DNA of 64,000 nt, taken from positions 248,001 to 312,000 of the forward strand of contig JAFSOA010000001.1 of NCBI GenBank assembly GCA_017447265.1. Direction: 5' to 3'. Shown one piece after another: positions 1 through 64,000 of this stretch (position 1 is the first letter of the stretch; the number at the start of each line of letters is the position of its first letter). The notes under the pieces were generated by a model. It did not search any database. It saw nothing but the letters and a program-made list of their open reading frames with translations, and had not been told where the DNA came from. Source of the DNA: Bacteroidales bacterium. Lineage in GTDB: Bacteria > Bacteroidota > Bacteroidia > Bacteroidales > UBA932. The position numbers were made by a program, and so were the translations under genes.

Positions 1-948
1 TTCATGGGCATCGAGCCGTCCGGGGAAGAAGAAGAGGACGCCAACGGCGACTGCCGTTATCGTGACATGGGCATCCTGCCCTACTGGTTCCGTGCGGTAG
101 AGAAATTCGCGCCCTGGGTTAACAAGGTCTATTTCGTTACCTGCGGCCAGAAACCAGCCTGGCTCAACGAAAAGCATCCGAAACTGGTCCTGGTCAACCA
201 TGAAGATTATATTCCGGCGCAGTATCTGCCTACGTTCAATGCCCGGCCCATCGAGTTGAATTTTCACCGGATTCCGGGTTTGTCGGAGCATTTCGTTTTC
301 TTTGATGACGACATGCTTTTGATCCGACCAGTCGGACCGGAGTATTTCTTTGTAGATGGCGCGCCGTGCCTTCCTGCCGATCTGACGCCTTGCGACTATT
401 TCGGCGACAACGACTGGAGCTTTGTCTGTTTTAAGAATTACGTGGTGGTCAACGATCATTTCCAGCTGTATGATGCGATCGGCCGCAATGGGGACAAATG
501 GTTCGATGTCCGGAAACTGGGTGCCCGGAACGCCTTGAAGAACAGGCTGTGTCACAAGATCAACCGGACCCTCAGCGTCCGCGGGTATGAACACCTGGCC
601 TGCGCGCATCTGAAATCCACTTTTGAGGAGGTTTGGGCGGCTTGTCCGGCCTTAATGGAAGTCTCATGCCAGCCTTTCCGCACGCGAGAACAGGTCAATC
701 AGTGGCTGCTCTGCGCCTGGAACCAGGCGGCAGGGCGTTTCCATCCGGAAAGACCTTATTCGCGCGGGAGCCACTACAATATTTCGAAGGGAAATCTGGA
801 CGAGATCTGTTCCGTCATCCGGGAACAGCGCGTTCCGCAGATTTGCCTGAACGACAGTGCGGCCAACGACGATCCGGAGAAATGCTTCGCGGACATTCGG
901 CAGGCGCTGGAAGCCATTTTACCTGAAAAATCCCAGTTTGAATTATAG
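1..948 (+). CDS. Stealth-family sugar phosphotransferase (5' partial)
   Basis: The open frame runs in from the window edge, so the N-terminus, including Stealth conserved region CR1, is missing. CR2 is clear at residues ~18-110 (RYRDMGILPYWFRAVEKFAP, then HEDYIP, LPTFNA and FVFFDDDMLL). CR3 lies at ~200-245 (AHLKSTFEEVW, then PFRTREQVNQWL) and CR4 at the C-terminus (ICLNDSAANDDPEKCF, ending PEKSQFEL). Stealth proteins transfer sugar-1-phosphates from nucleotide sugars during capsule or exopolysaccharide synthesis, which fits its position at the head of a glycosyltransferase operon. The donor and acceptor cannot be told from sequence. The ATG at position 4 is internal and should not be taken as the start. 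Confidence 0.88.
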   Translation, partial: FMGIEPSGEEEEDANGDCRYRDMGILPYWFRAVEKFAPWVNKVYFVTCGQKPAWLNEKHPKLVLVNHEDYIPAQYLPTFNARPIELNFHRIPGLSEHFVFFDDDMLLIRPVGPEYFFVDGAPCLPADLTPCDYFGDNDWSFVCFKNYVVVNDHFQLYDAIGRNGDKWFDVRKLGARNALKNRLCHKINRTLSVRGYEHLACAHLKSTFEEVWAACPALMEVSCQPFRTREQVNQWLLCAWNQAAGRFHPERPYSRGSHYNISKGNLDEICSVIREQRVPQICLNDSAANDDPEKCFADIRQALEAILPEKSQFEL

Positions 949-951
949 GGC

Positions 952-1755
952 ATGAAGCACGCCTGGCTCATCATGGCGCACAACGAGTTTGAAGTCCTGC
1001 AGCAGCTGGTTTCCCTGCTGGATGACGGGCGGAGTGACTTTTTCCTCCACTACGACGCCAAGCTACAGAAGCTGCCGGCGATTTCCGTGGAAAAAGGCCG
1101 TCTATTCATACTGGACAATCGGGTGGATGTGCGCTGGGGGAGCGTTTCGCAGATCGAGGCCGAGCTGGCCCTGCTGGAAGCAGCCCAGGCGAAGGGCCCC
1201 TACAGCCACTATCACATCCTGTCGGGCACGCACCTGCCGCTTCGGTCGGTCGACGAACTCCTGCGCTTCTACGACGCGCATCCCGAAGAATCGGTGGCCC
1301 GCTTCTGGCCGGAAGATGCCGCCGATGCGGATTTCAAGCTGCGGCGCTATCATTTCCCGCTGGGGCACTACAAGTTCGGAAAGCCCTGGCGCCGCCGCCT
1401 GTGCCAGCGCACCTGGCAGGGGGTGATCAAAGTGCAGAAAGTCCTGGGAATCCGGCTTTTGAAAAACGAGACTTTCGTCAAGACGGACAACTGGCTCAGC
1501 CTATCGGAGGCGGCTTGCCGCTATCTGCTGGCGCACCGGGCGGAGATCTTGAACAAATACAGATGGAGCTTCTGCGGCGATGAGTATTTCGCCGTTTCGG
1601 AATTGCGGCGGAACGGATCGGCCTACCCGGTATTCGACTGCCAGCAGCTGCTCTATGTGGAATTCCAGAAAGATACACCTCGCAGCTTCCCGCTTTCCGA
1701 GCGGGTGGCACTGATGGAAAAAGGATACCTCTGGGCCCGTAAATTCACGGCATGA
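952..1755 (+). CDS. GT14 core-2/I-branching-type glycosyltransferase, copy 1
   Basis: A 267-residue protein of the Branch/GT14 family (beta-1,6-N-acetylglucosaminyltransferase-like). Diagnostic stretches are MKHAWLIMAHNEFEVLQQL at the start, a Y.HYHILSGTHLPLRS segment at ~85-100 corresponding to the family YY.LSG.D.PL motif, and SFCGDEYFAV near residue 205 (family W..PDE.). Bacterial GT14 enzymes add branching sugars to surface polysaccharides. It begins 3 nt after the Stealth gene and overlaps the next GT14 gene by 4 nt (ATGA), so translation is probably coupled. The next gene is a clear paralogue. Confidence 0.85.
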   Translation: MKHAWLIMAHNEFEVLQQLVSLLDDGRSDFFLHYDAKLQKLPAISVEKGRLFILDNRVDVRWGSVSQIEAELALLEAAQAKGPYSHYHILSGTHLPLRSVDELLRFYDAHPEESVARFWPEDAADADFKLRRYHFPLGHYKFGKPWRRRLCQRTWQGVIKVQKVLGIRLLKNETFVKTDNWLSLSEAACRYLLAHRAEILNKYRWSFCGDEYFAVSELRRNGSAYPVFDCQQLLYVEFQKDTPRSFPLSERVALMEKGYLWARKFTA

Positions 1756-2606
1756 AACACGCTTACCTGATCCTGGCCCATACCGAGTTCGGGCTTCTCC
1801 AGACGCTGATCGGCTGCTTGGACGATGCGCGCAACGACATTTTTGTGCATATCGACCGGAAGGTGGCGCAGTTGCCCACGCTGCATGCCCAACGGGCGGG
1901 ATTGTTCCTGCTGGACCGGCGGGTGGATATCCGCTGGGGGGATTATTCGATGGTGGAGGCGGAGTACGCCCTGCTGGAAGCGGCGGCTTCCCGGGGCGCC
2001 TACGACTATTATCATCTGCTCTCCGGGGTCGACCTGCCGCTTCGCAGCCAGGATGCGATCCATGCCTTCTTTGAAGCGAACCAGGGAAAGGAGTTCGTGG
2101 GATATCTTTATCTGGAGATGACGCCCGACCTGGTGCGGCGCATGCAGCGCTGGCATCTATTCCCGCGCCACTTCAGTCGGAAACGAAACGGCTACAGCGC
2201 CGTCCGTGCCATCTTCCTGCGGGTGCAGGAACTGGCGGGAATCAAGCGGAACCGGGCCGTCGAATTCCGGAAAGGCGCGCAGTGGGTCAGCATCACCGAT
2301 GCGCTGGTCCGCTACCTGCTCGAACAGCGCAACTGGGCCGAAAAGACGTTTACCCATACTTTTGTCCCGGATGAATGTTTCGTGCAGACGCTCGTCTGGA
2401 ATTCTCCTTTCCGGGAGAAGCTCTATGATCTGCAATCCGAAGAAAAGGGCAACCTGCGCTGCATCGGCTGGCGCAATGACGAGCTCTACGACTGGACGGC
2501 GGCGGATTACGACCAGCTGATCGCCAGCGGCGCCCTGTTTGCCCGGAAATTCAATAGTCAGGATCCGGCCTTCATCGCGCGGATCGCTGCCCTGTCAAAA
2601 TTATGA
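1752..2606 (+). CDS. GT14 core-2/I-branching-type glycosyltransferase, copy 2
   Basis: A 284-residue GT14 enzyme, paralogous to the gene just upstream: both open with MKHA.LI.AH.EF and share RVD.RWG, ALLEAA and the LSG..LPLRS motif. This copy has the more canonical YDYYHLLSGVDLPLRS and FVPDECFVQT motifs. A tandem duplication followed by divergence is the simplest history, and the two enzymes may add different branches to the same repeat unit. It overlaps both neighbours by 4 nt (ATGA), typical of this operon. Acceptor and linkage are unknown. Confidence 0.86.
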   Translation: MKHAYLILAHTEFGLLQTLIGCLDDARNDIFVHIDRKVAQLPTLHAQRAGLFLLDRRVDIRWGDYSMVEAEYALLEAAASRGAYDYYHLLSGVDLPLRSQDAIHAFFEANQGKEFVGYLYLEMTPDLVRRMQRWHLFPRHFSRKRNGYSAVRAIFLRVQELAGIKRNRAVEFRKGAQWVSITDALVRYLLEQRNWAEKTFTHTFVPDECFVQTLVWNSPFREKLYDLQSEEKGNLRCIGWRNDELYDWTAADYDQLIASGALFARKFNSQDPAFIARIAALSKL

Positions 2607-3580
2607 AAGTCAGCCTGATCATCCCGGTCTATCATGCCGTGAAGACCCTTCCGGCGACCCTGGATAGCATCCGCCAGCAGACCTTCCGCGAATTTGAGGT
2701 GGTCTTTGTCGACGATGCCGGAGGGGACGGATCGCTGGAACTGCTGGAGCAGTTCTGCGCGGAGAGCGGCGTGAACAGCCGGCTCATCCGGCAGGAACGC
2801 AATGGCGGTGCCGCGGCGGCGCGCAACCGCGCGCTGGACGTGGCGCAGGGTGACTACCTGGCCTTTGCCGATGCGGACGACCTGCTGGCGCCCGACATGC
2901 TGGCGGAGGCTGTCGCCGCAGCCGATGCGGCGGGTGGTGTCGACATCGTGGGCTGGGACTGGCTCCGCGGACTGACGAAAGACGCGCGCTACATGCGGCA
3001 GGCCGATTTCGCGACGCCCCTCGAGGCTTTCCGTGGGCTCACGGGCGGTGCCTCCCGCTGGAATCTCTGGTTGTTCCTGGTCCGCCGCGACCTGATTGAG
3101 CGGCATCACATCCGTTTCGTCGACGGGGCTGACCTGGGTGAGGACATGCAGTTCATGCTGCGCGCGTTCATGCAAGCGGAGCGGGTGGTGCAGTTGCACA
3201 AGGCCCTCTATCGCTGGAACGCCGGCAACAGCGCGTCCATCAGTCGGAGTTTCGCCCCGGCCAAGCGGGCGCAGATCGAAACCAACCTGGCGGAAGTGGA
3301 GCACGATTTTGCGAAATCCCCTTTCCGGCAGGAAGCGCCGCAGGCCATGACGGAGCTCAAGCTCTACCTGAAACGGCCGCTGCTGATCTCCGCCGACAAG
3401 GAAGACTATGAAACCTGGTACAACTGGTTTCCTGAAACCAACGTCCACGCCACGGAAGGGGCGGACCTGCCGCGGCACACCCGCATCCTGCAGGGCCTGG
3501 CGGCCCGGCGCAACTGGCTGGGCGTGCGGCTCTACTATTTTTTGATCCACAAGGTGGTCTACGGTATCCTGTATAGTTAA
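2603..3580 (+). CDS. GT2 family glycosyltransferase
   Basis: A 325-residue GT-A enzyme. The N-terminus KVSLIIPVYHAVKTLPATLD and VVFVDDAGGDGSLELLE are typical GT2 nucleotide-binding signatures. RNGGAAAARNRALDVAQG and FADADD (the DxD metal-binding motif, ~residue 92) follow. The C-terminal third is helical and without TM segments, so it probably acts as a soluble or peripheral enzyme at the inner membrane. It sits between the GT14 pair and the polymerase gene with a 4-nt overlap upstream and none downstream. The sugar specificity cannot be inferred. Confidence 0.85.
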   Translation: MKVSLIIPVYHAVKTLPATLDSIRQQTFREFEVVFVDDAGGDGSLELLEQFCAESGVNSRLIRQERNGGAAAARNRALDVAQGDYLAFADADDLLAPDMLAEAVAAADAAGGVDIVGWDWLRGLTKDARYMRQADFATPLEAFRGLTGGASRWNLWLFLVRRDLIERHHIRFVDGADLGEDMQFMLRAFMQAERVVQLHKALYRWNAGNSASISRSFAPAKRAQIETNLAEVEHDFAKSPFRQEAPQAMTELKLYLKRPLLISADKEDYETWYNWFPETNVHATEGADLPRHTRILQGLAARRNWLGVRLYYFLIHKVVYGILYS

Positions 3581-4858
3581 ATGCTTGCACGATTCATGAA
3601 AGGCGCGGTATTGCTGGTGGTGGTGAGTTTCTATCTGTTCCCCATCTCCTTCACCTTCCTGCCCCACAGCATCAACTCCAAGATGCTCGTGGCCGTGTTC
3701 GGCATTGCGTCCTTTGCCTACGACAGCATCCGGAATCATGGCCTCATGCTGTCGAAGTATACCATCGTTTCGGCGTTGATCGCCACCATCTTTTCCGTGT
3801 GGTGCCTGTTCTGCGTGTTTGCCGCCAATACCACCGACTACACCTATGCGAGCTATATCGTCTCTTACCTGACCTGGATGACGGGCGCTTACGGTGTCTA
3901 TGCGGCGCTGCGCATCGGGCATGGCGAAGTGAGCCTGTCGCTCCTGACCCACTACCTGTCCATGGTCTGCGTGGTCCAGTGCGCCCTGGCGGTGCTGATC
4001 GACAACTTCACCTTCATGGAGAACTTCGTGGACAGCTTCATGGCCCAGGGACAGGATTTCTACAAGCGGGGACACCGCCTGTATGGCATCGGTGCCGCCC
4101 TCGACCCGGCCGGCATCCGTTTCTCCACCGTGCTGGTGCTGCTGGCACATCAGGTGGCTGCTAATGAGAAGCTTCGCGCGAATCGCCCGGCCCTGATCAC
4201 CCACCTGGTCAGTTTCAGTATCATCATGATTTTCGGGGCCGTCATCTCGCGAACCACGCTGGTGGGCGCATCCCTGGGATTGGCCTATATGTTTTTCTCG
4301 CTGGTCAAATTGCGCAAGGGCGGTTTCATGACCGTCAAGATGATTCAGATATTCTATCGTTTCATGATTATTGTCGGCGTGATTGCCCTCGTGACAATTG
4401 TGATCTACAACAAGAGCGCAGCGTTCCGCGATTACTTCCGCTTCGGTTTCGAGGCCTTCTTCAACTGGGTGGAGACGGGACAATTCCGGACCCATTCCAC
4501 AGATGTGCTGACGAAGACCATGTGGATATGGCCCGAAGACTTCCGGACCTGGCTGATCGGGCGGGGAACATTCGCTGACTATATTAATGGCACGGATATC
4601 GGATACTGCAATTTCGTGTTTTATTGCGGCGTCATCGGCCTGCTCATCTTCTCCGGCTATTTTATCTACTGCCATCTGTCTCTGAACCGAAAATTCCGGA
4701 ATTTCCAGATATGCTCCCTGATGTTGGTGGCATTGACCTTTATCATCTGGGCCAAGGTGGCGACCGACATCTTCTACATCGACGCGCTGCTCTTCTGCAT
4801 TGCCTCGGACGAGATGGAGGAAGTGCTGATCGGCGATTCAAAAATCATGATCCCATGA
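3581..4858 (+). CDS. Wzy/O-antigen-ligase-like polysaccharide polymerase
   Basis: A 425-residue protein with about ten hydrophobic segments spread along its length and a larger polar segment near residues 280-340 that includes WPEDFRTWLIGRGTFADY. This layout, and the position among glycosyltransferases, match Wzy-type polymerases and O-antigen ligases, whose sequences are too variable for a firm call. It directly abuts the upstream stop codon and overlaps the next gene by 4 nt. In a Wzx/Wzy pathway it would polymerise repeat units on the periplasmic face. No flippase (Wzx) gene lies within the window, so it may be upstream. Confidence 0.7.
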   Translation: MLARFMKGAVLLVVVSFYLFPISFTFLPHSINSKMLVAVFGIASFAYDSIRNHGLMLSKYTIVSALIATIFSVWCLFCVFAANTTDYTYASYIVSYLTWMTGAYGVYAALRIGHGEVSLSLLTHYLSMVCVVQCALAVLIDNFTFMENFVDSFMAQGQDFYKRGHRLYGIGAALDPAGIRFSTVLVLLAHQVAANEKLRANRPALITHLVSFSIIMIFGAVISRTTLVGASLGLAYMFFSLVKLRKGGFMTVKMIQIFYRFMIIVGVIALVTIVIYNKSAAFRDYFRFGFEAFFNWVETGQFRTHSTDVLTKTMWIWPEDFRTWLIGRGTFADYINGTDIGYCNFVFYCGVIGLLIFSGYFIYCHLSLNRKFRNFQICSLMLVALTFIIWAKVATDIFYIDALLFCIASDEMEEVLIGDSKIMIP

Positions 4859-5988
4859 AACTGGTCTACTGCATGGCGGATGTCTACAATCCCGGCGGGA
4901 TGGAGCGCGTGCTGCTCAACAAACTCCGCTGGTGGGCTCGGCGCGGAGACTGTGAATTGTTGCTTGTGACTACCGACCAGCACGGACGCCCGCCGTTCTA
5001 CGACTTTCCGCCGGAAGTGCGGATGATCGACCTGGGTATCAATTACAAGGACGACAAGGGGAAGAATCCCATCGCCAAGACGCTGGGCTACCTGCGCCGG
5101 CGGAAACAGCACCAAAAGAAACTGACGGAGTTGCTGCTGCGCGAGAAAGCCGACATCGTAGTGTCGCTCTTTCCTTCGGAATCATCGTTCATTCCTGAGA
5201 TCCGGGATGGCAGCAAGAAAGTGCTGGAGCTGCACTTCAACAAATATTTCCGCCTGCAATACCACCGCTCCGGGCTGCTGGGTCTGGCGGACAGGTGGCG
5301 GACGCGGCAGGACGAAAATCTAGTCCGGCGCTTCGACCGTTTCGTGGTCCTGACTCGGGAAGATGCGGAGAACTGGGGCACGCTACCCAACCTGCAGGTG
5401 ATTCCCAATGCCGCGCTGGAGCTTCCTGCGGTAACCCATACGACAGGCAACCACCGCGTAATCGCCGTGGGGCGGCTGGACTATCAAAAGGGCTTCGACC
5501 GTTTGCTGGAAGCCTGGGCCCTGTTGCCTGCCGACCTCCGTGCCGGCTGGCGGCTCGACATCTTCGGACAAGGGGAGTGGGAAGACATGCTGAAAAAGAA
5601 ATGTGAGACCCTGGGCATTGCGGACTCGGCCCGTATCAACAAGCCGACCGGCCATATCTTTGATGAATACGCGGCCAGCGATTTCCTTGTGATGAGTTCG
5701 CACTATGAAGGATTTCCGATGGTGATGATCGAGGCCATGGCCATCGGCCTGCCGGCGGTCACCTTCGATTTCCTCTGCGGCCCGCGCGACATCATCCGTT
5801 CCGAGGAGAATGGTTTGATGGTCAAGGAAGGGGATATTCCTGCGCTGTCGGCCGCCATGCAACGGGTCATGGAAGACCCGGCCTTGCTCGAACGAATGTC
5901 CGAAGGGGCGAAAAAGATATCACAGACCTACTCGGAGGAGGCCGTTATGGCCCAGTGGGAGGCCTGCTTCCAACAATTGCTGTCATGA
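4855..5988 (+). CDS. GT4 family glycosyltransferase (first of three)
   Basis: A 377-residue GT-B enzyme. The start is the ATG that overlaps the polymerase stop codon (ATGA). A longer in-frame version would read deep into the polymerase gene and is rejected. The N-terminal Rossmann half contains YNPGGMERVLLNKLRWW, the GGxE-type motif of GT4 retaining transferases. The C-terminal half has AVGRLDYQKGFDRLLEAW and the EX7E region (SSHYEGFPMVMIEAMAIGLP, ~300-325). It would add a sugar to the lipid-linked repeat unit at the cytoplasmic face of the inner membrane. GALE/MSMEG-type specificity cannot be predicted. Confidence 0.85.
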   Translation: MKLVYCMADVYNPGGMERVLLNKLRWWARRGDCELLLVTTDQHGRPPFYDFPPEVRMIDLGINYKDDKGKNPIAKTLGYLRRRKQHQKKLTELLLREKADIVVSLFPSESSFIPEIRDGSKKVLELHFNKYFRLQYHRSGLLGLADRWRTRQDENLVRRFDRFVVLTREDAENWGTLPNLQVIPNAALELPAVTHTTGNHRVIAVGRLDYQKGFDRLLEAWALLPADLRAGWRLDIFGQGEWEDMLKKKCETLGIADSARINKPTGHIFDEYAASDFLVMSSHYEGFPMVMIEAMAIGLPAVTFDFLCGPRDIIRSEENGLMVKEGDIPALSAAMQRVMEDPALLERMSEGAKKISQTYSEEAVMAQWEACFQQLLS

Positions 5989-7205
5989 CGAAGAAACTGC
6001 TGCAGATCAATCCCGTGGTCAGGCTCAATACCTCGACCGGGCGCATCATGCGCGAGATCGGCGAACTGGCCATGGCCTCCGGTTGGGAGAGCTATGTGGC
6101 CTACAGCGGCGCCCGCGACGGCATGCCGCAGCACAGCTCGCAGCTGGTGCCGGTGGGGGATAAGCTCGACCTGGCGTTCCATGCAGCGGCCACACGGCTT
6201 TTCGATGCGCATGGACTGGCGTCGAAGCGGGGCACCCGGCAGTTCATCGAACGCATCCGGGCCATCGATCCCGACGTGATCCACATCCACAACATACACG
6301 GCTATTTCCTGAACTATCCGCTGCTGTTCAAGTATCTGCAGGAGAGTGGAAAGCCGGTGGTCTGGACCATTCACGACTGCTGGCTCTACACGGGGCATTG
6401 TTATTACTATTCGGCGGCTCACTGCAACAAGTGGCAGGCAGGCTGCGGCCATTGCCCGCAGAAGCATGCTTTTCCGACCAGCTGGCTCTTTGACCGTTCC
6501 GCACGCAACCTGCGCGACAAGCAGCAGGCTTTCGGTGCGCTGAAGAACCTGACCATCGTGCCCGTTTCCGACTGGATCCGGCAGGAGATGGCTTCGTCCA
6601 TCCTGGCCGACAAGCATTATCAGGTGATTCACAACGGCATCGACCTGGAGACTTTCCGGCCCGAAGCGGCGGAAGGCGAGGCTGCTCCCGAAGGAACGCA
6701 GATCCTGGGCGTGGCCAGCATCTGGCTCGAAGAGAAAGGCTGGAGCGACCTGATGAAAATGGCCGCCCTGCTCCGGCCCGACGAGAAGCTCGTGCTGGTG
6801 GGACGGACCACCAAGGAGCAGCGCCGGAACCTTCCGGCCGGCGTGCAGCTGATCGAGCGGACCGAGAATATCGGCCGCCTGGCGTCGCTCTATGCCCGCT
6901 CGACGGTGTTCGTGAACCCGACCTGGCAGGACAACTATCCGACGGTCAACCTAGAAGCCATCGCCTGCGGCACGCCCGTGGTGACCTACCGGACCGGCGG
7001 CAGCGTGGAATCGGTGACCGACGGAACCGGTTTCGTGGTGGAACAAGGCGACGTGGACGACATGCTTGCGCGGGTGCGGGAACTCGCCGCAGCCGACCGG
7101 GCCGCGACGGCAGCCCGCTGCCGTGCCTGGGCTTTGGCCCATTTCCGGAAAGAAGACTGTTACCAGCATTATATCCGACTCTATGAAAATCTTGCAACTC
7201 GGTAA
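5985..7205 (+). CDS. GT4 family glycosyltransferase (second of three)
   Basis: A 406-residue GT-B enzyme. The start is placed at the ATG overlapping the previous stop codon. It reads MTKKLLQINPVVRLNTSTGR, and WTIHDCWLYTGHCYYY with a cysteine-rich HCPQK segment follows at ~125-165. This is the pattern of colanic-acid-type WcaC/WcaL-like GT4 enzymes of Bacteroidetes. The C-terminal donor domain has GVASIWLEEKGW, FVNPTWQDNYPTVNLEAIAC and GTPVVTYRTGG. Its 3' end overlaps the next gene by 23 nt. The sugar transferred is unknown. Confidence 0.86.
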   Translation: MTKKLLQINPVVRLNTSTGRIMREIGELAMASGWESYVAYSGARDGMPQHSSQLVPVGDKLDLAFHAAATRLFDAHGLASKRGTRQFIERIRAIDPDVIHIHNIHGYFLNYPLLFKYLQESGKPVVWTIHDCWLYTGHCYYYSAAHCNKWQAGCGHCPQKHAFPTSWLFDRSARNLRDKQQAFGALKNLTIVPVSDWIRQEMASSILADKHYQVIHNGIDLETFRPEAAEGEAAPEGTQILGVASIWLEEKGWSDLMKMAALLRPDEKLVLVGRTTKEQRRNLPAGVQLIERTENIGRLASLYARSTVFVNPTWQDNYPTVNLEAIACGTPVVTYRTGGSVESVTDGTGFVVEQGDVDDMLARVRELAAADRAATAARCRAWALAHFRKEDCYQHYIRLYENLATR

Positions 7206-8337
7206 ATTCTATCCGATCCGGGGCGGTGTGGAGAAGGTCATGTGGGATCTGACCTGGGGTCTCGCCGAGCGCGGCATCCCCTGTGACATGCTGTGCGCCT
7301 ATATGAAGACGGATCCCGTGGACCCCGAGCATCAGACATTCTGCCGGGAGACGGAGACGGGGCGTGTCATCGAATTCGGCCCGGAAAACCGCGTGATCTG
7401 TGTGCCCGCCAGCTCCAAAAAGGCCAAGACGATGCTTTCGAAGCCAATGGTAAGCTGGTTGCGGAAGCATGCTGCCGAATATGACATCATCCATGTCCAC
7501 CATCCCGACCCGATGGCGGCGCTCGCGCTTTTCCTGAGCGGCTACAAAGGCCGGGTGATCCTGCACTGGCACAGCGACATCCTCAGCCAGAAGATGCTGC
7601 TGTTCTTCTACCAGCCGCTGCAGGCCTGGCTGATCCATCGCGCCGAACGGATCATCGGCACCTCGCCGGTGTATCTGCGCGAGTCCCGCGACCTGCAGCG
7701 CGCCCAGCGCAAAGTCGTATGCGTGCCCATCGGCATCGTCCCGGTCGTCTATGACTATCGCGCGGTCGAAGAAATCCGCGCATCGATGCCCGGAAAAAAA
7801 CTGGTCTTCGCCCTGGGCCGCCTGGTGCCCTATAAGGATTTCGCGACCCTGGTGGAGGCAGCGAAGTATCTCAGCGACGACTACCGGGTGCTGATCGGCG
7901 GATATGGGCCGCTGAAAGATGCGTTGCAGCAGCAAATCGACGAGAACGGCCTGCAAGAAAAGGTCCGCCTGCTGGGCTATCTGGAAACCTGGGACGTGCC
8001 GAACTGGTTCGGCGCCTGTGACGTGTTTGTCCTGAGTTCGGACCGGCGCACCGAAGCCTTCGGCGTGGTGCAGATCGAAGCCATGTCGTGCGGCAAGCCG
8101 ATCGTGGCGACGCTGATTCCCCATTCCGGCGTGTCGTGGGTCAACGAAAACGGCATGTCCGGTCTCAACGTGCGTCCGCACGACTATCAAGGCCTTGCAG
8201 CGGCCATTGCGCAGATCTGCGATGACCCTGATATCTATCTCCAGTTCTCTGCCGGCGCCATGGAGCGCTTCGAGACCCTGTTTACTGCACGAGAAATGAT
8301 CGACAAAATTATCAAGATATATGAAAACAAGATGTAA
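7183..8337 (+). CDS. GT4 family glycosyltransferase (third of three)
   Basis: A 384-residue GT-B enzyme. The start is the ATG reading MKILQLGKFYPIRGGVEKVM. It contains the GGVE motif near residue 15, HVHHPDPMAALALF at ~100, HWHSDI at ~120 and the C-terminal donor site (ALGRLVPYKDF, FVLSSDRRTEAFGVVQIEAM, GKPIVATLI). It is close to the rhamnosyl/mannosyl GT4 enzymes. The start lies 23 nt inside the preceding gene and the end lies 17 nt inside the export gene, the tightest packing in the operon. An upstream extension would be wholly inside the previous gene and is not supported. Confidence 0.86.
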   Translation: MKILQLGKFYPIRGGVEKVMWDLTWGLAERGIPCDMLCAYMKTDPVDPEHQTFCRETETGRVIEFGPENRVICVPASSKKAKTMLSKPMVSWLRKHAAEYDIIHVHHPDPMAALALFLSGYKGRVILHWHSDILSQKMLLFFYQPLQAWLIHRAERIIGTSPVYLRESRDLQRAQRKVVCVPIGIVPVVYDYRAVEEIRASMPGKKLVFALGRLVPYKDFATLVEAAKYLSDDYRVLIGGYGPLKDALQQQIDENGLQEKVRLLGYLETWDVPNWFGACDVFVLSSDRRTEAFGVVQIEAMSCGKPIVATLIPHSGVSWVNENGMSGLNVRPHDYQGLAAAIAQICDDPDIYLQFSAGAMERFETLFTAREMIDKIIKIYENKM

Positions 8338-9097
8338 ATGGTGGATTCTGGCAGTATTGTGCATCCTGCCACTTTCCTGCACAACGCCCGCACAACTCGG
8401 TTATCTGCGGGACCTGGAATACAATGCGCCCATGGAGGCCCGACCCGCCCCCGAGCTCCGCTTGAAAGTTGGGGACCGGCTCAGCATCCAGGTATTCGCC
8501 GACGAGCCCGAACTGGCCGCGCCGTTCAACACGATCCTCCTCCAGCGTATCAAGGAGACGACCGGTACCTCGCTGCTGGGGACGACCTATGGCGTGGACG
8601 CGGACGGCAACATTGATTTCCCGGTGCTGGGCCTTCTCCATGTAGAAGGAAAAACCATCAATGAAACGAAACAGCTGATCGCCGGTGAGATTATCCGCCG
8701 GGGCTATATCAAGGAGCCGGTGGTCAAGGTGGAACTGGAGAATTTCACCGTCACCGTGCTGGGTGAAACGGGACAGCGTGTGCTGGAAGTCAAGGGAAGC
8801 AGCATCAACATCTTAGAGGTCATCTCCTATACGGGCGGCACGAATCAGTCCTCCAAGATTCCCGATGTGATGGTGGTGCGCACCGAGGACGGCCAGCGTA
8901 CGGCCTATACGGTCAACCTCCAGTCCAAATCGCTCTATGACTCCCCGGCCTTCTGGCTCCAGCAGAACGACCTGGTCTATGTGAAACCGCGCGGCGTCAA
9001 GCTCTCCAACGGCGGAGACCTGTTCCTGAAGGTCTTCAGCCCGACCGTGTCGGCCCTGTCAGCCCTTGCCTATATGCTCCTTTGGACATCCCGATAA
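8321..9097 (+). CDS. Wza-like polysaccharide export lipoprotein
   Basis: A 258-residue outer-membrane auxiliary protein. It has a lipoprotein signal (KWWILAVLCILPLSC, lipid-modified Cys ~20) and then a Poly_export domain (LRLKVGDRLSIQVFADEPEL, GVDADGNIDFPVLGLLHVEG, ~45-120). An SLBB-like domain follows (VTVLGETGQRVLEV). A hydrophobic C-terminal helix (VSALSALAYMLLWTS) corresponds to the Wza amphipathic helix that forms the outer-membrane pore. It begins inside the preceding glycosyltransferase gene and is followed 3 nt later by the Wzc-type gene, the usual export pair. Confidence 0.9.
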   Translation: MKTRCKWWILAVLCILPLSCTTPAQLGYLRDLEYNAPMEARPAPELRLKVGDRLSIQVFADEPELAAPFNTILLQRIKETTGTSLLGTTYGVDADGNIDFPVLGLLHVEGKTINETKQLIAGEIIRRGYIKEPVVKVELENFTVTVLGETGQRVLEVKGSSINILEVISYTGGTNQSSKIPDVMVVRTEDGQRTAYTVNLQSKSLYDSPAFWLQQNDLVYVKPRGVKLSNGGDLFLKVFSPTVSALSALAYMLLWTSR

Positions 9098-9100
9098 GCT

Positions 9101-11524
9101 ATGAAAAACAATACCAACAAGAAAGTAACGCGGAACGAGCAGATCAATCTGGTAGATATCTTCTACTATCTGCTCTCCAATTGGATATGGTTTGTGATCT
9201 GCATGATCCTGGCCTTGGGTATCGGCTATATGCTATATGCCCGGCGGCCCTTGGTCTATACCAACAAGATTACGGCCGTCCTGAAGGACCCCAGCCAGGG
9301 CGTGACCCGTTCCGCCCGACTGGATGCCTACGACAACATGATCAATGCCGTATCCGTGAGCTACGAAGAGCTCCAGCTCAAATCGTGGACCCTGATGACG
9401 GAGGTCGTCAAGGAACTGGGCATCGACGTCAGTTATACTGAGCACATCAAGTTCCGGGACGTGGAGCGCTATACCTCCCACTGCCCTTTCATCGCGAAAT
9501 TCTCCCGCGAGGTGGACGATCCCGGCCTGTTTGACATTTCGGTGACCCCGCTGGAAGGGGAGATCCTTCGGATTGACAAGGGAGCGGAAGGTATGGAAGT
9601 GGCGGCCTTTGGGGATACCGTCCGTGTCGGAACCGGAAAGATCGTTTTCGTACCGACGGAACGATACATTCCGGAGTATTACAATATCCCCATCCGCGTC
9701 AAGCGCGGCAACATGCCGGTCGTGGTCAGCCGTTTCGTCAATCAGCTCACGGTTACGCACGAAGATGGCATCTTGACCCTGGTGATGCGCGACGGCAATG
9801 CACAACGCCTGGCGGATATCCTGAATACCCTGGTCATCAAATATAATGAGGGCGCCATTCGGGAGAAAAACAAAGTGGCGGTCAATACGGCCAAGTTCAT
9901 TGAAGAACGCCTGATGATCATCGAGGAAGAGCTGGGCGGTGTCGAGGGGAATTTGGCCCGTTTCCAGCGTTCCAACCAGTTGATGGATGTGGATGAAGCG
10001 GCTATGAACTACCTCACGGAGAGCCGTACTTTCAGCAACGAGATAATTGAGATCGAGACCCGGATATCCCTGGCCTCCCATCTCCGGGATTATATTCTCT
10101 CAGCAGGGAATGCGCTGCAGATGATTCCGGCCAATACGGGTTTGGATGACCCGAATCTGGAAGTCGCCATCAACCAGTACAACGAGCTGGTGATGCGCCG
10201 CGACGAGCTTATTGCCGCCAGTAGCGTGGAGAGCCCGGCGGTCAATAAGATCGAGAATTCGATGGTTCTGCAGCGGAACAATGTGCTGGGCCTCATCCAG
10301 AACCTCCAGAACAGTTTGGAACTCAAGCGGAATGACCTTACCCGCCGGGAAGAGGCTTCCGTCCGTAAGTATGCGGCGATGCCGGGCAAGGCACGCGAGA
10401 TGATGGAGATCGAGCGCCAGCAGTCCATCAAGGAGGCCCTCTATATTTTCCTGCTCAACAAGCGCGAGGAGAATGCCCTCTCGCAGGCGATGGCCGACGA
10501 TAACATCCGCGCCATCGACCCGGCCGTGGCCTGGTATTCTCCTTCGTATCCCAACAAGATGAAGGTCGTCATCCTGTCCGTCCTGGTGGGCCTTCTGGTC
10601 CCGATCGTGATCCTCATCGCCCGCCTCTTCCTCGACACGAAAATCCGGACGCGCAAGGAGATCGAGGAGAACATCGATGTGCCGTTCCTGGCCGAGATTC
10701 CGTTCAACCGCGACATGCGCCGCTTTATCTGGAGGGACAAGTATCGCCTCAAGGGCAGCAAGGAGCCTTCTCCGTTTGTGTACGACCCCGGTTCCCGCAG
10801 CATCTTCACGGAGGCCATGCGCATGATGTGCACCAACCTGGCTTTCCTCGATCCCGACTGCGTGTTGCCGATGGTCATCGGCAGTACGTCGTACTCGTCG
10901 CATTCGGGCAAGACCTTCATCGTGGCGAACATGGCATCCTGCCTGGCAGACGCCAAGAAGCGGGTGGTCCTCGTGGATACGGACATGCGCAAGCGCTCGC
11001 TCTCCGGAGAACTGGAACTGAAGCACAAGACGACAGGCCTGTCGAACTACCTCTACGATCTCGATCTGCAGCTCGAGGATATCCTCCACAAGGACGTGAA
11101 GCCAGGCATCGACTTCATTCCGGCCGGTTCCACGCCGCCCAACCCTGGCGAACTGCTGAGCCGCCCGCGTTTCGATGAACTGATCAAACAGCTGCGCGGC
11201 CTGTACGACTACATCCTGATCGACGGCGTACCGGTGCAGATGCTGTCCGAGCCGTTGATCGTCAACCGGGTGGTCGACTGCAACATCTTCGTCCTGCGCA
11301 GCGGCCAGCTCGACCGCCGTATCCTCCCGCAGCTCGACGAACTCAACGAGAACCGTCACCTGACCAACATGGCCATCGTCTTCAACGGCCCCGAGATCAA
11401 GCGCCGCCACGGCTGGGGCTTCGGTTCCTATGGTTACGGCTACGGTTATGGATATGGCAACAATTACAATGCCTACGAAGAAGAAGGCAAGAAACCCTTC
11501 TGGAAACGTCTCTTTGGCAAATGA
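9101..11524 (+). CDS. Wzc-type chain-length co-polymerase with bacterial tyrosine-kinase domain
   Basis: An 807-residue inner-membrane protein. A Wzz domain starts with TM1 at ~25-46 and a long periplasmic coiled coil ends at TM2 (VVILSVLVGLLVPIVILI, ~490-508). The cytoplasmic BY-kinase domain has a Walker A variant ending SGKT (~600), Walker A' VVLVDTDMRK (~625) and Walker B YDYILIDG (~705). The C-terminus is a tyrosine/glycine cluster (YGYGYGYGYG, then YNAYEEE, ~780-795), the autophosphorylation tail that controls chain length. Fusion of co-polymerase and kinase is the Gram-negative arrangement. Its stop overlaps the small HAD phosphatase gene (ATGA). No LMW tyrosine phosphatase (Wzb) gene is seen in the window. 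Confidence 0.92.
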   Translation: MKNNTNKKVTRNEQINLVDIFYYLLSNWIWFVICMILALGIGYMLYARRPLVYTNKITAVLKDPSQGVTRSARLDAYDNMINAVSVSYEELQLKSWTLMTEVVKELGIDVSYTEHIKFRDVERYTSHCPFIAKFSREVDDPGLFDISVTPLEGEILRIDKGAEGMEVAAFGDTVRVGTGKIVFVPTERYIPEYYNIPIRVKRGNMPVVVSRFVNQLTVTHEDGILTLVMRDGNAQRLADILNTLVIKYNEGAIREKNKVAVNTAKFIEERLMIIEEELGGVEGNLARFQRSNQLMDVDEAAMNYLTESRTFSNEIIEIETRISLASHLRDYILSAGNALQMIPANTGLDDPNLEVAINQYNELVMRRDELIAASSVESPAVNKIENSMVLQRNNVLGLIQNLQNSLELKRNDLTRREEASVRKYAAMPGKAREMMEIERQQSIKEALYIFLLNKREENALSQAMADDNIRAIDPAVAWYSPSYPNKMKVVILSVLVGLLVPIVILIARLFLDTKIRTRKEIEENIDVPFLAEIPFNRDMRRFIWRDKYRLKGSKEPSPFVYDPGSRSIFTEAMRMMCTNLAFLDPDCVLPMVIGSTSYSSHSGKTFIVANMASCLADAKKRVVLVDTDMRKRSLSGELELKHKTTGLSNYLYDLDLQLEDILHKDVKPGIDFIPAGSTPPNPGELLSRPRFDELIKQLRGLYDYILIDGVPVQMLSEPLIVNRVVDCNIFVLRSGQLDRRILPQLDELNENRHLTNMAIVFNGPEIKRRHGWGFGSYGYGYGYGYGNNYNAYEEEGKKPFWKRLFGK

Positions 11525-11922
11525 CCATTGCAGTAGATTTTGACGGCACGATCGTCGAACACAGATATCCGGAGATCGGGAAGGAGAAGCCCTTTGCCAT
11601 CCAGTGCCTGAAGCAGTTGCAGCAGGAAGGCAACCGGCTGATCCTTTGGACCTCCCGGGAAGGCAAGCTGTTGGAGGACGCCGTGGCGTTCTGCCATGAA
11701 CGCGGACTCGATTTCTATGCGGTCAACAGCAACCAGCCTGATGACGCGCTGTTCAAGTACCCGTCCGCCAAAGTAATCGCCGATGTCTATATCGACGACC
11801 GCAACTTGGGTGGCATCCCCGATGACTGGGGAGCGATCTACGAGATGATTACGAAAAAGCGGGCGGAACTCAGGTCCGCCCGTCATGCAAAGAAATCCAT
11901 CTTTCCCTGGCGTCGCCGTTGA
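11521..11922 (+). CDS. HAD-superfamily phosphatase, BT0820-like
   Basis: A 133-residue, cap-less HAD protein. It has motif I AVDFDGTIVEH (catalytic Asp pair, residues ~6-8), motif II LWTSREG (~43), a candidate motif III Lys at AKVIADVY and motif IV YIDDRNLGG (~90). Short HAD proteins of this kind occur across Bacteroides and are annotated as hydrolases of unknown substrate. Its start codon overlaps the stop of the tyrosine-kinase gene, so it is the last gene of the exopolysaccharide operon. A role in dephosphorylating the kinase or a sugar phosphate is inference only. Confidence 0.75.
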   Translation: MTIAVDFDGTIVEHRYPEIGKEKPFAIQCLKQLQQEGNRLILWTSREGKLLEDAVAFCHERGLDFYAVNSNQPDDALFKYPSAKVIADVYIDDRNLGGIPDDWGAIYEMITKKRAELRSARHAKKSIFPWRRR

Positions 11923-11937
11923 GGCGGATGTCTGCGG

Positions 11938-12930
11938 CTATTTGTTGCGCAGATGCCGCATCCTGTAGCGGCTCAAGGCAGGGAAATTGAGGTGGCGCCG
12001 CACCTTGTCGGGGTGCATCTCGTCGAACTTGATGAGGATGCCCGCCTCAATGACATCACCGAATTCGTCGTTGATGCCAGCGCCGAACGACTTCATCGTC
12101 GGCGACATGTTCATGTACGTATTGACCAGCGGAGGGATGTTGACACCCATCTGCTGGATTTCCCGCTTGAGGATCTTGTAGTCGGCTGCGAAGTCGTCTT
12201 CGGTCAAGATCTTGCCGAAGTCGCGTGAGGTCTTGATCTTGACAGGGTTCTTGGGGATGACCATGCGGTCCAGACGCTCCTGCAGTCCGGTTCCCCAGGA
12301 GCCGAAATGCTTGCGCAGGAAGTAGAGCAGCATGGCCAGCCCTTTTTCAGGGAACGACGGGTAGATCGTCATCTTCCCGAAGAAGTATTCCATCCGTCCC
12401 TTGTAGAGCACGATCAGGCCGCCCAGACCGTCGAACAGATTGTCGAGGGCGTAGAGGCTCTTCATGCCATGTTCGGAGCTCTGATACTCCGGACGGATGA
12501 AGGAGCGGCTGAGCTCGATGGTGCGCAGGAAACCGTTCCGGAGGTAACGCTGCGTGAAGCGGAACAGGTGGGAGGAAGGCATGATGGGCTGTCCGAAGCG
12601 GTCGTACATCACGTCGTCGCCCAGCACGTAGCGGTAGCCGCCGATGATGCACTCGGCTTCCGGATCCCAGAGGACGAGCTGTTTGTACTTGAAGGCCGGG
12701 TCCAGGTCGAAGGCGTCGAGGTCGACTTCCTTGCCGGTGCCGCCGCCGCCGTTGCGGAAAGCGATTTCCCGCAGGCGGCCGATTTCGCGCATGACGTTGG
12801 GCGCGGTCTGGTTGTCGATGATATAGAGTTTGTTGCCCGCATGATTGGTGTCGCGCAGGAAGCATTTTTCATTGAGTTCCTGTTTCAGAAGCTCTTTGTC
12901 GACGGGTTCGACAAGGGGTTTAGTTTTCAT
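11938..12930 (-). CDS. glsB: GlsB-type N-acyltransferase (glycine lipid synthesis, GNAT fold)
   Basis: A 330-residue OlsB-like acyltransferase. Recognisable parts are NVMREIGRLREIAFRNGGGGTG (~45-65), ECIIGGYRYVLGDD and the TIELSRSFIRPEYQ segment (~140). In Bacteroides thetaiotaomicron GlsB adds a 3-hydroxy-fatty acyl chain from acyl-ACP to the amino group of glycine, giving commendamide-type lipids. GlsA then adds the second chain. The gene overlaps glsA by 11 nt on the same strand, so both are expressed from the promoter upstream of glsA. The substrate assignment is by family and pairing. Confidence 0.82.
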   Translation of the reverse strand: MKTKPLVEPVDKELLKQELNEKCFLRDTNHAGNKLYIIDNQTAPNVMREIGRLREIAFRNGGGGTGKEVDLDAFDLDPAFKYKQLVLWDPEAECIIGGYRYVLGDDVMYDRFGQPIMPSSHLFRFTQRYLRNGFLRTIELSRSFIRPEYQSSEHGMKSLYALDNLFDGLGGLIVLYKGRMEYFFGKMTIYPSFPEKGLAMLLYFLRKHFGSWGTGLQERLDRMVIPKNPVKIKTSRDFGKILTEDDFAADYKILKREIQQMGVNIPPLVNTYMNMSPTMKSFGAGINDEFGDVIEAGILIKFDEMHPDKVRRHLNFPALSRYRMRHLRNK

Positions 12931-13750
12931 GCATTTCCGTGTTTTTCAGCTCATAGACTTTCTCCCGCACCCAGGCCGCCCATTCAAGGTCGGTTTTGTC
13001 TTTGGTGAAGGTCTGCCAGGGGATGGGCTTGCCGAACACCAGGGTATAGGACTTGTGCTGGGTCTTGTACAGCTCGTCGGGAAGTGTGAGCATGGCAATG
13101 TTCAATTTCAGTTTCAATAAGTTGCGCAGCTTGTCGATGCAGTAGAAGCGCCTGGAGTTTTCGCCGCTGAACCAGACCGGCACGATATCGCGGTGTGCAT
13201 GCCGGCTCTTGGTGATGAAGGTTTTTTTCCAGGGGAGATCCTGCACCACCCCGTCGATCTTGCGGGAGCAGAGCCCGGCCGGGAAAATGATGACCTGGCG
13301 GTCGGAGTCGAAGGCCTCGTTGATCATTCGGACCAGGTCGGCGCTCTGGCCACCGAGCTTGTTGACGGGTACGGTGTATTCGGCAATGGGCTTGATGGCC
13401 ATGAGCAGGTCGTTGGCCGGAATGACGATCCGGCCGTCGAACTTGCGGCCTACCTGCCCGATTACGCTCAGGGCGTCGATGCCGCCCAGCGGATGGTTGC
13501 TGGCGAAGGTGTAACGTCCATCCTTCGGGATGTTCTCCAGCCCTTTCACGGTGAGATGGATGTCGTAATAGACCAGCGCCTGCTCCGCAAACTCCACGCC
13601 CAGCCATCCCTGCTTCAGGTAGCCGTTCAGGTGGTCTTGATGGATGAATTTCTTGAGCCAGTTCAGGACCGGCTTGGGAATCTTCTTGTCGCCGAAGCGC
13701 TGTTTGACGATGGCGTCCAGGTCGAGGGTGACGGTTTCGTTGACGGGCAT
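12920..13750 (-). CDS. glsA: GlsA-type O-acyltransferase (PlsC/LPLAT domain)
   Basis: A 276-residue protein with the lysophospholipid acyltransferase fold: FASNHPLGGIDALS carries the NHxxxxD motif (~85-92) and IIFPAGLCSRK the second block (~160). The start is the ATG reading MPVNETVTLDLD. A longer frame runs into the promoter and is rejected. In B. theta GlsA O-acylates N-acyl glycine to form the mature glycine lipid of the envelope. It precedes and overlaps glsB. A -7 box TACATTTG lies ~36 nt upstream on the same strand, and the divergent LysE-type gene has its own box. Confidence 0.8.
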   Translation of the reverse strand: MPVNETVTLDLDAIVKQRFGDKKIPKPVLNWLKKFIHQDHLNGYLKQGWLGVEFAEQALVYYDIHLTVKGLENIPKDGRYTFASNHPLGGIDALSVIGQVGRKFDGRIVIPANDLLMAIKPIAEYTVPVNKLGGQSADLVRMINEAFDSDRQVIIFPAGLCSRKIDGVVQDLPWKKTFITKSRHAHRDIVPVWFSGENSRRFYCIDKLRNLLKLKLNIAMLTLPDELYKTQHKSYTLVFGKPIPWQTFTKDKTDLEWAAWVREKVYELKNTEMHEN

Positions 13751-13786
13751 GGGTACGAAAGGGCCGATTAGAATAAGGTTCGGGTG

Positions 13787-13794
13787 CAAATGTA
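13787..13794 (-). promoter_or_regulatory. -7 box of glsA-glsB
   Basis: TACATTTG on the minus strand fits the Bacteroidetes -7 consensus TAnnTTTG. A start site ~5 nt downstream would give a leader of about 30 nt before glsA. The divergent LysE-gene promoter lies only 22 bp further, so the two polymerase footprints would overlap. Confidence 0.6.
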
Positions 13795-13816
13795 AACAAT
13801 CTTCGTCAGAAATAGC

Positions 13817-13824
13817 TATTTTTG
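13817..13824 (+). promoter_or_regulatory. -7 box of the LysE-type exporter gene
   Basis: TATTTTTG, 12 nt before the chosen ATG. It shows that the in-frame TTG at the last bases of the box cannot be the start codon, because it would lie upstream of the transcript. Confidence 0.6.
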
Positions 13825-13836
13825 CAAGATAAAACA

Positions 13837-14520
13837 ATGGGCAAGCTATTTTTTGACGCGGTCGTCTTCGGCCTGACACTTTCGCTGGTTTTCGGATTTG
13901 GACCGGCGTTCTTCACCCTGTTGCAAACAAGCATCGACCGGGGCTTCCGGTCTGCTGCGTGGCTGGCCCTGGGGGTCATGTTCTGCGACTTGATCTTTGT
14001 TTCGCTTTGTGTGCTGACTTCCATCCAGCTGGTGGTCGAGAACGAACGGGAGATGTTTCTGTTCAGCCTGGGTGCCGGCATCATCCTGATCCTGTTCGGG
14101 TTGTACACCTTTTACCGGCGGGGCGGGAAAGATGCCTACACACATATGCAGGCCCGCATGGAGGCCATGTCGAAGGCCGGTGAGGAGGCCCCCATGCCCG
14201 AAAAGGCACCGAGCTGGTTTGTGTTCTTCGGCAAGGGCTTCCTCCTCAATTGCCTGAATCCCTTCGTGTTGTTGTTCTGGTTGAGTGCCGTGGCCGTAAC
14301 GGCCAGCAATCTGGATGGGAACAAGCCCCATATCCTGCTCTTCTTTGCCATTACGCTGGGAACCAGTTATTGCTGCGACTTGCTCAAGGCCAAGGCGGCC
14401 ACCTTCCTTCAGCGCTTCTTCAATCCCCGGCGCCTGCGCATCCTGAACCAGGCAATCGGCATCTGTCTGGTCGCGTTCGGCGTCTTCCTGATGATCCGGG
14501 GTTTCGTCAAATACCTGTAG
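13837..14520 (+). CDS. LysE/RhtB-family exporter
   Basis: A 227-residue membrane protein with six predicted helices. The N-terminus FFDAVVFGLTLSLVFGFGPAF followed by LLQTSIDRGFRSAAWLALGV matches the LysE/RhtB pattern (small, P/G-rich first helix, then a G...A.LG motif). A charged cytoplasmic loop lies at ~100-130. Members export amino acids or small metabolites. Here it diverges from glsAB and converges on the GH3-family gene (14-bp 3' overlap), so an acylated amino acid substrate is conceivable but unproven. The start is set by the -7 box position. Confidence 0.75.
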   Translation: MGKLFFDAVVFGLTLSLVFGFGPAFFTLLQTSIDRGFRSAAWLALGVMFCDLIFVSLCVLTSIQLVVENEREMFLFSLGAGIILILFGLYTFYRRGGKDAYTHMQARMEAMSKAGEEAPMPEKAPSWFVFFGKGFLLNCLNPFVLLFWLSAVAVTASNLDGNKPHILLFFAITLGTSYCCDLLKAKAATFLQRFFNPRRLRILNQAIGICLVAFGVFLMIRGFVKYL

Positions 14521-16030
14521 TCTCGCCGTTGAGTTTCAGCAGCGGGTCGATGTAGTCGCGGTTGTTGCTCAGCCGCGGAACCTTGTGCTGCCCTCCGAGT
14601 TTGCCGCGCTGTTTCATCCAGTCGTGGAAAAGTCCGGGACGGGCCTGTACCAGTTCGAGTTGCTGGAGCGTAATGTCCTTGAAGCGCTTGGCTTCATAGT
14701 CGCTGTTGACTTCCTGCAGCCTGCGGTCGAGCAGGGTGGCGAACTGCGCCAGGTCGGCGGGCGGGCGCGAGAACTCGATGAGCCACTGGTGGCGGCAGCG
14801 GGCTTCGTCATCCATGAAAACGGGGGCCGCCGTGTACTCCAGCACCATCGCACCGGTTTCCTGGCAGGCCCAGGCCAGGCCTTGTTCGGCATTGTCGACG
14901 ATGAGTTCCTCGCCGAAAGCATTGATGAAGTGCTTCGTCCGGCCCGTGATGACGAACTTGTACGGCCGGGTGGACGTGAAGCGCACCGTGTCGCCGATCA
15001 GGTAGCGCCAGAGGCCGCCGCTGGTGGAGATCACCATGGCATAGTTGCGGCCGGTCTCCACGCCCCAGACGGGGACGGCCTGCGGATGCGCGCTGTCCAG
15101 CTCGTCGAGAGGGATAAATTCATAGAACACACCGTAGTCCACCATCAGGCGCAGGGACGGGTCCGCCGGGTCGTCCTGAATGCCGAAGAAACCTTCACTG
15201 GCATTGTAGGTTTCCATATAGTGCATGCCCGGAAGGGTGATGATGTGTTCGTATTGCTTGCGGTAGGGGGTGAAAGCCACGCCGCCGTGCATGAAGACTT
15301 CCAGGTTGGGCCACACTTCGTCGATCTTGTCTTTGCCGGACAGTTCGAGCACCCGGTGCAGCACCGAAAGCATCCAGGAAGGGACACCGCTGAGACTGGT
15401 GACGTTCTGGTGCAGGGTCTCCCGGGCAATCCGGTCGCGTTTGATTTCGAAGTCGGCGAGCAGGGCTGTCTCTTTGGCCGGCACGCGGAACAGGTTGGCG
15501 ACCGGGTTGATGTTCTCGATCAGGATGGCGCTCAGGTCGCCCACCAGGCTGTGCTTCTCATTGTAGTTGGGCGCATGGCTGCCGCCCAGGATGAGGCCCT
15601 TGCCGTCGAAAAACCGGCTTTCCGGATGGTTCTTCAGGTAGAAAGCCACCGTGTCGAAGCCGCCGCGGTAGTGGGTGTCGTGCAGTCCTGCCGGGCTGAC
15701 CGGGATGAATTTCGATTTGTCGCCGGTCGTGCCGGATGACTTGGCGAACCAGCGGATCCGGCCGGGCCAGAGCAGGTCCTTCTCTCCGTGGCGCATGCGG
15801 TCGATGTCATCTCGCAGGTTCTCATAGCTGTTGACCGGTACCTGCCGGGCGAACGCGTCATATTCGCGGATCCCGGCAAAGCCGTGCGCCTTTCCATATG
15901 CTGTGCCCTGTGCCGTCCGCAGCAGCCACGCCAGCACCTTGCGCTGTTGCACATCCGCCTGCAGCGCCTCCCGCTCCAGCTTCTGGGCGCGGAGGAGGAA
16001 GGGGATACGAGCGATAGGGGAGAGATGCAT
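14507..16030 (-). CDS. GH3 auxin-responsive-family acyl-adenylating protein
   Basis: A 507-residue member of the GH3 superfamily (ANL-like adenylating fold). It contains the ATP-binding motif KSSGTTGDKSKFIPVS (~96-111), YNASEGFFGIQDDP (~280) and a C-terminal hinge region GRTKHFINAFGEEL (~375). Plant GH3 enzymes activate a carboxylate and conjugate it to an amino acid; the bacterial members, common in Bacteroidetes, have no settled role. Its neighbours (acyl-ACP thioesterase, glsAB, DUF3108) suggest an acyl or lipid substrate. It is 12 nt downstream of the DUF3108 gene on the same strand, so they are likely co-transcribed. Confidence 0.85.
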   Translation of the reverse strand: MHLSPIARIPFLLRAQKLEREALQADVQQRKVLAWLLRTAQGTAYGKAHGFAGIREYDAFARQVPVNSYENLRDDIDRMRHGEKDLLWPGRIRWFAKSSGTTGDKSKFIPVSPAGLHDTHYRGGFDTVAFYLKNHPESRFFDGKGLILGGSHAPNYNEKHSLVGDLSAILIENINPVANLFRVPAKETALLADFEIKRDRIARETLHQNVTSLSGVPSWMLSVLHRVLELSGKDKIDEVWPNLEVFMHGGVAFTPYRKQYEHIITLPGMHYMETYNASEGFFGIQDDPADPSLRLMVDYGVFYEFIPLDELDSAHPQAVPVWGVETGRNYAMVISTSGGLWRYLIGDTVRFTSTRPYKFVITGRTKHFINAFGEELIVDNAEQGLAWACQETGAMVLEYTAAPVFMDDEARCRHQWLIEFSRPPADLAQFATLLDRRLQEVNSDYEAKRFKDITLQQLELVQARPGLFHDWMKQRGKLGGQHKVPRLSNNRDYIDPLLKLNGETTGI

Positions 16031-16042
16031 GGTTTTATTTGT

Positions 16043-16741
16043 TTATTTGAGAGTGCCTTTGATCGTCCCGAACGGCAGGCCGATGGAGAAGCGCAGGGGC
16101 TGGCGGATCTCATCGTCGGAGAGGGTAAGGTGCAGGGCTTCCTTGCCTTCCTGGGAGAGGGTGACTTCGATGACGGGGACGGACTGTCCTTTATGCTTGA
16201 TATTCTTTTTCTTGTAGGAGGCAATCGTCACCGGTAGCGCGTCGTGGTCGATCAGCAGGGCGTTCGGACCGGTCTCGAGCGACGCCTTGTCGTAATCGAG
16301 GGTGCGGAGCCACCAGATCATGCCGAGCAGGTCGCGCACCGTCCCTTCCCAGGACAGGACCTCGTCGCGGTGCGGGCGGGAACTTTTGGTGATGTCCATG
16401 TGCACCTCGCCGGGTGCCAGCCATTCATAGAGGCCCTTGGCCCAGTACTTCTTTTCGGTCTGGCTGCGGGTGGCCGAGACAGGTGTCAGCGCCGCGTCTT
16501 TCCGGAAGACGGAGCCGTAGCTGCAGTCGAGCGTATAAAAACCGCCAACGGAAGCGTTGAGCGTGGCGTCAACCTGCCAGTTGGCGCCGGCGTCAACGGT
16601 CTGGTAGGTCATCGTGCCGATGTTGCCCGGGAACAGGTTGTGTCGGATGGAATAGGTCAGCGTCTCGTTTCCAAAGGAAAAAGACTGGGCCTGCAGGCCG
16701 GCTGACAGCAGCAGCAAAAGAATCGTGGCGAGTCGTCTCAT
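16043..16741 (-). CDS. DUF3108-like exported protein
   Basis: A 232-residue protein with a clear signal peptide (RRLATILLLLLSAGLQAQ) and a predicted beta-rich body (NETLTYSIRHN, GTMTYQTVDAGANW). DUF3108 proteins are periplasmic, lipocalin-like and of unknown function. The start is the ATG reading MRRLATIL; longer frames would lack a proper signal start. It is divergent from the acyl-ACP thioesterase gene and precedes the GH3-family gene. The pairing with a GH3 protein hints at handling of an acyl product in the periplasm, which is inference. Confidence 0.65.
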   Translation of the reverse strand: MRRLATILLLLLSAGLQAQSFSFGNETLTYSIRHNLFPGNIGTMTYQTVDAGANWQVDATLNASVGGFYTLDCSYGSVFRKDAALTPVSATRSQTEKKYWAKGLYEWLAPGEVHMDITKSSRPHRDEVLSWEGTVRDLLGMIWWLRTLDYDKASLETGPNALLIDHDALPVTIASYKKKNIKHKGQSVPVIEVTLSQEGKEALHLTLSDDEIRQPLRFSIGLPFGTIKGTLK

Positions 16742-16805
16742 GGTGTAAAATCCGCCTGGTGGCGAAATATTCATGCGCAACGTGCAAAAATAGTGAAACA
16801 ATCGT

Positions 16806-16813
16806 TAATTTTG
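16806..16813 (+). promoter_or_regulatory. -7 box of the acyl-ACP thioesterase gene
   Basis: TAATTTTG, ending 8 nt before the proposed ATG. The expected transcript would start only ~3-4 nt before the start codon. Confidence 0.5.
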
Positions 16814-16821
16814 AGAAAAAA

Positions 16822-17577
16822 ATGACGGAACCCATGCCTGCCTCCGATAAAATGACTGTCCGGCGCTTCCCCGTGCCCTGCTACGATACCGATGTGGCCC
16901 ACTATCTGAAACCCGGTGCCTTCATGGACCTGGCCCAGGAAATTGCCAATATCTCGGCCGATTCCCTGGGTTTCGGCTTCGACGAGCTTCAGCGCTATGG
17001 CACGGCCTGGATTCTCTCCCGCATGCACATCGAATTCCTGAACATGCCGCGCTGGAAGGACATGGTGGAACTCCAGACCTGGCACAAGGGTTTCGACGGA
17101 CCTTTCTATGTGCGCGATTTCCGGATGCTGGGCGCTGACGGGCAGCCGGCGGTCCTGGCAACTTCTTCCTGGCTGATCCTCGATATGAACACGCGCCGGC
17201 TTCTTCGCCGCGAGCACCTGGAGGACAAGCTGCCGCTCGATACGGAGCTCCATGAGCATGCCATCGAGGCGCCTTGCGGCAAGGTGACGATGCCCGGCGA
17301 CCAGCTCGAGCAGATGGCTGAGCACCGCGTGGCCTATTCGGACGTGGATTTCGTGGGGCATGCCAACAACGCACGCTATGTGGTCTGGGCCATGGACTGC
17401 CTCGATTACGGACAGGTGACGACGCAGCGCGTACGTTCCCTTCGCATCAATTTCAACAAGGAGGTCTGTCCGGGCGACACGGTCGAAATCTTCCGGGCTC
17501 CGGCCGAAGGCGGATGGATGGTGGAAGGCCGCGTGGGCGACCGTTCTTCGTTCTGCGTGGAGATGCGCTTTGCCTAG
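16822..17577 (+). CDS. Acyl-ACP thioesterase (FatA/FatB-like, double hotdog)
   Basis: A 251-residue protein with two hotdog domains. The first has VPCYDTDVAHYLKPGAFMDL, LGFGFDEL and WILSRMHIEF. The second has the matching YSDVDFVGHANNARYVVWAM (Asn and His of the catalytic set, ~185-190). It hydrolyses acyl-ACP to end chain extension and release free fatty acid. The start is the first ATG after the -7 box; in-frame ATGs 12 and 30 nt later are alternatives. It converges with the AraC gene (4-bp overlap). Released fatty acids could be re-phosphorylated by the FakAB pair encoded nearby. Confidence 0.85.
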   Translation: MTEPMPASDKMTVRRFPVPCYDTDVAHYLKPGAFMDLAQEIANISADSLGFGFDELQRYGTAWILSRMHIEFLNMPRWKDMVELQTWHKGFDGPFYVRDFRMLGADGQPAVLATSSWLILDMNTRRLLRREHLEDKLPLDTELHEHAIEAPCGKVTMPGDQLEQMAEHRVAYSDVDFVGHANNARYVVWAMDCLDYGQVTTQRVRSLRINFNKEVCPGDTVEIFRAPAEGGWMVEGRVGDRSSFCVEMRFA

Positions 17578-18398
17578 CGGACTTTTTCGTTGCCCTGCAG
17601 GGCTTTGTCGCGATACTGCGACGGCGTACATCCCTCGCTCTTCTTGAAAAAGCGCGTGAAGTAGGACTGGTCGTCGATGCCGACGGCGGCCGCTATCTCG
17701 GAAATCTGCAGCTGGTTCTGATGCAGCAGCAGCTTGGCCAGGTTCAGGCGCGAGATTTCGATCCAGTCCATGGCGGAATGGCCGGTCTGGTTGCGGACCA
17801 GCCGGTTGAGGTAGTTCGGCGTGATGCAGAGTTCGTCGGCATAGGCCGTTACTTTCCCGGGCTTGCGGCTGCGGTCGAAAACGAGTTCCAGAAAACGATT
17901 TACGAGGGGGTTGCCCGGATGGCCGGACGGTGTGTTGATGCTGCACAGGAAAAGATCAAGCGCACTGGCGACCAGGGGCCTGTTATCCTGGTGGAAGGCC
18001 GTCATCAGTTTTTCCAGCAGCAGCGTCGTGAAATGGGCCTCCTCCCTGGACAGGGTCTGCAGCATCGGATGCGGGCTGTGCAGGCAGGGATGGGACGGAT
18101 CTTTCAGCATGCGCAGCGAGAAGCCGCATTCGAAACCGGCGTTTCCTTTGAAATACAGGACGCGGAAGGGCGTCCGCGCGGGCAACAGCAGGATCTGGCC
18201 TGCCTGGCAGAGACCGGTCGTGCCTTCGACTTCCAACAGCATTTCACCTTCGGTCAGGTAAGCGAAAGCATGAAAAGGAAGGGTGGTCTGGGGAATATCG
18301 GAGACATCAAAAAAACCATGCCGGTCCACTCTCCTGATGCTGAACTGGAGTTGGGCAAGGTCTTGCGCGGTATTCCAATAGGGTTCGATTTGTGACAT
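17574..18398 (-). CDS. AraC-family transcriptional regulator
   Basis: A 274-residue regulator with an N-terminal cupin-like sensing domain (FAYLTEGEMLLEVEG, GQILLLPARTPFRV) and a C-terminal double helix-turn-helix (LCITPNYLNRLVRNQTGHS, then ISEIAAAVGIDDQSYFTRFF and the family KKSEGCTPSQYR). The start is the ATG reading MSQIEP. An upstream GTG overlaps the -7 box and would precede the transcript. The gene is divergent from the LolA-like gene and converges on the thioesterase gene, so those are the first candidates for its targets. The ligand is unknown. Confidence 0.88.
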   Translation of the reverse strand: MSQIEPYWNTAQDLAQLQFSIRRVDRHGFFDVSDIPQTTLPFHAFAYLTEGEMLLEVEGTTGLCQAGQILLLPARTPFRVLYFKGNAGFECGFSLRMLKDPSHPCLHSPHPMLQTLSREEAHFTTLLLEKLMTAFHQDNRPLVASALDLFLCSINTPSGHPGNPLVNRFLELVFDRSRKPGKVTAYADELCITPNYLNRLVRNQTGHSAMDWIEISRLNLAKLLLHQNQLQISEIAAAVGIDDQSYFTRFFKKSEGCTPSQYRDKALQGNEKVR

Positions 18399-18415
18399 TT
18401 CTGGGTCGTTTGGCA

Positions 18416-18423
18416 CAAATTTA
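18416..18423 (-). promoter_or_regulatory. -7 box of the AraC regulator
   Basis: TAAATTTG on the minus strand, 17 nt before the ATG reading MSQIEP. It rules out the longer GTG start. Confidence 0.55.
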
Positions 18424-18446
18424 GGAATAATCAGGAATTATTACGC

Positions 18447-18454
18447 TATCTTTG
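18447..18454 (+). promoter_or_regulatory. -7 box of the LolA-like gene
   Basis: TATCTTTG, 29 nt before the LolA-like ATG. It lies 23 bp from the divergent AraC-gene box, so an AraC protein bound here could affect both genes. Confidence 0.6.
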
Positions 18455-18483
18455 CGCAACTTTTAACGCGAAAAGAATTGAAT

Positions 18484-18999
18484 ATGAGAAAATACTTGTT
18501 ACTTTTTGTGCTGACCTGCTGCACCTGGCTGGCCGGCGCCCAGCAGTTGGACTGCCGTTTTACCCAGGCCAGAACCATCCAGGCTTCCGGCAAAGTCATC
18601 CGTTCCGAAGGTGTGATCTCTTTCCTGGCTCCCGACCAGCTGACCATGACCTATACCCAGCCCGCAGGGGAGTATCTGGTGATTTCCGGGCCGATGCTCC
18701 GCACCAATTCTCAGGGGCAGCAGTTGTCCATCGATACGAGCACGAACGCACGTTTCCGCAACCTCCGCAACACCCTGCTCAACTGCATCACGGGCAACTG
18801 TGAGACGGCCGCCAGGGACAACGACGCCGATCTGACCGTTTCTGAGAAGAACGGGGTCAAGACCGTCGAGATGAAAGCCCGCAAGGCGGCGCCCCGCGGC
18901 TATTCCAGAATCATCATGGAATACAAGAAGGACCTTCCCGTGCGGATGGTGCTTGAAGAATTCGGCGGCATCTCCACCGAATACCTGTTTACGTATTGA
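18484..18999 (+). CDS. LolA-like outer-membrane lipoprotein carrier
   Basis: A 171-residue protein with a signal peptide (KYLLLFVLTCCTWLAGAQ) and a LolA-type fold: DCRFTQARTIQASGKVIRSE near the mature N-terminus, then GVISFLAPDQLTMTYTQPAG. LolA proteins carry lipoproteins or lipids across the periplasm. A LolA homologue near an MMPL exporter, an ACP and a thioesterase is the arrangement seen in aryl-polyene and flexirubin clusters, but no ketosynthase is present here. The start is the ATG 29 nt after the -7 box, not the in-frame TTG. Confidence 0.75.
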   Translation: MRKYLLLFVLTCCTWLAGAQQLDCRFTQARTIQASGKVIRSEGVISFLAPDQLTMTYTQPAGEYLVISGPMLRTNSQGQQLSIDTSTNARFRNLRNTLLNCITGNCETAARDNDADLTVSEKNGVKTVEMKARKAAPRGYSRIIMEYKKDLPVRMVLEEFGGISTEYLFTY

Positions 19000-19000
19000 G

Positions 19001-19030
19001 ATTCCGGGCCTGGCCCGGCATGACGCCGGG
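19001..19030. repeat. Short palindromic repeat (GATTCCGGG type), copy 1
   Basis: Contains the perfect inverted repeat CCGGGCC / GGCCCGG (19004-19010 and 19012-19018) followed by CATGACG. The ATTCCGGG..CCGG..ATGACG pattern is a widespread bacterial intergenic repeat. It lies just past the stop of the LolA-like gene and the stop of the acyl carrier gene. It could double as a weak convergent terminator. Confidence 0.5.
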
Positions 19031-19264
19031 CTAGCCTTCAGCTTCCTGTTTTTCGAGGAAGTCCACGACATCGCCCACCGTCTCGAAGTTGGCCAGGGCC
19101 CTGTCGGGGATGACGATACCGTATTGATCTTCCACGCGCATGAGCAACTGCAGGATGTCGATGGAGTCGGCACCCAGGTCGCGCTTGATCTTCGATTCGC
19201 GGGTGATGATGGCCGGATCTTTCCGGAGCTGTTTGGCCAGGATGGCCTGTACTTTATCAAACAT
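19031..19264 (-). CDS. Acyl carrier protein
   Basis: A 77-residue acidic protein with the phosphopantetheine attachment motif GADSIDILQLL (Ser34) in the right place. Its helices match ACP (FDKVQAILAKQL, FETVGDVVDFLEK). A strongly acidic helix II follows the Ser. It lies 55 nt downstream of plsX and is bracketed by two copies of a short palindromic repeat. Position next to plsX suggests it accepts acyl chains from acyl-phosphate. Whether it is the main fatty-acid ACP or a dedicated one cannot be settled from this window. Confidence 0.93.
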   Translation of the reverse strand: MFDKVQAILAKQLRKDPAIITRESKIKRDLGADSIDILQLLMRVEDQYGIVIPDRALANFETVGDVVDFLEKQEAEG

Positions 19265-19274
19265 GGCGGTATAG

Positions 19275-19300
19275 ATTCCGGGTCAAGCCCGGATGGGCGG
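19275..19300. repeat. Short palindromic repeat (GATTCCGGG type), copy 2
   Basis: GATTCCGGGTCAAGCCCGGA, with CCGGG (19278-19282) paired to CCCGG (19288-19292). It shares GATTCCGGG..(G)CCCGG with the copy on the other side of the acyl carrier gene and sits in the 55-bp plsX-ACP gap. Confidence 0.5.
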
Positions 19301-19319
19301 TTTTATGAATTTTCGTTTT

Positions 19320-20342
19320 TTATGAATCTTCGTAATGTTCGTATCGGGCGATTTCCGCTTCGATCTTGGCCGACAGGCGGCTGGTCTCCATGCGGAAGGC
19401 TTGTTCGATGCATTTCTCCACGGCGACGGCCTTGCTGCTGCCGTGGCCTTTGACCACGACTTTATCGGTGCCCAGCAGGACGCTGCCGCCATAGTTCTGG
19501 TAGTTCATGAATTCTTTTTCTTCCAGGAACATCTTCTTCATCAGCAGCGCTCCCAGCTTGTAGAGCGTACGGGAATAGATGTCTTTCTTCAGTTTCTTGA
19601 GCAGTTCGATGGCGGTGCCCTCGGTGGTTTTTACCAGCACATTGCCTGAGAAGCCGTCGGCCACCACGAGGTCATAGGCGCCTGACAGCAGGTCCCGGCT
19701 TTCCATGTTGCCCACGAAATGGACGGAAGGGGTTTCCTGCAGCAAGCGGTAGGCTTCCCGCCGGATGTCGTCGCCCTTTTCCGGCTCCCGGCCCACGTTG
19801 AGCAGGGCGGTGCGGGGCTGCTTCACACCATAGACATTCTCCAGATAGAGGCTGGCCATGATGGCGAACTGGCGCAGATGGACGGCCGTGGCCTCGGGGT
19901 TGGCGCCGCTGTCGCAGATGCCGACGATGCCGCCGTCCATGGTGGGCAGCAGCGGGCAGAAGGCAGGGCGGATAACGCCCGGGATGCGACCCAGCCGCAC
20001 GAGCGCGCCTGTCACCAGGGCGCCGGTCGAGCCGGTGGAGACCAGGGCGGCGATGTCGTCGCGGTCACGCAGCAGGATGATGGCTTTCATCATCGAGCTG
20101 TTCCGCTTCAGCCGGATGACGTCGGTCGGTTTTTCATCACAACCGATCACTTCCGGCGCATGGACAATCTCCAGCCGGGAACTGTCGTATGTCTTGCCGG
20201 CGAGTTCGGTCTGGAGAAGGCTTTCGTCTCCGGTCAGGATCAGGTACAGGTCGGGGTTCTTCGCCAGGGCGGCGAGGGCGCCTTCCACGGGCGCCTGGGG
20301 CGAGTGGTCGCCGCCGAAACAGTCGATGAGGATCTTGATCAT
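19320..20342 (-). CDS. plsX: Phosphate acyltransferase PlsX
   Basis: A 340-residue protein carrying PlsX signatures: ILIDCFGGDHSPQAPVEGAL at the N-terminus, VSTGSTGALVTGA (~95-107), DGGIVGICDSGANPEAT (~125-141) and VADGFSGNVLVKTTEGTA (~230-247). PlsX interconverts acyl-ACP and acyl-phosphate, the donor for PlsY in phospholipid synthesis. The start is the ATG overlapping the upstream stop; a longer frame is a shadow of the GNAT gene. Unlike the common rpmF-plsX-fabH order, here it lies between a GNAT-like gene and an ACP, downstream of fakA-fakB. Confidence 0.95.
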   Translation of the reverse strand: MIKILIDCFGGDHSPQAPVEGALAALAKNPDLYLILTGDESLLQTELAGKTYDSSRLEIVHAPEVIGCDEKPTDVIRLKRNSSMMKAIILLRDRDDIAALVSTGSTGALVTGALVRLGRIPGVIRPAFCPLLPTMDGGIVGICDSGANPEATAVHLRQFAIMASLYLENVYGVKQPRTALLNVGREPEKGDDIRREAYRLLQETPSVHFVGNMESRDLLSGAYDLVVADGFSGNVLVKTTEGTAIELLKKLKKDIYSRTLYKLGALLMKKMFLEEKEFMNYQNYGGSVLLGTDKVVVKGHGSSKAVAVEKCIEQAFRMETSRLSAKIEAEIARYEHYEDS

Positions 20343-21460
20343 ACGAGTTTCTTCACATAGGCGCGGCGGCGCTTGGCCTGAACGGCGTTGAAGCGGCGCC
20401 ACAGATTCAGGATGGCGTAGTTGTCTTCGAGGTTGAGGTTGGTTTCGGCGTATTCCACGTCCGTGTCGCGGAGCATATGCAGGATGGCCGATGCGAAGGC
20501 GGCCGATACGCCCCGGTTCAGGTATTCGGGATCCACGCCGATCAGGCACAGGTCGATGACCTTCGGATGGCGGATGTTGCGCAGCAGCCGCCGGAGGACC
20601 CGCGGCGTGTAGCGCCCGCTCGTGCCCGAAAGCGCGGAGGCGAGGGACGGAATGGCGAAGCCGAAGCAGACCATCCGTTCGTTTTCATCGAGGATGACGG
20701 CGGTGTATTTCGGGTCGATGACCAGCCGGAAATTGTCGACCATCAGCTTCTTCATGCCGTCGGTGAAAGGAACAGTGCCGTAGAGGCCTTCGTACGACTT
20801 GTCGAGCAGTTCGAAGATGCCGTCCTTGTAGCGCCTCATGAAATCTTTCGTGCCCTTCGATTCTCCGAAATGCAGCTTGTAGCGGCGGAAGATGAAGTCC
20901 GTAAGCTTGTCGAGGTCTTCCTCGTCGTTTTCGGGGGCGTAGATCCGGAACTCGAGCCAGTCGACCTCCTTGGAGAAGCCCAGCTGCTCGATGTGATGCT
21001 GATAATAGTCAGCATTGTACTGCTCTTCAAAAGTCTGGGGCTGGTCGAAGCCTTCGACCAGCAGGCCTTCGCGCTCCAGGTCGGAGAACGCCAGCGGTCC
21101 GCAGAGGGTGTCCATGCCCTTCTCCAGCGCCCAGTGCTCGACCGCCTCGAAGAGGGCTTTCGATACGGCCGGATCGTCGATGACGTCGAAGTGGCTGAAG
21201 CGGGCGCGCCGCTCACCATTCTTCGCGTTGGCGGCCTTCTGGATGATGCCCTGGATGCGACCGGCCATCCGGCCGTCCTTGTATGCGTTCAGGCAGATCC
21301 AGTCGCAGCAGTCCGAATAGACGAACCCCGGCTTGAACATCTTCCGCTCGTCGGCGTACAAAGGCGGGATGAAAAGCGGATTGCCTTTGTAGAGCCGGAG
21401 CGGGAATTCCAGGAATTCGCGTTGTTGGCGGCGGGAGAGTGCCTCTTTTATTTCGATCAT
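20339..21460 (-). CDS. GNAT-fold acyltransferase-like protein of unknown substrate
   Basis: A 373-residue protein. The N-terminal half has LYKGNPLFIPPLYADERKMF and FSDLEREGLLVEGFDQP, typical of a Bacteroidetes GNAT-like family. The C-terminal half has the acetyl-CoA-type fold (LCLIGVDPEYLNRGVSAAFA, ~315-334) and ends AETNLNLEDNYAILNLWRRF. The substrate is unknown. It overlaps plsX by 4 nt (ATGA) and is 48 nt downstream of fakB, so it probably belongs to the same transcript. A role in acylation of a lipid or peptide is inferred from context. Confidence 0.65.
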   Translation of the reverse strand: MIEIKEALSRRQQREFLEFPLRLYKGNPLFIPPLYADERKMFKPGFVYSDCCDWICLNAYKDGRMAGRIQGIIQKAANAKNGERRARFSHFDVIDDPAVSKALFEAVEHWALEKGMDTLCGPLAFSDLEREGLLVEGFDQPQTFEEQYNADYYQHHIEQLGFSKEVDWLEFRIYAPENDEEDLDKLTDFIFRRYKLHFGESKGTKDFMRRYKDGIFELLDKSYEGLYGTVPFTDGMKKLMVDNFRLVIDPKYTAVILDENERMVCFGFAIPSLASALSGTSGRYTPRVLRRLLRNIRHPKVIDLCLIGVDPEYLNRGVSAAFASAILHMLRDTDVEYAETNLNLEDNYAILNLWRRFNAVQAKRRRAYVKKLV

Positions 21461-21508
21461 AGATGCTTCGCTTCGCTCAGAATGACAGTTATACGCCCGG
21501 TTTGAAGG
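21461..21508. other. fakB-GNAT intergenic gap with a common repeat-like motif
   Basis: 48 bp holding GCTTCGCTTCGCTCAGAATG followed by ACA, a motif often found dispersed in bacterial intergenic DNA. No promoter box is evident, so read-through from fakB is likely. Confidence 0.35.
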
Positions 21509-22378
21509 TTAGCGGTGGATGGCGTGGAAACAGACGCCGACGCCGTTGGGGCCGGAATGGCTGCCGGCGGTGGGATTGGTCACCACATATTCGATGGCCA
21601 GGTCGTCCCCGAAGCGCGCCTTCATCATCCGGCCCACTTCCTCTGCCAGCTCCGGCGCGTCGGTGTGGCCGATGTAGAAACGATGGTTCTTGATGTCGTC
21701 GCCCAGTTCCGCGACGCGGTCGACCAGTAGTTCCATGGCCTTGACGCGGCCCTTGGTCTTGCCGCACGAGACCATCTTGCCCTCGGGCGACATATAGATG
21801 ATCGGGCGGATGCCGATCAGGGTGCCCATCGTGGCGGCCAGGCCGCTCACGCGGCCGCTGCGGCGGAAGAATTTGAGGTCGTCGGCGAAGAAGTACATGG
21901 CGTAATGGTCGACTTCCGTGCGTGCCCAGTCGAGCAGTTCGTCGAGGGTCCGGCCGGCCAGGTGCAGGTCGCCCACGGCGCGTACGACAGCGTAGCTGAC
22001 GGTGGTGATGCCCTTGGTGTCGATCTCGGCGAAACGGCGGTCGGGATACTTCGCCCGCAGTTCGGCTACCGCCTGGTCCATGGCGTCGAAGGTAACGGTC
22101 ATGGCCCGGGAGAAGTGGACGTAGAGAATGTCGTTGCCCGCAGCGAACTCAGGTTCGAAATACGCGATGTAGCGCTCCTTGGAGATGGCGCTCGTGGTCG
22201 GAAGCGTCCCGCCGCGGAGCATGTCGTAGAAGGCGCGGGCGTCGAACTCGTCGAAGTCCACATAAGGGTAGATGGTCTTGGCGTCCACGCTGTAGGGCAT
22301 GCTGATGAGCTTGTAGCCGTAATGCGCTGCGACAGCCGGGGTGATGTCGGTATCGGTGTCAGTATAAAGGGTCAACAT
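21509..22378 (-). CDS. fakB: DegV-family fatty-acid-binding protein (FakB)
   Basis: A 289-residue DegV protein. It starts LTLYTDTDTDITPAVAAHYG, has PTTSAISKERY (~60-70), a KFFRRSGRVSG segment (~170) and PTAGSHSGPNGVGVCF at the C-terminus (~268-283), the region that closes over the bound fatty acid. In the Fak system FakB presents a fatty acid to FakA for phosphorylation. The gene overlaps fakA by 7 nt on the same strand, so the pair is translated together. Fak is best known in Firmicutes. Confidence 0.88.
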   Translation of the reverse strand: MLTLYTDTDTDITPAVAAHYGYKLISMPYSVDAKTIYPYVDFDEFDARAFYDMLRGGTLPTTSAISKERYIAYFEPEFAAGNDILYVHFSRAMTVTFDAMDQAVAELRAKYPDRRFAEIDTKGITTVSYAVVRAVGDLHLAGRTLDELLDWARTEVDHYAMYFFADDLKFFRRSGRVSGLAATMGTLIGIRPIIYMSPEGKMVSCGKTKGRVKAMELLVDRVAELGDDIKNHRFYIGHTDAPELAEEVGRMMKARFGDDLAIEYVVTNPTAGSHSGPNGVGVCFHAIHR

Positions 22379-23973
22379 AGCAGTAAAATATAATCGTAAA
22401 CAGGTTGTCCGCCTTCAATGCGGGTGTATTCGGTGCGGGGCCAGGCGGCGGAAAGGCGTTCGAGCGAATCAGCGGCCTCTGCGGCCGGAACGTCGGCCCC
22501 TGTCAGCAGCAGGGCGATGTCGTGGCTGCCGGCGTCGAGGAGGGTGGCCAGGTCCAGCAGGGCCTGCTGCCGGTCGGGCGATCCGCAAAGGATGTCCTTG
22601 TCGCTGAAGCCCAGATAATCGCCGGCCTGTCCGGCTTCGCTGTCGCGGATGGCGCGCGAAACCAGGCCGGTGACGGTGCCTTCCATCGCTTCGCCGAGTT
22701 CGGTGACGATCTCGTCGAGCGGGAGGGATGTGTCGAGCGAAGCGAGGGCGAAATAGCCTTCGCCGAGATTTCGGGTCGGGAGCACCTCGATGTGCGCCTT
22801 TTCATACAGGACGGCGGCCTGCCGGGCGGTCAGCAGAATGTTGCTGTTGTTGGGCAGGACGAGGATGTTTTCCGCGCCGATCCGGCCGAATGCGTCGAGA
22901 AATGCCTGCACCGGCGGGTTCATGGTCTGTCCGCCTTCGATCACTTCATCGGCGCCCATGTCGCGGAAGGCTTCTTTCAGGGGCTTTCCGACCGCCACGG
23001 CCACCACACCCAGGGCCTTGCCCTTCGTGTGATAGCGCTCGTCCATGCGGTTCTCATGGTGCTGCAGGGTCATGTTCTCGATCTTGACGGTCAGGAACTC
23101 TCCGTATTGCTGGCAATGATTGAGGATCTCACCCGGTGCGGGCGTATGGACGTGGACCTTGATGATGCTGCCGTCGCGGAAGAACACCAGCGAATCGCCG
23201 TGCGCGCCCAGCCAGTCCGAAAGCACGCTTTCGTCGAAATGGTCGAGGTCGACTTTGCTGCGCTGGAGCCGTAGCAGGAATTCGGTGCAATAGCCGAATT
23301 CCAGTACGCTGTCCTCGGTGAAAGCCGAGAGGTCGACTTGCTGCGGGGCGGGCGTCCCAGCCGTTTCGGGCAGGGCGGCGTCTTTCCCGTGCAGGCCGGC
23401 GCGCATGCCTTCCACGATCTGGAGCAGGCCGGCGCCTCCGCTGTCGACCACGCCGGCGCTCCGGAGCACGTCGAGCAGTTCCGGGGTGTGCTGGAGCGAG
23501 CGGTCCATGGCGGTGCAGAGGCGGTCGAAGTACTCATCGAATCCGCTGCTGCCTTCCGCCGCTGCGACACCCTCCCGGAATACGGTGAGGATGGTGCCTT
23601 CCACAGGCCTGGCGACGGCGTTGTAGGAGGCCTCCACGCCACTGGCCATTGCGTGCTCGAAGGCCGGCAGTCCGGCTTCCTCCAGACCGGAAAGCCCCTG
23701 CGCGATGCCGGCGAAGATGCGGGAGAGGATCACGCCCGAGTTGCCCCGGGCTCCGGTCAGCATCCCCTGCGAAACGGCGGCAGCGGTAGCGCCGACCGGC
23801 CCGGGTGCCACCCGGCAGCCGGCTTCGAGCGTCATGTACATGTTGTCGCCCGTGTCGCCGTCGGGAATCGGGAATACGTTCAGCTCGTTGATGAGCTGCC
23901 GCTGCGCGTTGAGCCAATGGGCCCCGCTGCAGATCATCGTAAGGTATCGTTTGCCGTCGAGGGTTTCTTTCAT
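22372..23973 (-). CDS. fakA: Fatty acid kinase catalytic subunit (FakA; DhaL domain)
   Basis: A 533-residue protein. The N-terminal DhaL-type ATP-binding domain contains NVFPIPDGDTGDNMYMTL (Mg-binding Asp triad, ~32-49) and GARGNSGVILSRIFAGIAQG (~74-93). A middle region (EFGYCTEFLLRL, VHVHTPAPGEIL) and a C-terminal DegV-like region (LPNNSNILLTARQA) complete the FakA architecture. FakA phosphorylates a FakB-bound fatty acid to acyl-phosphate, which PlsX or PlsY can use. The gene lies 4 nt after the MMPL exporter gene and overlaps fakB. Confidence 0.9.
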   Translation of the reverse strand: MKETLDGKRYLTMICSGAHWLNAQRQLINELNVFPIPDGDTGDNMYMTLEAGCRVAPGPVGATAAAVSQGMLTGARGNSGVILSRIFAGIAQGLSGLEEAGLPAFEHAMASGVEASYNAVARPVEGTILTVFREGVAAAEGSSGFDEYFDRLCTAMDRSLQHTPELLDVLRSAGVVDSGGAGLLQIVEGMRAGLHGKDAALPETAGTPAPQQVDLSAFTEDSVLEFGYCTEFLLRLQRSKVDLDHFDESVLSDWLGAHGDSLVFFRDGSIIKVHVHTPAPGEILNHCQQYGEFLTVKIENMTLQHHENRMDERYHTKGKALGVVAVAVGKPLKEAFRDMGADEVIEGGQTMNPPVQAFLDAFGRIGAENILVLPNNSNILLTARQAAVLYEKAHIEVLPTRNLGEGYFALASLDTSLPLDEIVTELGEAMEGTVTGLVSRAIRDSEAGQAGDYLGFSDKDILCGSPDRQQALLDLATLLDAGSHDIALLLTGADVPAAEAADSLERLSAAWPRTEYTRIEGGQPVYDYILLLC

Positions 23974-23977
23974 GGTG

Positions 23978-26479
23978 TTATTGTTTCTGGCTCCGGTCTT
24001 TCTGGAACTGCCTGCGGAAATAAGGGAAGCGCATCAGCCAGCGGAAGACGAACGGTTCCAGCGAGTACGTCATCAGGATGGTGAAGATCATGCCGATCAG
24101 GGTGATCACGCCCGTCGACTCGATGGCCGGATGGCGGGCGAAGACCAGGGACCCGATGACGATGATCAGCACCACGGCTGAGAAGAAGATGGCGACTTTA
24201 TGGTAGGCCAGCCTTTCTGTCGAGCCGGTGCGTGCTTCCTGCAGCAGCCCTTCCATCACGAAGATGCTGTAGTCCACACCGATGCCGAAGACAAAGGTCG
24301 CGATGACGATGTTGATCAGGTTGAACTGCAGGCCGAGCAGTGCCATGAAGCCCTGCAGGGCGTACCACGAGAGGAACATCGGGAAGAAAGCCACCAGTGC
24401 GATCCAGAGGTTGCGGAAGGCTAACAGCAGGACCAGCAGCACGAAGATCGAGGAGATCAGCAGCGTGATCTGGAAGTCGTCGTGGACAATCTGCACCATG
24501 TCGCGGCAGTAGTAGAACGGCTCCAGCACCACGGACTGCGGCCCGTTGACCAGGGCGTCGTTGACCTTGTCCTTGTCGTCCGGGTTGAACGCGGCGGTCG
24601 AGAAGACCATCCAGCGTCCGCTGGCCTGGTGTTCGACGAAGTTGGACATCATCTCGTGCGGAATCACGCCGGCCTCGTAGAGGTTGGCGGGTTCGTAGTC
24701 ACTTTCCAGCAGCGCGAAGAAGGGCGCGAAGAGGGCGGGATCCAACTGCTGCTTTCTGGCGGCGGCAGCCAGGTCCTTCTGCGTCCGGGCGATGCGCTCG
24801 GGTGTCCAGAAGGCTTTCCAGGCTGCGATCCGGTCTTCCTGGTCGCGCTGCGACTGGAAGAGCACGGGAACGAGGGAGGAATAACGGGTCAGCAGGCCGG
24901 TTTTCTCGAGGGAGTCGAGCCGGTTGCGGAGGAGTTTGTTGCATTCCAGCGCCTCGTCGAGAGTTTCGCCGTAGGCAGCGTAGTACTGCGACATGCTGCC
25001 GTTCTCGTTCTTCTCGCTGTACAGGTCCTGGCTTTCCGCCAGTGCCTTGTTTACGAAGTTGAGGTTGCGCAGGTCGGTGTCGAACTTGACGCGCGGGCTC
25101 ATGACGATGCCCAGCGCCAGCAGGAGGGTCATGGTGCCCAGGATCCACGGTTTGCGGTCCCAGGGCAGGTTGTTGAAGCGGTCAATGGCCTTGAAGCCTT
25201 TTTCTTTCTTATAGCAGATGTCTTCCTTCCGGAGGAAATGCGGCAGGAACACCAGCGCATAGATGGTGTTGCCCAGCAGCGCAAAAGTGGCGAAGAGGCC
25301 GAAGTCGCGCAGCAGGTCGCTTTCCGTGAAGAGCAGGCCCAGGAAAGCCCCGATGGTGGTGAGGCAGCCCAGCACCACGGGCGTGGATTCCTCGCGCAGC
25401 ATCCGTTCCACGTCTTCTACGAAGTAGTAGTGGATGAGTACGTGCAGGCAGTAGCTCAGCGCGACGCCCAAGATGATGGCGCCGATGCCCAGGGCCATGA
25501 ACGACATGATGCCCTTGATCCAGTAGACGCAGGCCAGGGCGAAGATCGTTCCGTAAAGGACGGGTGCCAGCAGGTGGATGACGAAGCGGAAGCGGTGGAA
25601 GCACAGCAGGAGGATGACCAGGATGATCAGCAGCGAGATGCCGATGGTCCAGACCAGGTCGGTCTTGATGGTGCTGGCGTTGGAGACACCACCGAGCGGA
25701 TTGCCGTGCAGCAGCACGCGCGCGTCGGGGTGCGCGGCTTCAAAGCTCTTGCGTGCCTGGTTGAGGATGCGGGCGAAACGGGTGCCGGTGCCCGAGTCGG
25801 TCTGGCTGACGGTCGAAGACAGGAAAGCCAGTGCTACGGTGCGGTCGGGGCAGAAGAAGTGCCCGTTTTCCATCGTGAAGTCACCTACGGAACCGGCGTC
25901 CAGGCCCTCCGGAAACATGCGCGCCAGGAAAATGTCGCGCAGGTCGAGCGGGTCGGTGCAGACCATCTGCGTGGTCTGGCCGGTCATGTCGGCGTCGATC
26001 AGGGCCCGGTTGCGGGCCATCTGTGCGTCGATGGCGGCCGGGTCCAGGGCTTCTGAGAAGGCGGCGTAGAACGCCGTGTCGATGAGGGAGGGCAGGTGTT
26101 CGAAGCCATAATCCATGGCGCCGAGCATCGTGCCCGGGTCGAGCGAACTGAGGATGCCGATGATGTAGCGGCCCGCGGTGTCGCGCTGCAGCAGCGCGGC
26201 GCAGAACTCGTCCATGTAATCGCTCAGCGTCCAGGTGTCGAGCGGCTGTTCAGGATCGGCCGACGTGATCTGGATGAAGATCTTGTCCTTGAGTTCGATA
26301 TCGCTGAATGCCAGTTCGCTGTCGACACTGGAACGTGGCAGCAACTTCGCCACGTCTTCTTCGTAACGGAGCTGCAGGCCGAAAAACAGGAATACGAGTG
26401 TGCTGACGATCAGCAGGGTGTACATCACGGCCTTGTGGCCGCGGAAATAACGGTACAGCGGCAGGAAAATCTTTTGCAT
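23978..26479 (-). CDS. MMPL/RND-family lipid exporter
   Basis: An 833-residue protein with the two-fold RND layout. Each half has one TM helix (first at ~18-37), a large periplasmic loop, then a bundle of five or more helices (~275-420 and ~680-815). Signature stretches are LRYEEDVAKLLPRSS after TM1, GVALSYCLHVLIHYYFVED in the first bundle and FGIGVDYSIFVMEGLLQEA in the second. It matches the predicted-exporter group (COG4258) that accompanies LolA-like proteins and thioesterases in lipid and polyene clusters. The gene is 7 nt from the upstream membrane-protein gene and 4 nt from fakA, so it is inside one operon. Confidence 0.85.
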   Translation of the reverse strand: MQKIFLPLYRYFRGHKAVMYTLLIVSTLVFLFFGLQLRYEEDVAKLLPRSSVDSELAFSDIELKDKIFIQITSADPEQPLDTWTLSDYMDEFCAALLQRDTAGRYIIGILSSLDPGTMLGAMDYGFEHLPSLIDTAFYAAFSEALDPAAIDAQMARNRALIDADMTGQTTQMVCTDPLDLRDIFLARMFPEGLDAGSVGDFTMENGHFFCPDRTVALAFLSSTVSQTDSGTGTRFARILNQARKSFEAAHPDARVLLHGNPLGGVSNASTIKTDLVWTIGISLLIILVILLLCFHRFRFVIHLLAPVLYGTIFALACVYWIKGIMSFMALGIGAIILGVALSYCLHVLIHYYFVEDVERMLREESTPVVLGCLTTIGAFLGLLFTESDLLRDFGLFATFALLGNTIYALVFLPHFLRKEDICYKKEKGFKAIDRFNNLPWDRKPWILGTMTLLLALGIVMSPRVKFDTDLRNLNFVNKALAESQDLYSEKNENGSMSQYYAAYGETLDEALECNKLLRNRLDSLEKTGLLTRYSSLVPVLFQSQRDQEDRIAAWKAFWTPERIARTQKDLAAAARKQQLDPALFAPFFALLESDYEPANLYEAGVIPHEMMSNFVEHQASGRWMVFSTAAFNPDDKDKVNDALVNGPQSVVLEPFYYCRDMVQIVHDDFQITLLISSIFVLLVLLLAFRNLWIALVAFFPMFLSWYALQGFMALLGLQFNLINIVIATFVFGIGVDYSIFVMEGLLQEARTGSTERLAYHKVAIFFSAVVLIIVIGSLVFARHPAIESTGVITLIGMIFTILMTYSLEPFVFRWLMRFPYFRRQFQKDRSQKQ

Positions 26480-26486
26480 CTATATC

Positions 26487-27149
26487 TTACGCCTCGGTGG
26501 GAACGATGTCGGTTTCTTCTTCTTTTTGTTCTTCTTTTTCTTTTTTGCTCAGGATCTCGTCGGCCTTCTTGGAGAAGAAGTCGTACATCACGCCTTCGAC
26601 GGCCACCATGATGGCGCAGGAGAGAATGGCAGCGACGCCGCACAGCACCATGCCGACTTTCGGGATGGCGGTGAGGATGCCGCAGATGACGCTGATCAGC
26701 AAGCCGCAGAGGAGGCCGACCAGGAAGATCCGCCATTTGTTGCCGAAGGTGGAATCATAGCTCAACTGGAGCGATTTGAGCGGGGATACTTTCTTGTCGA
26801 GGAAGAAATAGACGGCGAAGCCCCAGGCGATGCTCATCACGAGGCCCGGGATGAGTATGAAGAAGCAAGCGACGGTGATGCCCATGTAGAGCAGGCCGAG
26901 CAGGAGAAAGAATCCGCTGAGATTCTTGAAGTTTTCTTTCGCGAAGATGGCGGTCGGATCGATGGTCTCGCCGCGGCCGATGCCGATGACGGCCTTGTAG
27001 AGACCGATGGTGGTGCCGATATTGAGATAGGGGATCCAGACAGTCACTGCGTAGAGGATGACCATCAGCAGGAGGGGAAAGAAGTTCTTCAGGCCATACA
27101 GGATGCCTTCCCGGATGGTCTGCATGATGTCGAGTTTCTCAGTTGCCAT
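26487..27149 (-). CDS. Integral membrane protein of unknown function
   Basis: A 220-residue protein with about five or six hydrophobic segments (for example FFPLLLMVILYAVTVWIPYL at ~23-42, then GLLCGLLISVICGILTAI at ~145). It ends with a charged tail rich in Lys and Glu (LSKKEKEEQKEEETD). It does not match a family I can name with certainty. The DUF975-like arrangement of Gly/Pro-rich helices is only suggestive. It lies between alr and the MMPL exporter with short gaps (43 and 7 nt) and no visible promoter, so it is probably an operon partner of the exporter. Confidence 0.6.
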   Translation of the reverse strand: MATEKLDIMQTIREGILYGLKNFFPLLLMVILYAVTVWIPYLNIGTTIGLYKAVIGIGRGETIDPTAIFAKENFKNLSGFFLLLGLLYMGITVACFFILIPGLVMSIAWGFAVYFFLDKKVSPLKSLQLSYDSTFGNKWRIFLVGLLCGLLISVICGILTAIPKVGMVLCGVAAILSCAIMVAVEGVMYDFFSKKADEILSKKEKEEQKEEETDIVPTEA

Positions 27150-27192
27150 GGTAGTAAATGATTGTTTTGGTTTTAGTATTCGAAAGTCGGGG

Positions 27193-28302
27193 TCAGTCCA
27201 CGATGACGCGGTTCACGCGCCGGGGGATCGACGTGAAAATTTCATAGGGGATGGTGTCGAGGACCTTGGCCAGGTCGCCGGCAGTCGGCTTGTCGCCGAA
27301 GATGGTCACCATGTCGCCTTCCTGGCAGTCGATGCCGGTGACGTCGAGCATGCACATGTCCATGCAGATGTTGCCGATGGTGGGAGCCATGTGGCCGTTG
27401 ACCTCGAAACTGGCGCGTCCGCAGCCCAAATGGCGGTTGATGCCGTCGGCATAGCCCACGCAGAGCGTGGCGGAGCGGGTGATGCCCTCATGCAGGAGGC
27501 CGTGGCGGCCGTAGCCGATGGTGCCGTCTTCGGGCTTCAGGTCCTTGATCTGCAGGATGGGGCAGCGGAAGAAGGCGGCGGGTTTCAGCCGCGGGTCGGA
27601 GACGGCGCTGATGCCATAGATGCCGATGCCCAGGCGTACCATGTCGTACTGGTATTCGGTGAAGCGCTCGATGCCGGCCGAGTTGAGCACGTGGCGCAGC
27701 GGCTTGTAAGGCAGGTGCTGCATGATCTGTGTGCTGAGTTTCTCGTAGAGCCGGATCTGGCCCAGGGTGAATTCATCGTGCTGCACTTCGTCGGAAGCGG
27801 CCAGGTGCGTATAGAGTCCCTCGATATGGATCTCCGGGCTTTCGGCGAGGAAGTCGATCAGGGCAGGGACTTCTTTTTCCATGAAACCGAGGCGGTGCAT
27901 GCCCGTGTCGAGGTTGATGTGCACGGGGTAATCCCGCCGGCCGATGCAGCGCAACTCATCGCGCAGGCGTGTGAGCGCGAGGAGGTCGGGAATGCCGGGT
28001 TCCAGTCCGTAGCGGATGATCTCGGGATAGTCGTCGGTGCCGGTGGTCAGCACGAGAATCGGCAGGTTGATGCCGGCCTTGCGCAGTTCCACGCCCTCGC
28101 CGGGCAGGGCCACGCCCAGATAGTCGGCGCCCGCCTGCTCCATCTCCTTGGCGAACGGTACGGCGCCGTGGCCATAGCCGTTGGCCTTGACCAGGATCAG
28201 GATCCGGGTCTCAGGCTTGAGAAGGGAGCGGAAATGGATGTAATTGTTCCGAATACCACTGCGGCTCAATTCGAGCCGCGCCAAAGGGGGATTCTGTGCC
28301 AT
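27193..28302 (-). CDS. alr: Alanine racemase
   Basis: A 369-residue PLP enzyme that makes D-alanine for peptidoglycan. The PLP-lysine is in LILVKANGYGHGAVPF (Lys39). NLDTGMHRLGF and HVLNSAGIERF follow, and the second catalytic residue is the Tyr in LCVGYADGINR. TIGNICMDMCMLDVT is the C-terminal family block. The start is the ATG reading MAQNPPLARLEL; a longer frame would begin inside the -7 box. Unusually it heads a run that continues into a membrane protein, an MMPL exporter and fatty-acid kinase genes. Confidence 0.94.
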   Translation of the reverse strand: MAQNPPLARLELSRSGIRNNYIHFRSLLKPETRILILVKANGYGHGAVPFAKEMEQAGADYLGVALPGEGVELRKAGINLPILVLTTGTDDYPEIIRYGLEPGIPDLLALTRLRDELRCIGRRDYPVHINLDTGMHRLGFMEKEVPALIDFLAESPEIHIEGLYTHLAASDEVQHDEFTLGQIRLYEKLSTQIMQHLPYKPLRHVLNSAGIERFTEYQYDMVRLGIGIYGISAVSDPRLKPAAFFRCPILQIKDLKPEDGTIGYGRHGLLHEGITRSATLCVGYADGINRHLGCGRASFEVNGHMAPTIGNICMDMCMLDVTGIDCQEGDMVTIFGDKPTAGDLAKVLDTIPYEIFTSIPRRVNRVIVD

Positions 28303-28320
28303 CGTTTTCGCTTTAATCCA

Positions 28321-28328
28321 CAAAAATA
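28321..28328 (-). promoter_or_regulatory. -7 box of alr and probably the downstream lipid genes
   Basis: TATTTTTG on the minus strand, 18 nt before the alr ATG. It fixes the alr start. No further -7 box was found before the acyl carrier gene, so it may serve the whole eight-gene run. Confidence 0.6.
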
Positions 28329-28359
28329 ACGATTTGACGATAAAGTTATACTCCGCCCG

Positions 28360-29499
28360 CTAAAAAATGTCGGGGAAGAAGAGGCCGGCGATGAGCACGC
28401 CCGCGAGCATCAGCCCTGCTACAGAGTAGCAGACGATGCGGAGATTGCGGCTGCTGCGGGGTGTTTCGCCTTCCTGTGCGGCCAGGATGAGAAAGCAGGC
28501 GTAATTGACGAAACCGAACATCGGCAACAGGTAAATCTGCAGTTTGCCGCTGAACAGGGACATGACGACGAAGAAGGTGGCGGAAACCACCAGGAAAAAG
28601 CGCTCCGGGGGCTGGAGCCGGCGCCGGACGGCCGCCCGGATGCCGACAGGGATGGTCAGCAGCGACCAGGGCCCCATGGCATACCAGACCACATACAGAT
28701 ACCAGTACACGGGCCGTTTGTGGTGGAATGCGTCGACAGCGCGCCCTACGGTCTGGTGGATCAGCAGATTGTCGATATAGTCGCGTCCGCCTTCCAGGTA
28801 GACGAAGCCCCACCAGGTGCCGCAGAGAAGGATGAGTGTCAGCCAGGTGCGCCAGCCCCAGGCCCGGCCGAAGCTGCGCAGCCTGCGCTCGCCCAGCAGC
28901 CAGACGAAACAGCCCAGCAGCGGGAAAAGGAAACCGGCCGGGCCCTTCGTGAAAATGGCGCCGAATACGGCCAGGGCGAAGCCCCAGGGCAGCCAGGCAC
29001 ACTTCTCCCCCTGGTCCATGCGCCAGAACAGCCACATGGCCAGCGTGATGAAAAAGCACATGAGCATGTCCATGCGCAGCACCACGGCGCCCCCCAGGAA
29101 ATAAGCCGTGGTCAGCAGTGCAAGCTCGGCGGCGATGTGCCAGGAGCGGGAAAGCCGCTCACCGCACCAGCGGTTGAAGAGGACCAGGATGCCGAAGGCC
29201 GGCAGCAGCGAGAAGAGTTCCAGCAGGGGGATGCAGTGGAAGCCCAGCAGCTGGCGGAACAGCATGATGATCCAGAAATAGAGCGGGGGCTTGTCGGCGT
29301 AGGCCGCGCCGTCGAGATACAGGCACCAGCGATGCCCGTCGCGCAGCGCCTCGTCGGCGATCTGCAGGTATTTCAGTTCGTTGTCGGGCGTGGGCTCCCG
29401 GCGCAGTAGCAGCGGCAGGAAAAGCAGCAGGTAGAGGGCCAGCCGCAGCCACTGTGCATCCAGCAGCCGCTCCCTCAGGCTTTTCTTTCCCGGTTCCAT
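28360..29499 (-). CDS. GT83/ArnT-like membrane glycosyltransferase
   Basis: A 379-residue protein with about ten hydrophobic segments. The first periplasmic loop carries EPTPDNELKYLQIADE and AYADKPPLYFWIIMLF (~30-80), the D.E and KPPLYFW signature of ArnT/PMT-type GT83 enzymes. These transfer a sugar from undecaprenyl phosphate to lipid A or another glycolipid on the outer face of the inner membrane. The start is the ATG reading MEPGKKS, 25 nt inside the LAB_N gene. A GT2 and a LAB_N protein encoded just upstream would supply and flip the lipid-linked sugar. Confidence 0.82.
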   Translation of the reverse strand: MEPGKKSLRERLLDAQWLRLALYLLLFLPLLLRREPTPDNELKYLQIADEALRDGHRWCLYLDGAAYADKPPLYFWIIMLFRQLLGFHCIPLLELFSLLPAFGILVLFNRWCGERLSRSWHIAAELALLTTAYFLGGAVVLRMDMLMCFFITLAMWLFWRMDQGEKCAWLPWGFALAVFGAIFTKGPAGFLFPLLGCFVWLLGERRLRSFGRAWGWRTWLTLILLCGTWWGFVYLEGGRDYIDNLLIHQTVGRAVDAFHHKRPVYWYLYVVWYAMGPWSLLTIPVGIRAAVRRRLQPPERFFLVVSATFFVVMSLFSGKLQIYLLPMFGFVNYACFLILAAQEGETPRSSRNLRIVCYSVAGLMLAGVLIAGLFFPDIF

Positions 29500-30110
29500 A
29501 GCATCAAGTTGCGGATGTAAGTGAAGAGACCGCACAACTCGGCCGCCACCACTACGGGATCACGCCGCAGAATGCCGTAGATCAGGATGATGGCTGCACC
29601 CAGGGTGCTGATGAGCCAAAAGCCGGCGGGCAGCAGCGAGCTGTTCCGGCGGGCGGAGTAGATGGCCTGGTAGAGGAAGCGCAGGGAGAAGATGATCTGG
29701 CCGACGGAGCCGAAGATCAGCAGGCTGCGCGGAATGGCATCGTTCTGGAAGAGGGAGGCGGAAACGTCGGACCAGTCGGTGGCCATCCCGGCGAGGACCG
29801 CCACGGGAACAAGCTGCAGCAGGCCCACGACCCCGTAGCGCCAGGCACCCAGTTTCGCCCAGGCACCCTTGGCGCCCAGGTTCCAGATGTACACATAGTA
29901 GCCGATCAGCTGGCCCAGGATCAGGGCGAAGTCGTTGCGCAGCCAGCCGTATAGCAGATAGAGCAGTGAACCGCACAGTCCCAGTATCCAGAAAACGGTG
30001 GGGTTCACCACTTTGCGGGCTTTCTCCGACTGCAGCCACTGAATGAGCATGCGGGCGGCAAAGAGCAGTTGCGCCAGGGTGCCGAGGGCAAAGATCCAGA
30101 GCTGGTCCAT
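29475..30110 (-). CDS. Duplicated LAB_N-domain membrane protein
   Basis: A 211-residue protein made of two related halves. The first (FALGTLAQLLFAARMLIQWL, then NPTVFWILGLCGSLLYLLYG, ~6-60) is a LAB_N domain. The second half repeats the pattern (FGSVGQIIFSLRFLYQAIYS, then LPAGFWLISTLGAAIILIYG, ~133-185). LAB_N was named from the lipid-A disaccharide synthase N-terminus but resembles small multi-helix transporters. Between a polyprenyl-phosphate GT2 and a GT83 it is a candidate flippase for the lipid-linked sugar, by analogy with ArnE/ArnF. That role is inference. Confidence 0.8.
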   Translation of the reverse strand: MDQLWIFALGTLAQLLFAARMLIQWLQSEKARKVVNPTVFWILGLCGSLLYLLYGWLRNDFALILGQLIGYYVYIWNLGAKGAWAKLGAWRYGVVGLLQLVPVAVLAGMATDWSDVSASLFQNDAIPRSLLIFGSVGQIIFSLRFLYQAIYSARRNSSLLPAGFWLISTLGAAIILIYGILRRDPVVVAAELCGLFTYIRNLMLWNRERKA

Positions 30111-30844
30111 CAGTCGAGTTTGCGTTTGTCGATGGTGTAATTCACCCAGCGGCGCAGGTACCAGCGGTAGCCGAAGGTGTCGCGGATCGGGCCCCAGAAA
30201 CGATTTTTCAGGCTGAACTTGCTGTGGCCGGCGGTTCGCGGATGATGGTGTACCGGAATCTGCAGATAGTCTCCGCCCATGCTGCTGATCAGGGCGGGGA
30301 GGAAGCGGTGCATGCCGTTCAGGCAGGGCAGGCGCCGGGCATAGGCCGTCTGGATCACTTTCAGCGGGCAGCCGGTATCCCGGGCCGTGTCATGAACGAG
30401 GCGCCGCCGCCAGCGGTTGGCGAAGCGGGAGATGAAACGTTTGCCGAAGCTGTCTTTCCGGCCGGTCCGGACCCCCATGACCATGGCGTGTTCCCCGGCG
30501 TGGGGGAGCAGCAGGTCGAAGTCTTCGGGGTCCGTCTGCAGGTCGGCGTCAAGGTATCCGGCCAGGGGGGATTCGCAGGCTTCGAAGCCGGCTTTGAGCG
30601 CGGCGCTCAGGCCGCGGTTCCGGGCGAAGTGCAGGAAAAAGAAGTCTTTGTGCCGCCGGCACATCGCTTCCAGGAGCGGGCTTCCGCCATCGGTGGAGCC
30701 ATCGTCCACGAAGAGCACGCAGGCGGGTTGTACGGCGGCGCGCTGCAGGTAGGCGGCCAGCCGCTGTTCCAGCTGCGGCAGGTTGTCCCGCTCGTTAAAG
30801 AGGGGTACGACGATAGTAAAACGATAGGAAGCGGTGCCGTTCAT
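30110..30844 (-). CDS. GT2 polyprenyl-phosphate glycosyltransferase (DPM1/ArnC-like)
   Basis: A 244-residue GT-A enzyme without C-terminal TM helices: TIVVPLFNERDNLPQLE, FVDDGSTDGG (~45), then AGYLDADLQTDPEDF (DxD, ~97-103), GVRTGRKDSFGKRFISRFAN and DTGCPLKVIQ, all typical of dolichyl/undecaprenyl-phosphate glycosyltransferases. It would make the lipid-linked sugar donor used by the GT83 enzyme two genes downstream. It shares one base with the LAB_N gene (TGATG). The start is the ATG 6 nt after a -7 box, so the mRNA is nearly leaderless; the longer in-frame start lies upstream of that box. Confidence 0.86.
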   Translation of the reverse strand: MNGTASYRFTIVVPLFNERDNLPQLEQRLAAYLQRAAVQPACVLFVDDGSTDGGSPLLEAMCRRHKDFFFLHFARNRGLSAALKAGFEACESPLAGYLDADLQTDPEDFDLLLPHAGEHAMVMGVRTGRKDSFGKRFISRFANRWRRRLVHDTARDTGCPLKVIQTAYARRLPCLNGMHRFLPALISSMGGDYLQIPVHHHPRTAGHSKFSLKNRFWGPIRDTFGYRWYLRRWVNYTIDKRKLD

Positions 30845-30850
30845 CGCGTG

Positions 30851-30858
30851 CAAAGATA
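30851..30858 (-). promoter_or_regulatory. -7 box of the GT2/LAB_N/GT83 triad
   Basis: TATCTTTG on the minus strand, only 6 nt before the GT2 ATG. The transcript should start within ~2 nt of the start codon. Confidence 0.62.
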
Positions 30859-30948
30859 GCAAACTTGCAGGATGAATTTTTGGTAGTATGGAGATAATTT
30901 TGTAATTATGTGGTTTAAAATGCGTGAAAACGCGCAAATCGTACAGGA

Positions 30949-32946
30949 ATGCGCCGCAAATTCGTCCTCGTGCTGACCGCCCTGCTGGTCTTTTCGCTGC
31001 AGCTGGATGCCGTGAAGGCCTGGCCGTATCCTGTGCGGGTGCAGCAGCCGGACGGCAGTGTGATGACCATCCTCCTGCACGGCGATGAGAACCGTTCCTG
31101 GAAGACCACGCTCGACGGCCGCCCCGTATGCCAGGATGCGCAGGGATGGTGGCGCGTGACCGATTCCCTGCCGCCCCGGACCCCCTTGCTCAAGAAGCAG
31201 CTCAACCCTGAGGGCGGTTCGCTGGCCCTTTTCCTGGCCACCAAAGCGTTCGTCAATGTGCGGACCCTTGTGATTCCGGTCCAGTTCCAGGACCGTAAGT
31301 TCACCATCCCTTCCCCCCGCAACACCATCTACAACCTGTTCAACCAGCAGTATTATGCGGACAATGGGGCCACCGGCAGCGTGCTCGACTGGTTCCGCGA
31401 CAACCTGGGAACCAGCAGCAATTTCAGCTTTGAGGTCTGCGACGTGGTGACCCTGCCCAACAATGTGGCCTGGTACGGCGCCAACACCGACGGCGTCACC
31501 GACCGGAATATCAAGCAGATGGTGCTTCACGCCTGCTCGTTTGCCGATGCAGCCGGCGTGGATTTCTCCCGCTACGACTTCGACGGCGACGGGGTGGTGG
31601 ACAATGTGTTCCTCTTCTTCGCCGGTCACAACGAAGCCGAAGGCGGCGGCGACAACACCCTCTGGCCCCAGTCGTGGAACATCGCCGACCTGGGCCTCAT
31701 GCTTGACGGCATGAAGATCTCGAATTTCTCGCTCTATTCGGAATATTCCGGTCCTTCGGGCTACCAGTTCGCCGGCATCGGCACGATCTGCCACGAATAC
31801 TGCCATTTCCTGGGTCTCCCGGACCTCTACGACGTCAACGATGACGAAGAAGGCGCGGGTCCCGGCCTGTATGGTTCCCTCTCCATCATGGACCGCGGCA
31901 ACTACAACAACGACGGCCGTACGCCGCCCTACCTGACCATCTTTGAGCGCCAGCTCATCGGCCTGGCACGGACCACGCCCCTGAAGACGGAGCAGGCACT
32001 GCTGGTTCCGCCGGTGCAGTACGCCACGCAGGCATATCTCCTGCCCACGGGCAACGCGGGCGAGGATTTCTGGCTCGAATACCGGGACGGCTCGAAATGG
32101 GATGCCGCCATCGGCGGCACGGGCCTGGTGGTCTACCAGGTCGACAAGAGCGGCAATGCGGCCGGCTCGATGACGGCGCGCATGCGCTGGGCGACCAATG
32201 CCGTCAACGGCTGCGCCGCCCATCCCTGCCTTCGTTTCGTTCCTTCGACCGGCGCCGAAGCCACGGGCGTGGAAGATGCCTTCTATCCCGGCCCCAGAAA
32301 TGTGCGGACCCTCCATTCCACGTACCTGTTCCCGCTGCGTGCCTGGAGTGGCAAGGGCGTCGGACTGGGCCTGACCGAGATCACCCGCACCCCCGACGGC
32401 ATCAGCTGCCAGCTGGTTTTCGACAACAGCTGGGACCTCCCCGTGATGACGGGCTACTCCATCGTTCCGGGCCAGACCTCCGCCCAGCTGAGCTGGGAAA
32501 GCGACAAGACGGCCGGCGGCCAGTGGAACCTCCGCTGGGGCGCCGTCAGCGGTATCAGCAACCAGACGGTGGCGGTGGGAAGCAAGAACCAGTATGTCTT
32601 CGAGGACCTGCTTCCGGGCGAAACCTATTACTGTGAACTGTATTACAGCCAGTGGAACGTCACGGGCCGCGTGTACCATCTTGAATTCCAGGCCCTCAGC
32701 CGATTGAGCGACTATCCGCTTATCGGCGCCGTGGACCGCAGCTGGCACCCGGGCGAACAGATCCGCCTCTTCCTGCTCAACTTGAGCGACGAAAATGCCG
32801 CCGTGAGCTGGACGGTCGACAACCAGCCCGTCAATGACGAAGTCTTTACTTTCACCCATGCCGGCACCTACAAGATCACCGCTGTCATCGTCTATTCCGA
32901 CGGGTCGCGGGAGACGCTCACCAAAATCCTGGAGGTAAAAGAATGA
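30949..32946 (+). CDS. M6-family secreted metalloprotease
   Basis: A 665-residue protein with a signal peptide (KFVLVLTALLVFSLQLDAV). An N-terminal M6 segment has TTLDGRPVCQDAQGWWRV (~55-75), and the catalytic zinc site is TICHEYCHFLGLPDLYD (HExxH ~282-286, followed by the conserved LPDLYD). A fibronectin-III-like domain (~500-590) and a PKD-like domain (~600-665) complete it. It resembles immune-inhibitor-A-like peptidases that Bacteroidetes use on extracellular protein. The stop overlaps the following small lipoprotein gene by 4 nt, so the two are probably expressed and perhaps act together. Confidence 0.88.
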   Translation: MRRKFVLVLTALLVFSLQLDAVKAWPYPVRVQQPDGSVMTILLHGDENRSWKTTLDGRPVCQDAQGWWRVTDSLPPRTPLLKKQLNPEGGSLALFLATKAFVNVRTLVIPVQFQDRKFTIPSPRNTIYNLFNQQYYADNGATGSVLDWFRDNLGTSSNFSFEVCDVVTLPNNVAWYGANTDGVTDRNIKQMVLHACSFADAAGVDFSRYDFDGDGVVDNVFLFFAGHNEAEGGGDNTLWPQSWNIADLGLMLDGMKISNFSLYSEYSGPSGYQFAGIGTICHEYCHFLGLPDLYDVNDDEEGAGPGLYGSLSIMDRGNYNNDGRTPPYLTIFERQLIGLARTTPLKTEQALLVPPVQYATQAYLLPTGNAGEDFWLEYRDGSKWDAAIGGTGLVVYQVDKSGNAAGSMTARMRWATNAVNGCAAHPCLRFVPSTGAEATGVEDAFYPGPRNVRTLHSTYLFPLRAWSGKGVGLGLTEITRTPDGISCQLVFDNSWDLPVMTGYSIVPGQTSAQLSWESDKTAGGQWNLRWGAVSGISNQTVAVGSKNQYVFEDLLPGETYYCELYYSQWNVTGRVYHLEFQALSRLSDYPLIGAVDRSWHPGEQIRLFLLNLSDENAAVSWTVDNQPVNDEVFTFTHAGTYKITAVIVYSDGSRETLTKILEVKE

Positions 32947-33416
32947 AACGGAACCTGTCTTTCATCCTGCGCCTGACCTTGTTGCTTGTGGTGACCGCCA
33001 CCAGCATGGCCGTTTCGTGCCCGCGTCCCGATCCGCCCGGGCCTGAGCCTCCGGACCCGGTCATCACCAAGTCGCAGGAGCGCCAGCAGCTCGAATCCTC
33101 CTACACGGAGGGCCTGTATCTCAAGGGAGCCATCGCCCTGGCATACAACCAGGCGATGTACCAGCGCGCCGCCAGCCGCGACCGCGGCACCTACCGCATC
33201 CAGAGCGACGACCAGACCCGCTACCTGCACGTGCGCTACACCGAGGAGATTCCCTCCGCCGAGGGAGAAGAAGTGGAGTGCGAGATCCAGTACCGCCTGG
33301 CTGCCGGAGAGCAGACCACGCTGATCGTCAAGCTCATCGTTGTCAAAGCAACGGAGGAATACCTCTGGCTCTGGAACGAATTCCAGAAAGTCGGCATGAT
33401 TGTCCAGCGAATCTGA
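32943..33416 (+). CDS. Small lipoprotein of unknown function, partner of the M6 protease
   Basis: A 157-residue protein with a lipoprotein signal ending MAVSC and a Pro-rich linker (PRPDPPGPEPPDP) after the Cys. The rest has no family I recognise: a helical segment SQERQQLESSYTEG and a strand-rich C-terminus. It is likely anchored in the outer membrane. The 4-nt overlap with the M6 protease gene suggests a function linked to that enzyme, for example anchoring or inhibition, but nothing in the sequence proves it. Confidence 0.65.
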   Translation: MKRNLSFILRLTLLLVVTATSMAVSCPRPDPPGPEPPDPVITKSQERQQLESSYTEGLYLKGAIALAYNQAMYQRAASRDRGTYRIQSDDQTRYLHVRYTEEIPSAEGEEVECEIQYRLAAGEQTTLIVKLIVVKATEEYLWLWNEFQKVGMIVQRI

Positions 33417-33421
33417 GCCGC

Positions 33422-33820
33422 ATGGACGAAATCTACGATCCCTTGCGCCGGAAGAATGTCGCCTGCACGCCAGAAGAGGTGGTGCGGCAGCAGGTGATCC
33501 ACTGGCTTCATGAGCGTTGCGGTGTCTCACTCGCCCGCATGACCAGTGAATACGGCTTCCAATACAACCGCCGCCGGTACCGGGCCGACGTGCTGGTGTT
33601 CGACCGTGCGTTGCAGCCCCTGTTGCTGGTGGAGTGCAAGGCGCCGGGCGTTCCGCTGGGCGACGCGCTCGTGGAACAGGTGTTGCGTTACACCCGCGTG
33701 CTGCAGGTGCGTTACGTCCTGGTCACCAACGGCGCAACGACACATATCCTGCAGCGCCGCCCCGACGGCAGCGGTTTCGATCCCTGCCAGGCCATTCCGG
33801 AGGGCTGGCCGGATGTTTAA
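33422..33820 (+). CDS. HsdR-N-like (PF13588-type) nuclease-fold protein
   Basis: A 132-residue protein matching the N-terminal nuclease-like domain of type I restriction subunit R. It has PEEVVRQQVIHWLHERCG, YNRRRYRADVLVFDRALQPL (Asp of the PD-ExK core, ~55) and LLLVECKAPGVPL (the E-x-K part, ~70-72). No helicase, HsdM or HsdS is present nearby. The combination with a convergent holA is common in Bacteroidetes, so a core DNA-metabolism role is more likely than restriction. It starts 5 nt after the lipoprotein stop and overlaps holA by 4 bp tail to tail. Confidence 0.75.
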   Translation: MDEIYDPLRRKNVACTPEEVVRQQVIHWLHERCGVSLARMTSEYGFQYNRRRYRADVLVFDRALQPLLLVECKAPGVPLGDALVEQVLRYTRVLQVRYVLVTNGATTHILQRRPDGSGFDPCQAIPEGWPDV

Positions 33821-34875
33821 GCCAGGATTTTGGCGGTCAATTCTTTGAGGAGGTCTCCGTCGGAGGCTTCGCCGCGCGTGTTCGATTTGGAGCGCTGGTC
33901 GTATTCCTTGAGCAGGGCGATGACGCGCATCACTTTCTTGACCGGATAGTTGCGGATGGCGGTGTCGTATTCACCGCCGAAGTAGGGGTTGATGCCCAGC
34001 TGGGCGAGGATGTCGTTGCGCGAGACCCCGTCCTGCAGCAGGGCATGGTAGCGCAGCAGGCGGAGGAAATGGCTGCTCAGGGCGGCCATGGTCATCTGGA
34101 TGGGAAAGCGCTTGGGGGAATCGGCGAAGAAGCCCACAATGCGGAAAGCCTTGGCTGCGTCCCGCAGCGAGAGCGCTTTGGTCAGCTCGAAAGCCGAAAA
34201 GTCGCGGCTCATGCCTACGTTTTCCTCCACGTCCCGGGCGCTGATGCGCTGGCGGCCTTCGGGCAGGATTTTGCGCAGTTTCTCGATGGCCAGGGCGAGT
34301 TTCTGGAGGTCGGTGCCGGCCGATTCGGCCAGGAGCGAGGCGGCGTCGGGCGCGATGCTGAGTCCCTGTTCGGCCACGAAGCCGTCGATCCAGCGGGTGA
34401 TGCGGTAGTCGGGGATGGGGTTCGATTCGAAGGCCACGCCGACTTTTTTGGCGTTCTTGTAGAAGGTGGAGCGTTTGTCGATGTTCTTGCCGCTCTTGGT
34501 GGGATCGTTGTTGGTCTTGTAGCAGACCACGAGGACGGTCGTGGGCTGGATGCCTTCGAAATACACGCCGATGTCCTCCACTTTCTTCATCATCTGGGCC
34601 TCTTTGACGACGACGAGCTGGCGGGCAATCATCATGGGGAACTGGCGGGCGGCGCTCACCACCTGGTTGGCCGTTACGTCGGCGCCGAAGTACACCAGCT
34701 GCCCGAAGTCGCGCTCTTCGGGCGGGATCACGGTCTCCATCAACAGTTTACAGAGCTCGTCGATGTAGTAGTGTTCTTTGCCGAAGAGCAGGTAGAAGGG
34801 CTTGATGTCGCCGCGGAGGATTTCTTCGCGCAGCGCCTTGTATTCCTGAACGGTGTCTGTCGTCGTCTTGGCCAT
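33817..34875 (-). CDS. holA: DNA polymerase III delta subunit
   Basis: A 352-residue clamp-loader subunit. KPFYLLFGKEHYYIDEL at the N-terminus, VVVKEAQMMKK, TVLVVCYKTNNDPTKSGKN and VAFESNPIPDYRITRWIDGF (~150-170) match HolA. The C-terminal helical domain ends DLLKELTAKILA. HolA opens the sliding clamp as part of the gamma complex. The ATG is only 6 nt from the -7 box, so the message is nearly leaderless. The gene converges with the HsdR-N-like gene. Confidence 0.92.
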   Translation of the reverse strand: MAKTTTDTVQEYKALREEILRGDIKPFYLLFGKEHYYIDELCKLLMETVIPPEERDFGQLVYFGADVTANQVVSAARQFPMMIARQLVVVKEAQMMKKVEDIGVYFEGIQPTTVLVVCYKTNNDPTKSGKNIDKRSTFYKNAKKVGVAFESNPIPDYRITRWIDGFVAEQGLSIAPDAASLLAESAGTDLQKLALAIEKLRKILPEGRQRISARDVEENVGMSRDFSAFELTKALSLRDAAKAFRIVGFFADSPKRFPIQMTMAALSSHFLRLLRYHALLQDGVSRNDILAQLGINPYFGGEYDTAIRNYPVKKVMRVIALLKEYDQRSKSNTRGEASDGDLLKELTAKILA

Positions 34876-34881
34876 AGGTTA

Positions 34882-34889
34882 CAAATATA
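34882..34889 (-). promoter_or_regulatory. -7 box of holA
   Basis: TATATTTG on the minus strand, ending 6 nt before the holA ATG. Confidence 0.58.
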
Positions 34890-34905
34890 CGTAAAATAGC
34901 GCTTC

Positions 34906-34970
34906 GCTGAGCTCTGGTGTCCGTCTTGCTCCCGAAAAAAGGTCGCTTCGCCGGACACCACCCGCTCAGC
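34906..34970. repeat. Imperfect inverted repeat between holA and cca
   Basis: Arms at 34906-34923 and 34952-34970 pair through GCTGAGC/GCTCAGC and GGTGTCCG/CGGACACC, with a 28-nt loop. It lies between the two divergent -7 boxes and could be a cruciform, a solitary repeat element or a regulatory site. No second copy was seen in the window. Confidence 0.45.
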
Positions 34971-35083
34971 TACGCTAGTCGTTGTTCGGCGTTCGGCTGG
35001 AACAAAATACCGTCATTATGTGCCAGGGTGCTTGATTTTTGTCGTTTGTGGCACATTTTTGCCCGATTTTGCGCCCAGTTACC

Positions 35084-35091
35084 TATCTTTG
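35084..35091 (+). promoter_or_regulatory. -7 box of cca
   Basis: TATCTTTG ending 4 nt before the cca ATG. With the box centred near -7, transcription would start at the A of the start codon. Confidence 0.6.
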
Positions 35092-35095
35092 TCTT

Positions 35096-36490
35096 ATGTT
35101 TGCTCAGGCGTTAAAAGGAAAAATCTTCGATATCGTGTCGCAGACTGCGCACGAGCAGGGTGTGCGGGCTTTCGTCATCGGGGGTTACGTGCGCGATTTT
35201 TTCCTGCAGCGCGAGAACAACGACATCGACATCGTGGTGGAGGGCAGCGGCATCGCCCTGGCGCAGGCGGTGGCCGACAAGCTTCACGTGAAGGTTTCCG
35301 TGTTCAAGAATTTCGGCACCGCCATGCTGCATTACAAAGGCATGGAAGTGGAGTTCGTGGGAGCGCGGCGCGAGTCATACCGGGCGAATTCCCGCAAGCC
35401 CATCGTGGAGGACGGCACCCTGGAGGAAGATCAGCAGCGGCGCGATTTCACCATCAACGCCATGGCTTTCAGCCTGCAGAAGGACGATTACGGCAACCTG
35501 GTCGATCCCTTCGGAGGTATCCGCGACCTGAATGCGGGTCTCATCCGCACGCCGCTCGATCCGGACACCACCTATAGCGACGATCCGCTCCGCATGCTCC
35601 GCGGCATCCGCTTCGCCACGCAGCTGGGTTTCACCATCGTGCCGGAGTCCATCGCTTCGATGCGCCGCAACAAGGAGCGGCTGAAGATCCTGTCGGCCGA
35701 GCGCATCGCCGACGAACTCAACAAGATCATGAAGGCCCCCAAGCCTTCCGTCGGTTTCTACCTGCTCGACGAGTGCGGGCTGTTGCCTTTCGTGCTTCCG
35801 GCCCTGGCGGCGCTGAAGGGCGTGGAGACGGTTTCGGGCCGGGCGCACAAGGACAATTTCAAGCACTCGCTCCAAGTGCTCGACAATGTGGCTGCCGCCA
35901 GCGACAAGCTCTGGCTCCGCTGGGCCGCCCTGCTTCACGATGTGGGCAAGGCGCCGACCAAACGCTGGGAGCCCGGCACCGGCTGGACCTTCCACGCGCA
36001 CGAATTTGTGGGCGCAAAGATGGTCAGGGGCATCTTCAACCAGCTGAAGATGTCGCAGACCGAAGACATGAAGTACGTCCAGAAACTGGTGGGCCTGCAC
36101 ATGCGCCCCGTGGCACTGGTTACCGACGAGGTCACGGATTCGGCGGTCCGCCGCCTCCTCTTTGAGGCCGGTGACGACATCGACGACCTGATGATTCTCT
36201 GCAAGGCCGACATCACCTCTGCCAACGAACAGAAAGTGGAGCGTTACAAGCAGCAGTACGAGCATGTCCGCGAGAAACTGGTCGAAGTCGAAGCCAAGGA
36301 TGCAGTCCGCAACTTCAAGAATCCCATCACGGGCGAGCTCATCATGGAGAAATACCACATCCCGCCCTGCCGGGAGATCGGCCTCATCAAGGAGGCCGTC
36401 AAAGAGGCCATTCTCGACGGCGTCATCCCCAACGATTTCGACGCAGCCTACGCGCTTATGGAACAAAAGGCTGCGGAGTTGGGACTTTAA
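35096..36490 (+). CDS. cca: CCA tRNA nucleotidyltransferase with HD domain
   Basis: A 464-residue class II nucleotidyltransferase. The catalytic G.xVRDxx...DxDxxx region is FVIGGYVRDFFLQRENNDID (~20-40). QRRDFTINAMAF (~110) and DPLRMLRGIRFA (~155) are the following family blocks. An HD domain is present at LRWAALLHDVGKAPTKR (~275-290). It adds or repairs the 3' CCA of tRNAs. The start is the ATG reading MFAQALKGK, and a longer in-frame version would begin upstream of the -7 box. The transcript is probably leaderless. Confidence 0.93.
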   Translation: MFAQALKGKIFDIVSQTAHEQGVRAFVIGGYVRDFFLQRENNDIDIVVEGSGIALAQAVADKLHVKVSVFKNFGTAMLHYKGMEVEFVGARRESYRANSRKPIVEDGTLEEDQQRRDFTINAMAFSLQKDDYGNLVDPFGGIRDLNAGLIRTPLDPDTTYSDDPLRMLRGIRFATQLGFTIVPESIASMRRNKERLKILSAERIADELNKIMKAPKPSVGFYLLDECGLLPFVLPALAALKGVETVSGRAHKDNFKHSLQVLDNVAAASDKLWLRWAALLHDVGKAPTKRWEPGTGWTFHAHEFVGAKMVRGIFNQLKMSQTEDMKYVQKLVGLHMRPVALVTDEVTDSAVRRLLFEAGDDIDDLMILCKADITSANEQKVERYKQQYEHVREKLVEVEAKDAVRNFKNPITGELIMEKYHIPPCREIGLIKEAVKEAILDGVIPNDFDAAYALMEQKAAELGL

Positions 36491-36547
36491 AATCTTTTTC
36501 GTACATTTGGGTGAATTATGTAAAAACCTGAATTAAACCGCTCTACA

Positions 36548-38053
36548 ATGAAAAAACTCGTCTTACTGGTTATGGCCCTGTTGCTGGTATGCAGCGGCGC
36601 CTATGCGCAAGGCAATGTACTCAACCGCCTGAAGAACCGGGTGAAGAATGCGGCCGAACAGAATATCGGTAATAAAGTTGAAAAAGGCGTGAACGATGTG
36701 CTGGACGGGAAGCTTGGTAACAAGACCGACAAGAACAACAAGCAGGATGAGGAGCAGCTGCGCGAGGAGAACAGGGCCCGGGCCGAGGAGATCAAACGCC
36801 AGAGTCAGGGCCCGGGACAGAACGACGGTACCTGGACCTGCCCCGAATGCGGCCATGAAGGCAATACCGGCAAGTTCTGCGAAGAATGCGGTGCCAAGAG
36901 GCCCGAGAAAAGCGATGGTACCTGGACCTGCCCCGAGTGCGGCCACGAAGGCAATACCGGCAAGTTTTGCGCAGAATGTGGTGCCCCGAAGCCAGATGGA
37001 CAGAAAAAAGAAAAACCCACCGAGACGGCTTATGCCAAAAGCGACTTCGTGCCGGGCGACGAGATTTTCTTTGAAGATGACTTTGCAAACGAACAACTTG
37101 GTGAGTTTCCGAGCCGGTGGGATCTGCTTGACGGCTATGCCGAAATCGTTTCGATAGCCGGCCGCAAGTGCATCGGTTTTACCGATGATGGCCGGGGCTC
37201 GATCAAGCCCTTGATGGAAGAGCCGAAGAATTTTCTCCCCGATGTATTCACGCTCGAGTTCGACTCGTTCATCAACGGGAAAAACGAACTGGGGGATAGT
37301 GAAGTCGGAGAAGAGAACATCTATATCACGCTGTTTTCCCAGCCGCTGAATGAGGAAGTCGGACGTTTCCATTTTTGGTGGCGTACCGGTGATGGCGGCT
37401 CAACTGTCAATTGGGCTGCGATGAATCCCTCAGGCGGCAATTGGGTGTACGGAGATAAAGATCTTTCCGTCGGACACGACGGTTCCGATGAGAGCAAATC
37501 GTTTCTGAAGCTGAACGACTGGAACCATTTCGCCATTTCATTCAACAAGCGGGCCTACAAAATCTATGTCAACGGAAGCCGCGTGGCCAGTATTCCGAAT
37601 ATGGCGGTGCCTACCTGGTTCGAACTTTCCCATCAGGGTGCGTACAAATATTCCACTATCTCCAACATCCGCTTGGCCAAGGGCGCCGTTCCGCTCTACG
37701 AGCGTTTGATGAACAGCGGGAAGATTGTGACCTATGCCATTACCTTTGACGTAGGCAAGGCGACGCTCAAACCTGAGGCCGATGTCGAGATCAACCGCAT
37801 CAAAGGCATCATGGAGCAGGATCCGTCGATCAACTTCGAGGTACAGGGTCATTGCGATAATACGGGTTCCGCCGCCGTGAACGACAAACTCAGCCAGCAG
37901 CGTGCCGATGCCATCGTCGCCCGTCTGGTCGAGTTCGGCATCGACGCCTCCCGACTGACGGCCGTCGGCAAAGGTGCCCATGAGCCCATCGCCGACAACG
38001 GTACCGACGAAGGCCGCGCCAAGAACCGCCGCGTCGAATTCGTCAAGAAATAA
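36548..38053 (+). CDS. Exported OmpA-domain protein with tandem zinc ribbons
   Basis: A 501-residue protein with a signal peptide (KKLVLLVMALLLVCSGAYAQ) and then a charged helical linker. Two four-Cys zinc ribbons follow 30 residues apart (WTCPECGHEGNTGKFC..CG; Cys98/101/111/114 and Cys128/131/141/144). Next come a concanavalin/LamG-like beta domain (~165-385; FFEDDFANEQLGEFPSRWDL, then NDWNHFAISFNKRAYKIYVN) and an OmpA C-terminal peptidoglycan-binding domain (~395-500; ITFDVGKATLKPEAD, VQGHCDNTGSAAVNDKLSQQ). It should sit in the periplasm anchored to the wall. Cys-rich zinc ribbons outside the cytoplasm are odd. The ribbons are a recent duplication (see repeat entry). Confidence 0.8.
   Translation: MKKLVLLVMALLLVCSGAYAQGNVLNRLKNRVKNAAEQNIGNKVEKGVNDVLDGKLGNKTDKNNKQDEEQLREENRARAEEIKRQSQGPGQNDGTWTCPECGHEGNTGKFCEECGAKRPEKSDGTWTCPECGHEGNTGKFCAECGAPKPDGQKKEKPTETAYAKSDFVPGDEIFFEDDFANEQLGEFPSRWDLLDGYAEIVSIAGRKCIGFTDDGRGSIKPLMEEPKNFLPDVFTLEFDSFINGKNELGDSEVGEENIYITLFSQPLNEEVGRFHFWWRTGDGGSTVNWAAMNPSGGNWVYGDKDLSVGHDGSDESKSFLKLNDWNHFAISFNKRAYKIYVNGSRVASIPNMAVPTWFELSHQGAYKYSTISNIRLAKGAVPLYERLMNSGKIVTYAITFDVGKATLKPEADVEINRIKGIMEQDPSINFEVQGHCDNTGSAAVNDKLSQQRADAIVARLVEFGIDASRLTAVGKGAHEPIADNGTDEGRAKNRRVEFVKK
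36824..36985 (+). repeat. 90-bp-phase tandem duplication encoding the two zinc ribbons
   Basis: Units begin at 36824 and 36914 and are nearly identical over ~72 bp (GGTACCTGGACCTGCCCCGA in both), differing mostly at third codon positions. The 30-codon period keeps the frame, so copy number could change by recombination. Confidence 0.8.
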
Positions 38054-38078
38054 GGAGCGCTCCGGACGCCCATCACTT

Positions 38079-38226
38079 GTCCGCCAATCTGTGACACCTG
38101 TGATGCGGTTATGCTACTGCCAGCGTCGCAAAGCGTGGAACGACCCCCTCGGTACAGGGGGTCGTTCCACGCTCAGTGAAGAATGCTGCATACAGACTGC
38201 AAAGGTGGTGTCACAGATTGGTGGAC
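38079..38226. repeat. Family 1 palindromic element, copy 1 (148 bp)
   Basis: The outer arms GTCCGCCAATCTGTGACACC (38079-38098) and its near-perfect inverse (38207-38226) pair at 19 of 20 positions. A central hairpin has a 16-bp core stem that extends to a perfect 17 bp here (GCGTGGAACGACCCCCT at 38133-38149, inverse at 38156-38172, 6-nt loop). Both spacers between arm and core stem are 35 bp. The element ends 13 bp before the stop codon of the RAYT-like gene, which reads toward it. Other copies are at 41049 and 42645. Confidence 0.85.
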
Positions 38227-38239
38227 GGGGCCTCGATTA

Positions 38240-39139
38240 TCAGGTATATTTGCAGATTTCCTCGTAGGGGAGGCGGACGAGCAGGGCAAGTTGTCTTCGC
38301 GAGAGGCGATATTGCCGCCAGAGTTGCTGCGCCAGCTGGATCCGCTGTTGCCCGGTCAGACGACGGATGTCGCGGAAGCCAAACATCAACGCGCAGCGGT
38401 TGCCGCAGATGTTTCGCGCTTCGGGATCTTCGTAGACAACACCTCTGGCGGCTGCAAGTTGTTCCTTGGTCGCTTGCTGTTGTGCCCGGCTGCTGCCCAT
38501 GAAGGTCCGAAAGCAATTGGCTGTCCGGTAGATGCTTTCAAACATGGCTACATCGACGTAGTTGTCCGGCAGGATATATCCGTTGCAGATCAGCCAGTCG
38601 CCGGGTATGCTCATTCTGGAAAAACAGACCGCCCGTAAATTACGTGCGCCGATCTGGTCGGCTCGCACAGGTTGGTGGAAGGTACCGTCCGTGTCGAAAC
38701 ACCAGATGGGAATATGCCCATGGGAACGAAAATACATCGATCCTGTTCCCCTCCGGTCATCGTAGGGCATGATTCGTTTCCCGTCTTTGGAAGCCTGAAT
38801 GACGGTATAGGTGCCGACATTCATCAGATGGTTCTCATCTTTGATGTCCAGAAGGTCCAAGTCCAGAGTCAATTGAACCGGAGCCTTTCGCTTCCGCACG
38901 GCGTGATGCAGATAACTGCTCTCAAATAGATATTTGTATTCCATGCAGGCTTCACGTGTACCGTGCAGCAGGGTATGCGGGTGCGTATCCTCATGGCCGA
39001 AAGCCACGACCGTGACACCGGAATGAAAGGCACATACGCCGGTCAGGTTGAAAGCCGCCCGCTCATCCGCTTCAGAAAGGATGAATTCTTTGATGACAGC
39101 GCCGTCACCGGTCAGATGGTAAAAGGATTTGTACGACAT
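38240..39139 (-). CDS. Divergent RAYT-like (Y1/HUH) transposase-family protein
   Basis: A 299-residue protein. The N-terminal half follows the Y1 transposase pattern: FYHLTGDGAVIKEFILSEAD, then GVTVVAFGHEDTHPHTLLHG with the HxH metal motif (His53/His55), and a Tyr in the catalytic position (Tyr111 in NVGTYTVIQASKDGKRIMPY). The usual YIHLNPVRA block is replaced by this YTVIQASKD form. The C-terminal half has a helix-turn-helix-like end (YRLSRRQLALLVRLPYEEI). HUH enzymes of this kind nick REP-type hairpins at single-stranded DNA. A family 1 element lies at its 3' end. A -7 box precedes it. The assignment rests on motif order, not on close similarity. Confidence 0.65.
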   Translation of the reverse strand: MSYKSFYHLTGDGAVIKEFILSEADERAAFNLTGVCAFHSGVTVVAFGHEDTHPHTLLHGTREACMEYKYLFESSYLHHAVRKRKAPVQLTLDLDLLDIKDENHLMNVGTYTVIQASKDGKRIMPYDDRRGTGSMYFRSHGHIPIWCFDTDGTFHQPVRADQIGARNLRAVCFSRMSIPGDWLICNGYILPDNYVDVAMFESIYRTANCFRTFMGSSRAQQQATKEQLAAARGVVYEDPEARNICGNRCALMFGFRDIRRLTGQQRIQLAQQLWRQYRLSRRQLALLVRLPYEEICKYT

Positions 39140-39168
39140 GGTTCTCTCGCCTCAATCTTTCGTTGGTG

Positions 39169-39176
39169 CAAAGATA
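39169..39176 (-). promoter_or_regulatory. -7 box of the RAYT-like gene
   Basis: TATCTTTG on the minus strand, 29 nt before the ATG. Confidence 0.55.
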
Positions 39177-39242
39177 ATGACGGATTCCAAAAATACAGCC
39201 GCAAAAAAGCAAAATATGGTGGGGGTGTGTCGAAATATTGCG

Positions 39243-39250
39243 TATTTTTG
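39243..39250 (+). promoter_or_regulatory. -7 box of the CPBP protease gene
   Basis: TATTTTTG ending 4 nt before the ATG, so the transcript probably begins at the start codon. Confidence 0.58.
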
Positions 39251-39254
39251 AGCG

Positions 39255-40067
39255 ATGTTTCAACAGTTTCAATATTACAAGCCTGGTCTTGGCCAGTCGT
39301 GGCTGCTGGTCGCTCTGGTGATTGTGGGCAGCGTCGTCATGAGTCTCATTCTGCCGCACGCGCCCCAGTCGTTGTCGTATTTCCTGATGATGATGCTTCC
39401 GGTGGCTTTCTGCTGGTGGCAGGGCAACAATGCCCAGCTGGCCGGCGAGAAACCGCTTCCCGTCAATGCGCCGCATTTCGGCCGGCTGCATCCCGTGCTC
39501 TTTTTCCTGCTCGCCGGCATCGCCATGCTGGCGCTCAATGTCGTCATCGAGCCCACCACGACGTTTATCCCGATGCCCGACATCATCAAGGATGTTTTTG
39601 AAGCAGCGTTCATCAATTCGTCGCTGTGGGATGCGATCCTCTCCACCTGCATCCTGGCACCGATTCTGGAAGAGTTCCTCTGCCGGGGCATGATGCTTCG
39701 CGGCATGCTGCCGCAAAAGGGCGCGCGGAAAGCCATCCTCTGGTCGGCTTTCCTCTTCGCTTTCATGCACCTGAACCCCTGGCAATCCATACCGGCCTTC
39801 CTCATCGGCCTTTTCATGGGCTGGGTCTACTGGCGGACACACTGCCTCTGGGCCACTATTTTCATGCATTTCCTGAACAATGCGGTCTCCGTCATCATCT
39901 CCCGCATCTGGACAGACCTTCCTGTCGATGCAAGTCTGATGGACATACTCCCGCCGACCCAGTACTGGATCACCTACGCGGGCTGTATCGTAGTGGCAGC
40001 CGTATCACTCTATATCCTCTATGAAAAAACTCTACCCGTTAAAGTTTCATCCCCAGTGGATGCCTAA
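39255..40067 (+). CDS. CPBP-family intramembrane protease (CAAX protease-like)
   Basis: A 270-residue protein with about seven hydrophobic segments. The catalytic motifs are in order: APILEEFLCRGMMLRG (EExxxR, ~138-143), FLFAFMHLNPWQSIPAF (FxxxH) and IFMHFLNNAVSVI (HxxxN). In bacteria these proteases act on membrane substrates or confer bacteriocin self-immunity; the substrate here is unknown. It overlaps manA by 47 nt, an unusually long overlap for genes with no shared pathway. The -7 box is 4 nt before the ATG. Confidence 0.85.
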   Translation: MFQQFQYYKPGLGQSWLLVALVIVGSVVMSLILPHAPQSLSYFLMMMLPVAFCWWQGNNAQLAGEKPLPVNAPHFGRLHPVLFFLLAGIAMLALNVVIEPTTTFIPMPDIIKDVFEAAFINSSLWDAILSTCILAPILEEFLCRGMMLRGMLPQKGARKAILWSAFLFAFMHLNPWQSIPAFLIGLFMGWVYWRTHCLWATIFMHFLNNAVSVIISRIWTDLPVDASLMDILPPTQYWITYAGCIVVAAVSLYILYEKTLPVKVSSPVDA

Positions 40068-41025
40068 GGCCTGGGGCGGCGAATACTGGGACCTGTGCGG
40101 CTTTGAAGAGACGCCGTCGGTGGTCTCTGACGGCTATCTGGCCGATAACGATCTTCCCGACATTCTGGAAACCTACCTCGGCGATCTGGTGGGCGACGAA
40201 ATCTTCGACTGGCACAATCTCTATTTCCCGCTGCTGATCAAGCGTCTGATCGTGAAAGACCGCCTGTCGGTGCAGGTGCATCCCGACGACACGGTGGCCG
40301 CCGACCGCTTCGGCGAATTCGGCAAGACCGAATTCTGGTATGTCGTGGAAGCGGAGCCGGATGCCCGCATCTGGATGGGCTTCAAGGAAGACACCGATGC
40401 CGGAACGCTCTACAAGGCCTGCCACGATGGAACGGCCGACCAGTTGATGAACGCCTACAAGCCTCAGCCGGGTGACTGCTTTTTCATTCCTACGGGCACG
40501 GTCCATGCAGCAGGCGGCGGCTTGAAGATCGCCGAGATCCAGGAAGCTTCCGATATGACGTTCCGTCTTTATGACTGGGGCCGGGAATTCAATCCCGCCA
40601 CACGCCGCGAGATGCATCTCGACGAAGCCCTGGACTGCATCAACTACAAGAAATACAACGAAGCTGCCTGCAGCTGCCATCTGGAAACGGATCCCGTGAA
40701 GGCCGTCGAGAAGGGTGAAAGCGTGCGCGTCCTCGTGGAAGATCCGCATTTCGTCATCACAAGCCTCGCGCTGACCACGCCCGCCAGGGTCTCGATGGAG
40801 CCGTTCAAGAGTTGCGTGGTGTTTATCTGCCTGAAGGGCTCGGTGACGGTCGATGCCGGTGAAAGCCATACGACACTCCCGGCCGTCGAGGTCCTGCTCG
40901 TCCCTGCGTCTCTCGATACGGTGACGCTCACCCCTGCAGCCGATGGTGCGCACCTGCTGCAGGTCCATCTCCCTCAGCCTCCGAAAGACGACGTCTACGA
41001 CGGTCCGGAGCCGGATGCGCCGTAG
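40021..41025 (+). CDS. manA: Class I mannose-6-phosphate isomerase
   Basis: A 334-residue zinc enzyme converting mannose-6-phosphate to fructose-6-phosphate. Zinc-site motifs are LSVQVHPDDTVA (~82-93), FGKTEFWYVVEAEPDA and FIPTGTVHAAGGGLKIAEIQ, followed by SDMTFRLYDWGREF. It provides mannose units for polysaccharide or uses them from catabolism, and the GH92 alpha-mannosidase at the far end of the window would release mannose. Its start lies within the CPBP protease gene. A family 1 palindromic element begins 23 bp after its stop. Confidence 0.92.
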   Translation: MKKLYPLKFHPQWMPKAWGGEYWDLCGFEETPSVVSDGYLADNDLPDILETYLGDLVGDEIFDWHNLYFPLLIKRLIVKDRLSVQVHPDDTVAADRFGEFGKTEFWYVVEAEPDARIWMGFKEDTDAGTLYKACHDGTADQLMNAYKPQPGDCFFIPTGTVHAAGGGLKIAEIQEASDMTFRLYDWGREFNPATRREMHLDEALDCINYKKYNEAACSCHLETDPVKAVEKGESVRVLVEDPHFVITSLALTTPARVSMEPFKSCVVFICLKGSVTVDAGESHTTLPAVEVLLVPASLDTVTLTPAADGAHLLQVHLPQPPKDDVYDGPEPDAP

Positions 41026-41048
41026 TGTGACGACGGCATCCGACTGTT

Positions 41049-41196
41049 GTCCGCCATTCTGTGACACCAACGGTCGCGATCTGTCGTATCAGGCCAGGCA
41101 ATACGTGGAACGACCCCCTCAACTCAGGGGGTCGTTCCACGCTTATCAGCGGAGACCGTAATGAAAAGGCGTTAGGGGTGTCACAGATTGGCGAAC
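41049..41196. repeat. Family 1 palindromic element, copy 2 (148 bp)
   Basis: The outer arms are GTCCGCCATTCTGTGACACC (41049-41068) and its imperfect inverse (41177-41196). The central hairpin CGTGGAACGACCCCCT (41104-41119) pairs perfectly with 41126-41141 across a 6-nt loop. Both spacers are 35 bp but show no evident similarity to those of the other copies. It lies between the 3' ends of manA and the broken sialidase gene, so the hairpin may also act as a bidirectional terminator. Confidence 0.85.
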
Positions 41197-41221
41197 AGGC
41201 GCGATGATCGGATGGGTGAGG

Positions 41222-42604
41222 TTAGAAATTGGTTAGCGCGATCGCCTGAAAGGTGATGTGGGCCTGGGAGCTTTCGTAGAGGATGCCGACGGTGGCGGGA
41301 TCGATCATCGTGAGGCAGGAGTAGCCCCAGCCTTCGCCTTCGTCGAGGAGAATGGCTCCTGGCCAGGTAACGCCGCCGTCATAGCTGATGCGGAGCGTCA
41401 TGTTGCAGCGCTCCTTCGGGTCTGCCGGATTGGCAAACAGAAGTATGTCGCGTCCCAGACTGTTTTCTCTCTCCGGCACGTGCAGCAACGATGCCATGCA
41501 GACCGGATCGGGCAACTGTCCGTCAGCGACATGCTGCGTCCATGTCCTGCCCATGTTCCGCGTCTCATACATCGCTCGTCCCGTGCCGCGGTTGTCGCGG
41601 ATGCTGAGCAGCAACCGTCCGGGTCCGATCTCAGCCACCTGCGATTCCGTCGTATTGGTCTTGGCCGATGTGGAGACCTGCCAGGTCCGGCCATGGTCGC
41701 GGCTGTACATGATGCCGGCCTCCGGCGTCCGGTCCGGCTACTGATGTTGAAAGGGAACCATAAGCGTTCCGTCGGCCAACGTGATGCCGCGGCCTGGTGC
41801 CTGAAAGGTGAACAGCCACTGCGGCTGCTTGACTTGCCGCGTCAGGTTGACCGGCGTCGACCAGCTTCGGCCTTCATCCTGGGAACGGGCCATCAGCAAC
41901 TGCGGCGTATCGGCCGGTTCAAAGCCGTCACCGGCGCTCCACCAAGCCGTCTTGCCCCCCTTGCCGTGTACCCATGCTGCAAAGATCAGCAAATCACCCG
42001 TCGTCTCGTCGAGCAGGATGCAGGGGTCGCCCACGCCGTTCTCGGCACGCTGCAGTCCGCCGTATTCGCCCATCGTCATTGCAATCCGCATCGGTTCCCA
42101 GTGCAACCCGCCATCCGTCGAACGGCTCACGCCGATCTCGATGTCGCCTTGCAGGTCACGCGCGCTAGTATGCCGGATGTCGTAGACTGCTACCAGTGCG
42201 CCGCTGCGCGTGGTCACCAGCCCCGGGATCCGATAGGCAGCCACATTGTCATCGCCGCCGGTCCGGACGGCACGCGCCAGCCGGTGTTTCCGTTCTCCGG
42301 ACTCCTCGATCTGGCAGCCCCGCGCTTTCAGTTTGAGCAGGAACGGTTTGCTCAGGTCGCGCACATAACGGCTGTCAATATGCACAAACAGCAGCGAATC
42401 GCGCACGAAACTCCGGACAAGCGCCTTGCGCGGCAGACCGCATACCTTGCAGGACAATGCGGGCAACGCTTCGATGGCAGAAGTGTCCGCTCCGTCGACC
42501 ATGCGGACAACCGCCACGGCAACATCCTGGTCGAGCAACACCGGCACCTGCCGGTGTTGTACCTGCAGCATTACCGCCAGCAAAGAAACGAGGAAAGTCA
42601 GCAT
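41222..42604 (-). pseudogene. nanH: GH33 sialidase broken by an in-frame amber codon
   Basis: The frame from the ATG at 42604 runs 288 codons to a TAG at 41738-41740, then continues in the same frame for another 171 codons to the normal end. Together they make a complete GH33 sialidase: signal peptide, an N-terminal BNR-associated domain, the YRIP motif (~124-127), five Asp-box repeats (SRSTDGGLHW, ARSQDEGRSW, YSRDHGRTW, ETRNMGRTW, RISYDGGVTW) and the C-terminal GYSCL block with the expected catalytic Tyr. The stop falls before the third Asp box, so the first part alone lacks the active site. Only one substitution is needed to restore it. It has its own -7 box and is flanked by two family 1 elements. 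Confidence 0.85.
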
Positions 42605-42621
42605 GGAGGGTCTTTTTCTTA

Positions 42622-42629
42622 CAAAGATA
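42622..42629 (-). promoter_or_regulatory. -7 box of the sialidase gene
   Basis: TATCTTTG on the minus strand, 17 nt before the ATG. The upstream -33 region overlaps the left arm of family 1 copy 3. Confidence 0.55.
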
Positions 42630-42644
42630 ATAAAGACGGCGGAG

Positions 42645-42792
42645 ATTCGACAATTTGTGACACAGAAGACAAAGAAATAGCACATCTGACTGCGCTCAGC
42701 GTGGAACGCCCCTCTCTAGACAAGGGGTCGTTCCACGCCCGATGGCGTTGGCTATGAAGGGACGGCATGGATGGTGTCACAGATTGGCGGAG
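42645..42792. repeat. Family 1 palindromic element, copy 3 (148 bp)
   Basis: The right arm GGTGTCACAGATTGGCGGA (42773-42791) is intact. The left arm (42645-42664) is worn to about 15 of 20 matches. The central hairpin (42700-42737) keeps GTGGAACG / CGTTCCAC but lacks one A in the left strand. Despite this wear, total length and both 35-bp spacers equal those of the other copies. It lies upstream of the sialidase gene and 50 bp from the DivIC-type gene promoter. Confidence 0.8.
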
Positions 42793-42841
42793 GATGGGAT
42801 ATCTTGCTGACGAAAAATTAGGAAGATCCCCGATTATACAT

Positions 42842-42849
42842 TATTTTTG
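42842..42849 (+). promoter_or_regulatory. -7 box of the DivIC/FtsB-type gene
   Basis: TATTTTTG, 17 nt before the ATG reading MSFFTKIK. It excludes an in-frame GTG at the last base of the box. Confidence 0.58.
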
Positions 42850-42866
42850 TGGAAACATCTGCGACC

Positions 42867-43193
42867 ATGTCGTTCTTCACCAAAATCAAGGCCCGATACC
42901 GCTGGTTCAGGCAGCGTCCCCTGGGGAAAGTGCTGCTGAACAAGTATTTTATCGTGGGCTTCATTTTCTTGGTGTGGATTTGTTTTTTCGACACCAACAA
43001 CGTGGGGCAGATGCTGCGCGCCCGCCGCACCCTCCGGAGCCAGCGGCAGCAGATTGAATTCTATGAGCGGGAAATCTCCCAGATGGAGCGCAAACTCGAA
43101 CAGCTCAAGTCGCAGCGCGATTCGCTCGAAAAATTCGCCCGCGAGGAGTACTACTACCTCCAGGACGGCGAAGACGTCTATGTTATAAAGTAG
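42867..43193 (+). CDS. DivIC/FtsB-type septum formation initiator
   Basis: A 108-residue bitopic protein. It has a basic cytoplasmic N-terminus, one TM helix (YFIVGFIFLVWICFF, ~27-41) and a periplasmic coiled coil (LRSQRQQIEFYEREISQMER). The family end FAREEYYYLQDGEDVYVIK closes it. FtsB/DivIC bridges division proteins at the septum. The start follows the -7 box. The 3' end overlaps the convergent AGCS gene by 11 bp. Confidence 0.85.
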   Translation: MSFFTKIKARYRWFRQRPLGKVLLNKYFIVGFIFLVWICFFDTNNVGQMLRARRTLRSQRQQIEFYEREISQMERKLEQLKSQRDSLEKFAREEYYYLQDGEDVYVIK

Positions 43194-44571
43194 GAATCTC
43201 TTCCTCGCTGTCCTCGTCCAGCCGATTGTTCCAGAGATACTTTCGCGTTTCCCTGACAGCCACGCCGCTCAGCAGCAGGACGGACACCAGGTTGGGGATG
43301 GCCATGAACGCGTTGGCGATGTCCGCCAGGTTCCAGACCAGGGAAAGGCTCAATACGGAGCCGATGAAGACCGCCGCAATCCAGACGACGCGGTAGGCCG
43401 CGATCACGATCCTGGCTGCTTTCGTGTTGCGGCCGGCGAGATATTCCAGGGCGCGCTCACCGTAGTACGACCAGCCCAGGATCGTGGAGAACGCGAAGGT
43501 CAGGATGCCCACGGAGAGGATCAGCGGCCCGATATGGGGGATTTTCTCGAAGGCGGCCTTGGTAAGCGCGGCACCCTGCGTGCAGTCGATGTCGGGGTGT
43601 GCCACGATGCTGCTGACCACCACCAGGCCGGTGAGCGCGCAGACCACCACGGTGTCCCAGAATGTGCCGGTGGACGAGACGAGAGCCTGCCGTATCGGGT
43701 TGCGTGTCTGGGCGGCTGCGGCCACGATGGGCGCGGAGCCGAGGCCGGACTCGTTGGAGAAGAGACCGCGGGCAATACCGAAGCGGCAGGCCATCAGCAC
43801 GGTGGTGCCGATGAATCCGCCACCCGCCGCGCGGGCCGAGAAGGCAGAACGGAAGATCAGGTTGACGGTTTCCCCGAGGTGCTGCCAGTTGAGTCCCAGG
43901 ATCACCAGGCATCCGATGACGTAGAACCCTGCCATCACGGGCACGAGCGCGGAGCAGACCCGGGCGATGCCCTTCACGCCGAACACGATGACCAGCAGTA
44001 CCAGGACCGCCAGGACACCGCCCACGAGGTAGGGCGAGATATGATAGGTGTGGTTGAGGAGCAATGAGATGGAATTGGCCTGCACCGTGTTGCCGATGCC
44101 CAGGGAGGCGATGACGGTGAAAACGGCGAACAGGATTGCGAGCCATTTGGCATGGACGCCGCGCTCCAGGGCGAACATCGGTCCGCCGAGCATGCGGCCG
44201 TCCTGCGTCTTCACGCGATACTTGACCGCCAGAAAGCCTTCCGTGTATTTGGTGGCCATGCCGAAGAAGCCTGTGATCCAGCACCAGAACACCGCACCGG
44301 GGCCGCCCAGCGCGACGGCTGTGGCCACGCCGACGATGTTGCCGGTGCCAATGGTAGCCGCCAGGGCCGTGGCCAGCGCGGCGAACTGGCTGACGTCGCC
44401 GTGCGAGTGCTTGTCCTTGGTCACGGAGAGCCGGATGGCTTTGCCCACCCGGAACTGGGGAAAGCGGAGGCGGATGGTCATGAAGATATGGGTGCCCAGC
44501 AGAAGAATAATCATGGGCCAGCCCCAGACTGCCGTAGACAGCTTTTCGATCAGGCTCGCTAACGAATTCAT
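43183..44571 (-). CDS. AGCS-family sodium:alanine/glycine symporter
   Basis: A 462-residue carrier with about ten TM helices. Family blocks are ALATALAATIGTGNIVGVAT (~64-83), GGPGAVFWCWITGFFGMATK, GRMLGGPMFALERG and RGLFSNESGLGSAPIVAAAA (~275-294). It imports alanine or glycine with Na+. It ends with a cytoplasmic acidic tail (DEDSEEEIP). It is divergent from an S41 peptidase gene through a palindromic double promoter, so uptake of small amino acids may be co-regulated with peptide breakdown. The start is the ATG 20 nt from the box. Confidence 0.92.
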   Translation of the reverse strand: MNSLASLIEKLSTAVWGWPMIILLLGTHIFMTIRLRFPQFRVGKAIRLSVTKDKHSHGDVSQFAALATALAATIGTGNIVGVATAVALGGPGAVFWCWITGFFGMATKYTEGFLAVKYRVKTQDGRMLGGPMFALERGVHAKWLAILFAVFTVIASLGIGNTVQANSISLLLNHTYHISPYLVGGVLAVLVLLVIVFGVKGIARVCSALVPVMAGFYVIGCLVILGLNWQHLGETVNLIFRSAFSARAAGGGFIGTTVLMACRFGIARGLFSNESGLGSAPIVAAAAQTRNPIRQALVSSTGTFWDTVVVCALTGLVVVSSIVAHPDIDCTQGAALTKAAFEKIPHIGPLILSVGILTFAFSTILGWSYYGERALEYLAGRNTKAARIVIAAYRVVWIAAVFIGSVLSLSLVWNLADIANAFMAIPNLVSVLLLSGVAVRETRKYLWNNRLDEDSEEEIPTL

Positions 44572-44582
44572 CGGAAAAAATG

Positions 44583-44600
44583 TTATCTTTGCAAAGATAA
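44583..44600. promoter_or_regulatory. Palindromic bidirectional -7 element
   Basis: TTATCTTTGCAAAGATAA is a perfect 18-bp palindrome in which the two strands each present TATCTTTG. The plus box (44584-44591) faces the S41 peptidase gene (ATG at 44617) and the minus box (44599-44592) faces the symporter gene (ATG at 44571). Polymerase could not occupy both at once. Confidence 0.7.
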
Positions 44601-44616
44601 TAAAAAGAGACTGAAA

Positions 44617-46131
44617 ATGAAAGAGCATAAATGCTTCCGTTTCTGGCTTTTCCTGGCCCTTTTTCCGCTGCTCGCGGTCCTGCAGGGCTGCCCCGGTACG
44701 GACGATCCGCCTGTCAAGGATGAAGAGGCTGAGAAGATCGCGGCCGACCCCGACTACAAGGCCAAAGACTTCCTGCGCAAGGAATACATGGACGTGTACT
44801 ATTACTGGCAGGCTGATGTGAAGAACCGCAATACCGGCTACAAACCTTATGACTACGAAATCTACGATTTCTTTGACCGGATGCTCGACAGCCGGGACCA
44901 TTGGAGCTGGATGTGCGACAAGGAATACTACGTTTCCAGCGAGACCGGTGTGTATACCGGCACCTGGGGCGTCAGTCTCGCCCAGCCGGTTGATTTCGGC
45001 GACTACGGCATCCGTGTCCGCTACATCTATCCGGGCTCGCCCCTGGAGGCCTTCGGCGTGACCCGCGGCGCCTGGTTGACGCACATCAACGGCTACGACA
45101 TCTCGTCCATCAACAGCCAGGAAGACCTGGATTATTTCAACAACAATTTCAACAAGACGCCCCAGACCTTCACCTTCCGGCTGGCCAACGGCGTCGACAC
45201 GACCTTTACCGCTGCAAAAGCCGCCTCGCTGGCCACGCGGCCGGGCCTGATCACCCATATCTTCCAGCCCGGCGACGTTCCGGGCCTCACGGAGCCGGTG
45301 GGCTATTTCCACTATCTCTCCTTCCTGGCCAACTTCCTCGACGACATCGACAACGCCATGAAGACCCTGCACGACGCCGGCGTGAAGAAGGTCATCGTCG
45401 ACCTGCGCTACAACGGCGGCGGCGACTCACGCGCCAGCCAGCGCCTGATCGACTACCTGGCCCCGAAGTCGGCGGAAGGGAAGCCCTATGTCATCCGGCA
45501 CCACAACAGTTACCTGCAATCGCTGAGCGACTCCTACAGCGATGCGAAGAATACCTATTCCATCATCTCTTCCACGCGGCCTGACGACGCTGACAGCCGT
45601 GCGGCCTGGGACAAGGTCTACCCGAACCGTCTCGATCTGGATGCCATCTATTTCATCACCGGCGGCGGTTCGGCTTCGGCCAGCGAAATGGTGATGAACG
45701 GCCTGCGGCCGTTCTTCGGAGACAAACTGCAGATGGTGGGCGGCCAGACCTACGGCAAGCCCAACGGCATGTACGTGTTCATCTACCCTGGAAGCGACAG
45801 CGACTACGACCGCTTTTATGCGGATGATTTCTCACGGCTCAAATGGGTTTTCCTGCCCATCTGCTTCTATAACATGAACGGAAGCCTCGAGCCGATTCCC
45901 GACAAGGGCTTTACGCCGGACAACGCCCGTCCCGACGACGTATATCACGATTTCGGCCCGAATGAAGACCTCATCAATGCCTGCCTGACCCGTATCGCCA
46001 CGGGCCGCTATCCGGAGTTGACCAATGTCAGCACCAAGGCGGCGGGCAGGACGGGCGTCAGGATGCGTTTGGAGGAGGATGAGCCCGGTTATGGCCGCTA
46101 TGTCGTTCGAAAACGGGAGTTTTCGGAATAG
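44617..46131 (+). CDS. S41-family lipoprotein peptidase
   Basis: A 504-residue lipoprotein (signal FWLFLALFPLLAVLQGC). After a helical N-terminal domain it has a PDZ-like domain (~120-205; GIRVRYIYPGSPLEAFGV, WLTHINGYDI). The S41 core follows: KKVIVDLRYNGGGDSRASQR (~255-275) and ITGGGSASASEMVMNGL with the catalytic Ser (~350). Large S41 lipoproteins in Bacteroidetes are outer-membrane peptidases of unknown substrate. The gene is followed by an AT-rich gap with no obvious terminator before the histone-like gene. Its promoter is half of the palindromic element. Confidence 0.88.
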   Translation: MKEHKCFRFWLFLALFPLLAVLQGCPGTDDPPVKDEEAEKIAADPDYKAKDFLRKEYMDVYYYWQADVKNRNTGYKPYDYEIYDFFDRMLDSRDHWSWMCDKEYYVSSETGVYTGTWGVSLAQPVDFGDYGIRVRYIYPGSPLEAFGVTRGAWLTHINGYDISSINSQEDLDYFNNNFNKTPQTFTFRLANGVDTTFTAAKAASLATRPGLITHIFQPGDVPGLTEPVGYFHYLSFLANFLDDIDNAMKTLHDAGVKKVIVDLRYNGGGDSRASQRLIDYLAPKSAEGKPYVIRHHNSYLQSLSDSYSDAKNTYSIISSTRPDDADSRAAWDKVYPNRLDLDAIYFITGGGSASASEMVMNGLRPFFGDKLQMVGGQTYGKPNGMYVFIYPGSDSDYDRFYADDFSRLKWVFLPICFYNMNGSLEPIPDKGFTPDNARPDDVYHDFGPNEDLINACLTRIATGRYPELTNVSTKAAGRTGVRMRLEEDEPGYGRYVVRKREFSE

Positions 46132-46259
46132 TTTTAAGATTTTTTATCTTTTTTTAATAAAGATTTGCATAGTCGATTTTTTCTTTATATCTTCGTAACC
46201 AGTTAATTAGAGAAAAAAATTCTTACCTATTTCTATTAATAATTAATTCTAAAACCACC

Positions 46260-46433
46260 ATGAAAGAACTTCTTGAAAAGATCAATGCTGAGATCGCAGC
46301 ATTCCAGGCCAACGCCAACCTGCAGGTGACCAAGGGTAACAAAGCCGCCGGCACCCGTGCTCGCAAGAACGCGCTGGAAATCACGAAGATGATGAAAGAG
46401 TTCAGAAAAGTTTCCGTGGAAGCAGCCAAATAG
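46260..46433 (+). CDS. Histone H1-like small basic protein
   Basis: A 57-residue protein starting MKELLEKINAEIAAFQANA, with GNKAAGTRARKNALEITKMM in the middle and KEFRKVSVEAAK at the end. It matches the Bacteroides histone-H1-like (Hc1-related) proteins, which are small, abundant DNA-binding proteins. It is followed by a strong terminator. A box-like TATCTTCG at 46188-46195 may be its promoter, with a leader of ~60 nt that is unusually A/T-rich (TTCTATTAATAATTAATTC). Confidence 0.85.
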   Translation: MKELLEKINAEIAAFQANANLQVTKGNKAAGTRARKNALEITKMMKEFRKVSVEAAK

Positions 46434-46452
46434 TTTTCCCGCTTTCTGAATA

Positions 46453-46483
46453 AAAAGGGGCCGCCTTTGAGCGGCCCTTTTTT
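46453..46483 (+). terminator. Rho-independent terminator after the histone-like gene
   Basis: GGGCCGC (46458-46464) and GCGGCCC (46471-46477) form a 7-bp stem extended by A-T pairs, with loop CTTTGA, followed by six T. It ends 3 nt before the Hsp15 gene, which therefore needs its own promoter or read-through. Confidence 0.85.
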
Positions 46484-46486
46484 GCC

Positions 46487-46882
46487 ATGGACGCTGTCAG
46501 AATCGATAAATTCCTCTGGGCCATCCGGGTCTACAAGACCCGCACCGACGCCACCGATGCCTGCAAGGGCGGCAAAGTGACGGTGGGCGGTGCCGACGTC
46601 AAGCCGGCACGCGAAGTGAAGGCGGGCGACGTGATCACTGTCCGCAAAGGCCCCATTCTCTATACCTATAAAGTCTTGGCCCCGCTTGAGAAGCGCGTGG
46701 GCGCGAAGGATGTGCCGCGTTTTGCCGAGAACCTCACGCCGCAGAGCGAGCTTGACAAACTGCACGCGCCGGTGGAAACCTTTTTCATCCGTCGCGACCG
46801 GGGAGCCGGCCGCCCGACGAAGAAGGAACGCCGCGACATGGAGTCGCTCTACGATTCTTTCTTTGAGGAAGAAGAAGACTGA
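46487..46882 (+). CDS. hslR: Hsp15-like S4-domain RNA-binding protein
   Basis: A 131-residue protein. An S4 domain opens it (VRIDKFLWAIRVYKTRTDAT, then GGKVTVGGADVKPAREVKAG, ~5-55) and a basic C-terminal part follows (RRDRGAGRPTKKERRDMESL). Hsp15 recycles stalled 50S subunits carrying peptidyl-tRNA. The convergent peptidyl-tRNA hydrolase gene overlaps its last 34 bp, so two ribosome-rescue functions share their 3' ends. No -7 box is visible in the 3 nt after the terminator; the promoter may lie within or before it. Confidence 0.85.
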   Translation: MDAVRIDKFLWAIRVYKTRTDATDACKGGKVTVGGADVKPAREVKAGDVITVRKGPILYTYKVLAPLEKRVGAKDVPRFAENLTPQSELDKLHAPVETFFIRRDRGAGRPTKKERRDMESLYDSFFEEEED

Positions 46883-47472
46883 TCCGGGGAAGGCGGATCA
46901 GCGGGCTTGCTGCGGTTGAACTGCGTCATGGCCCGGTCGATACCTTCCGTTGCGTAGCATTTGATGGCAGCTACAGCGCGCTCCAGCACTTCGGGCAGGG
47001 CGCGTTTTTCTTCGAGCAGCAGTTCTCCCAGCACAAAATCCACCTGGTGACCTTCGGCGAAGCCTCCGTTGCCCGTTCCGATGCGGAGGCGGGCGTAGTC
47101 GTCGCTCACCAGTTCATAATCGATGCTCTTGAGGCCGTTGTGTCCGCCGGCGGAGCCGCGCTTGCGCAGGCGCAGCGTGCCGAAGGGAATGGCGAAATCA
47201 TCGACCACCACCAGCAGGTTTTCCTGCGGGATCCTGGTCTTCTGCAGCCAGTAGCGGACGGCCTTGCCGCTGAGGTTCATGTAGGTGGAGGGCTTCAGCA
47301 GGGTGAATTTGCGCCCCTTGAAAGAGATGTCGGCGGTGGCCCCGTAACGGCCCGTCGTAAAAACAGCATTGGATGCCTGAGCCCAGGCATCCAATACCAT
47401 AAATCCCATGTTGTGGCGGGTGGCGGCGTATTCCTCGCCGATGTTGCCCAGTCCGACCACAAGGTAGTTCAT
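46849..47472 (-). CDS. pth: Peptidyl-tRNA hydrolase
   Basis: A 207-residue enzyme. The N-terminus VVGLGNIGEEYAATRHNMGF includes the catalytic His (~20) and Asn. LLKPSTYMNLSGKAVRYWL, NLLVVVDDFAIPFGTLRLR and RGSAGGHNGLKSI follow. It frees tRNA from peptidyl-tRNA drop-off products. A Ser-rich tail (SPDQSSSSSKKES) extends past the usual end and is the part that overlaps hslR. It follows rplY by 11 nt on the same strand, a conserved pairing. Confidence 0.94.
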   Translation of the reverse strand: MNYLVVGLGNIGEEYAATRHNMGFMVLDAWAQASNAVFTTGRYGATADISFKGRKFTLLKPSTYMNLSGKAVRYWLQKTRIPQENLLVVVDDFAIPFGTLRLRKRGSAGGHNGLKSIDYELVSDDYARLRIGTGNGGFAEGHQVDFVLGELLLEEKRALPEVLERAVAAIKCYATEGIDRAMTQFNRSKPADPPSPDQSSSSSKKES

Positions 47473-47483
47473 AGGAGAAGAGA

Positions 47484-48068
47484 CTATTCAGCAGCCGGCG
47501 TCTCGGCAGCGGCGGCGTTGGAGTTGCGGGTCGCACGGACGGCGCAAACCAGCGTACCCTTCGGCGAAACGATCTGGAAGCCGTCGTATTTGAGGTCGGC
47601 AGCGTTGATCTGTTTGCCCAGGCCGAGTTCGGTGATGTCGACAGGAAGTTCGTCGGGGAGGTTCTCGATCTGGCCGCAGACTTTGAGCTTGCGGGTCGGA
47701 ACGTTGAGCTTGCCGCCCTGGCGGACACCGATGGAGTTGCCGGTGATCTTGATGGGCACGTCGATGGTGACGGGCTTTTTCGGGTCGAGGGCCAGGAAGT
47801 CCACGTGCAGGGCACGGTCGGTCACAGGGTGATACTGGATCGCCTGGAGAACGGCCTGATGCCGGGTGCCTTCGATGTCGAGGTCCACGATGTGGGAGTA
47901 CGGAGTGTGGGTAAGGCCCTTGAGTTCCTTCTCGTCAACCGAGAAAGAGACATTCTCTACGCCCGCGCCGTAGATGACGCAAGGAACGCGATCTTCTTTG
48001 CGGACGCTCTTGACGTCAGCCTTCTTGCCGGTAATTCTCTTCTTACCTTTGAGTTCGAAATGTTTCAT
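47484..48068 (-). CDS. rplY: 50S ribosomal protein L25 (CTC form)
   Basis: A 194-residue L25/TL5 protein: an N-terminal 5S-rRNA-binding domain (GKKADVKSVRKEDRVPCVIYG, CTC-type) and a longer C-terminal beta domain (DVPIKITGNSIGVRQGGKLN, then DLPDEL-type LPVDITELGLGKQINAADLK). The end is rich in Ala (SNAAAAETPAAE). It precedes pth on the same strand. The 80-nt leader contains a 7-bp hairpin described separately. Confidence 0.94.
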   Translation of the reverse strand: MKHFELKGKKRITGKKADVKSVRKEDRVPCVIYGAGVENVSFSVDEKELKGLTHTPYSHIVDLDIEGTRHQAVLQAIQYHPVTDRALHVDFLALDPKKPVTIDVPIKITGNSIGVRQGGKLNVPTRKLKVCGQIENLPDELPVDITELGLGKQINAADLKYDGFQIVSPKGTLVCAVRATRNSNAAAAETPAAE

Positions 48069-48095
48069 TTTCTTTGTTTTAAAATGTGTTACTCA

Positions 48096-48114
48096 AGCCG
48101 GATCGGGTCCGGCT
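48096..48114 (-). promoter_or_regulatory. Leader hairpin of rplY
   Basis: AGCCGGA and TCCGGCT form a perfect 7-bp stem with a 5-nt loop in the rplY 5' leader, ~30 nt before the ATG. A ribosomal-protein leader fold for autogenous control is possible. No poly-U follows, so it is not a terminator. Confidence 0.5.
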
Positions 48115-48152
48115 CCCATTGCACCAAAAGGTTTCCCTTTTTCAGCGGACCG

Positions 48153-48160
48153 CAAAGATA
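48153..48160 (-). promoter_or_regulatory. -7 box of rplY-pth
   Basis: TATCTTTG on the minus strand. The implied leader to rplY is about 80 nt and contains the hairpin at 48096-48114. Confidence 0.6.
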
Positions 48161-48192
48161 TGATTTTTTTTTGTGGATACCAATTAATTGCA

Positions 48193-48200
48193 TATATTTG
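48193..48200 (+). promoter_or_regulatory. -7 box of the rubrerythrin gene
   Basis: TATATTTG with an A/T-rich upstream region; implied leader ~45 nt, also A/T-rich. Confidence 0.58.
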
Positions 48201-48250
48201 TACTAGATTATAAAAATTCTAAATTAAAAAAATATTTAAAACACAACAGT

Positions 48251-48805
48251 ATGAAAAAGAAATGGATCTGCACGGTGTGCGGTTATGTACACGAAGGCCC
48301 TGAGGCCCCTGAGAAATGTCCTGTCTGCAAGGCCTCGAAAGAGAAATTCAATGAAGTGGTCGAGAGCGAAGGCGGACTGACCTTTGTCGACGAACACGTG
48401 ATCGGCGTGGCGAAAGGCTGCGACCCCGAAGTCTGGAAAGGACTGCAGGATCACTTCCGCGGGGAGTGCTCCGAGGTAGGTATGTATCTGGCGATGAGCC
48501 GTCAGGCCGACCGCGAAGGCTATCCCGAAGTGGCCGATGCGTTCCGCCGCTATGCCTTCGAAGAGGCCGACCATGCCGCCCGTATCGCCGAGATGCTCGG
48601 TGAAGTGGTATGGGACACCAAGACCAACCTGAAAAAACGCATGGAAGCCGAGGCCGGTGCCTGCGAAGGCAAGAAAGCCATCGCCACCCGCGCCAAACAG
48701 CTGGGCTACGACGCCATCCACGACTCCGTCCACGAGATGGCCAAAGACGAAGCCCGCCACGGCAAAGGCTTCGAGGGTCTTTATAATCGCTATTTCAAGA
48801 AATAG
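48251..48805 (+). CDS. Reverse rubrerythrin-type peroxidase
   Basis: A 184-residue protein with the rubredoxin domain at the N-terminus ([12 protein letters not shown] and EKCPVCKAS) and the di-iron ferritin-like domain after it ([50 protein letters not shown]). This order marks the 'reverse' form, which reduces H2O2 in anaerobes. The start is the ATG reading MKKKWICT; the leader is A/T-rich. A family 2 element begins 13 bp after its stop. Confidence 0.92.
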
Positions 48806-48818
48806 CGATTGCTGGTAT

Positions 48819-48926
48819 TTGGGGACGAAACCGCTGATTATCAGCTGATTGTTAGAAATTGCCCTCCCCCTGCAAGGGGAGGGCAATTTTGCATAAATCA
48901 TTAAGGATCAATCAGAAATCCTCCAG
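48819..48926. repeat. Family 2 palindromic element, copy C (108 bp)
   Basis: The central hairpin AAATTGCCCTCCCC (48856-48869) pairs with 48876-48889 across a 6-nt loop. The right outer motif CTCCAG is at 48921-48926. The left outer motif has decayed (TTGGGG where others have CTGGAG). The extra base relative to the other copies is in the loop; both 33-nt spacers are kept. It lies between the rubrerythrin gene and the M49 peptidase gene, where it could also stop transcription. Confidence 0.78.
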
Positions 48927-48934
48927 CTGGCCAA

Positions 48935-50935
48935 TTACAGCGTGCGGTACTGTTTGCCGTACTGAAGCTGCTGCTGGAGGAAGTCGTCGCCGTAGACCAC
49001 TTGATAGTCGACGACCTTGCCATCCTTGACCACCGGTACGATGTCGGGATTGATGAAGCCGCGGTAGGGCTTCAGGCCGAGGCTGGCGTAGCGCTCGAGA
49101 ACCTCTTTGTGCAGTTCGGGATCGATGTTGACCGCGTATTTCTGGACCAGGGCCTTGCCGGCTTCATAGTCGCCTTCCGACTTGATGCGCTGGATTTCGG
49201 CGAGAAGTTCGCCGAAGAGACCGCGCAGTTTCTCGAAGTCGTTGATCACGAAATACGTCTTGCCGTCGCGGACTTTCTTTTCGATCACGTTGTCGGCCTG
49301 GCCGTGCTCATAGCACCAGTCGGCGATGAGTTTGCGGTTCTGCATGTGGGCTTCGGTATTCTGCTTGCCCAGTTCCACGCGGCTGAACTGCGTCATGATG
49401 CCGTTGCGGATGTAGCTCATGTAGGAGGCTTTGTAAGCTTCGGGGCTGTCCAGCAGGCCCAGTTCCACAAGCTTCGGATCAGCCATGTAGTAGAGACCGA
49501 AGAGGTCCGCACGGGCTTCTTCCAGCGTGGAGGTAAACTCCTTCAACGCATTGGCCGGGGTGCCGGGAAGCAGCTGGCCGGAGCCATGGCCGAGGCATTC
49601 GTGCAGGTCGGTGTGCAGGTTGTCGGTGACGTTGCCATATTGCTTGCAGAGATCGATTTCGGCCTGGTCCCAGGCGAATTCCGAAAGGACGCTCTTCGGA
49701 CGCTGCTCCGATGCGAGGGCGTAGGCATCCGTGATGTTGGCGATGGTCACGGACTTGGAACCGTGTTCCTTGCGGATCCAGTCGGCGTTCGGCAGGTTGA
49801 TGCCGATGGCCGTAGCGGGATAGTTGTCACCGGCGATGACCGCGACATTGATGACTTTGGCCGAGACGCCTTTCACCTCTTTCTTCTTGAAACGGGGGTC
49901 GATCGGGGAGTGGTCCTCGAACCACTGGGCGTTGCCGCTGATGAGTTCCGTCCGCTTCGAGGCCTCGCGGTCGCGGAAGTTGACGATGCCTTCCCACGAA
50001 GCCTTGCGGCCGAGCGGATCGTCGTAATCCTCGATGAAGCCGTTCACGAAGTCCACGTTGCTCTGCGTGTCGCCGACCCAGGTGATGTTGTACTGGTCCC
50101 ACATCCGAAGGTCACCGGTCCTGTAGTATTCGATGAGCTCGTCGATGTATTTCTTCTGGATATCGTTCTCGGCCACTTCGCGGGCAGCCTCGAGGTGCCC
50201 GATGATGGTCTTGATGGCCGGACCGTAGAGACCGTCGGCCCGCCAGGGCAGTTCGACGATCCTGCCGTCTTTCTTCACCAGCTTGCTGTTGAGGCCGTAG
50301 CTGATGGGGTGCGGATCGTCCGGGTCTTCCATCTTTGCATAGAAGTCGTTGACTTCCTGAGCCGTGACGCCGTCATAGAAGTTTACGGCGGAAGCCTGCA
50401 CGAGGTCCTTGTCCGTGCCCTGGTACTGCAGGGTCGGATAGAGGTCCGGATTGAAGATCACTTCGAGAAGACCGGCCGTACGTTCCGGGTCGGCGCCCAC
50501 GGCTTGTGCCAGTGATGCGAAATAGTCGCGGCTGCAGCCGGGAAGAATCTTGTCGTTGGCATAGTGATGATGAATGCCGTTGCTGAAGAAAACGCGCTTG
50601 GCATAGACCAGAAAGGCATCCCACGCTTCGCCATTGCGCTCTCCTTTGTAATCCTCAAGGATATTCTCGAGCAGATGGCGGATTTCGAGGTTGTAGGCAA
50701 AGTTCTGGTCCCAGGTAATGTCACGGCCCGACTTGGCCGCTTCGCACAGATGATAGATGTATTCCTTCTGCTGAAGGGTGAGGTCTTCCCAGCCGGGAAT
50801 CTGGTAGCGGAGCACTTCGATGTCCGCGAATTCGTCGATGGAATACTTGAACTGGGGGTCTCCGGTCTTCGATCCGCAGGATGTCAGCACCAGGCCCAGT
50901 CCGCCGGCAATGATCATGGCTTTGATAAGTCTCAT
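48935..50935 (-). CDS. M49-family peptidase (dipeptidyl peptidase III-like) lipoprotein
   Basis: A 666-residue protein with a lipoprotein signal (IIAGGLGLVLTSC). The zinc site is HECLGHGSGQLLPG (the HExxGH form of M49, ~443) and EEARADLFGLYYM supplies the second ligand (~475). DPP III removes dipeptides from peptide N-termini; here it should act in the periplasm or at the outer membrane. The start is the ATG reading MRLIKAM, after a -7 box at 50985-50978. It is divergent from the clostripain-like gene, and the two would cooperate on peptides. Confidence 0.88.
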   Translation of the reverse strand: MRLIKAMIIAGGLGLVLTSCGSKTGDPQFKYSIDEFADIEVLRYQIPGWEDLTLQQKEYIYHLCEAAKSGRDITWDQNFAYNLEIRHLLENILEDYKGERNGEAWDAFLVYAKRVFFSNGIHHHYANDKILPGCSRDYFASLAQAVGADPERTAGLLEVIFNPDLYPTLQYQGTDKDLVQASAVNFYDGVTAQEVNDFYAKMEDPDDPHPISYGLNSKLVKKDGRIVELPWRADGLYGPAIKTIIGHLEAAREVAENDIQKKYIDELIEYYRTGDLRMWDQYNITWVGDTQSNVDFVNGFIEDYDDPLGRKASWEGIVNFRDREASKRTELISGNAQWFEDHSPIDPRFKKKEVKGVSAKVINVAVIAGDNYPATAIGINLPNADWIRKEHGSKSVTIANITDAYALASEQRPKSVLSEFAWDQAEIDLCKQYGNVTDNLHTDLHECLGHGSGQLLPGTPANALKEFTSTLEEARADLFGLYYMADPKLVELGLLDSPEAYKASYMSYIRNGIMTQFSRVELGKQNTEAHMQNRKLIADWCYEHGQADNVIEKKVRDGKTYFVINDFEKLRGLFGELLAEIQRIKSEGDYEAGKALVQKYAVNIDPELHKEVLERYASLGLKPYRGFINPDIVPVVKDGKVVDYQVVYGDDFLQQQLQYGKQYRTL

Positions 50936-50977
50936 ATAAAGGGTAGATATTATTGTGCTTGGCACGGTTTTGCTTGA

Positions 50978-50985
50978 CAAAGATA
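50978..50985 (-). promoter_or_regulatory. -7 box of the M49 peptidase gene
   Basis: TATCTTTG on the minus strand, leader ~38 nt. Confidence 0.57.
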
Positions 50986-51030
50986 GGGATTTTTTGTAGC
51001 ATTGTATTTTGTTCTGATGAATTGAGCCGT

Positions 51031-52236
51031 ATGATGAAACGTATGATTCTCCTGTTGTGCGCGTTGCTGTGCCTGACGGCCTGCGACCGTGACGAGCGTC
51101 TGGCCAAGGACCGGCAGATGCTGCTGGTGTATTTTGCCGGCAACAACTCGCTTGCGGCAGAAGGCGCCAGCGACTACAACAGCATCAAGCAGAACTGGCT
51201 TCCGACCACCCGCGGCAGTGAAAAAGTAATGCTGGTCTTCCACCATTTCAAGGATGAAACGCCGGTTCTGGTGCGCCTGTCCAAAGATCGCCGGGGCAAC
51301 ACGGTGGAAGATATCATCAAGGAATACCCCTTCAACACCCATTCTGCCGACGCCAGGACGCTCGAAACGGTGCTGGCCGACGCCGAAGCGGCCTGGCCGT
51401 CCGCCCACCACGGCATTGTGCTCTGGTCGCACGGCAGCGGGTTCCTGCCGCCCGGCTACTACATCAATCCCCAGGAACGCGCCAAAGGCGATCCTGTATC
51501 GGAGGAGGCCGATCCCTATGCCTTTCTGGTCAAGGCGGGGGGCGACGGCCTCAAGAGTTTCGCCCAGGACGAAGAACAGAACATTGAGATGGACCTGATC
51601 GACCTGCGCAAGGCTCTCTCCCGTTTCCACTACGATTTCATTGCCTTCGACTGCTGCCTGATGGCCAATGTGGAATTGGCCTATGAACTGCGCAACACCA
51701 GCGACTACCTGATTTTTTCGCCCACGGAGATCATGTCCGACGGATTTCCCTATGACGTCATGGTGCAGACCATTTTCAGCCAGCAGCCCGAAGCCGCCAT
51801 GCGCAGCATCGCCCAAAGCTACATGGCCCACTATCGCTCCTTCTCCGGCGTGTATGCCTCGGCTACCATCAGCGTGGTCCGCACCGCCGGCATGCAGGCG
51901 CTGGCCAATGCTTGCCAGACGGTTTTCCGCAACCACCAGGACCAGATCCTCATGCTCGACCGGAGTCACGTACAACCGTATTTCCGCTACAACAAGCACT
52001 GGTTCTACGACATCGACGACTTCGTGCAGCAGGTGGCCGACGACAGCGAGTACCAGGCGTTCAACCGGGCCCTCAACCAGGCCGTCATCTACCGGGACGC
52101 CACCGACTACTTCCTGGACCTGGAGATTTCACACTATTCGGGCCTCAGCATCTACATACCGAGGCGCGAATACACGGTGCTCAACAATTACTACAAGACC
52201 CTTGCCTGGAACCAGGCGACGGGGCTGGTGCAGTAG
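51031..52236 (+). CDS. Clostripain-like (C11) cysteine peptidase lipoprotein
   Basis: A 401-residue protein with a short lipoprotein signal (ILLLCALLCLTAC). The C11 dyad is HGIVLWSHGSGF (His ~134) and FDCCLMANVELAYEL (Cys ~207). Clostripain-like enzymes cut after Arg or Lys, and in gut Bacteroidetes some activate toxins or other proteins. A second ATG 3 nt downstream is an equal start candidate. It is divergent from the M49 gene. No clean -7 box is seen. A family 2 element starts 24 bp after its stop. Confidence 0.86.
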   Translation: MMKRMILLLCALLCLTACDRDERLAKDRQMLLVYFAGNNSLAAEGASDYNSIKQNWLPTTRGSEKVMLVFHHFKDETPVLVRLSKDRRGNTVEDIIKEYPFNTHSADARTLETVLADAEAAWPSAHHGIVLWSHGSGFLPPGYYINPQERAKGDPVSEEADPYAFLVKAGGDGLKSFAQDEEQNIEMDLIDLRKALSRFHYDFIAFDCCLMANVELAYELRNTSDYLIFSPTEIMSDGFPYDVMVQTIFSQQPEAAMRSIAQSYMAHYRSFSGVYASATISVVRTAGMQALANACQTVFRNHQDQILMLDRSHVQPYFRYNKHWFYDIDDFVQQVADDSEYQAFNRALNQAVIYRDATDYFLDLEISHYSGLSIYIPRREYTVLNNYYKTLAWNQATGLVQ

Positions 52237-52260
52237 GCTTGGCTTGAGTTTTTTTATGCG

Positions 52261-52367
52261 CTGGAGCGCATCCGTTTGACCTATAGCTATTTACGCAGGA
52301 TTGCCCTCCCCGTCCAGGGGAGGGCAATATCTTGGATAAAGCAGATTTTCAGTGAATTAGCCTCCAG
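52261..52367. repeat. Family 2 palindromic element, copy A (107 bp)
   Basis: Outer motifs CTGGAG (52261-52266) and CTCCAG (52362-52367). The central hairpin ATTGCCCTCCCC (52300-52311) pairs with 52317-52328 around loop GTCCA. Both spacers are 33 nt. Its last 11 bases overlap the 3' end of the RAYT gene on the opposite strand, so the stop codon of the transposase lies inside its presumed target. Copy B is the close relative, in reverse orientation. Confidence 0.85.
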
Positions 52368-53283
52368 TCGGCAAGAGGTGGAGATATTTCTCGAGTTGCC
52401 GACGGCTAGCGCCGGTCCGGATACCCAATGGATCCAGCAGCTCGCGCCGATCTGGCTCGGGCAGGCGAAGCAGTTCATCGATACATTCGATCCGGCCGGA
52501 TTTCAACAAGAAGGATGTCATTTTCTGATAGATCCTGTCGGATCGTCCTACAAAGTCTTCTTTGATGGTATACTCACTCCCGGTGGTCGTGTTGACGGCC
52601 AAGACAAATTCCTTGTAACTACCGTACCGGTAGATCAGGTCGGCGTAGTCGACACAATTGTAGCTGTGGATGATATAGTCTGTCAGTTGTAGCTGCTCTT
52701 CGGGCCGCAAAGGCTTGGTGATTCGTTTCAGTTGTGCATAGTTGAGCGGTCTGTCTTCCCGGCGTGAAATTTTGACTTCATCAATGGCCCGTCGCATCGG
52801 CGCACGCGCTTGGTCGAGCCGGACGGGTTGGGAGAAAGGGTAATGGTTGTCTGCATAGGCCAGGAAGTTCCAATGTGACTGCTCGGCCCGATTGCACATC
52901 AGCCGTTCTACCGGATTGTTGTAGAGATAGACGATGGCATTGCGAATATCCTTATCGGAAATTTTCGATGTGATGCCGTAAGGCGAGCAGAAGAATGCGC
53001 CTTTCTTTCCATACCAGTCGTTGTACATCCTGACGAACCAGCTGGTGTAAAGACAGACGAACTGGTCGAGTTCCCGTTTGCTCCGGGCTTCGACCAAAAT
53101 ATGTACATGGTCGACCATCAGGCAGATACCGAGAATACGTACGTTATATCGCCGCGCAGCGACTGCAAAGGTAGTGAAGAACGCCAGACAATCCCGTACC
53201 GAATAAAAAATCAGGAAGCCGCCGATGGTATTTTGATAGATGTGCTGAACTGCACCCGGCCGAAATGAAATCTTTCCCCTCAT
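52357..53283 (-). CDS. REP-associated tyrosine transposase (RAYT, Y1_Tnp)
   Basis: A 308-residue protein with a canonical Y1 transposase domain: VQHIYQNTIGGFLIFYSVRD, then LGICLMVDHVHILVEARSK with the HUH motif (His59/His61). The catalytic Tyr119 is in AIVYLYNNPVERLM, the YxxxNPV form, and SHWNFLAYAD closes the domain. The C-terminal part is helical with a DNA-binding-like end (GASRRQLEKYLHLLP). RAYTs nick and move REP-type hairpins as single-stranded DNA and are usually single-copy, not selfish in the classical sense. Family 2 elements lie at both its ends. It has a -7 box (53312-53305) and a ~17-nt leader. Confidence 0.88.
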   Translation of the reverse strand: MRGKISFRPGAVQHIYQNTIGGFLIFYSVRDCLAFFTTFAVAARRYNVRILGICLMVDHVHILVEARSKRELDQFVCLYTSWFVRMYNDWYGKKGAFFCSPYGITSKISDKDIRNAIVYLYNNPVERLMCNRAEQSHWNFLAYADNHYPFSQPVRLDQARAPMRRAIDEVKISRREDRPLNYAQLKRITKPLRPEEQLQLTDYIIHSYNCVDYADLIYRYGSYKEFVLAVNTTTGSEYTIKEDFVGRSDRIYQKMTSFLLKSGRIECIDELLRLPEPDRRELLDPLGIRTGASRRQLEKYLHLLPTGG

Positions 53284-53304
53284 GTCTCACTCGATTAACT
53301 TTAG

Positions 53305-53312
53305 CAAAGATA
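53305..53312 (-). promoter_or_regulatory. -7 box of the RAYT gene
   Basis: TATCTTTG on the minus strand, 21 nt before the ATG, between the gene and family 2 copy D. Confidence 0.55.
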
Positions 53313-53348
53313 ATACATCAACCCGCCAATTGCCAAATAAATATTTAC

Positions 53349-53455
53349 CTGGAGTTTAAAATACTGATAATCAAGTAAATATACGAAATTGCCCTCCCCT
53401 GCAAGGGGAGGGCTTGTTTGCGTTAACGGCTCAACCACAGTTTGTTAGACTCCAG
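53349..53455. repeat. Family 2 palindromic element, copy D (107 bp)
   Basis: CTGGAG (53349-53354) and CTCCAG (53450-53455) frame the hairpin GCCCTCCCC (53391-53399) / GGGGAGGGC (53405-53413), loop TGCAA. The spacing from CTGGAG to the ATT before the stem is 39 nt, as in the other copies. It lies 66 bp upstream of the RAYT start and 21 bp after the folP stop. Confidence 0.82.
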
Positions 53456-53476
53456 CGGATGCTTTTAACGGCGGCG

Positions 53477-54229
53477 CTACAGATGGGTGCGGATGATATC
53501 GGCGCCCATGGCGGCGGCACGCGCCTCGTATTCGCGGACGAGGCTGCCGCAGCTGTCGGGCGTCAGGCCCCGGGTCTGCCAGATGAAGCGCTTGCGGGAG
53601 ACGCCGACGAGCAGTGGCCGGCGGAACGACTTGAGTTCGTCGAGCCGGTCGAAGAGCGTCTGGTTGTCTTCGTTGCTTTTCGAAAAGCCGAAGCCGGGAT
53701 CGAGGACCCAGTCGGTGACGCCCGCTTCCCTGGCCCGGACCGAAAAATCGCGAAAATACTGTTTTACGCTTTCGACCACGTCGTCGTAGGCATAGGTCCG
53801 GTGCATCGTCGTGAAATCGCCCTGGTGGTGCATCGCTACGTAACGGAGGCCGAGGCGGCCGGCCACAGGCAGCATGGCCTCGTCCCATTCACCGGCAGAG
53901 ATGTCATTGACCCAGAAACGCCCCATGACCTGGTAGGCCATCACCACCACCGAAGCCCGGAAGGTGTCGATCGAGAAAGTGACACCCGGATAGTGGCGCG
54001 CCGCCGTCTCGGCGACGGGTTCCAGCCGCGCCCATTCTTCTTCCGCGTCGACCAGCGTGGCGCCCGGACGGGAAGACACCGGCCCCAGGTCGAGGATGTC
54101 GGCGCCGGCGTCCAGCAGCGCGTCCGCCCGCCGGCGGAAAGCGTCGGTCGACGCCGCCCGCGAAGGCGCGTAGAAAGAGTCCTCGTTGAGGTTGATGATT
54201 CCCATGATTTTCGCTTGTCCGATGCTCAT
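53477..54229 (-). CDS. folP: Dihydropteroate synthase
   Basis: A 250-residue TIM-barrel enzyme of folate synthesis. IMGIINLNEDSFYAPSR (~8-24) holds the pyrophosphate-binding Asn. DAGADILDLGPVSSRPGA (~40-57), SIDTF and NDISAG follow, then VLDPGFGFSKS and LLVGVSRKRFI. The gene is divergent from tmk. A family 2 element lies at its 3' end. In many Bacteroidetes folP is followed by a diadenylate cyclase gene; none is present here. Confidence 0.92.
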   Translation of the reverse strand: MSIGQAKIMGIINLNEDSFYAPSRAASTDAFRRRADALLDAGADILDLGPVSSRPGATLVDAEEEWARLEPVAETAARHYPGVTFSIDTFRASVVVMAYQVMGRFWVNDISAGEWDEAMLPVAGRLGLRYVAMHHQGDFTTMHRTYAYDDVVESVKQYFRDFSVRAREAGVTDWVLDPGFGFSKSNEDNQTLFDRLDELKSFRRPLLVGVSRKRFIWQTRGLTPDSCGSLVREYEARAAAMGADIIRTHL

Positions 54230-54256
54230 CTTTTCGTATCTTTACAGATTGTATTG

Positions 54257-54264
54257 CAAAGATA
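54257..54264 (-). promoter_or_regulatory. -7 box of folP
   Basis: TATCTTTG on the minus strand, 27 nt before the folP ATG. A weaker TATCTTTA at 54237-54244 on the plus strand may serve tmk; the two promoters would overlap. Confidence 0.55.
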
Positions 54265-54271
54265 ATACTTT

Positions 54272-54949
54272 ATGCTGATCGTTCTCGAAGGATTGGACGG
54301 CGCCGGCAAATCGACGCAGCTCAAGATGGTGACATCCTATTTCACTTCGCAGGGCCGAAAGGTGGAATATCTCCACTTCCCGCGCTACGCGGCGCCCGTA
54401 TACGGCGAACTCATCGCCAAGTTCCTGCGGGGTGATTTCGGTGCCATCGACCAGGTGCATCCGCAGCTGGTGGCGCTGCTTTTCGCCGAAGACCGCCGCA
54501 CCGCCGCCGCGGGGATCCGCAGCTGGATGGAGGAAGGACGCGTGGTGATTCTCGACCGTTACGTCTATTCCAACATCGCCTTCCAGTGCGCCAAAATTCC
54601 CGATGAGGCGGAGGCCGCCGCCCTGCGTGACTGGATCTTCGCGCTCGAATACCAGCACAACGACATTCCCCGCCCGACGCTCAATCTCTTCCTCGACGTG
54701 CCCATCTCCTTCGTGGACGCCAAGCTCAAACTCAACCGCAAGGGCGGCGACCGGGCCTATCTGGAGGGGAAATCCGACATCCATGAGGCCGACATCCGTT
54801 TTCAGATGAAAGTCCGTGAGCATTATCTCGACGAGTGCCGCCGCGATCCGCAGTTCATCCGCATCGACTGCAGCGACGCCGAAGGCGGCATGCTGCCGGC
54901 CGCCGACATCTTCCGCCGTATCCGTCACGAAATCGATGCCTGTCTATGA
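54272..54949 (+). CDS. tmk: Thymidylate kinase
   Basis: A 225-residue kinase converting dTMP to dTDP. The P-loop is VLEGLDGAGKSTQLK (~4-18). Further blocks are YLHFPRYAAPVYGELIAKFL, the DR[YH] motif VVILDRYVYSNIAFQCAKIP (~90-109) and LNLFLDVPISF. The lid region is KGGDRAYLEGKSDIHE. It overlaps the next gene by 4 nt (ATGA). Confidence 0.93.
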   Translation: MLIVLEGLDGAGKSTQLKMVTSYFTSQGRKVEYLHFPRYAAPVYGELIAKFLRGDFGAIDQVHPQLVALLFAEDRRTAAAGIRSWMEEGRVVILDRYVYSNIAFQCAKIPDEAEAAALRDWIFALEYQHNDIPRPTLNLFLDVPISFVDAKLKLNRKGGDRAYLEGKSDIHEADIRFQMKVREHYLDECRRDPQFIRIDCSDAEGGMLPAADIFRRIRHEIDACL

Positions 54950-56088
54950 GGTTCCTGCTCGCCCTATTCCGGATTCTTTTCGCCCTGACCTTCATCGTCT
55001 CGGGCGCGCTCAAGCTGGTCGATCCGGTCGGCACGGGACTCATCGTCAAGGAGTACCTCGATTTCATGCACCTGGGTGCGCTTGAACCTGCCGCCATCGG
55101 CCTGGGCATGGCCCTCGCTGTCACCGAGTTTACCATCGGCATCTGCATCCTGGGCGGCCTGCGCATCCGCATCATCGCCTGGGTGACGCTCATCCTGACC
55201 GCAGGCTTTACGCTGCTGACGCTCTACCTGATGCTTTTCAATCCCATCAGCGACTGCGGCTGCTTTGGCGAAGCCATCCACCTGACCAATACCCAGACCT
55301 TCTTGAAGAACGTGGTGCTGCTGGCCCTGGCCATCTTCATCTTCCTGGGCCGCAAACGGGCCACCCGCGTAGCGCCGGCCTGGCTGGAATGGACCTTCGT
55401 GGGAATTTTCGCCGCCCTGGCGCTGGGCGTGTCGGTCCGGGCCCTGGCCACCATTCCGCAGGTCGATTTCACGGCCTACCGCGTGGGCAACAGCCTCGAC
55501 GAACTCGCGCAGGAGAACCAGGCGCGCTACGAGACCACTTTCCTCTATACGAAGGACGGGAAGGTGGAAGAATTCACGCTCGACCAGCTGCCGGATGAAA
55601 GCTGGACCTACCTCGACAGCAAGACGGTGCAGGTGGGCGGCTCCACGAAAATGGCCCAGGTCGATTTCAAACTCGAGCAGATGACGGGGCCGCTGCTGGC
55701 CGTAACGGTCTATTCCCCCGAGGCGCTGGATGCCAAACAGTTGGAACGCATCAACCATTTCCGCTCCGCGGCGCTCCTGCAGGGCCACGAAGTCGTGCTC
55801 TACGGGCCGTCCGGCGACTATGTGACGGCCGACCGCAAATCGCTCATGACGCTCAACCGGAGCAACGGCGGCGCCGTATATTTCAACGACGGCACCATCG
55901 TAGCCAAATGGTCCAACCTCGAACTGCCAGAGGTCGACCTGGCCGCCGTGCTCGACGAGGACCCCGACGTGCTGATTCTCCGGCACCGCATCCGCGAGCA
56001 ACTTTACGTCAGCATCCTGATTGCCGGTGCGCTGGTGCTGATGGCTTTCATGCGCATCATCTGCAAATCGTTCATCATTGTCAAGTAA
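54946..56088 (+). CDS. DoxX/MauE-like redox-associated membrane protein
   Basis: A 380-residue protein. The N-terminal half has four TM helices of DoxX/MauE type (RILFALTFIVSGALKLVDP, then NPISDCGCFGEAIHLTNTQT with the CxCFG motif, ~103-107). Two further helices frame a periplasmic domain at ~190-340. Bacteroidetes have a family of this kind described under the locus name BT_3928. The Cys pair suggests a role in electron transfer to periplasmic thiols. It is translationally coupled to tmk and followed 3 nt later by a GT2 gene. Confidence 0.75.
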   Translation: MRFLLALFRILFALTFIVSGALKLVDPVGTGLIVKEYLDFMHLGALEPAAIGLGMALAVTEFTIGICILGGLRIRIIAWVTLILTAGFTLLTLYLMLFNPISDCGCFGEAIHLTNTQTFLKNVVLLALAIFIFLGRKRATRVAPAWLEWTFVGIFAALALGVSVRALATIPQVDFTAYRVGNSLDELAQENQARYETTFLYTKDGKVEEFTLDQLPDESWTYLDSKTVQVGGSTKMAQVDFKLEQMTGPLLAVTVYSPEALDAKQLERINHFRSAALLQGHEVVLYGPSGDYVTADRKSLMTLNRSNGGAVYFNDGTIVAKWSNLELPEVDLAAVLDEDPDVLILRHRIREQLYVSILIAGALVLMAFMRIICKSFIIVK

Positions 56089-56091
56089 TCC

Positions 56092-57105
56092 ATGGATATA
56101 GCGGTTGTCATACTCAACTGGAACGGTCTGGGCATGCTGCAGACCTACCTGCCGACCCTGATCGCTCGGACCACCTGCCCGGGCGCCTTCATCGTGGTGG
56201 CCGACAATGGCTCGACCGACGGCTCCGTGGCCTGGCTGCAAGCGAACTATCCGGCGGTCCGGACCCTCTGTTTCGACCAAAACTACGGCTTCACGGGCGG
56301 CTACAACCGCGCCCTGCGCGAGATTGACGCCGACTACTACGTGCTGCTTAACTCGGATATCGAGGTCGGCGGGAAGTGGCTCGAGCCGCTGGCGGGCTTC
56401 ATGGAGGAACATCCCGAGGTGGGCATCTGCCAGCCGAAAGTGCTGTCGATAGCCGAGCGCGACCGTTTCGAATACGCCGGGGCCGCAGGCGGTTTCATCG
56501 ACAAGTTCGGCTATCCCTTCTGCCGCGGGCGCATCCTCTCAAATCTGGAGAAAGATACGGGGCAGTACGACGAACCGGTGGAGTGCTTCTGGGCAACCGG
56601 TGCCTGCATGATGGTCCGGAGCGCACTCTACCACCACCTGGGCGGGCTCGACGAGTTGTTCTTCGCCCACATGGAGGAGATTGACTTCTGCTGGCGGGCC
56701 AAGATGCTGGGTTACCAGGTGTGGTGTGTCCCCGCGTCGACGGTCTGGCACGTGGGCGGCGGCACGCTGCCCAACAATTCCCCGCGGAAACTCTATTTCA
56801 ACTACCGCAACAACCTGCTGATGCTCTATAAGAACCTGCCGGAAAGCGTACGGGCGCGGCGCATTTTCGTCCGCATGCTGCTCGACGGGATGTCGGCCTC
56901 CGTCTATCTGGTCACGGGGAAATGGTCGTTCTTCCGCGCAGTCTGGAAGGCGCACCGGGACTACCACCGCCTGCGCCGCGAAGAAGATCCGTCTCCCTTC
57001 GACGAAGAGCGCAACAACATCGGCATCTACTATCGCAGCATCATCTTCCGCTTCTTCCAGTCAGGCAGGAAACTCCGCTGGTCCGACATCGAGCGCGAAC
57101 TCTAG
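56092..57105 (+). CDS. GT2 glycosyltransferase (rhamnosyltransferase-like)
   Basis: A 337-residue GT-A enzyme. IAVVILNWNGLGMLQTYLPT and VVADNGSTDGSVAWLQANYP open it. The metal site is YVLLNSDIEV (DxD-like, ~80-90), with WATGACMMVRSALYHHLGGL and FFAHMEEIDFCWRAKMLGYQ further on. It is the WcaA/RfbN type that decorates O-antigen or exopolysaccharide. It is the last gene of the tmk operon and is followed by a terminator. The substrate is unknown. Confidence 0.86.
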   Translation: MDIAVVILNWNGLGMLQTYLPTLIARTTCPGAFIVVADNGSTDGSVAWLQANYPAVRTLCFDQNYGFTGGYNRALREIDADYYVLLNSDIEVGGKWLEPLAGFMEEHPEVGICQPKVLSIAERDRFEYAGAAGGFIDKFGYPFCRGRILSNLEKDTGQYDEPVECFWATGACMMVRSALYHHLGGLDELFFAHMEEIDFCWRAKMLGYQVWCVPASTVWHVGGGTLPNNSPRKLYFNYRNNLLMLYKNLPESVRARRIFVRMLLDGMSASVYLVTGKWSFFRAVWKAHRDYHRLRREEDPSPFDEERNNIGIYYRSIIFRFFQSGRKLRWSDIEREL

Positions 57106-57380
57106 CGTGACAGAACTATCCTTCGGTGTGCCCAATAAATCGGCCCCAGAGACACTTCTGAGGCCGTTTTATTTTGTCATGCGACAGATTTTTCACTTGC
57201 GCCAAGCTCAACAAGACAATAATTTTGCATAAAAATTACTTCTATTTATGCACCACATTCAATCTGCGGAATATGCTTACTACCCCAATAATAGAATCAT
57301 TTTTATCGGGTGGAGCCAAAATTGATCAAGTAACTCAACATTATATAAGTCTATTGCATCTATTAAATAAAATCATTATT
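57106..57380. other. A/T-rich intergenic segment
   Basis: 275 bp. The first part carries a terminator; the rest is clearly more A/T-rich than the window average (for example CATTATATAAGTCTATTGCA). It contains no gene I can support and leads into an A/T-rich lipoprotein gene. Composition suggests recent acquisition of the segment. Confidence 0.6.
57141..57176 (+). terminator. Rho-independent terminator of the tmk operon
   Basis: CGGCCCCAGA and TCTGAGGCCG form a stem with one mismatch and a 6-nt loop, followed by TTTTATTTT. Confidence 0.75.
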
Positions 57381-57815
57381 ATGAAGAACACACTCACATT
57401 TTTACTGGTTTCTGTTTTGTGCTTTTGCAGCTGCAGCGAGATTCAAGACAATCCTTCTTTGGACAATGGGAATTTTCTTAGAATATTTGTCGCCGAAGAT
57501 GGTATAGAAAGAGTCGCTAAAAATGAATTTACGATCAGTCCTGACGGAGGGACGTTGAAATTGGTTGCCTTCTATCTTGATAATCCCGAAAAGAAAAGGC
57601 TTGACGACCAGGTGCAGATTGGCAGTTCAGCTTCTGAAGGCCATTTTACGGTAACACGAGAGAAAATTTCTGACATGGAGACCTCTTATGTCATTACCGC
57701 TAAAAAGAATTCGACAGGTAAGCGGCAGGCCCTTGGGATTGAACTGCTGGATACCACCGGATTCGCTCCCTATCATTATGGTTTCGCCCGGATCGTCGTC
57801 TCGCAATTGCCATAA
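57381..57815 (+). CDS. Small lipoprotein, A/T-rich, unknown function
   Basis: A 144-residue protein with a lipoprotein-like signal (FLLVSVLCFCSCSEIQDNPS). The mature part seems beta-rich, with FTISPDGGTLKLVAFYLD and HYGFARIVVSQLP. No family is recognised. Base composition and codon use (many A/T-ending codons) differ from all neighbours, so horizontal transfer is likely. The longer in-frame start is not preferred because it lacks a signal. A family 2 element lies 8 bp after the stop. Confidence 0.65.
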   Translation: MKNTLTFLLVSVLCFCSCSEIQDNPSLDNGNFLRIFVAEDGIERVAKNEFTISPDGGTLKLVAFYLDNPEKKRLDDQVQIGSSASEGHFTVTREKISDMETSYVITAKKNSTGKRQALGIELLDTTGFAPYHYGFARIVVSQLP

Positions 57816-57823
57816 TCTTCCGG

Positions 57824-57930
57824 CTGGAGGCTAATTCGCTGAATATCAGAAAAATGCAAAAGATTACCCTCCTCGTCCAGAGGAGGGCAATCTTGCGTAA
57901 ATAACTATATATCAAACGGATGCACTCCAG
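57824..57930. repeat. Family 2 palindromic element, copy B (107 bp)
   Basis: CTGGAG (57824-57829) and CTCCAG (57925-57930) frame the hairpin ATTACCCTCCTC (57863-57874), which pairs with 57880-57891 around loop GTCCA. Compared with copy A, the stem has CCTC/GAGG instead of CCCC/GGGG, a compensating change. Its reverse complement matches copy A closely in the spacer that ends ATTTACGCA[AG]G, and homology extends outside to ATGCG. Confidence 0.85.
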
Positions 57931-57950
57931 CGCATAAAAAGGATCAGCGG

Positions 57951-57986
57951 AAAAACCGGCCGGTTCTCGGAGGAGGACCGGCCGGT
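57951..57986 (-). terminator. Rho-independent terminator of rpsF-rpsR-rplI
   Basis: On the minus strand ACCGGCCGGT occurs twice, 12 nt apart, forming a 10-bp stem (57986-57977 with 57964-57955), followed by TTTTT. Confidence 0.85.
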
Positions 57987-58013
57987 ATCGTCGTGTTTTA
58001 GGTTAAATGAGGT

Positions 58014-58469
58014 TTAGGCCTCTTCAGGGACAACGCTGAACTTGACGGTGGCCTTGATGTCTTTGTAGCATTTCACCACGGCTTCGTATTCGCCGACCTG
58101 TTTGACCAGGGCGTCGCCCACGAGGGTGATGTTCTTGCGGTCCACGTCGAAACCGGCGGCCACGAGGGCGTCAGCGACCTGGATGTTGTTGACCGAACCG
58201 AACACCTTGCCGGTCTCGCTCACTTTGGCGGGGACCTTCACGGTCACCTCGGCGAGCTTGGCGGCGAGGCTCTCGGCAGCGTCGCGGAGCGCCTGCTCCT
58301 TGTGCGCGCGCTGACGCATGTTCTCGGCATGAATCTTCTTGGCGGTCGGGGTAGCCATGATGGCCAGGCCCTGGGGGATCAGCCAGTTTGCGCCGTAACC
58401 ATTCTTCACGGTCACGATGTCGTCCTTGTTACCAAGGTTCTGAATGTCTTGTTTGAGAATGACTTCCAT
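58014..58469 (-). CDS. rplI: 50S ribosomal protein L9
   Basis: A 151-residue protein starting MEVILKQDIQNLGNKDDIVT, with VKNGYGANWLIPQGLA in the rRNA-binding N domain. A long connecting helix (KKIHAENMRQRAHKEQALRD) leads to the C domain (GKVFGSVNNIQVADALV). It is the last gene of the S6-S18-L9 operon, 12 nt after rpsR, and is followed by the terminator. Confidence 0.96.
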   Translation of the reverse strand: MEVILKQDIQNLGNKDDIVTVKNGYGANWLIPQGLAIMATPTAKKIHAENMRQRAHKEQALRDAAESLAAKLAEVTVKVPAKVSETGKVFGSVNNIQVADALVAAGFDVDRKNITLVGDALVKQVGEYEAVVKCYKDIKATVKFSVVPEEA

Positions 58470-58481
58470 GGTGTTTCCTCC

Positions 58482-58748
58482 TTATTTCATCAGGTCGGTT
58501 ACATACGGGAGAAGCGCCAGGTGGCGTGCTCTCTTGACGGCTTGCGAGACTTTCTTCTGGAACTTCAGGGAAGTGCCGGTGATACGGCGGGGAAGGATCT
58601 TGCCCTGCTCGTTGAGAAACTTCTTCAGGAATTCAGCATCCTTGTAGTCAACATATTTGATGCCTGCTTTCTTGAAACGGCAGTATTTCTTCTTCTTGAC
58701 CTCGACATTGACGGGGTTCAGATAGCGGATGTCGTCGTTCTGTGCCAT
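58482..58748 (-). CDS. rpsR: 30S ribosomal protein S18
   Basis: An 88-residue basic protein. [20 protein letters not shown] and [20 protein letters not shown] (the KILPRRITG block) are diagnostic, and [19 protein letters not shown] is the C-terminal helix. The start is the ATG reading [10 protein letters not shown]; a longer frame is a shadow of rpsF. S18 binds S6 in the small subunit. It is 10 nt after rpsF. Confidence 0.96.
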
Positions 58749-58758
58749 AGTCGTATGC

Positions 58759-59139
58759 TTATTCGGCAGCGGGAGCTTCGGCGGGAGCCTCGGCCGGCTG
58801 GGTTGCGCCACTCAGTTTGGCACGACGGCGCTCGGCGTAAGCGATCGCGTGCTTGTCCATCGACACAGTCTGGAAGCGGAGGATCCGCTCGTCGCGTTTG
58901 AACTGGGTCTCAAATTTTGCAATGAACTCCGGTTCTGCCTGGAACTCAATCAGGGTGTAGAAGCCGGTAGTTTTCTTCTGGATCGGGTAGGCGAGTTTCT
59001 TCAGGCCCCAATCCTCCTGGCACACGATCTTGCCGCCGTTGTCGGTGATCAGACCGGTGTACTTGGCAACCGCTTCCTTCATCTGGACATCAGACAAAAC
59101 GGGAGTTGCAATGAAAACGGTTTCGTACTGTTTTAACAT
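58759..59139 (-). CDS. rpsF: 30S ribosomal protein S6
   Basis: A 126-residue protein: [20 protein letters not shown], then [20 protein letters not shown] and [15 protein letters not shown] are S6 blocks. It has an Ala/Glu/Pro tail ([11 protein letters not shown]) longer than in E. coli. First gene of the rpsF-rpsR-rplI operon; a -7 box and a leader hairpin precede it. Confidence 0.95.
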
Positions 59140-59163
59140 TTCAGTGGATTAATGGTTAAATAA

Positions 59164-59190
59164 AGCCCTTCGGGATTTTCCCAAAGGGCT
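59164..59190 (-). promoter_or_regulatory. Leader hairpin of the S6-S18-L9 operon
   Basis: On the minus strand AGCCCTT (59190-59184) pairs with AAGGGCT (59170-59164), with inner GGGA/TCCC pairing and a CCGA segment in the descending strand. In many bacteria the rpsF leader folds into a hairpin with an unpaired CCG that binds S6:S18. The match is suggestive only. The expected start site falls inside the outer stem. Confidence 0.45.
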
Positions 59191-59191
59191 G

Positions 59192-59199
59192 CAAAGATA
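59192..59199 (-). promoter_or_regulatory. -7 box of rpsF-rpsR-rplI
   Basis: TATCTTTG on the minus strand; implied leader ~48 nt. Confidence 0.62.
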
Positions 59200-59222
59200 G
59201 ATATAATTTTCTATTCCACAAA

Positions 59223-60692
59223 TTATTTCTTCGGCGCGTTTTCGATGACGGCCTGGAGGAAAGTCCACCATTTGGCGACCGAAGGAATGAAAGCGCGCTC
59301 GTCCGGGGAGTGGGGCGACCGGAGGGTAGGGCCGCAGGAGATCATGTCCCACTCGGGATAGGCGCCCGCCAGGATACCGCACTCGAGGCCGGCATGGATG
59401 GCCATTACGGCGGGTTCCTTGCCGAAGAGCTTCTCGTACTGCTCTTTCATGGTCTTGAGGATGGGCGATTTCATGTTCGGGCTCCAGCCGGAGTAGCCGC
59501 CGTCGAAGAAGATTTTCGCGCCGGCCAGTTCGAAGCAGCAGCGGATCGATTCGGCCAGATCGTCCTTGATGGAGTCGGTGGAGCCGCGCATCAGGGTCTT
59601 GACCTCGATGACGCCCTTGTCGGTCTTGACGATGGCCAGGTTGTTGGAGGTCTCCACGAGACCCAGGATCTCGAGGCTCATGCGGTCGACGTTGTTGGGG
59701 CAGGCGTACAGCGCCTTGACAAGCTTGATGCCGGTCGTGCCGGCGATGACCTTCGTAACCTTGCCGGTGGCGGGGGCGATGGTGATGGAGACGTTGGGGT
59801 CGATGCGGGCGAGTTCGGATTTGACCGTTGCCAGGATGGCGCCGACCAGTTCCGCGGCGGCGTTCCCTCTGCCCTGCGGGAGGGCGATGACGGCTTCCGC
59901 TTCACGCGGGATGGCGTTGCGCATATTGCCGCCGTTGAAGCTGACGAGCTTGCCTTTGAGGTGGCGGAGGAGCGGCATCAGGACGCGGGCCATGATCTTG
60001 TTGGCATTGCCGCGGCCCTCGTTGATTTCCATGCCGGAGTGTCCGCCGCGCAGGCCGGTGACAATAATCTTGTAAGCCTCGTAACCCTTGGGCATCGGGG
60101 CTTCCTTGTATTTGAAGGTAACGTTGGCGTCCAGGCCGCCGGCGCAGCCCACGTAGAGCTCGCCTTCCGTCTCGGAGTCGAGGTTGAGCAGGATCTCACC
60201 CTTGAGGATGCCCGGCTTGAGGGCCTTGGCGCCGACCATGCGGGTCTCTTCGTCGACGGTGAAAAGCGCTTCGATGGGGCCGTGCTTCAGGGTCTTCGAT
60301 TCCAGCACCGACATGGCGGCGGCCACGCCGAGGCCGTCGTCGGCGCCCAGGGTGGTTCCGTTGGCGTACACCCAGTCGCCGTCCTCTTCATGGACGATGC
60401 GGGTTTCGATCGGATCCTTGGTGAAGTCGTGCTTCTTGTCGTTGTTCTTCTGCGGGACCATGTCCATATGGCCCTGGAGGATGATGCCCTTGCGGTCTTC
60501 CATGCCCGGGGTCGCGGGCTTGCGGATGATCACGTTGCCGCATTCATCCTGGAAAGACTCGAGGCCGAGGTCCTTGCCGAACTGGACCAGGAACTTGGCG
60601 ACTTTCTGCGTATGTCCGGACGGACGGGGAATCTGGGTGAGCGAATAGAAGTTCTTCCACACGCTCTTGGGCTCTAAATCAAGGATAGTCAT
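59223..60692 (-). CDS. pepD: M20-family aminoacyl-histidine dipeptidase
   Basis: A 489-residue PepD-type enzyme with two metals. KGIILQGHMDMVPQKN (His ~75), GTTLGADDGLGVAAAMSVLE (bridging Asp ~115), FTVDEETRMVGA (Glu pair ~145) and LLNLDSETEGEL (Asp ~170) give the ligands. GGHSGMEINEGRGNANKIM is the lid block, and SPHSPDERAFIPSVAKWW the C-terminal His. It hydrolyses dipeptides such as carnosine-type X-His and is usually cytoplasmic. It lies 19 nt downstream of the DUF4831 gene on the same strand. Confidence 0.92.
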   Translation of the reverse strand: MTILDLEPKSVWKNFYSLTQIPRPSGHTQKVAKFLVQFGKDLGLESFQDECGNVIIRKPATPGMEDRKGIILQGHMDMVPQKNNDKKHDFTKDPIETRIVHEEDGDWVYANGTTLGADDGLGVAAAMSVLESKTLKHGPIEALFTVDEETRMVGAKALKPGILKGEILLNLDSETEGELYVGCAGGLDANVTFKYKEAPMPKGYEAYKIIVTGLRGGHSGMEINEGRGNANKIMARVLMPLLRHLKGKLVSFNGGNMRNAIPREAEAVIALPQGRGNAAAELVGAILATVKSELARIDPNVSITIAPATGKVTKVIAGTTGIKLVKALYACPNNVDRMSLEILGLVETSNNLAIVKTDKGVIEVKTLMRGSTDSIKDDLAESIRCCFELAGAKIFFDGGYSGWSPNMKSPILKTMKEQYEKLFGKEPAVMAIHAGLECGILAGAYPEWDMISCGPTLRSPHSPDERAFIPSVAKWWTFLQAVIENAPKK

Positions 60693-60711
60693 AGCGGGAT
60701 TTGTATAAAAA

Positions 60712-61740
60712 TTATCGGGTTAGGATTGCGTTCAGCGGGAGAGTGCTGTCTTCGCCCAGCTGGTAGACGGGGATACGGCTTTCCAGCAGCGTGCGTCCTT
60801 CGTAGCTCACCCGGCAGCGGGTGATGACGGGGATGCGGTAGTGGACGAGGACATCCTTGCTGCGGTCGGAACTCGCTTCGGGGGTGGCGAGCGGCTCGGG
60901 CACGAATTCAAGTGTAACCGGCTTGCCTTCGCTGGCGGAGGCGGGCTGCAGTCCCTCGGTGCCTACGCGCAGGGCGGTGTAGCGCTGGTCCTTCGCGCCG
61001 GCCGACGGTGTTACTTCAAAATGCTTGACCTCGACGGACTCCTCGCAGATTCCGTAGAAGAGGGTGAGGTAGCGTTCCTCGAGGCGGGTGAGTTCGTCGA
61101 TGGCGGCCTGCAGGGCTTCGCCGCTGAAGGTGGCGTCGGTGTCGCCGGTGGCGATCTGCTGGCGTTTCTCGCGCAGGCTGAAGATCGTGGCGGCGGCGTC
61201 GGCGGCCTTGCGGTCGGGCGATTTCTCCACGACATTGTCCTGCGTCACGGGTACGCGCTCATAGCCTTCGTCGCTGCGGACAGCCTTGTAGAGGGTGGTC
61301 GTCTCGTTCCCGAGGTTGCCCAGGGGATCGATTCCCTCGAAGCGCTCGCTGCCGGCCTGGCTGGCGAAGCGCCATGCGGCGGGCTTGCCGGTGTAGTTGT
61401 CGGCCATGACGATCAGTCCCTGAGTGCAGAGCTGCAGGAAACTCGCACTCGCGCGCTCAGGGATGGAGATGGTGTAGCGGACGGCCGGATCGGCCTCCAC
61501 AAAGGCGTTCAGGGTGATGGACTGCAGGGTGTAGCGGGTCTCGTTCTGGGTGCGGGCGGCTACGCCGAGGTATTTCTGGGCAAAGGCGGCATAGGGCCCT
61601 GCGCTGAAGGCTTCACGCCGGGCCTCGACCGTCAGGCAGACGGTCGTGCGGGGGAGGCTGTATACCACGGCGCCGGCTTGTGCCCGGGCTTCGGGCAGCA
61701 GCATCAGCAAAAGGGACCATGCCAGAAGGATTCTTTTCAT
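60712..61740 (-). CDS. DUF4831-family exported protein
   Basis: A 342-residue protein with a signal peptide (RILLAWSLLLMLLPEARAQ). It contains VVYSLPRTTVCLTVEAR, FAQKYLGV (~50) and RYTLQSITLNAF, all typical of DUF4831, a Bacteroidetes-only family of unknown function. Two helices rich in R/E (AAATIFSLREKRQQI) lie in the middle. The start is the ATG reading MKRILLAW; an upstream GTG is unlikely. It is divergent from the GH92 gene and probably co-transcribed with pepD. Confidence 0.72.
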   Translation of the reverse strand: MKRILLAWSLLLMLLPEARAQAGAVVYSLPRTTVCLTVEARREAFSAGPYAAFAQKYLGVAARTQNETRYTLQSITLNAFVEADPAVRYTISIPERASASFLQLCTQGLIVMADNYTGKPAAWRFASQAGSERFEGIDPLGNLGNETTTLYKAVRSDEGYERVPVTQDNVVEKSPDRKAADAAATIFSLREKRQQIATGDTDATFSGEALQAAIDELTRLEERYLTLFYGICEESVEVKHFEVTPSAGAKDQRYTALRVGTEGLQPASASEGKPVTLEFVPEPLATPEASSDRSKDVLVHYRIPVITRCRVSYEGRTLLESRIPVYQLGEDSTLPLNAILTR

Positions 61741-61792
61741 ATTCACACGGATTATCGGGTAAAATTAGCCAATATTTTGTATTTTTACAACT

Positions 61793-64000
61793 ATGAAAAA
61801 ACATCTGATCCTCCTCGTCTTGCTGGCAGGCATTCCTTTCCTGCTTCAGGCCGGTATCCTCCGCACAAAGCACGCCGACCTGGTCAACCCCTTCATCGGA
61901 ACTGATTTTCACGGCCATACCTTCCCGGGCGCCGCGTATCCTTTCGGCATGATCCAGCTCAGTCCGGACACACGCGAGCACAACTGGGACGGCTGCTCCG
62001 GCTACCACTACAGCGACACCGTCATCAACGGTTTCAGCCATACGCACCTGAGCGGCACCGGCTGCGCCGATCTCTGCGACATCCGCGTGATGCCCGTGAC
62101 CGGTTTTGAAGCGCCGGGGCCGGAAGAGAGCTACCGCTCGGCCTTCTCGCATGACCGGGAATCGGCTTCGGCCGGCTACTACAGCGTGCACCTGGACCGC
62201 TGGAACGTGGATGCCGAGCTGACGGTCGGCCGCCGTATCGGCGTGCACCGTTACAGATATCCCGAGGGTGCCGTACCCCAGCTGATGCTCGACCTGGTGC
62301 CGCGCGACAAGCTCCTCGGCACGAAGATTACGCAGGTGGGCGACTATGCGATCCAGGGTTTCCGGCGTTCGGAATGGTGGGCGGACGACCAGATCGTCTA
62401 TTTCTACATGGAATTCTCCCGTCCGATCTCCGACATGGTGGTGGATCAGGGAAATGATCCGAGCCAGGACGGCATCCGGGCCCTGCTTACCTTCGCGGAA
62501 CGTTCGGGCGGCTCGCGTGCCCACGAGCTCATCGTGCGCGTCGGCATCTCTTCGGTGTCCGAGACCAATGCCCGCGCCAACCTCGAATCGGAGAACATCT
62601 GGCTGAAGAAAGGCATCTTTTCCTTCGACCTGCTGCGGGAGTCCACCCGCCATGCCTGGGAGAAATTCCTCTCGAAGATCGATGTGGAAGGAGATCCCGA
62701 AGCCATGAAGGTCTTCTACACGGCGCTCTATCATACCGCCATCGCGCCGAGCCTCTATTCTGACGAGAACGGAGAATACCGCGGCATGGACCGCAAGATC
62801 CACAAGACCGACGGCTGGGACCGTTACCATATCTTTTCGCTCTGGGATACCTACCGCACCCTCCATCCGCTCTTCAACATCATCGAGCGGGAGCGGACGG
62901 TCGATTTCATCAAGTCGATGATTTCCATCTACGAAGAGCAGGGCAAGCTGCCCCGCTGGGAACTCAGCGGCAACGAGACGGACTGCATGATCGGCTACAG
63001 TGCCGCGCCGGTGATCGCCGACGCCGTGGTCAAGGGCATCCGGGGCTTTGACCTGAAAAAAGCGCTGGAAGCGCTGGTGGCCACCGCCAACTATCCGGAG
63101 TACGGCATCGACGTGTACCGCGACAACGGCCTCGTGCTGGGCGACAAGGTGCATGAAGATGTGTCCCGCACCCTGGAATATGCCTTCGATGACTGGTGCA
63201 TCGCCCAGGTGGCCCGCATCGCCGGCGACCGGCACACCGAGGCGCAGTTCCTGACCCGGTCGCAGTACTGGCGCAACGTCTATGATCCCTCCACCGGCTT
63301 CATGCGTCCCCGCATCAACGGCATGTGGCTGGATTCCTTCGATCCCACGGAGGTCAACAACCACTACACCGAAGCCAATTCCTGGCAGTACTCCTTCCAT
63401 GTGCAGCACGATGTCAGCGGGCTCGTGGAGGTGAGCGGCGGCGATGCGTCCATGGAGCAGTGGCTCGATGAGCTTTTCTCGACGTCCAGCCAGACGGCGG
63501 GCCGCGACCAGGCCGACATGACCGGCATGATCGGGCAGTACGTCCAGGGCAACGAGCCAAGCCACCACATCGCATATCTTTATGACTACATCGGCGTTCC
63601 CTGGAAGACCCAGCGGACGGTCCGCCGCATCATGAACGAACTTTTCTTCAATGCGCCCGACGGTCTCTGCGGCAATGAGGACTGCGGCCAGATGTCGGCC
63701 TGGTACGTAATGAGCGCGCTGGGCTTCTTCCCTGTCACCCCGGGCAGCGACCAGTACGCCATCGGTTCTCCGATCTTCCGCAACGCCGTGATCCACCTGG
63801 AAAACGGCCATGACTTCACGGTCCGCGCCCCGCGTGCCAGCCTCAACAATCGCTACATCAACCACGTGATGCGCGACGGCAAGCCCTACACGAAAGCATA
63901 TATCCGCTTCGCCGACATCGAGGAAGGCCATACCTTCATCTTCGGCATGGACGACACGCCCAATCCGAACTTCGGCGCCCAGCCGACGCAGCGCCCCGTG
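61793..64000 (+). CDS. GH92 alpha-mannosidase (3' partial)
   Basis: The frame runs 736 codons to the window edge without a stop. It has a signal peptide (HLILLVLLAGIPFLLQAG), then VNPFIGTDFHGHTFPGAAYP, a characteristic start of GH92. GFSHTHLSGTG, RYHIFSLWDTYRTLHPLF and WELSGNETDCMIGYSAAP (the Glu region of the active site, ~385-400) follow. The C-terminal GNEDCGQMSAWYVMSALGFF is at ~627-646. GH92 enzymes are calcium-dependent exo-alpha-mannosidases acting on N-glycans or mannans. GH92 proteins are ~740-770 residues, so only a short tail should be missing. It faces away from the DUF4831 gene. Confidence 0.93.
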   Translation, partial: MKKHLILLVLLAGIPFLLQAGILRTKHADLVNPFIGTDFHGHTFPGAAYPFGMIQLSPDTREHNWDGCSGYHYSDTVINGFSHTHLSGTGCADLCDIRVMPVTGFEAPGPEESYRSAFSHDRESASAGYYSVHLDRWNVDAELTVGRRIGVHRYRYPEGAVPQLMLDLVPRDKLLGTKITQVGDYAIQGFRRSEWWADDQIVYFYMEFSRPISDMVVDQGNDPSQDGIRALLTFAERSGGSRAHELIVRVGISSVSETNARANLESENIWLKKGIFSFDLLRESTRHAWEKFLSKIDVEGDPEAMKVFYTALYHTAIAPSLYSDENGEYRGMDRKIHKTDGWDRYHIFSLWDTYRTLHPLFNIIERERTVDFIKSMISIYEEQGKLPRWELSGNETDCMIGYSAAPVIADAVVKGIRGFDLKKALEALVATANYPEYGIDVYRDNGLVLGDKVHEDVSRTLEYAFDDWCIAQVARIAGDRHTEAQFLTRSQYWRNVYDPSTGFMRPRINGMWLDSFDPTEVNNHYTEANSWQYSFHVQHDVSGLVEVSGGDASMEQWLDELFSTSSQTAGRDQADMTGMIGQYVQGNEPSHHIAYLYDYIGVPWKTQRTVRRIMNELFFNAPDGLCGNEDCGQMSAWYVMSALGFFPVTPGSDQYAIGSPIFRNAVIHLENGHDFTVRAPRASLNNRYINHVMRDGKPYTKAYIRFADIEEGHTFIFGMDDTPNPNFGAQPTQRPV

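Follow-up and report, generated by a model that had tools for sequence, protein, structure and literature searches.

Low-copy palindromes of fixed geometry beside a RAYT-like gene in Bacteroidales as probable REPIN-like units

Described REP systems and the palindromes of the window

The closest described counterparts of the elements reported here are REPINs or BIMEs, which together with their RAYTs (REP-associated tyrosine transposases) constitute REPtrons, for example in Pseudomonas fluorescens SBW25 and E. coli. According to the article text, REPINs are extragenic inverted doublets in which the ends are better conserved than the spacers and certain distances (71 and 110 bp in SBW25) are preferred (PMC3116915), and a low-copy RAYT gene is linked to its own type of element (PMC3116915, PMC6006769). 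Known RAYTs are described as cutting single-stranded REPs mostly between C and T near the stem, with the foot contributing to the choice of site (PMC8266576). Subclass 2.6 of TnpA-Y1 (group 5 of Bertels), mostly from Bacteroidetes, comprises RAYTs that are flanked, in the words of the article text, by "atypical secondary structures" that lack GT[AG]G and recur elsewhere in the genome (PMC6006769); our likening of the present elements to these structures follows that description. Members of the IS200/IS605 group (IS608, ISDra2) likewise combine a Y1 HUH enzyme with folded single-stranded ends (PMC6006769, PMC8266576), and TIRtrons are reported to have a RAYT-like gene (TIRYT) enclosed by inverted repeats that show no relationship to GTAG REPs (PMC3733652).

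The window, by which we mean the whole 64,000-nucleotide stretch of Bacteroidales DNA analyzed here, contains three palindromic elements and a RAYT-like gene:

38079-38226, no strand: element copy 1, with arm 38079-38098, spacer 38099-38133, hairpin 38134-38171 (loop 38150-38155), spacer 38172-38206 and arm 38207-38226 (sequence reading, repeat search, folding)
38240-39139, minus strand: predicted 299-aa RAYT-like Y1 HUH protein, with H53-P-H55, Y111 and Q115
41049-41196, no strand: element copy 2, with arm 41049-41068, spacer 41069-41103, hairpin 41104-41141, spacer 41142-41176 and arm 41177-41196 (sequence reading, repeat search, folding)
42645-42792, no strand: element copy 3, left arm worn, with arm 42645-42664, spacer 42665-42699, hairpin 42700-42737, spacer 42738-42772 and arm 42773-42792 (sequence reading, folding)

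Sequence reading and the repeat search bore out the geometry given in the initial annotation, 20 + 35 + 38 + 35 + 20 = 148 bp for each element, and the worn copy 3 is still 148 bp long. The inner stem of 16 bp, with a loop of 6 nt, is perfect in copies 1 and 2 and has mismatches in copy 3, and the outer arms are 95% complementary in copy 1 (20 nt), 90% in copy 2 (21 nt) and worn in copy 3. Folding of copies 1-3 as single strands gave z values of -11.0, -8.1 and -5.1 relative to shuffled sequences (0/200 shuffles each). Copy 1 is situated at the convergent ends of an OmpA-like gene and the RAYT-like gene, copy 2 at the convergent ends of the mannose-6-phosphate isomerase and sialidase genes, and copy 3 between the sialidase gene and a DivIC-like gene. 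The window elements are, as REPINs are, extragenic inverted doublets with the capacity to form a hairpin. They differ from REPtron elements in that an outer arm stem accompanies the central 16-bp hairpin, in that paired sites are 37-41 nt apart, and in that the window subfamily has 1-4 copies per genome rather than the high copy number of canonical REPs. The genome of the window (G000; assembly of 2.13 Mb in 19 contigs, 78.66% complete) has three copies only, as counted by the hairpin pattern and by the arm with at most three mismatches, and among its relatives there are three in G023, four in G001, one in G026 and one half in G036.

Among 11 elements, 9 of 36 pairs have changed on both sides and 88.6% of cells are paired, and covariation was 0.123 compared to 0.070 for shuffled alignments (0/500 shuffles), values to which the kinship of the copies and the palindrome correction can contribute. 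These counts are weakened by a slid control, with partners offset by -1, that yielded 6 pairs, a covariation of 0.098 and 41.9% paired cells.

Several other origins were considered for the elements and rejected. A MITE of a DDE transposon would have terminal inverted repeats with a target-site duplication, but by eye, over 12 bp, no such duplication was seen around 10 of the 11 copies; at copy 3, GGCGGAG lies directly outside the left end and is found again at the right end. IS21 was considered as a parent, and a truncated IstB gene adjoins the G036 copy, but eight IstB loci (L057-L064) are otherwise without end motifs: arm motifs occur only in L062, which is the G036 copy itself, and L060 has two weak or short matches to the hairpin motif, in loci of 2.5-3.7 kb in which an end may be missed. 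The suggested search of phages and plasmids returned no blastn match to copy 1, and the element pattern was absent from viral contigs, which argues against an origin there. Relatives of the RAYT were also sought there; 53 stretches fit the peptide pattern and none was confirmed.

The RAYT-like gene and its association with the elements

The gene at 38240-39139, which had been missed in the initial annotation, lies 13 bp from copy 1. Its motifs predict a divergent RAYT-like protein, that is, a REP-associated tyrosine transposase. The protein family has the HUH motif and catalytic Tyr (Y1) of a RAYT (TnpA-REP): H53, H55 and Y111 are invariant in 26/26 aligned homologues, and the residue at +4 from Y111 is Gln in 17 and Asn in 9. 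The HUH/Y comparison also draws on the catalytic residues of IS608. Motifs of this kind are defining for Y1 proteins in the motif table of PMC6006769. Unlike subclass 2.6, for which the same article gives NH[LIV]H, YIH[QN]NP and a median of 179 aa (PMC6006769), the window protein has 299 aa and the motifs DTHPH and YTVIQ.

The window protein itself has no match in Pfam, NCBIfam or the PDB. NCBIfam REP_Tyr_transpos (NF047646, REP-associated tyrosine transposase) matches 6/26 homologues (best 1.1e-7), and Pfam Y1_Tnp (PF01797) also matches 6/26, at best with an E of 0.0016 and 19 bits (cut-off 23); those PF01797-matching members that were checked lay below the cut-off and belonged to group II (see below). 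A relative in G064, a genome of the same family, reaches 24.7 bits with Y1_Tnp, which is above the cut-off. Of four PDB profile matches, three are the transposase chains 2xo6, 2xm3 and 2xma, which we take to be ISDra2 TnpA, with alignments (E 0.34-0.35) that cover the HUH region; the fourth is an RNA helicase (E 1.1). The AlphaFold model of the window protein, built from two sequences, has a pLDDT of 40.9 and is of no use.

Matches to the window gene were found in 30/40 genomes of the genus. In G000 there is an element on the 3' side of the gene only, and in G001 a relative with 71% identity is flanked by elements on both sides, one at a distance of 116 bp and the other only a few bases away. 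Each flanking unit is a composite palindrome that is present also away from the gene, unlike in a TIRtron, and the units are small and separate from the gene, unlike in IS200/IS605.

We surveyed the 700-bp flanks of 67 RAYT-like genes of the genus and scored them for arms and an inner stem spaced approximately as in the window elements. At a threshold of 21, which was picked after an initial look at the data, 57/133 flanks had a palindrome of this geometry, with 38 genes having one on at least one side and 19 on both, compared to 1/266 shuffled flanks, 1/34 flanks of other genes and 4/224 genomic tiles. The tiles were added because the 34 control flanks represent 17 loci, mostly seemingly one orthologous gene, and are partly coding. 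Group I (39-71% identical, 24 genes) had 25/47 flanks at 21 or above, with 15 genes positive on at least one side and 10 on both, and group II (16-31% identical, 43 genes) had 32/86, with 23 and 9 genes, respectively. Such flanking of a RAYT gene by its own palindromes is the arrangement of a REPtron; in 29/67 loci no palindrome of this geometry reached the threshold. The 67 loci, drawn mainly from the upper ranks of 115 matches, comprise 27 of 30 initial ones and 40 added later, and related loci such as L181 and L182 are not independent. The count leaves aside fragments, L104, L115 and L116, two strong matches (G012:C12 and G000:C6) and some twenty weaker, near-full-length matches.

In the order, 27/149 genomes (G000 included) had a match, the only full-length one outside the genus being that of G064, where repeats of a CGGACTAGGCGCA-like motif occur at a related spacing. 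Among 28 non-genus loci (L129-L154, L156 and L157), 6/56 flanks reached 21, above the tile rate, but when inspected singly these were mostly low-complexity sequence or overlapping repeats.

In other subfamilies the elements have different letters: the arm is a site X (for example GTGTGCGC, GTGTGCCC, GTGACGTCGG or TGCGGCAGG) and the hairpin strand is its reverse complement. In 40 elements scoring at least 22, an arm 8-mer was complementary (at least 7/8) to its own hairpin strand in 48/80 halves vs. 121/1540 when halves were swapped. Across subfamilies, each RAYT thus has its own type of element, as with REPINs, with the window subfamily alone at the swapped level. There, the arm shows no clear complementarity to the hairpin strand (5-6/8), so that a picture of four identical sites applies to the relatives and not strictly to the window elements.

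Unlike in REPtrons, the canonical REP foot GT[AG]G was not seen in these elements and a foot of about TCCGCCAA is present instead. In group I the foot approximates TCCGCCAAAG, which 47/60 halves match at 7/10 or better in an alignment for which the anchor was used and the TGTG after it was not; in group II it is, by eye, CCCGAAAT. The hairpin of the window elements starts with GTGG, and the hairpins of other subfamilies differ.

Fixed spacing and drifting spacers

The distance from GTGACAC to GTGGAACG was exactly 37 nt in 23/23 half-sites, from five genomes, when 40 genomes of the genus were searched with 26-56 nt allowed; a reversed control pattern had 3 matches. This supports the proposal of the initial annotation that the spacer length is constrained by something contacting both arm and hairpin. 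Paired arm motifs 96-126 nt apart identified 10 elements in four of the same 40 genomes (reversed pattern, 0), with an overall length of 126 nt in nine and 125 nt in one, the one-base shortfall being located within the hairpin. A scan of a species-genome collection, from which G000 is possibly absent, allowed 29-45 nt and found six stretches, all from G001, G023 and G026, and no new copies.

The constraint on length extends to two other subfamilies, each with its own distance. In one, X and X' are 39 nt apart in 5/5 sites (24-54 allowed; reversed control 0). In the TGACGTC type (22-52 allowed), all 11 sites in G012 are at 40 nt (8) or 41 nt (3) and 4/5 sites in G031 are at 40 nt; the remaining six of the 21 sites, at 40-51 nt, may be due to chance, as the reversed control had 8.

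The initial annotation had also described the spacers as mutually unlike and as unpaired within a copy. The first description holds by eye only, since the six half-spacers of the window have a mean in-register identity of 12.7/35 compared to 8.7 +/- 0.7 for random circular shifts (0/5000), and 16 half-spacers of eight elements have 10.9/35 vs. 8.74 +/- 0.24 (0/5000 shifts), or 11.2 vs. 8.8 +/- 0.3 (0/5000 shifts) when element G01d is left out; a comparison that included one further half agreed. As for the second, in-register complementarity is 15, 6 and 10 of 35 for copies 1-3, so that copy 1 may pair slightly. Two spacer classes, as for a heterodimer, were also sought and rejected, the observed split being that of shuffled data.

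G023 contains an orthologue of copy 1, with 33 + 25 of 35 spacer positions identical, and one of copy 2, with 27 + 26 of 35, neither with an indel. Over both copies, hairpin stems are identical at 64/64 positions, arms at 68/80 and spacers at 111/140. Another pair, from G001 and G023 at one gene boundary, has spacers identical at 8 + 18 of 35 positions and of the same length. The identity of orthologous spacers and the in-register identity between copies argue against active replacement of the spacers, which had been offered as the other possibility, and for drift under a constraint on length: the G023 spacers are ordinary diverged homologues, and paralogous spacers also retain in-register identity. 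Of the two outcomes named beforehand as refuting the earlier view, alignment of spacers as diverged homologues was observed and variable length was not.

Movement of the elements and possible mechanisms

Comparison of G000 and G023 revealed two differences between the genomes, each known from one pair of MAGs. The G023 counterpart of copy 1 (G23b) has the same orientation relative to its flanks, but that of copy 2 (G23a) is inverted, as the spacers match at 27 + 26 of 35 positions when turned round and at 7 + 9 when not. Orientation is unchanged in G01a/G26 and in G01d/G23c, the latter judged on one spacer only, so that inversion affects one pair among the four orthologous pairs that were compared. 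Copy 3 is missing at the corresponding site in G023, as the proposed empty-site comparison revealed: the joined G000 flanks and the G023 site do not differ in length over the junction and, by eye, have four mismatches. The difference is the presence or absence of a whole unit, through either gain or loss. The RAYT-like gene that lies between copy 1 and a CPBP-protease gene in G000 is itself absent from that position in G023. The best gene matches in the element-bearing genomes G023, G026 and G036, all of which are incomplete, are 49%, 52% (partial) and 31% identical, and conservation of the elements in these genomes is unexplained by a close RAYT.

Based on the geometry, the rigid spacing, the Y1 HUH signature, the adjacency of genes and elements, the gene-specific sites of other subfamilies, the presence or absence of one whole unit and the inversion of another, we consider it probable that the three palindromes of 148 bp represent REPIN-like units, non-autonomous and low in copy number, of a RAYT-type transposase of Bacteroidales. 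The initial statement that no described element has such a layout was too strong, given the comparable build of REPINs as inverted REP doublets (PMC3116915). No description of this particular layout was found in the literature searched, which consisted of the main text of mostly open-access articles; together with the likeness to REPINs and subclass 2.6, this suggests a new REPIN-like variant.

Each half of the inverted doublet would consist of the foot, the arm as an adjacent recognition site, a segment of constant length (35 nt in the window elements, with 37-41 nt from site to site across the measured subfamilies) and a second site, which contributes one side of the hairpin in the center. 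A strand that becomes single, such as the lagging-strand template, would fold into the arm stem and hairpin, and the cognate RAYT would contact both, cut near the foot via its tyrosine and be able to excise, re-insert or flip the unit. If the RAYT binds the folded strand at arm and hairpin together, the spacer would merely bridge two contact points, which would account for a spacing that is fixed while its letters drift; such binding would also account for the linkage to the gene, for sites that are specific to the gene and for the movement of the element as a whole. The inversion of copy 2 may likewise be due to the RAYT rather than to host recombination.

A related possibility, which we regard as rather unlikely, is a distinct single-strand DNA system of Bacteroidales in which one site, present four times in alternation (X, X', X, X') at a fixed ruler distance, is read by a RAYT complex, and in which this symmetric complex serves to flip the unit in place as well as to move it, which would make the elements RAYT-driven invertible DNA.

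Less probable still is a double-stranded regulatory or architectural site, at which a dimeric DNA-binding protein other than the RAYT would contact the arm and hairpin halves, the elements being fixed sites that act in cis. The exact spacing and symmetry would suit a symmetric protein-DNA complex; the identity of stems (64/64) and of most spacer positions (111/140) between G000 and G023 for copies 1 and 2 and the persistence of elements in genomes in which no close RAYT was found also speak for such a site. However, the linkage of genes and elements across subfamilies, pair changes on both sides within copies, the presence or absence of copy 3 and the inversion of copy 2 all argue against it.

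We consider it very improbable that the elements are phase-variation switches in which the 108 bp enclosed by the inverted arms are flipped by a site-specific recombinase, turning a promoter. The inverted copy 2 and the inverted arms of about 20 bp would fit such a switch. Promoters in Bacteroidales have the -7 box TANNTTTG; it is absent from both strands of 11 elements. Moreover, the neighboring gene is of the Y1 HUH type and does not encode a serine or tyrosine recombinase, the genes on either side of copies 1 and 2 converge on them, and just the one orthologous pair in four is inverted.

A bidirectional terminator, mRNA stabilizer or RNase target is a similarly remote prospect, since the strong hairpin, the pair changes on both sides and the position of copies 1 and 2 at gene ends are offset by the lack of five consecutive T on both strands in 11 elements, the lack of an Rfam match at gathering score within the window, the fact that a terminator needs no exact 35-nt stretch and the linkage to RAYT genes; an RNA-level role may be a secondary use of the elements.

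The reasons for which domesticated single-strand transposases are retained in bacteria, and the way in which these enzymes read their palindromes, have been studied mainly in Proteobacteria. The Bacteroidales set provides dozens of gene/element pairs in one genus, with ruler-like spacing and with site letters that follow the gene, as well as one empty site and one change of orientation. These are natural substrates for studying the measurement of distance by a RAYT and its possible role in inverting DNA.

Genes bordering the elements

The sialidase-like gene between element copies 2 and 3 (window 41222-42685, minus strand) is broken into two open frames:
41738-42685, minus strand, BNR match
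41222-41710, minus strand, BNR match
Its counterpart in G023, a genome of the same genus, is a single frame of 461 aa (L051:6982-8367). At the purine-gene site of a second congeneric genome, G026, Cas9 and Cas1 genes lie immediately downstream of the element (L055:10343-14855); the same site in G001 (L053) also holds the element, with neighbouring genes that differ from those of G026. A truncated IstB gene adjoins a half-decayed element in G036 (L056:9570-10030).

Palindromes and motifs near other RAYT genes

Four near-identical, longer palindromes, spaced about 280 bp apart and with their arms placed further out, adjoin a group II REP-associated tyrosine transposase (RAYT) gene in G036 (G036:C39, L105:2700-3700). 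Outside the genus, a CGGACTAGGCGCA-like motif is repeated in both orientations in the flanks of the RAYT-like gene of G064, from the same family (L129).

Paired foot motifs

In two species a distance of 4,374 bp separates a pair of foot motifs, the short motifs adjoining the arms of element halves:
G000 (the window's genome), contig C10, positions 925 and 5299
G026, contig C4, positions 435 and 4809
Both contigs carry a RAYT fragment near the pair, and each such arrangement is possibly one larger unit.
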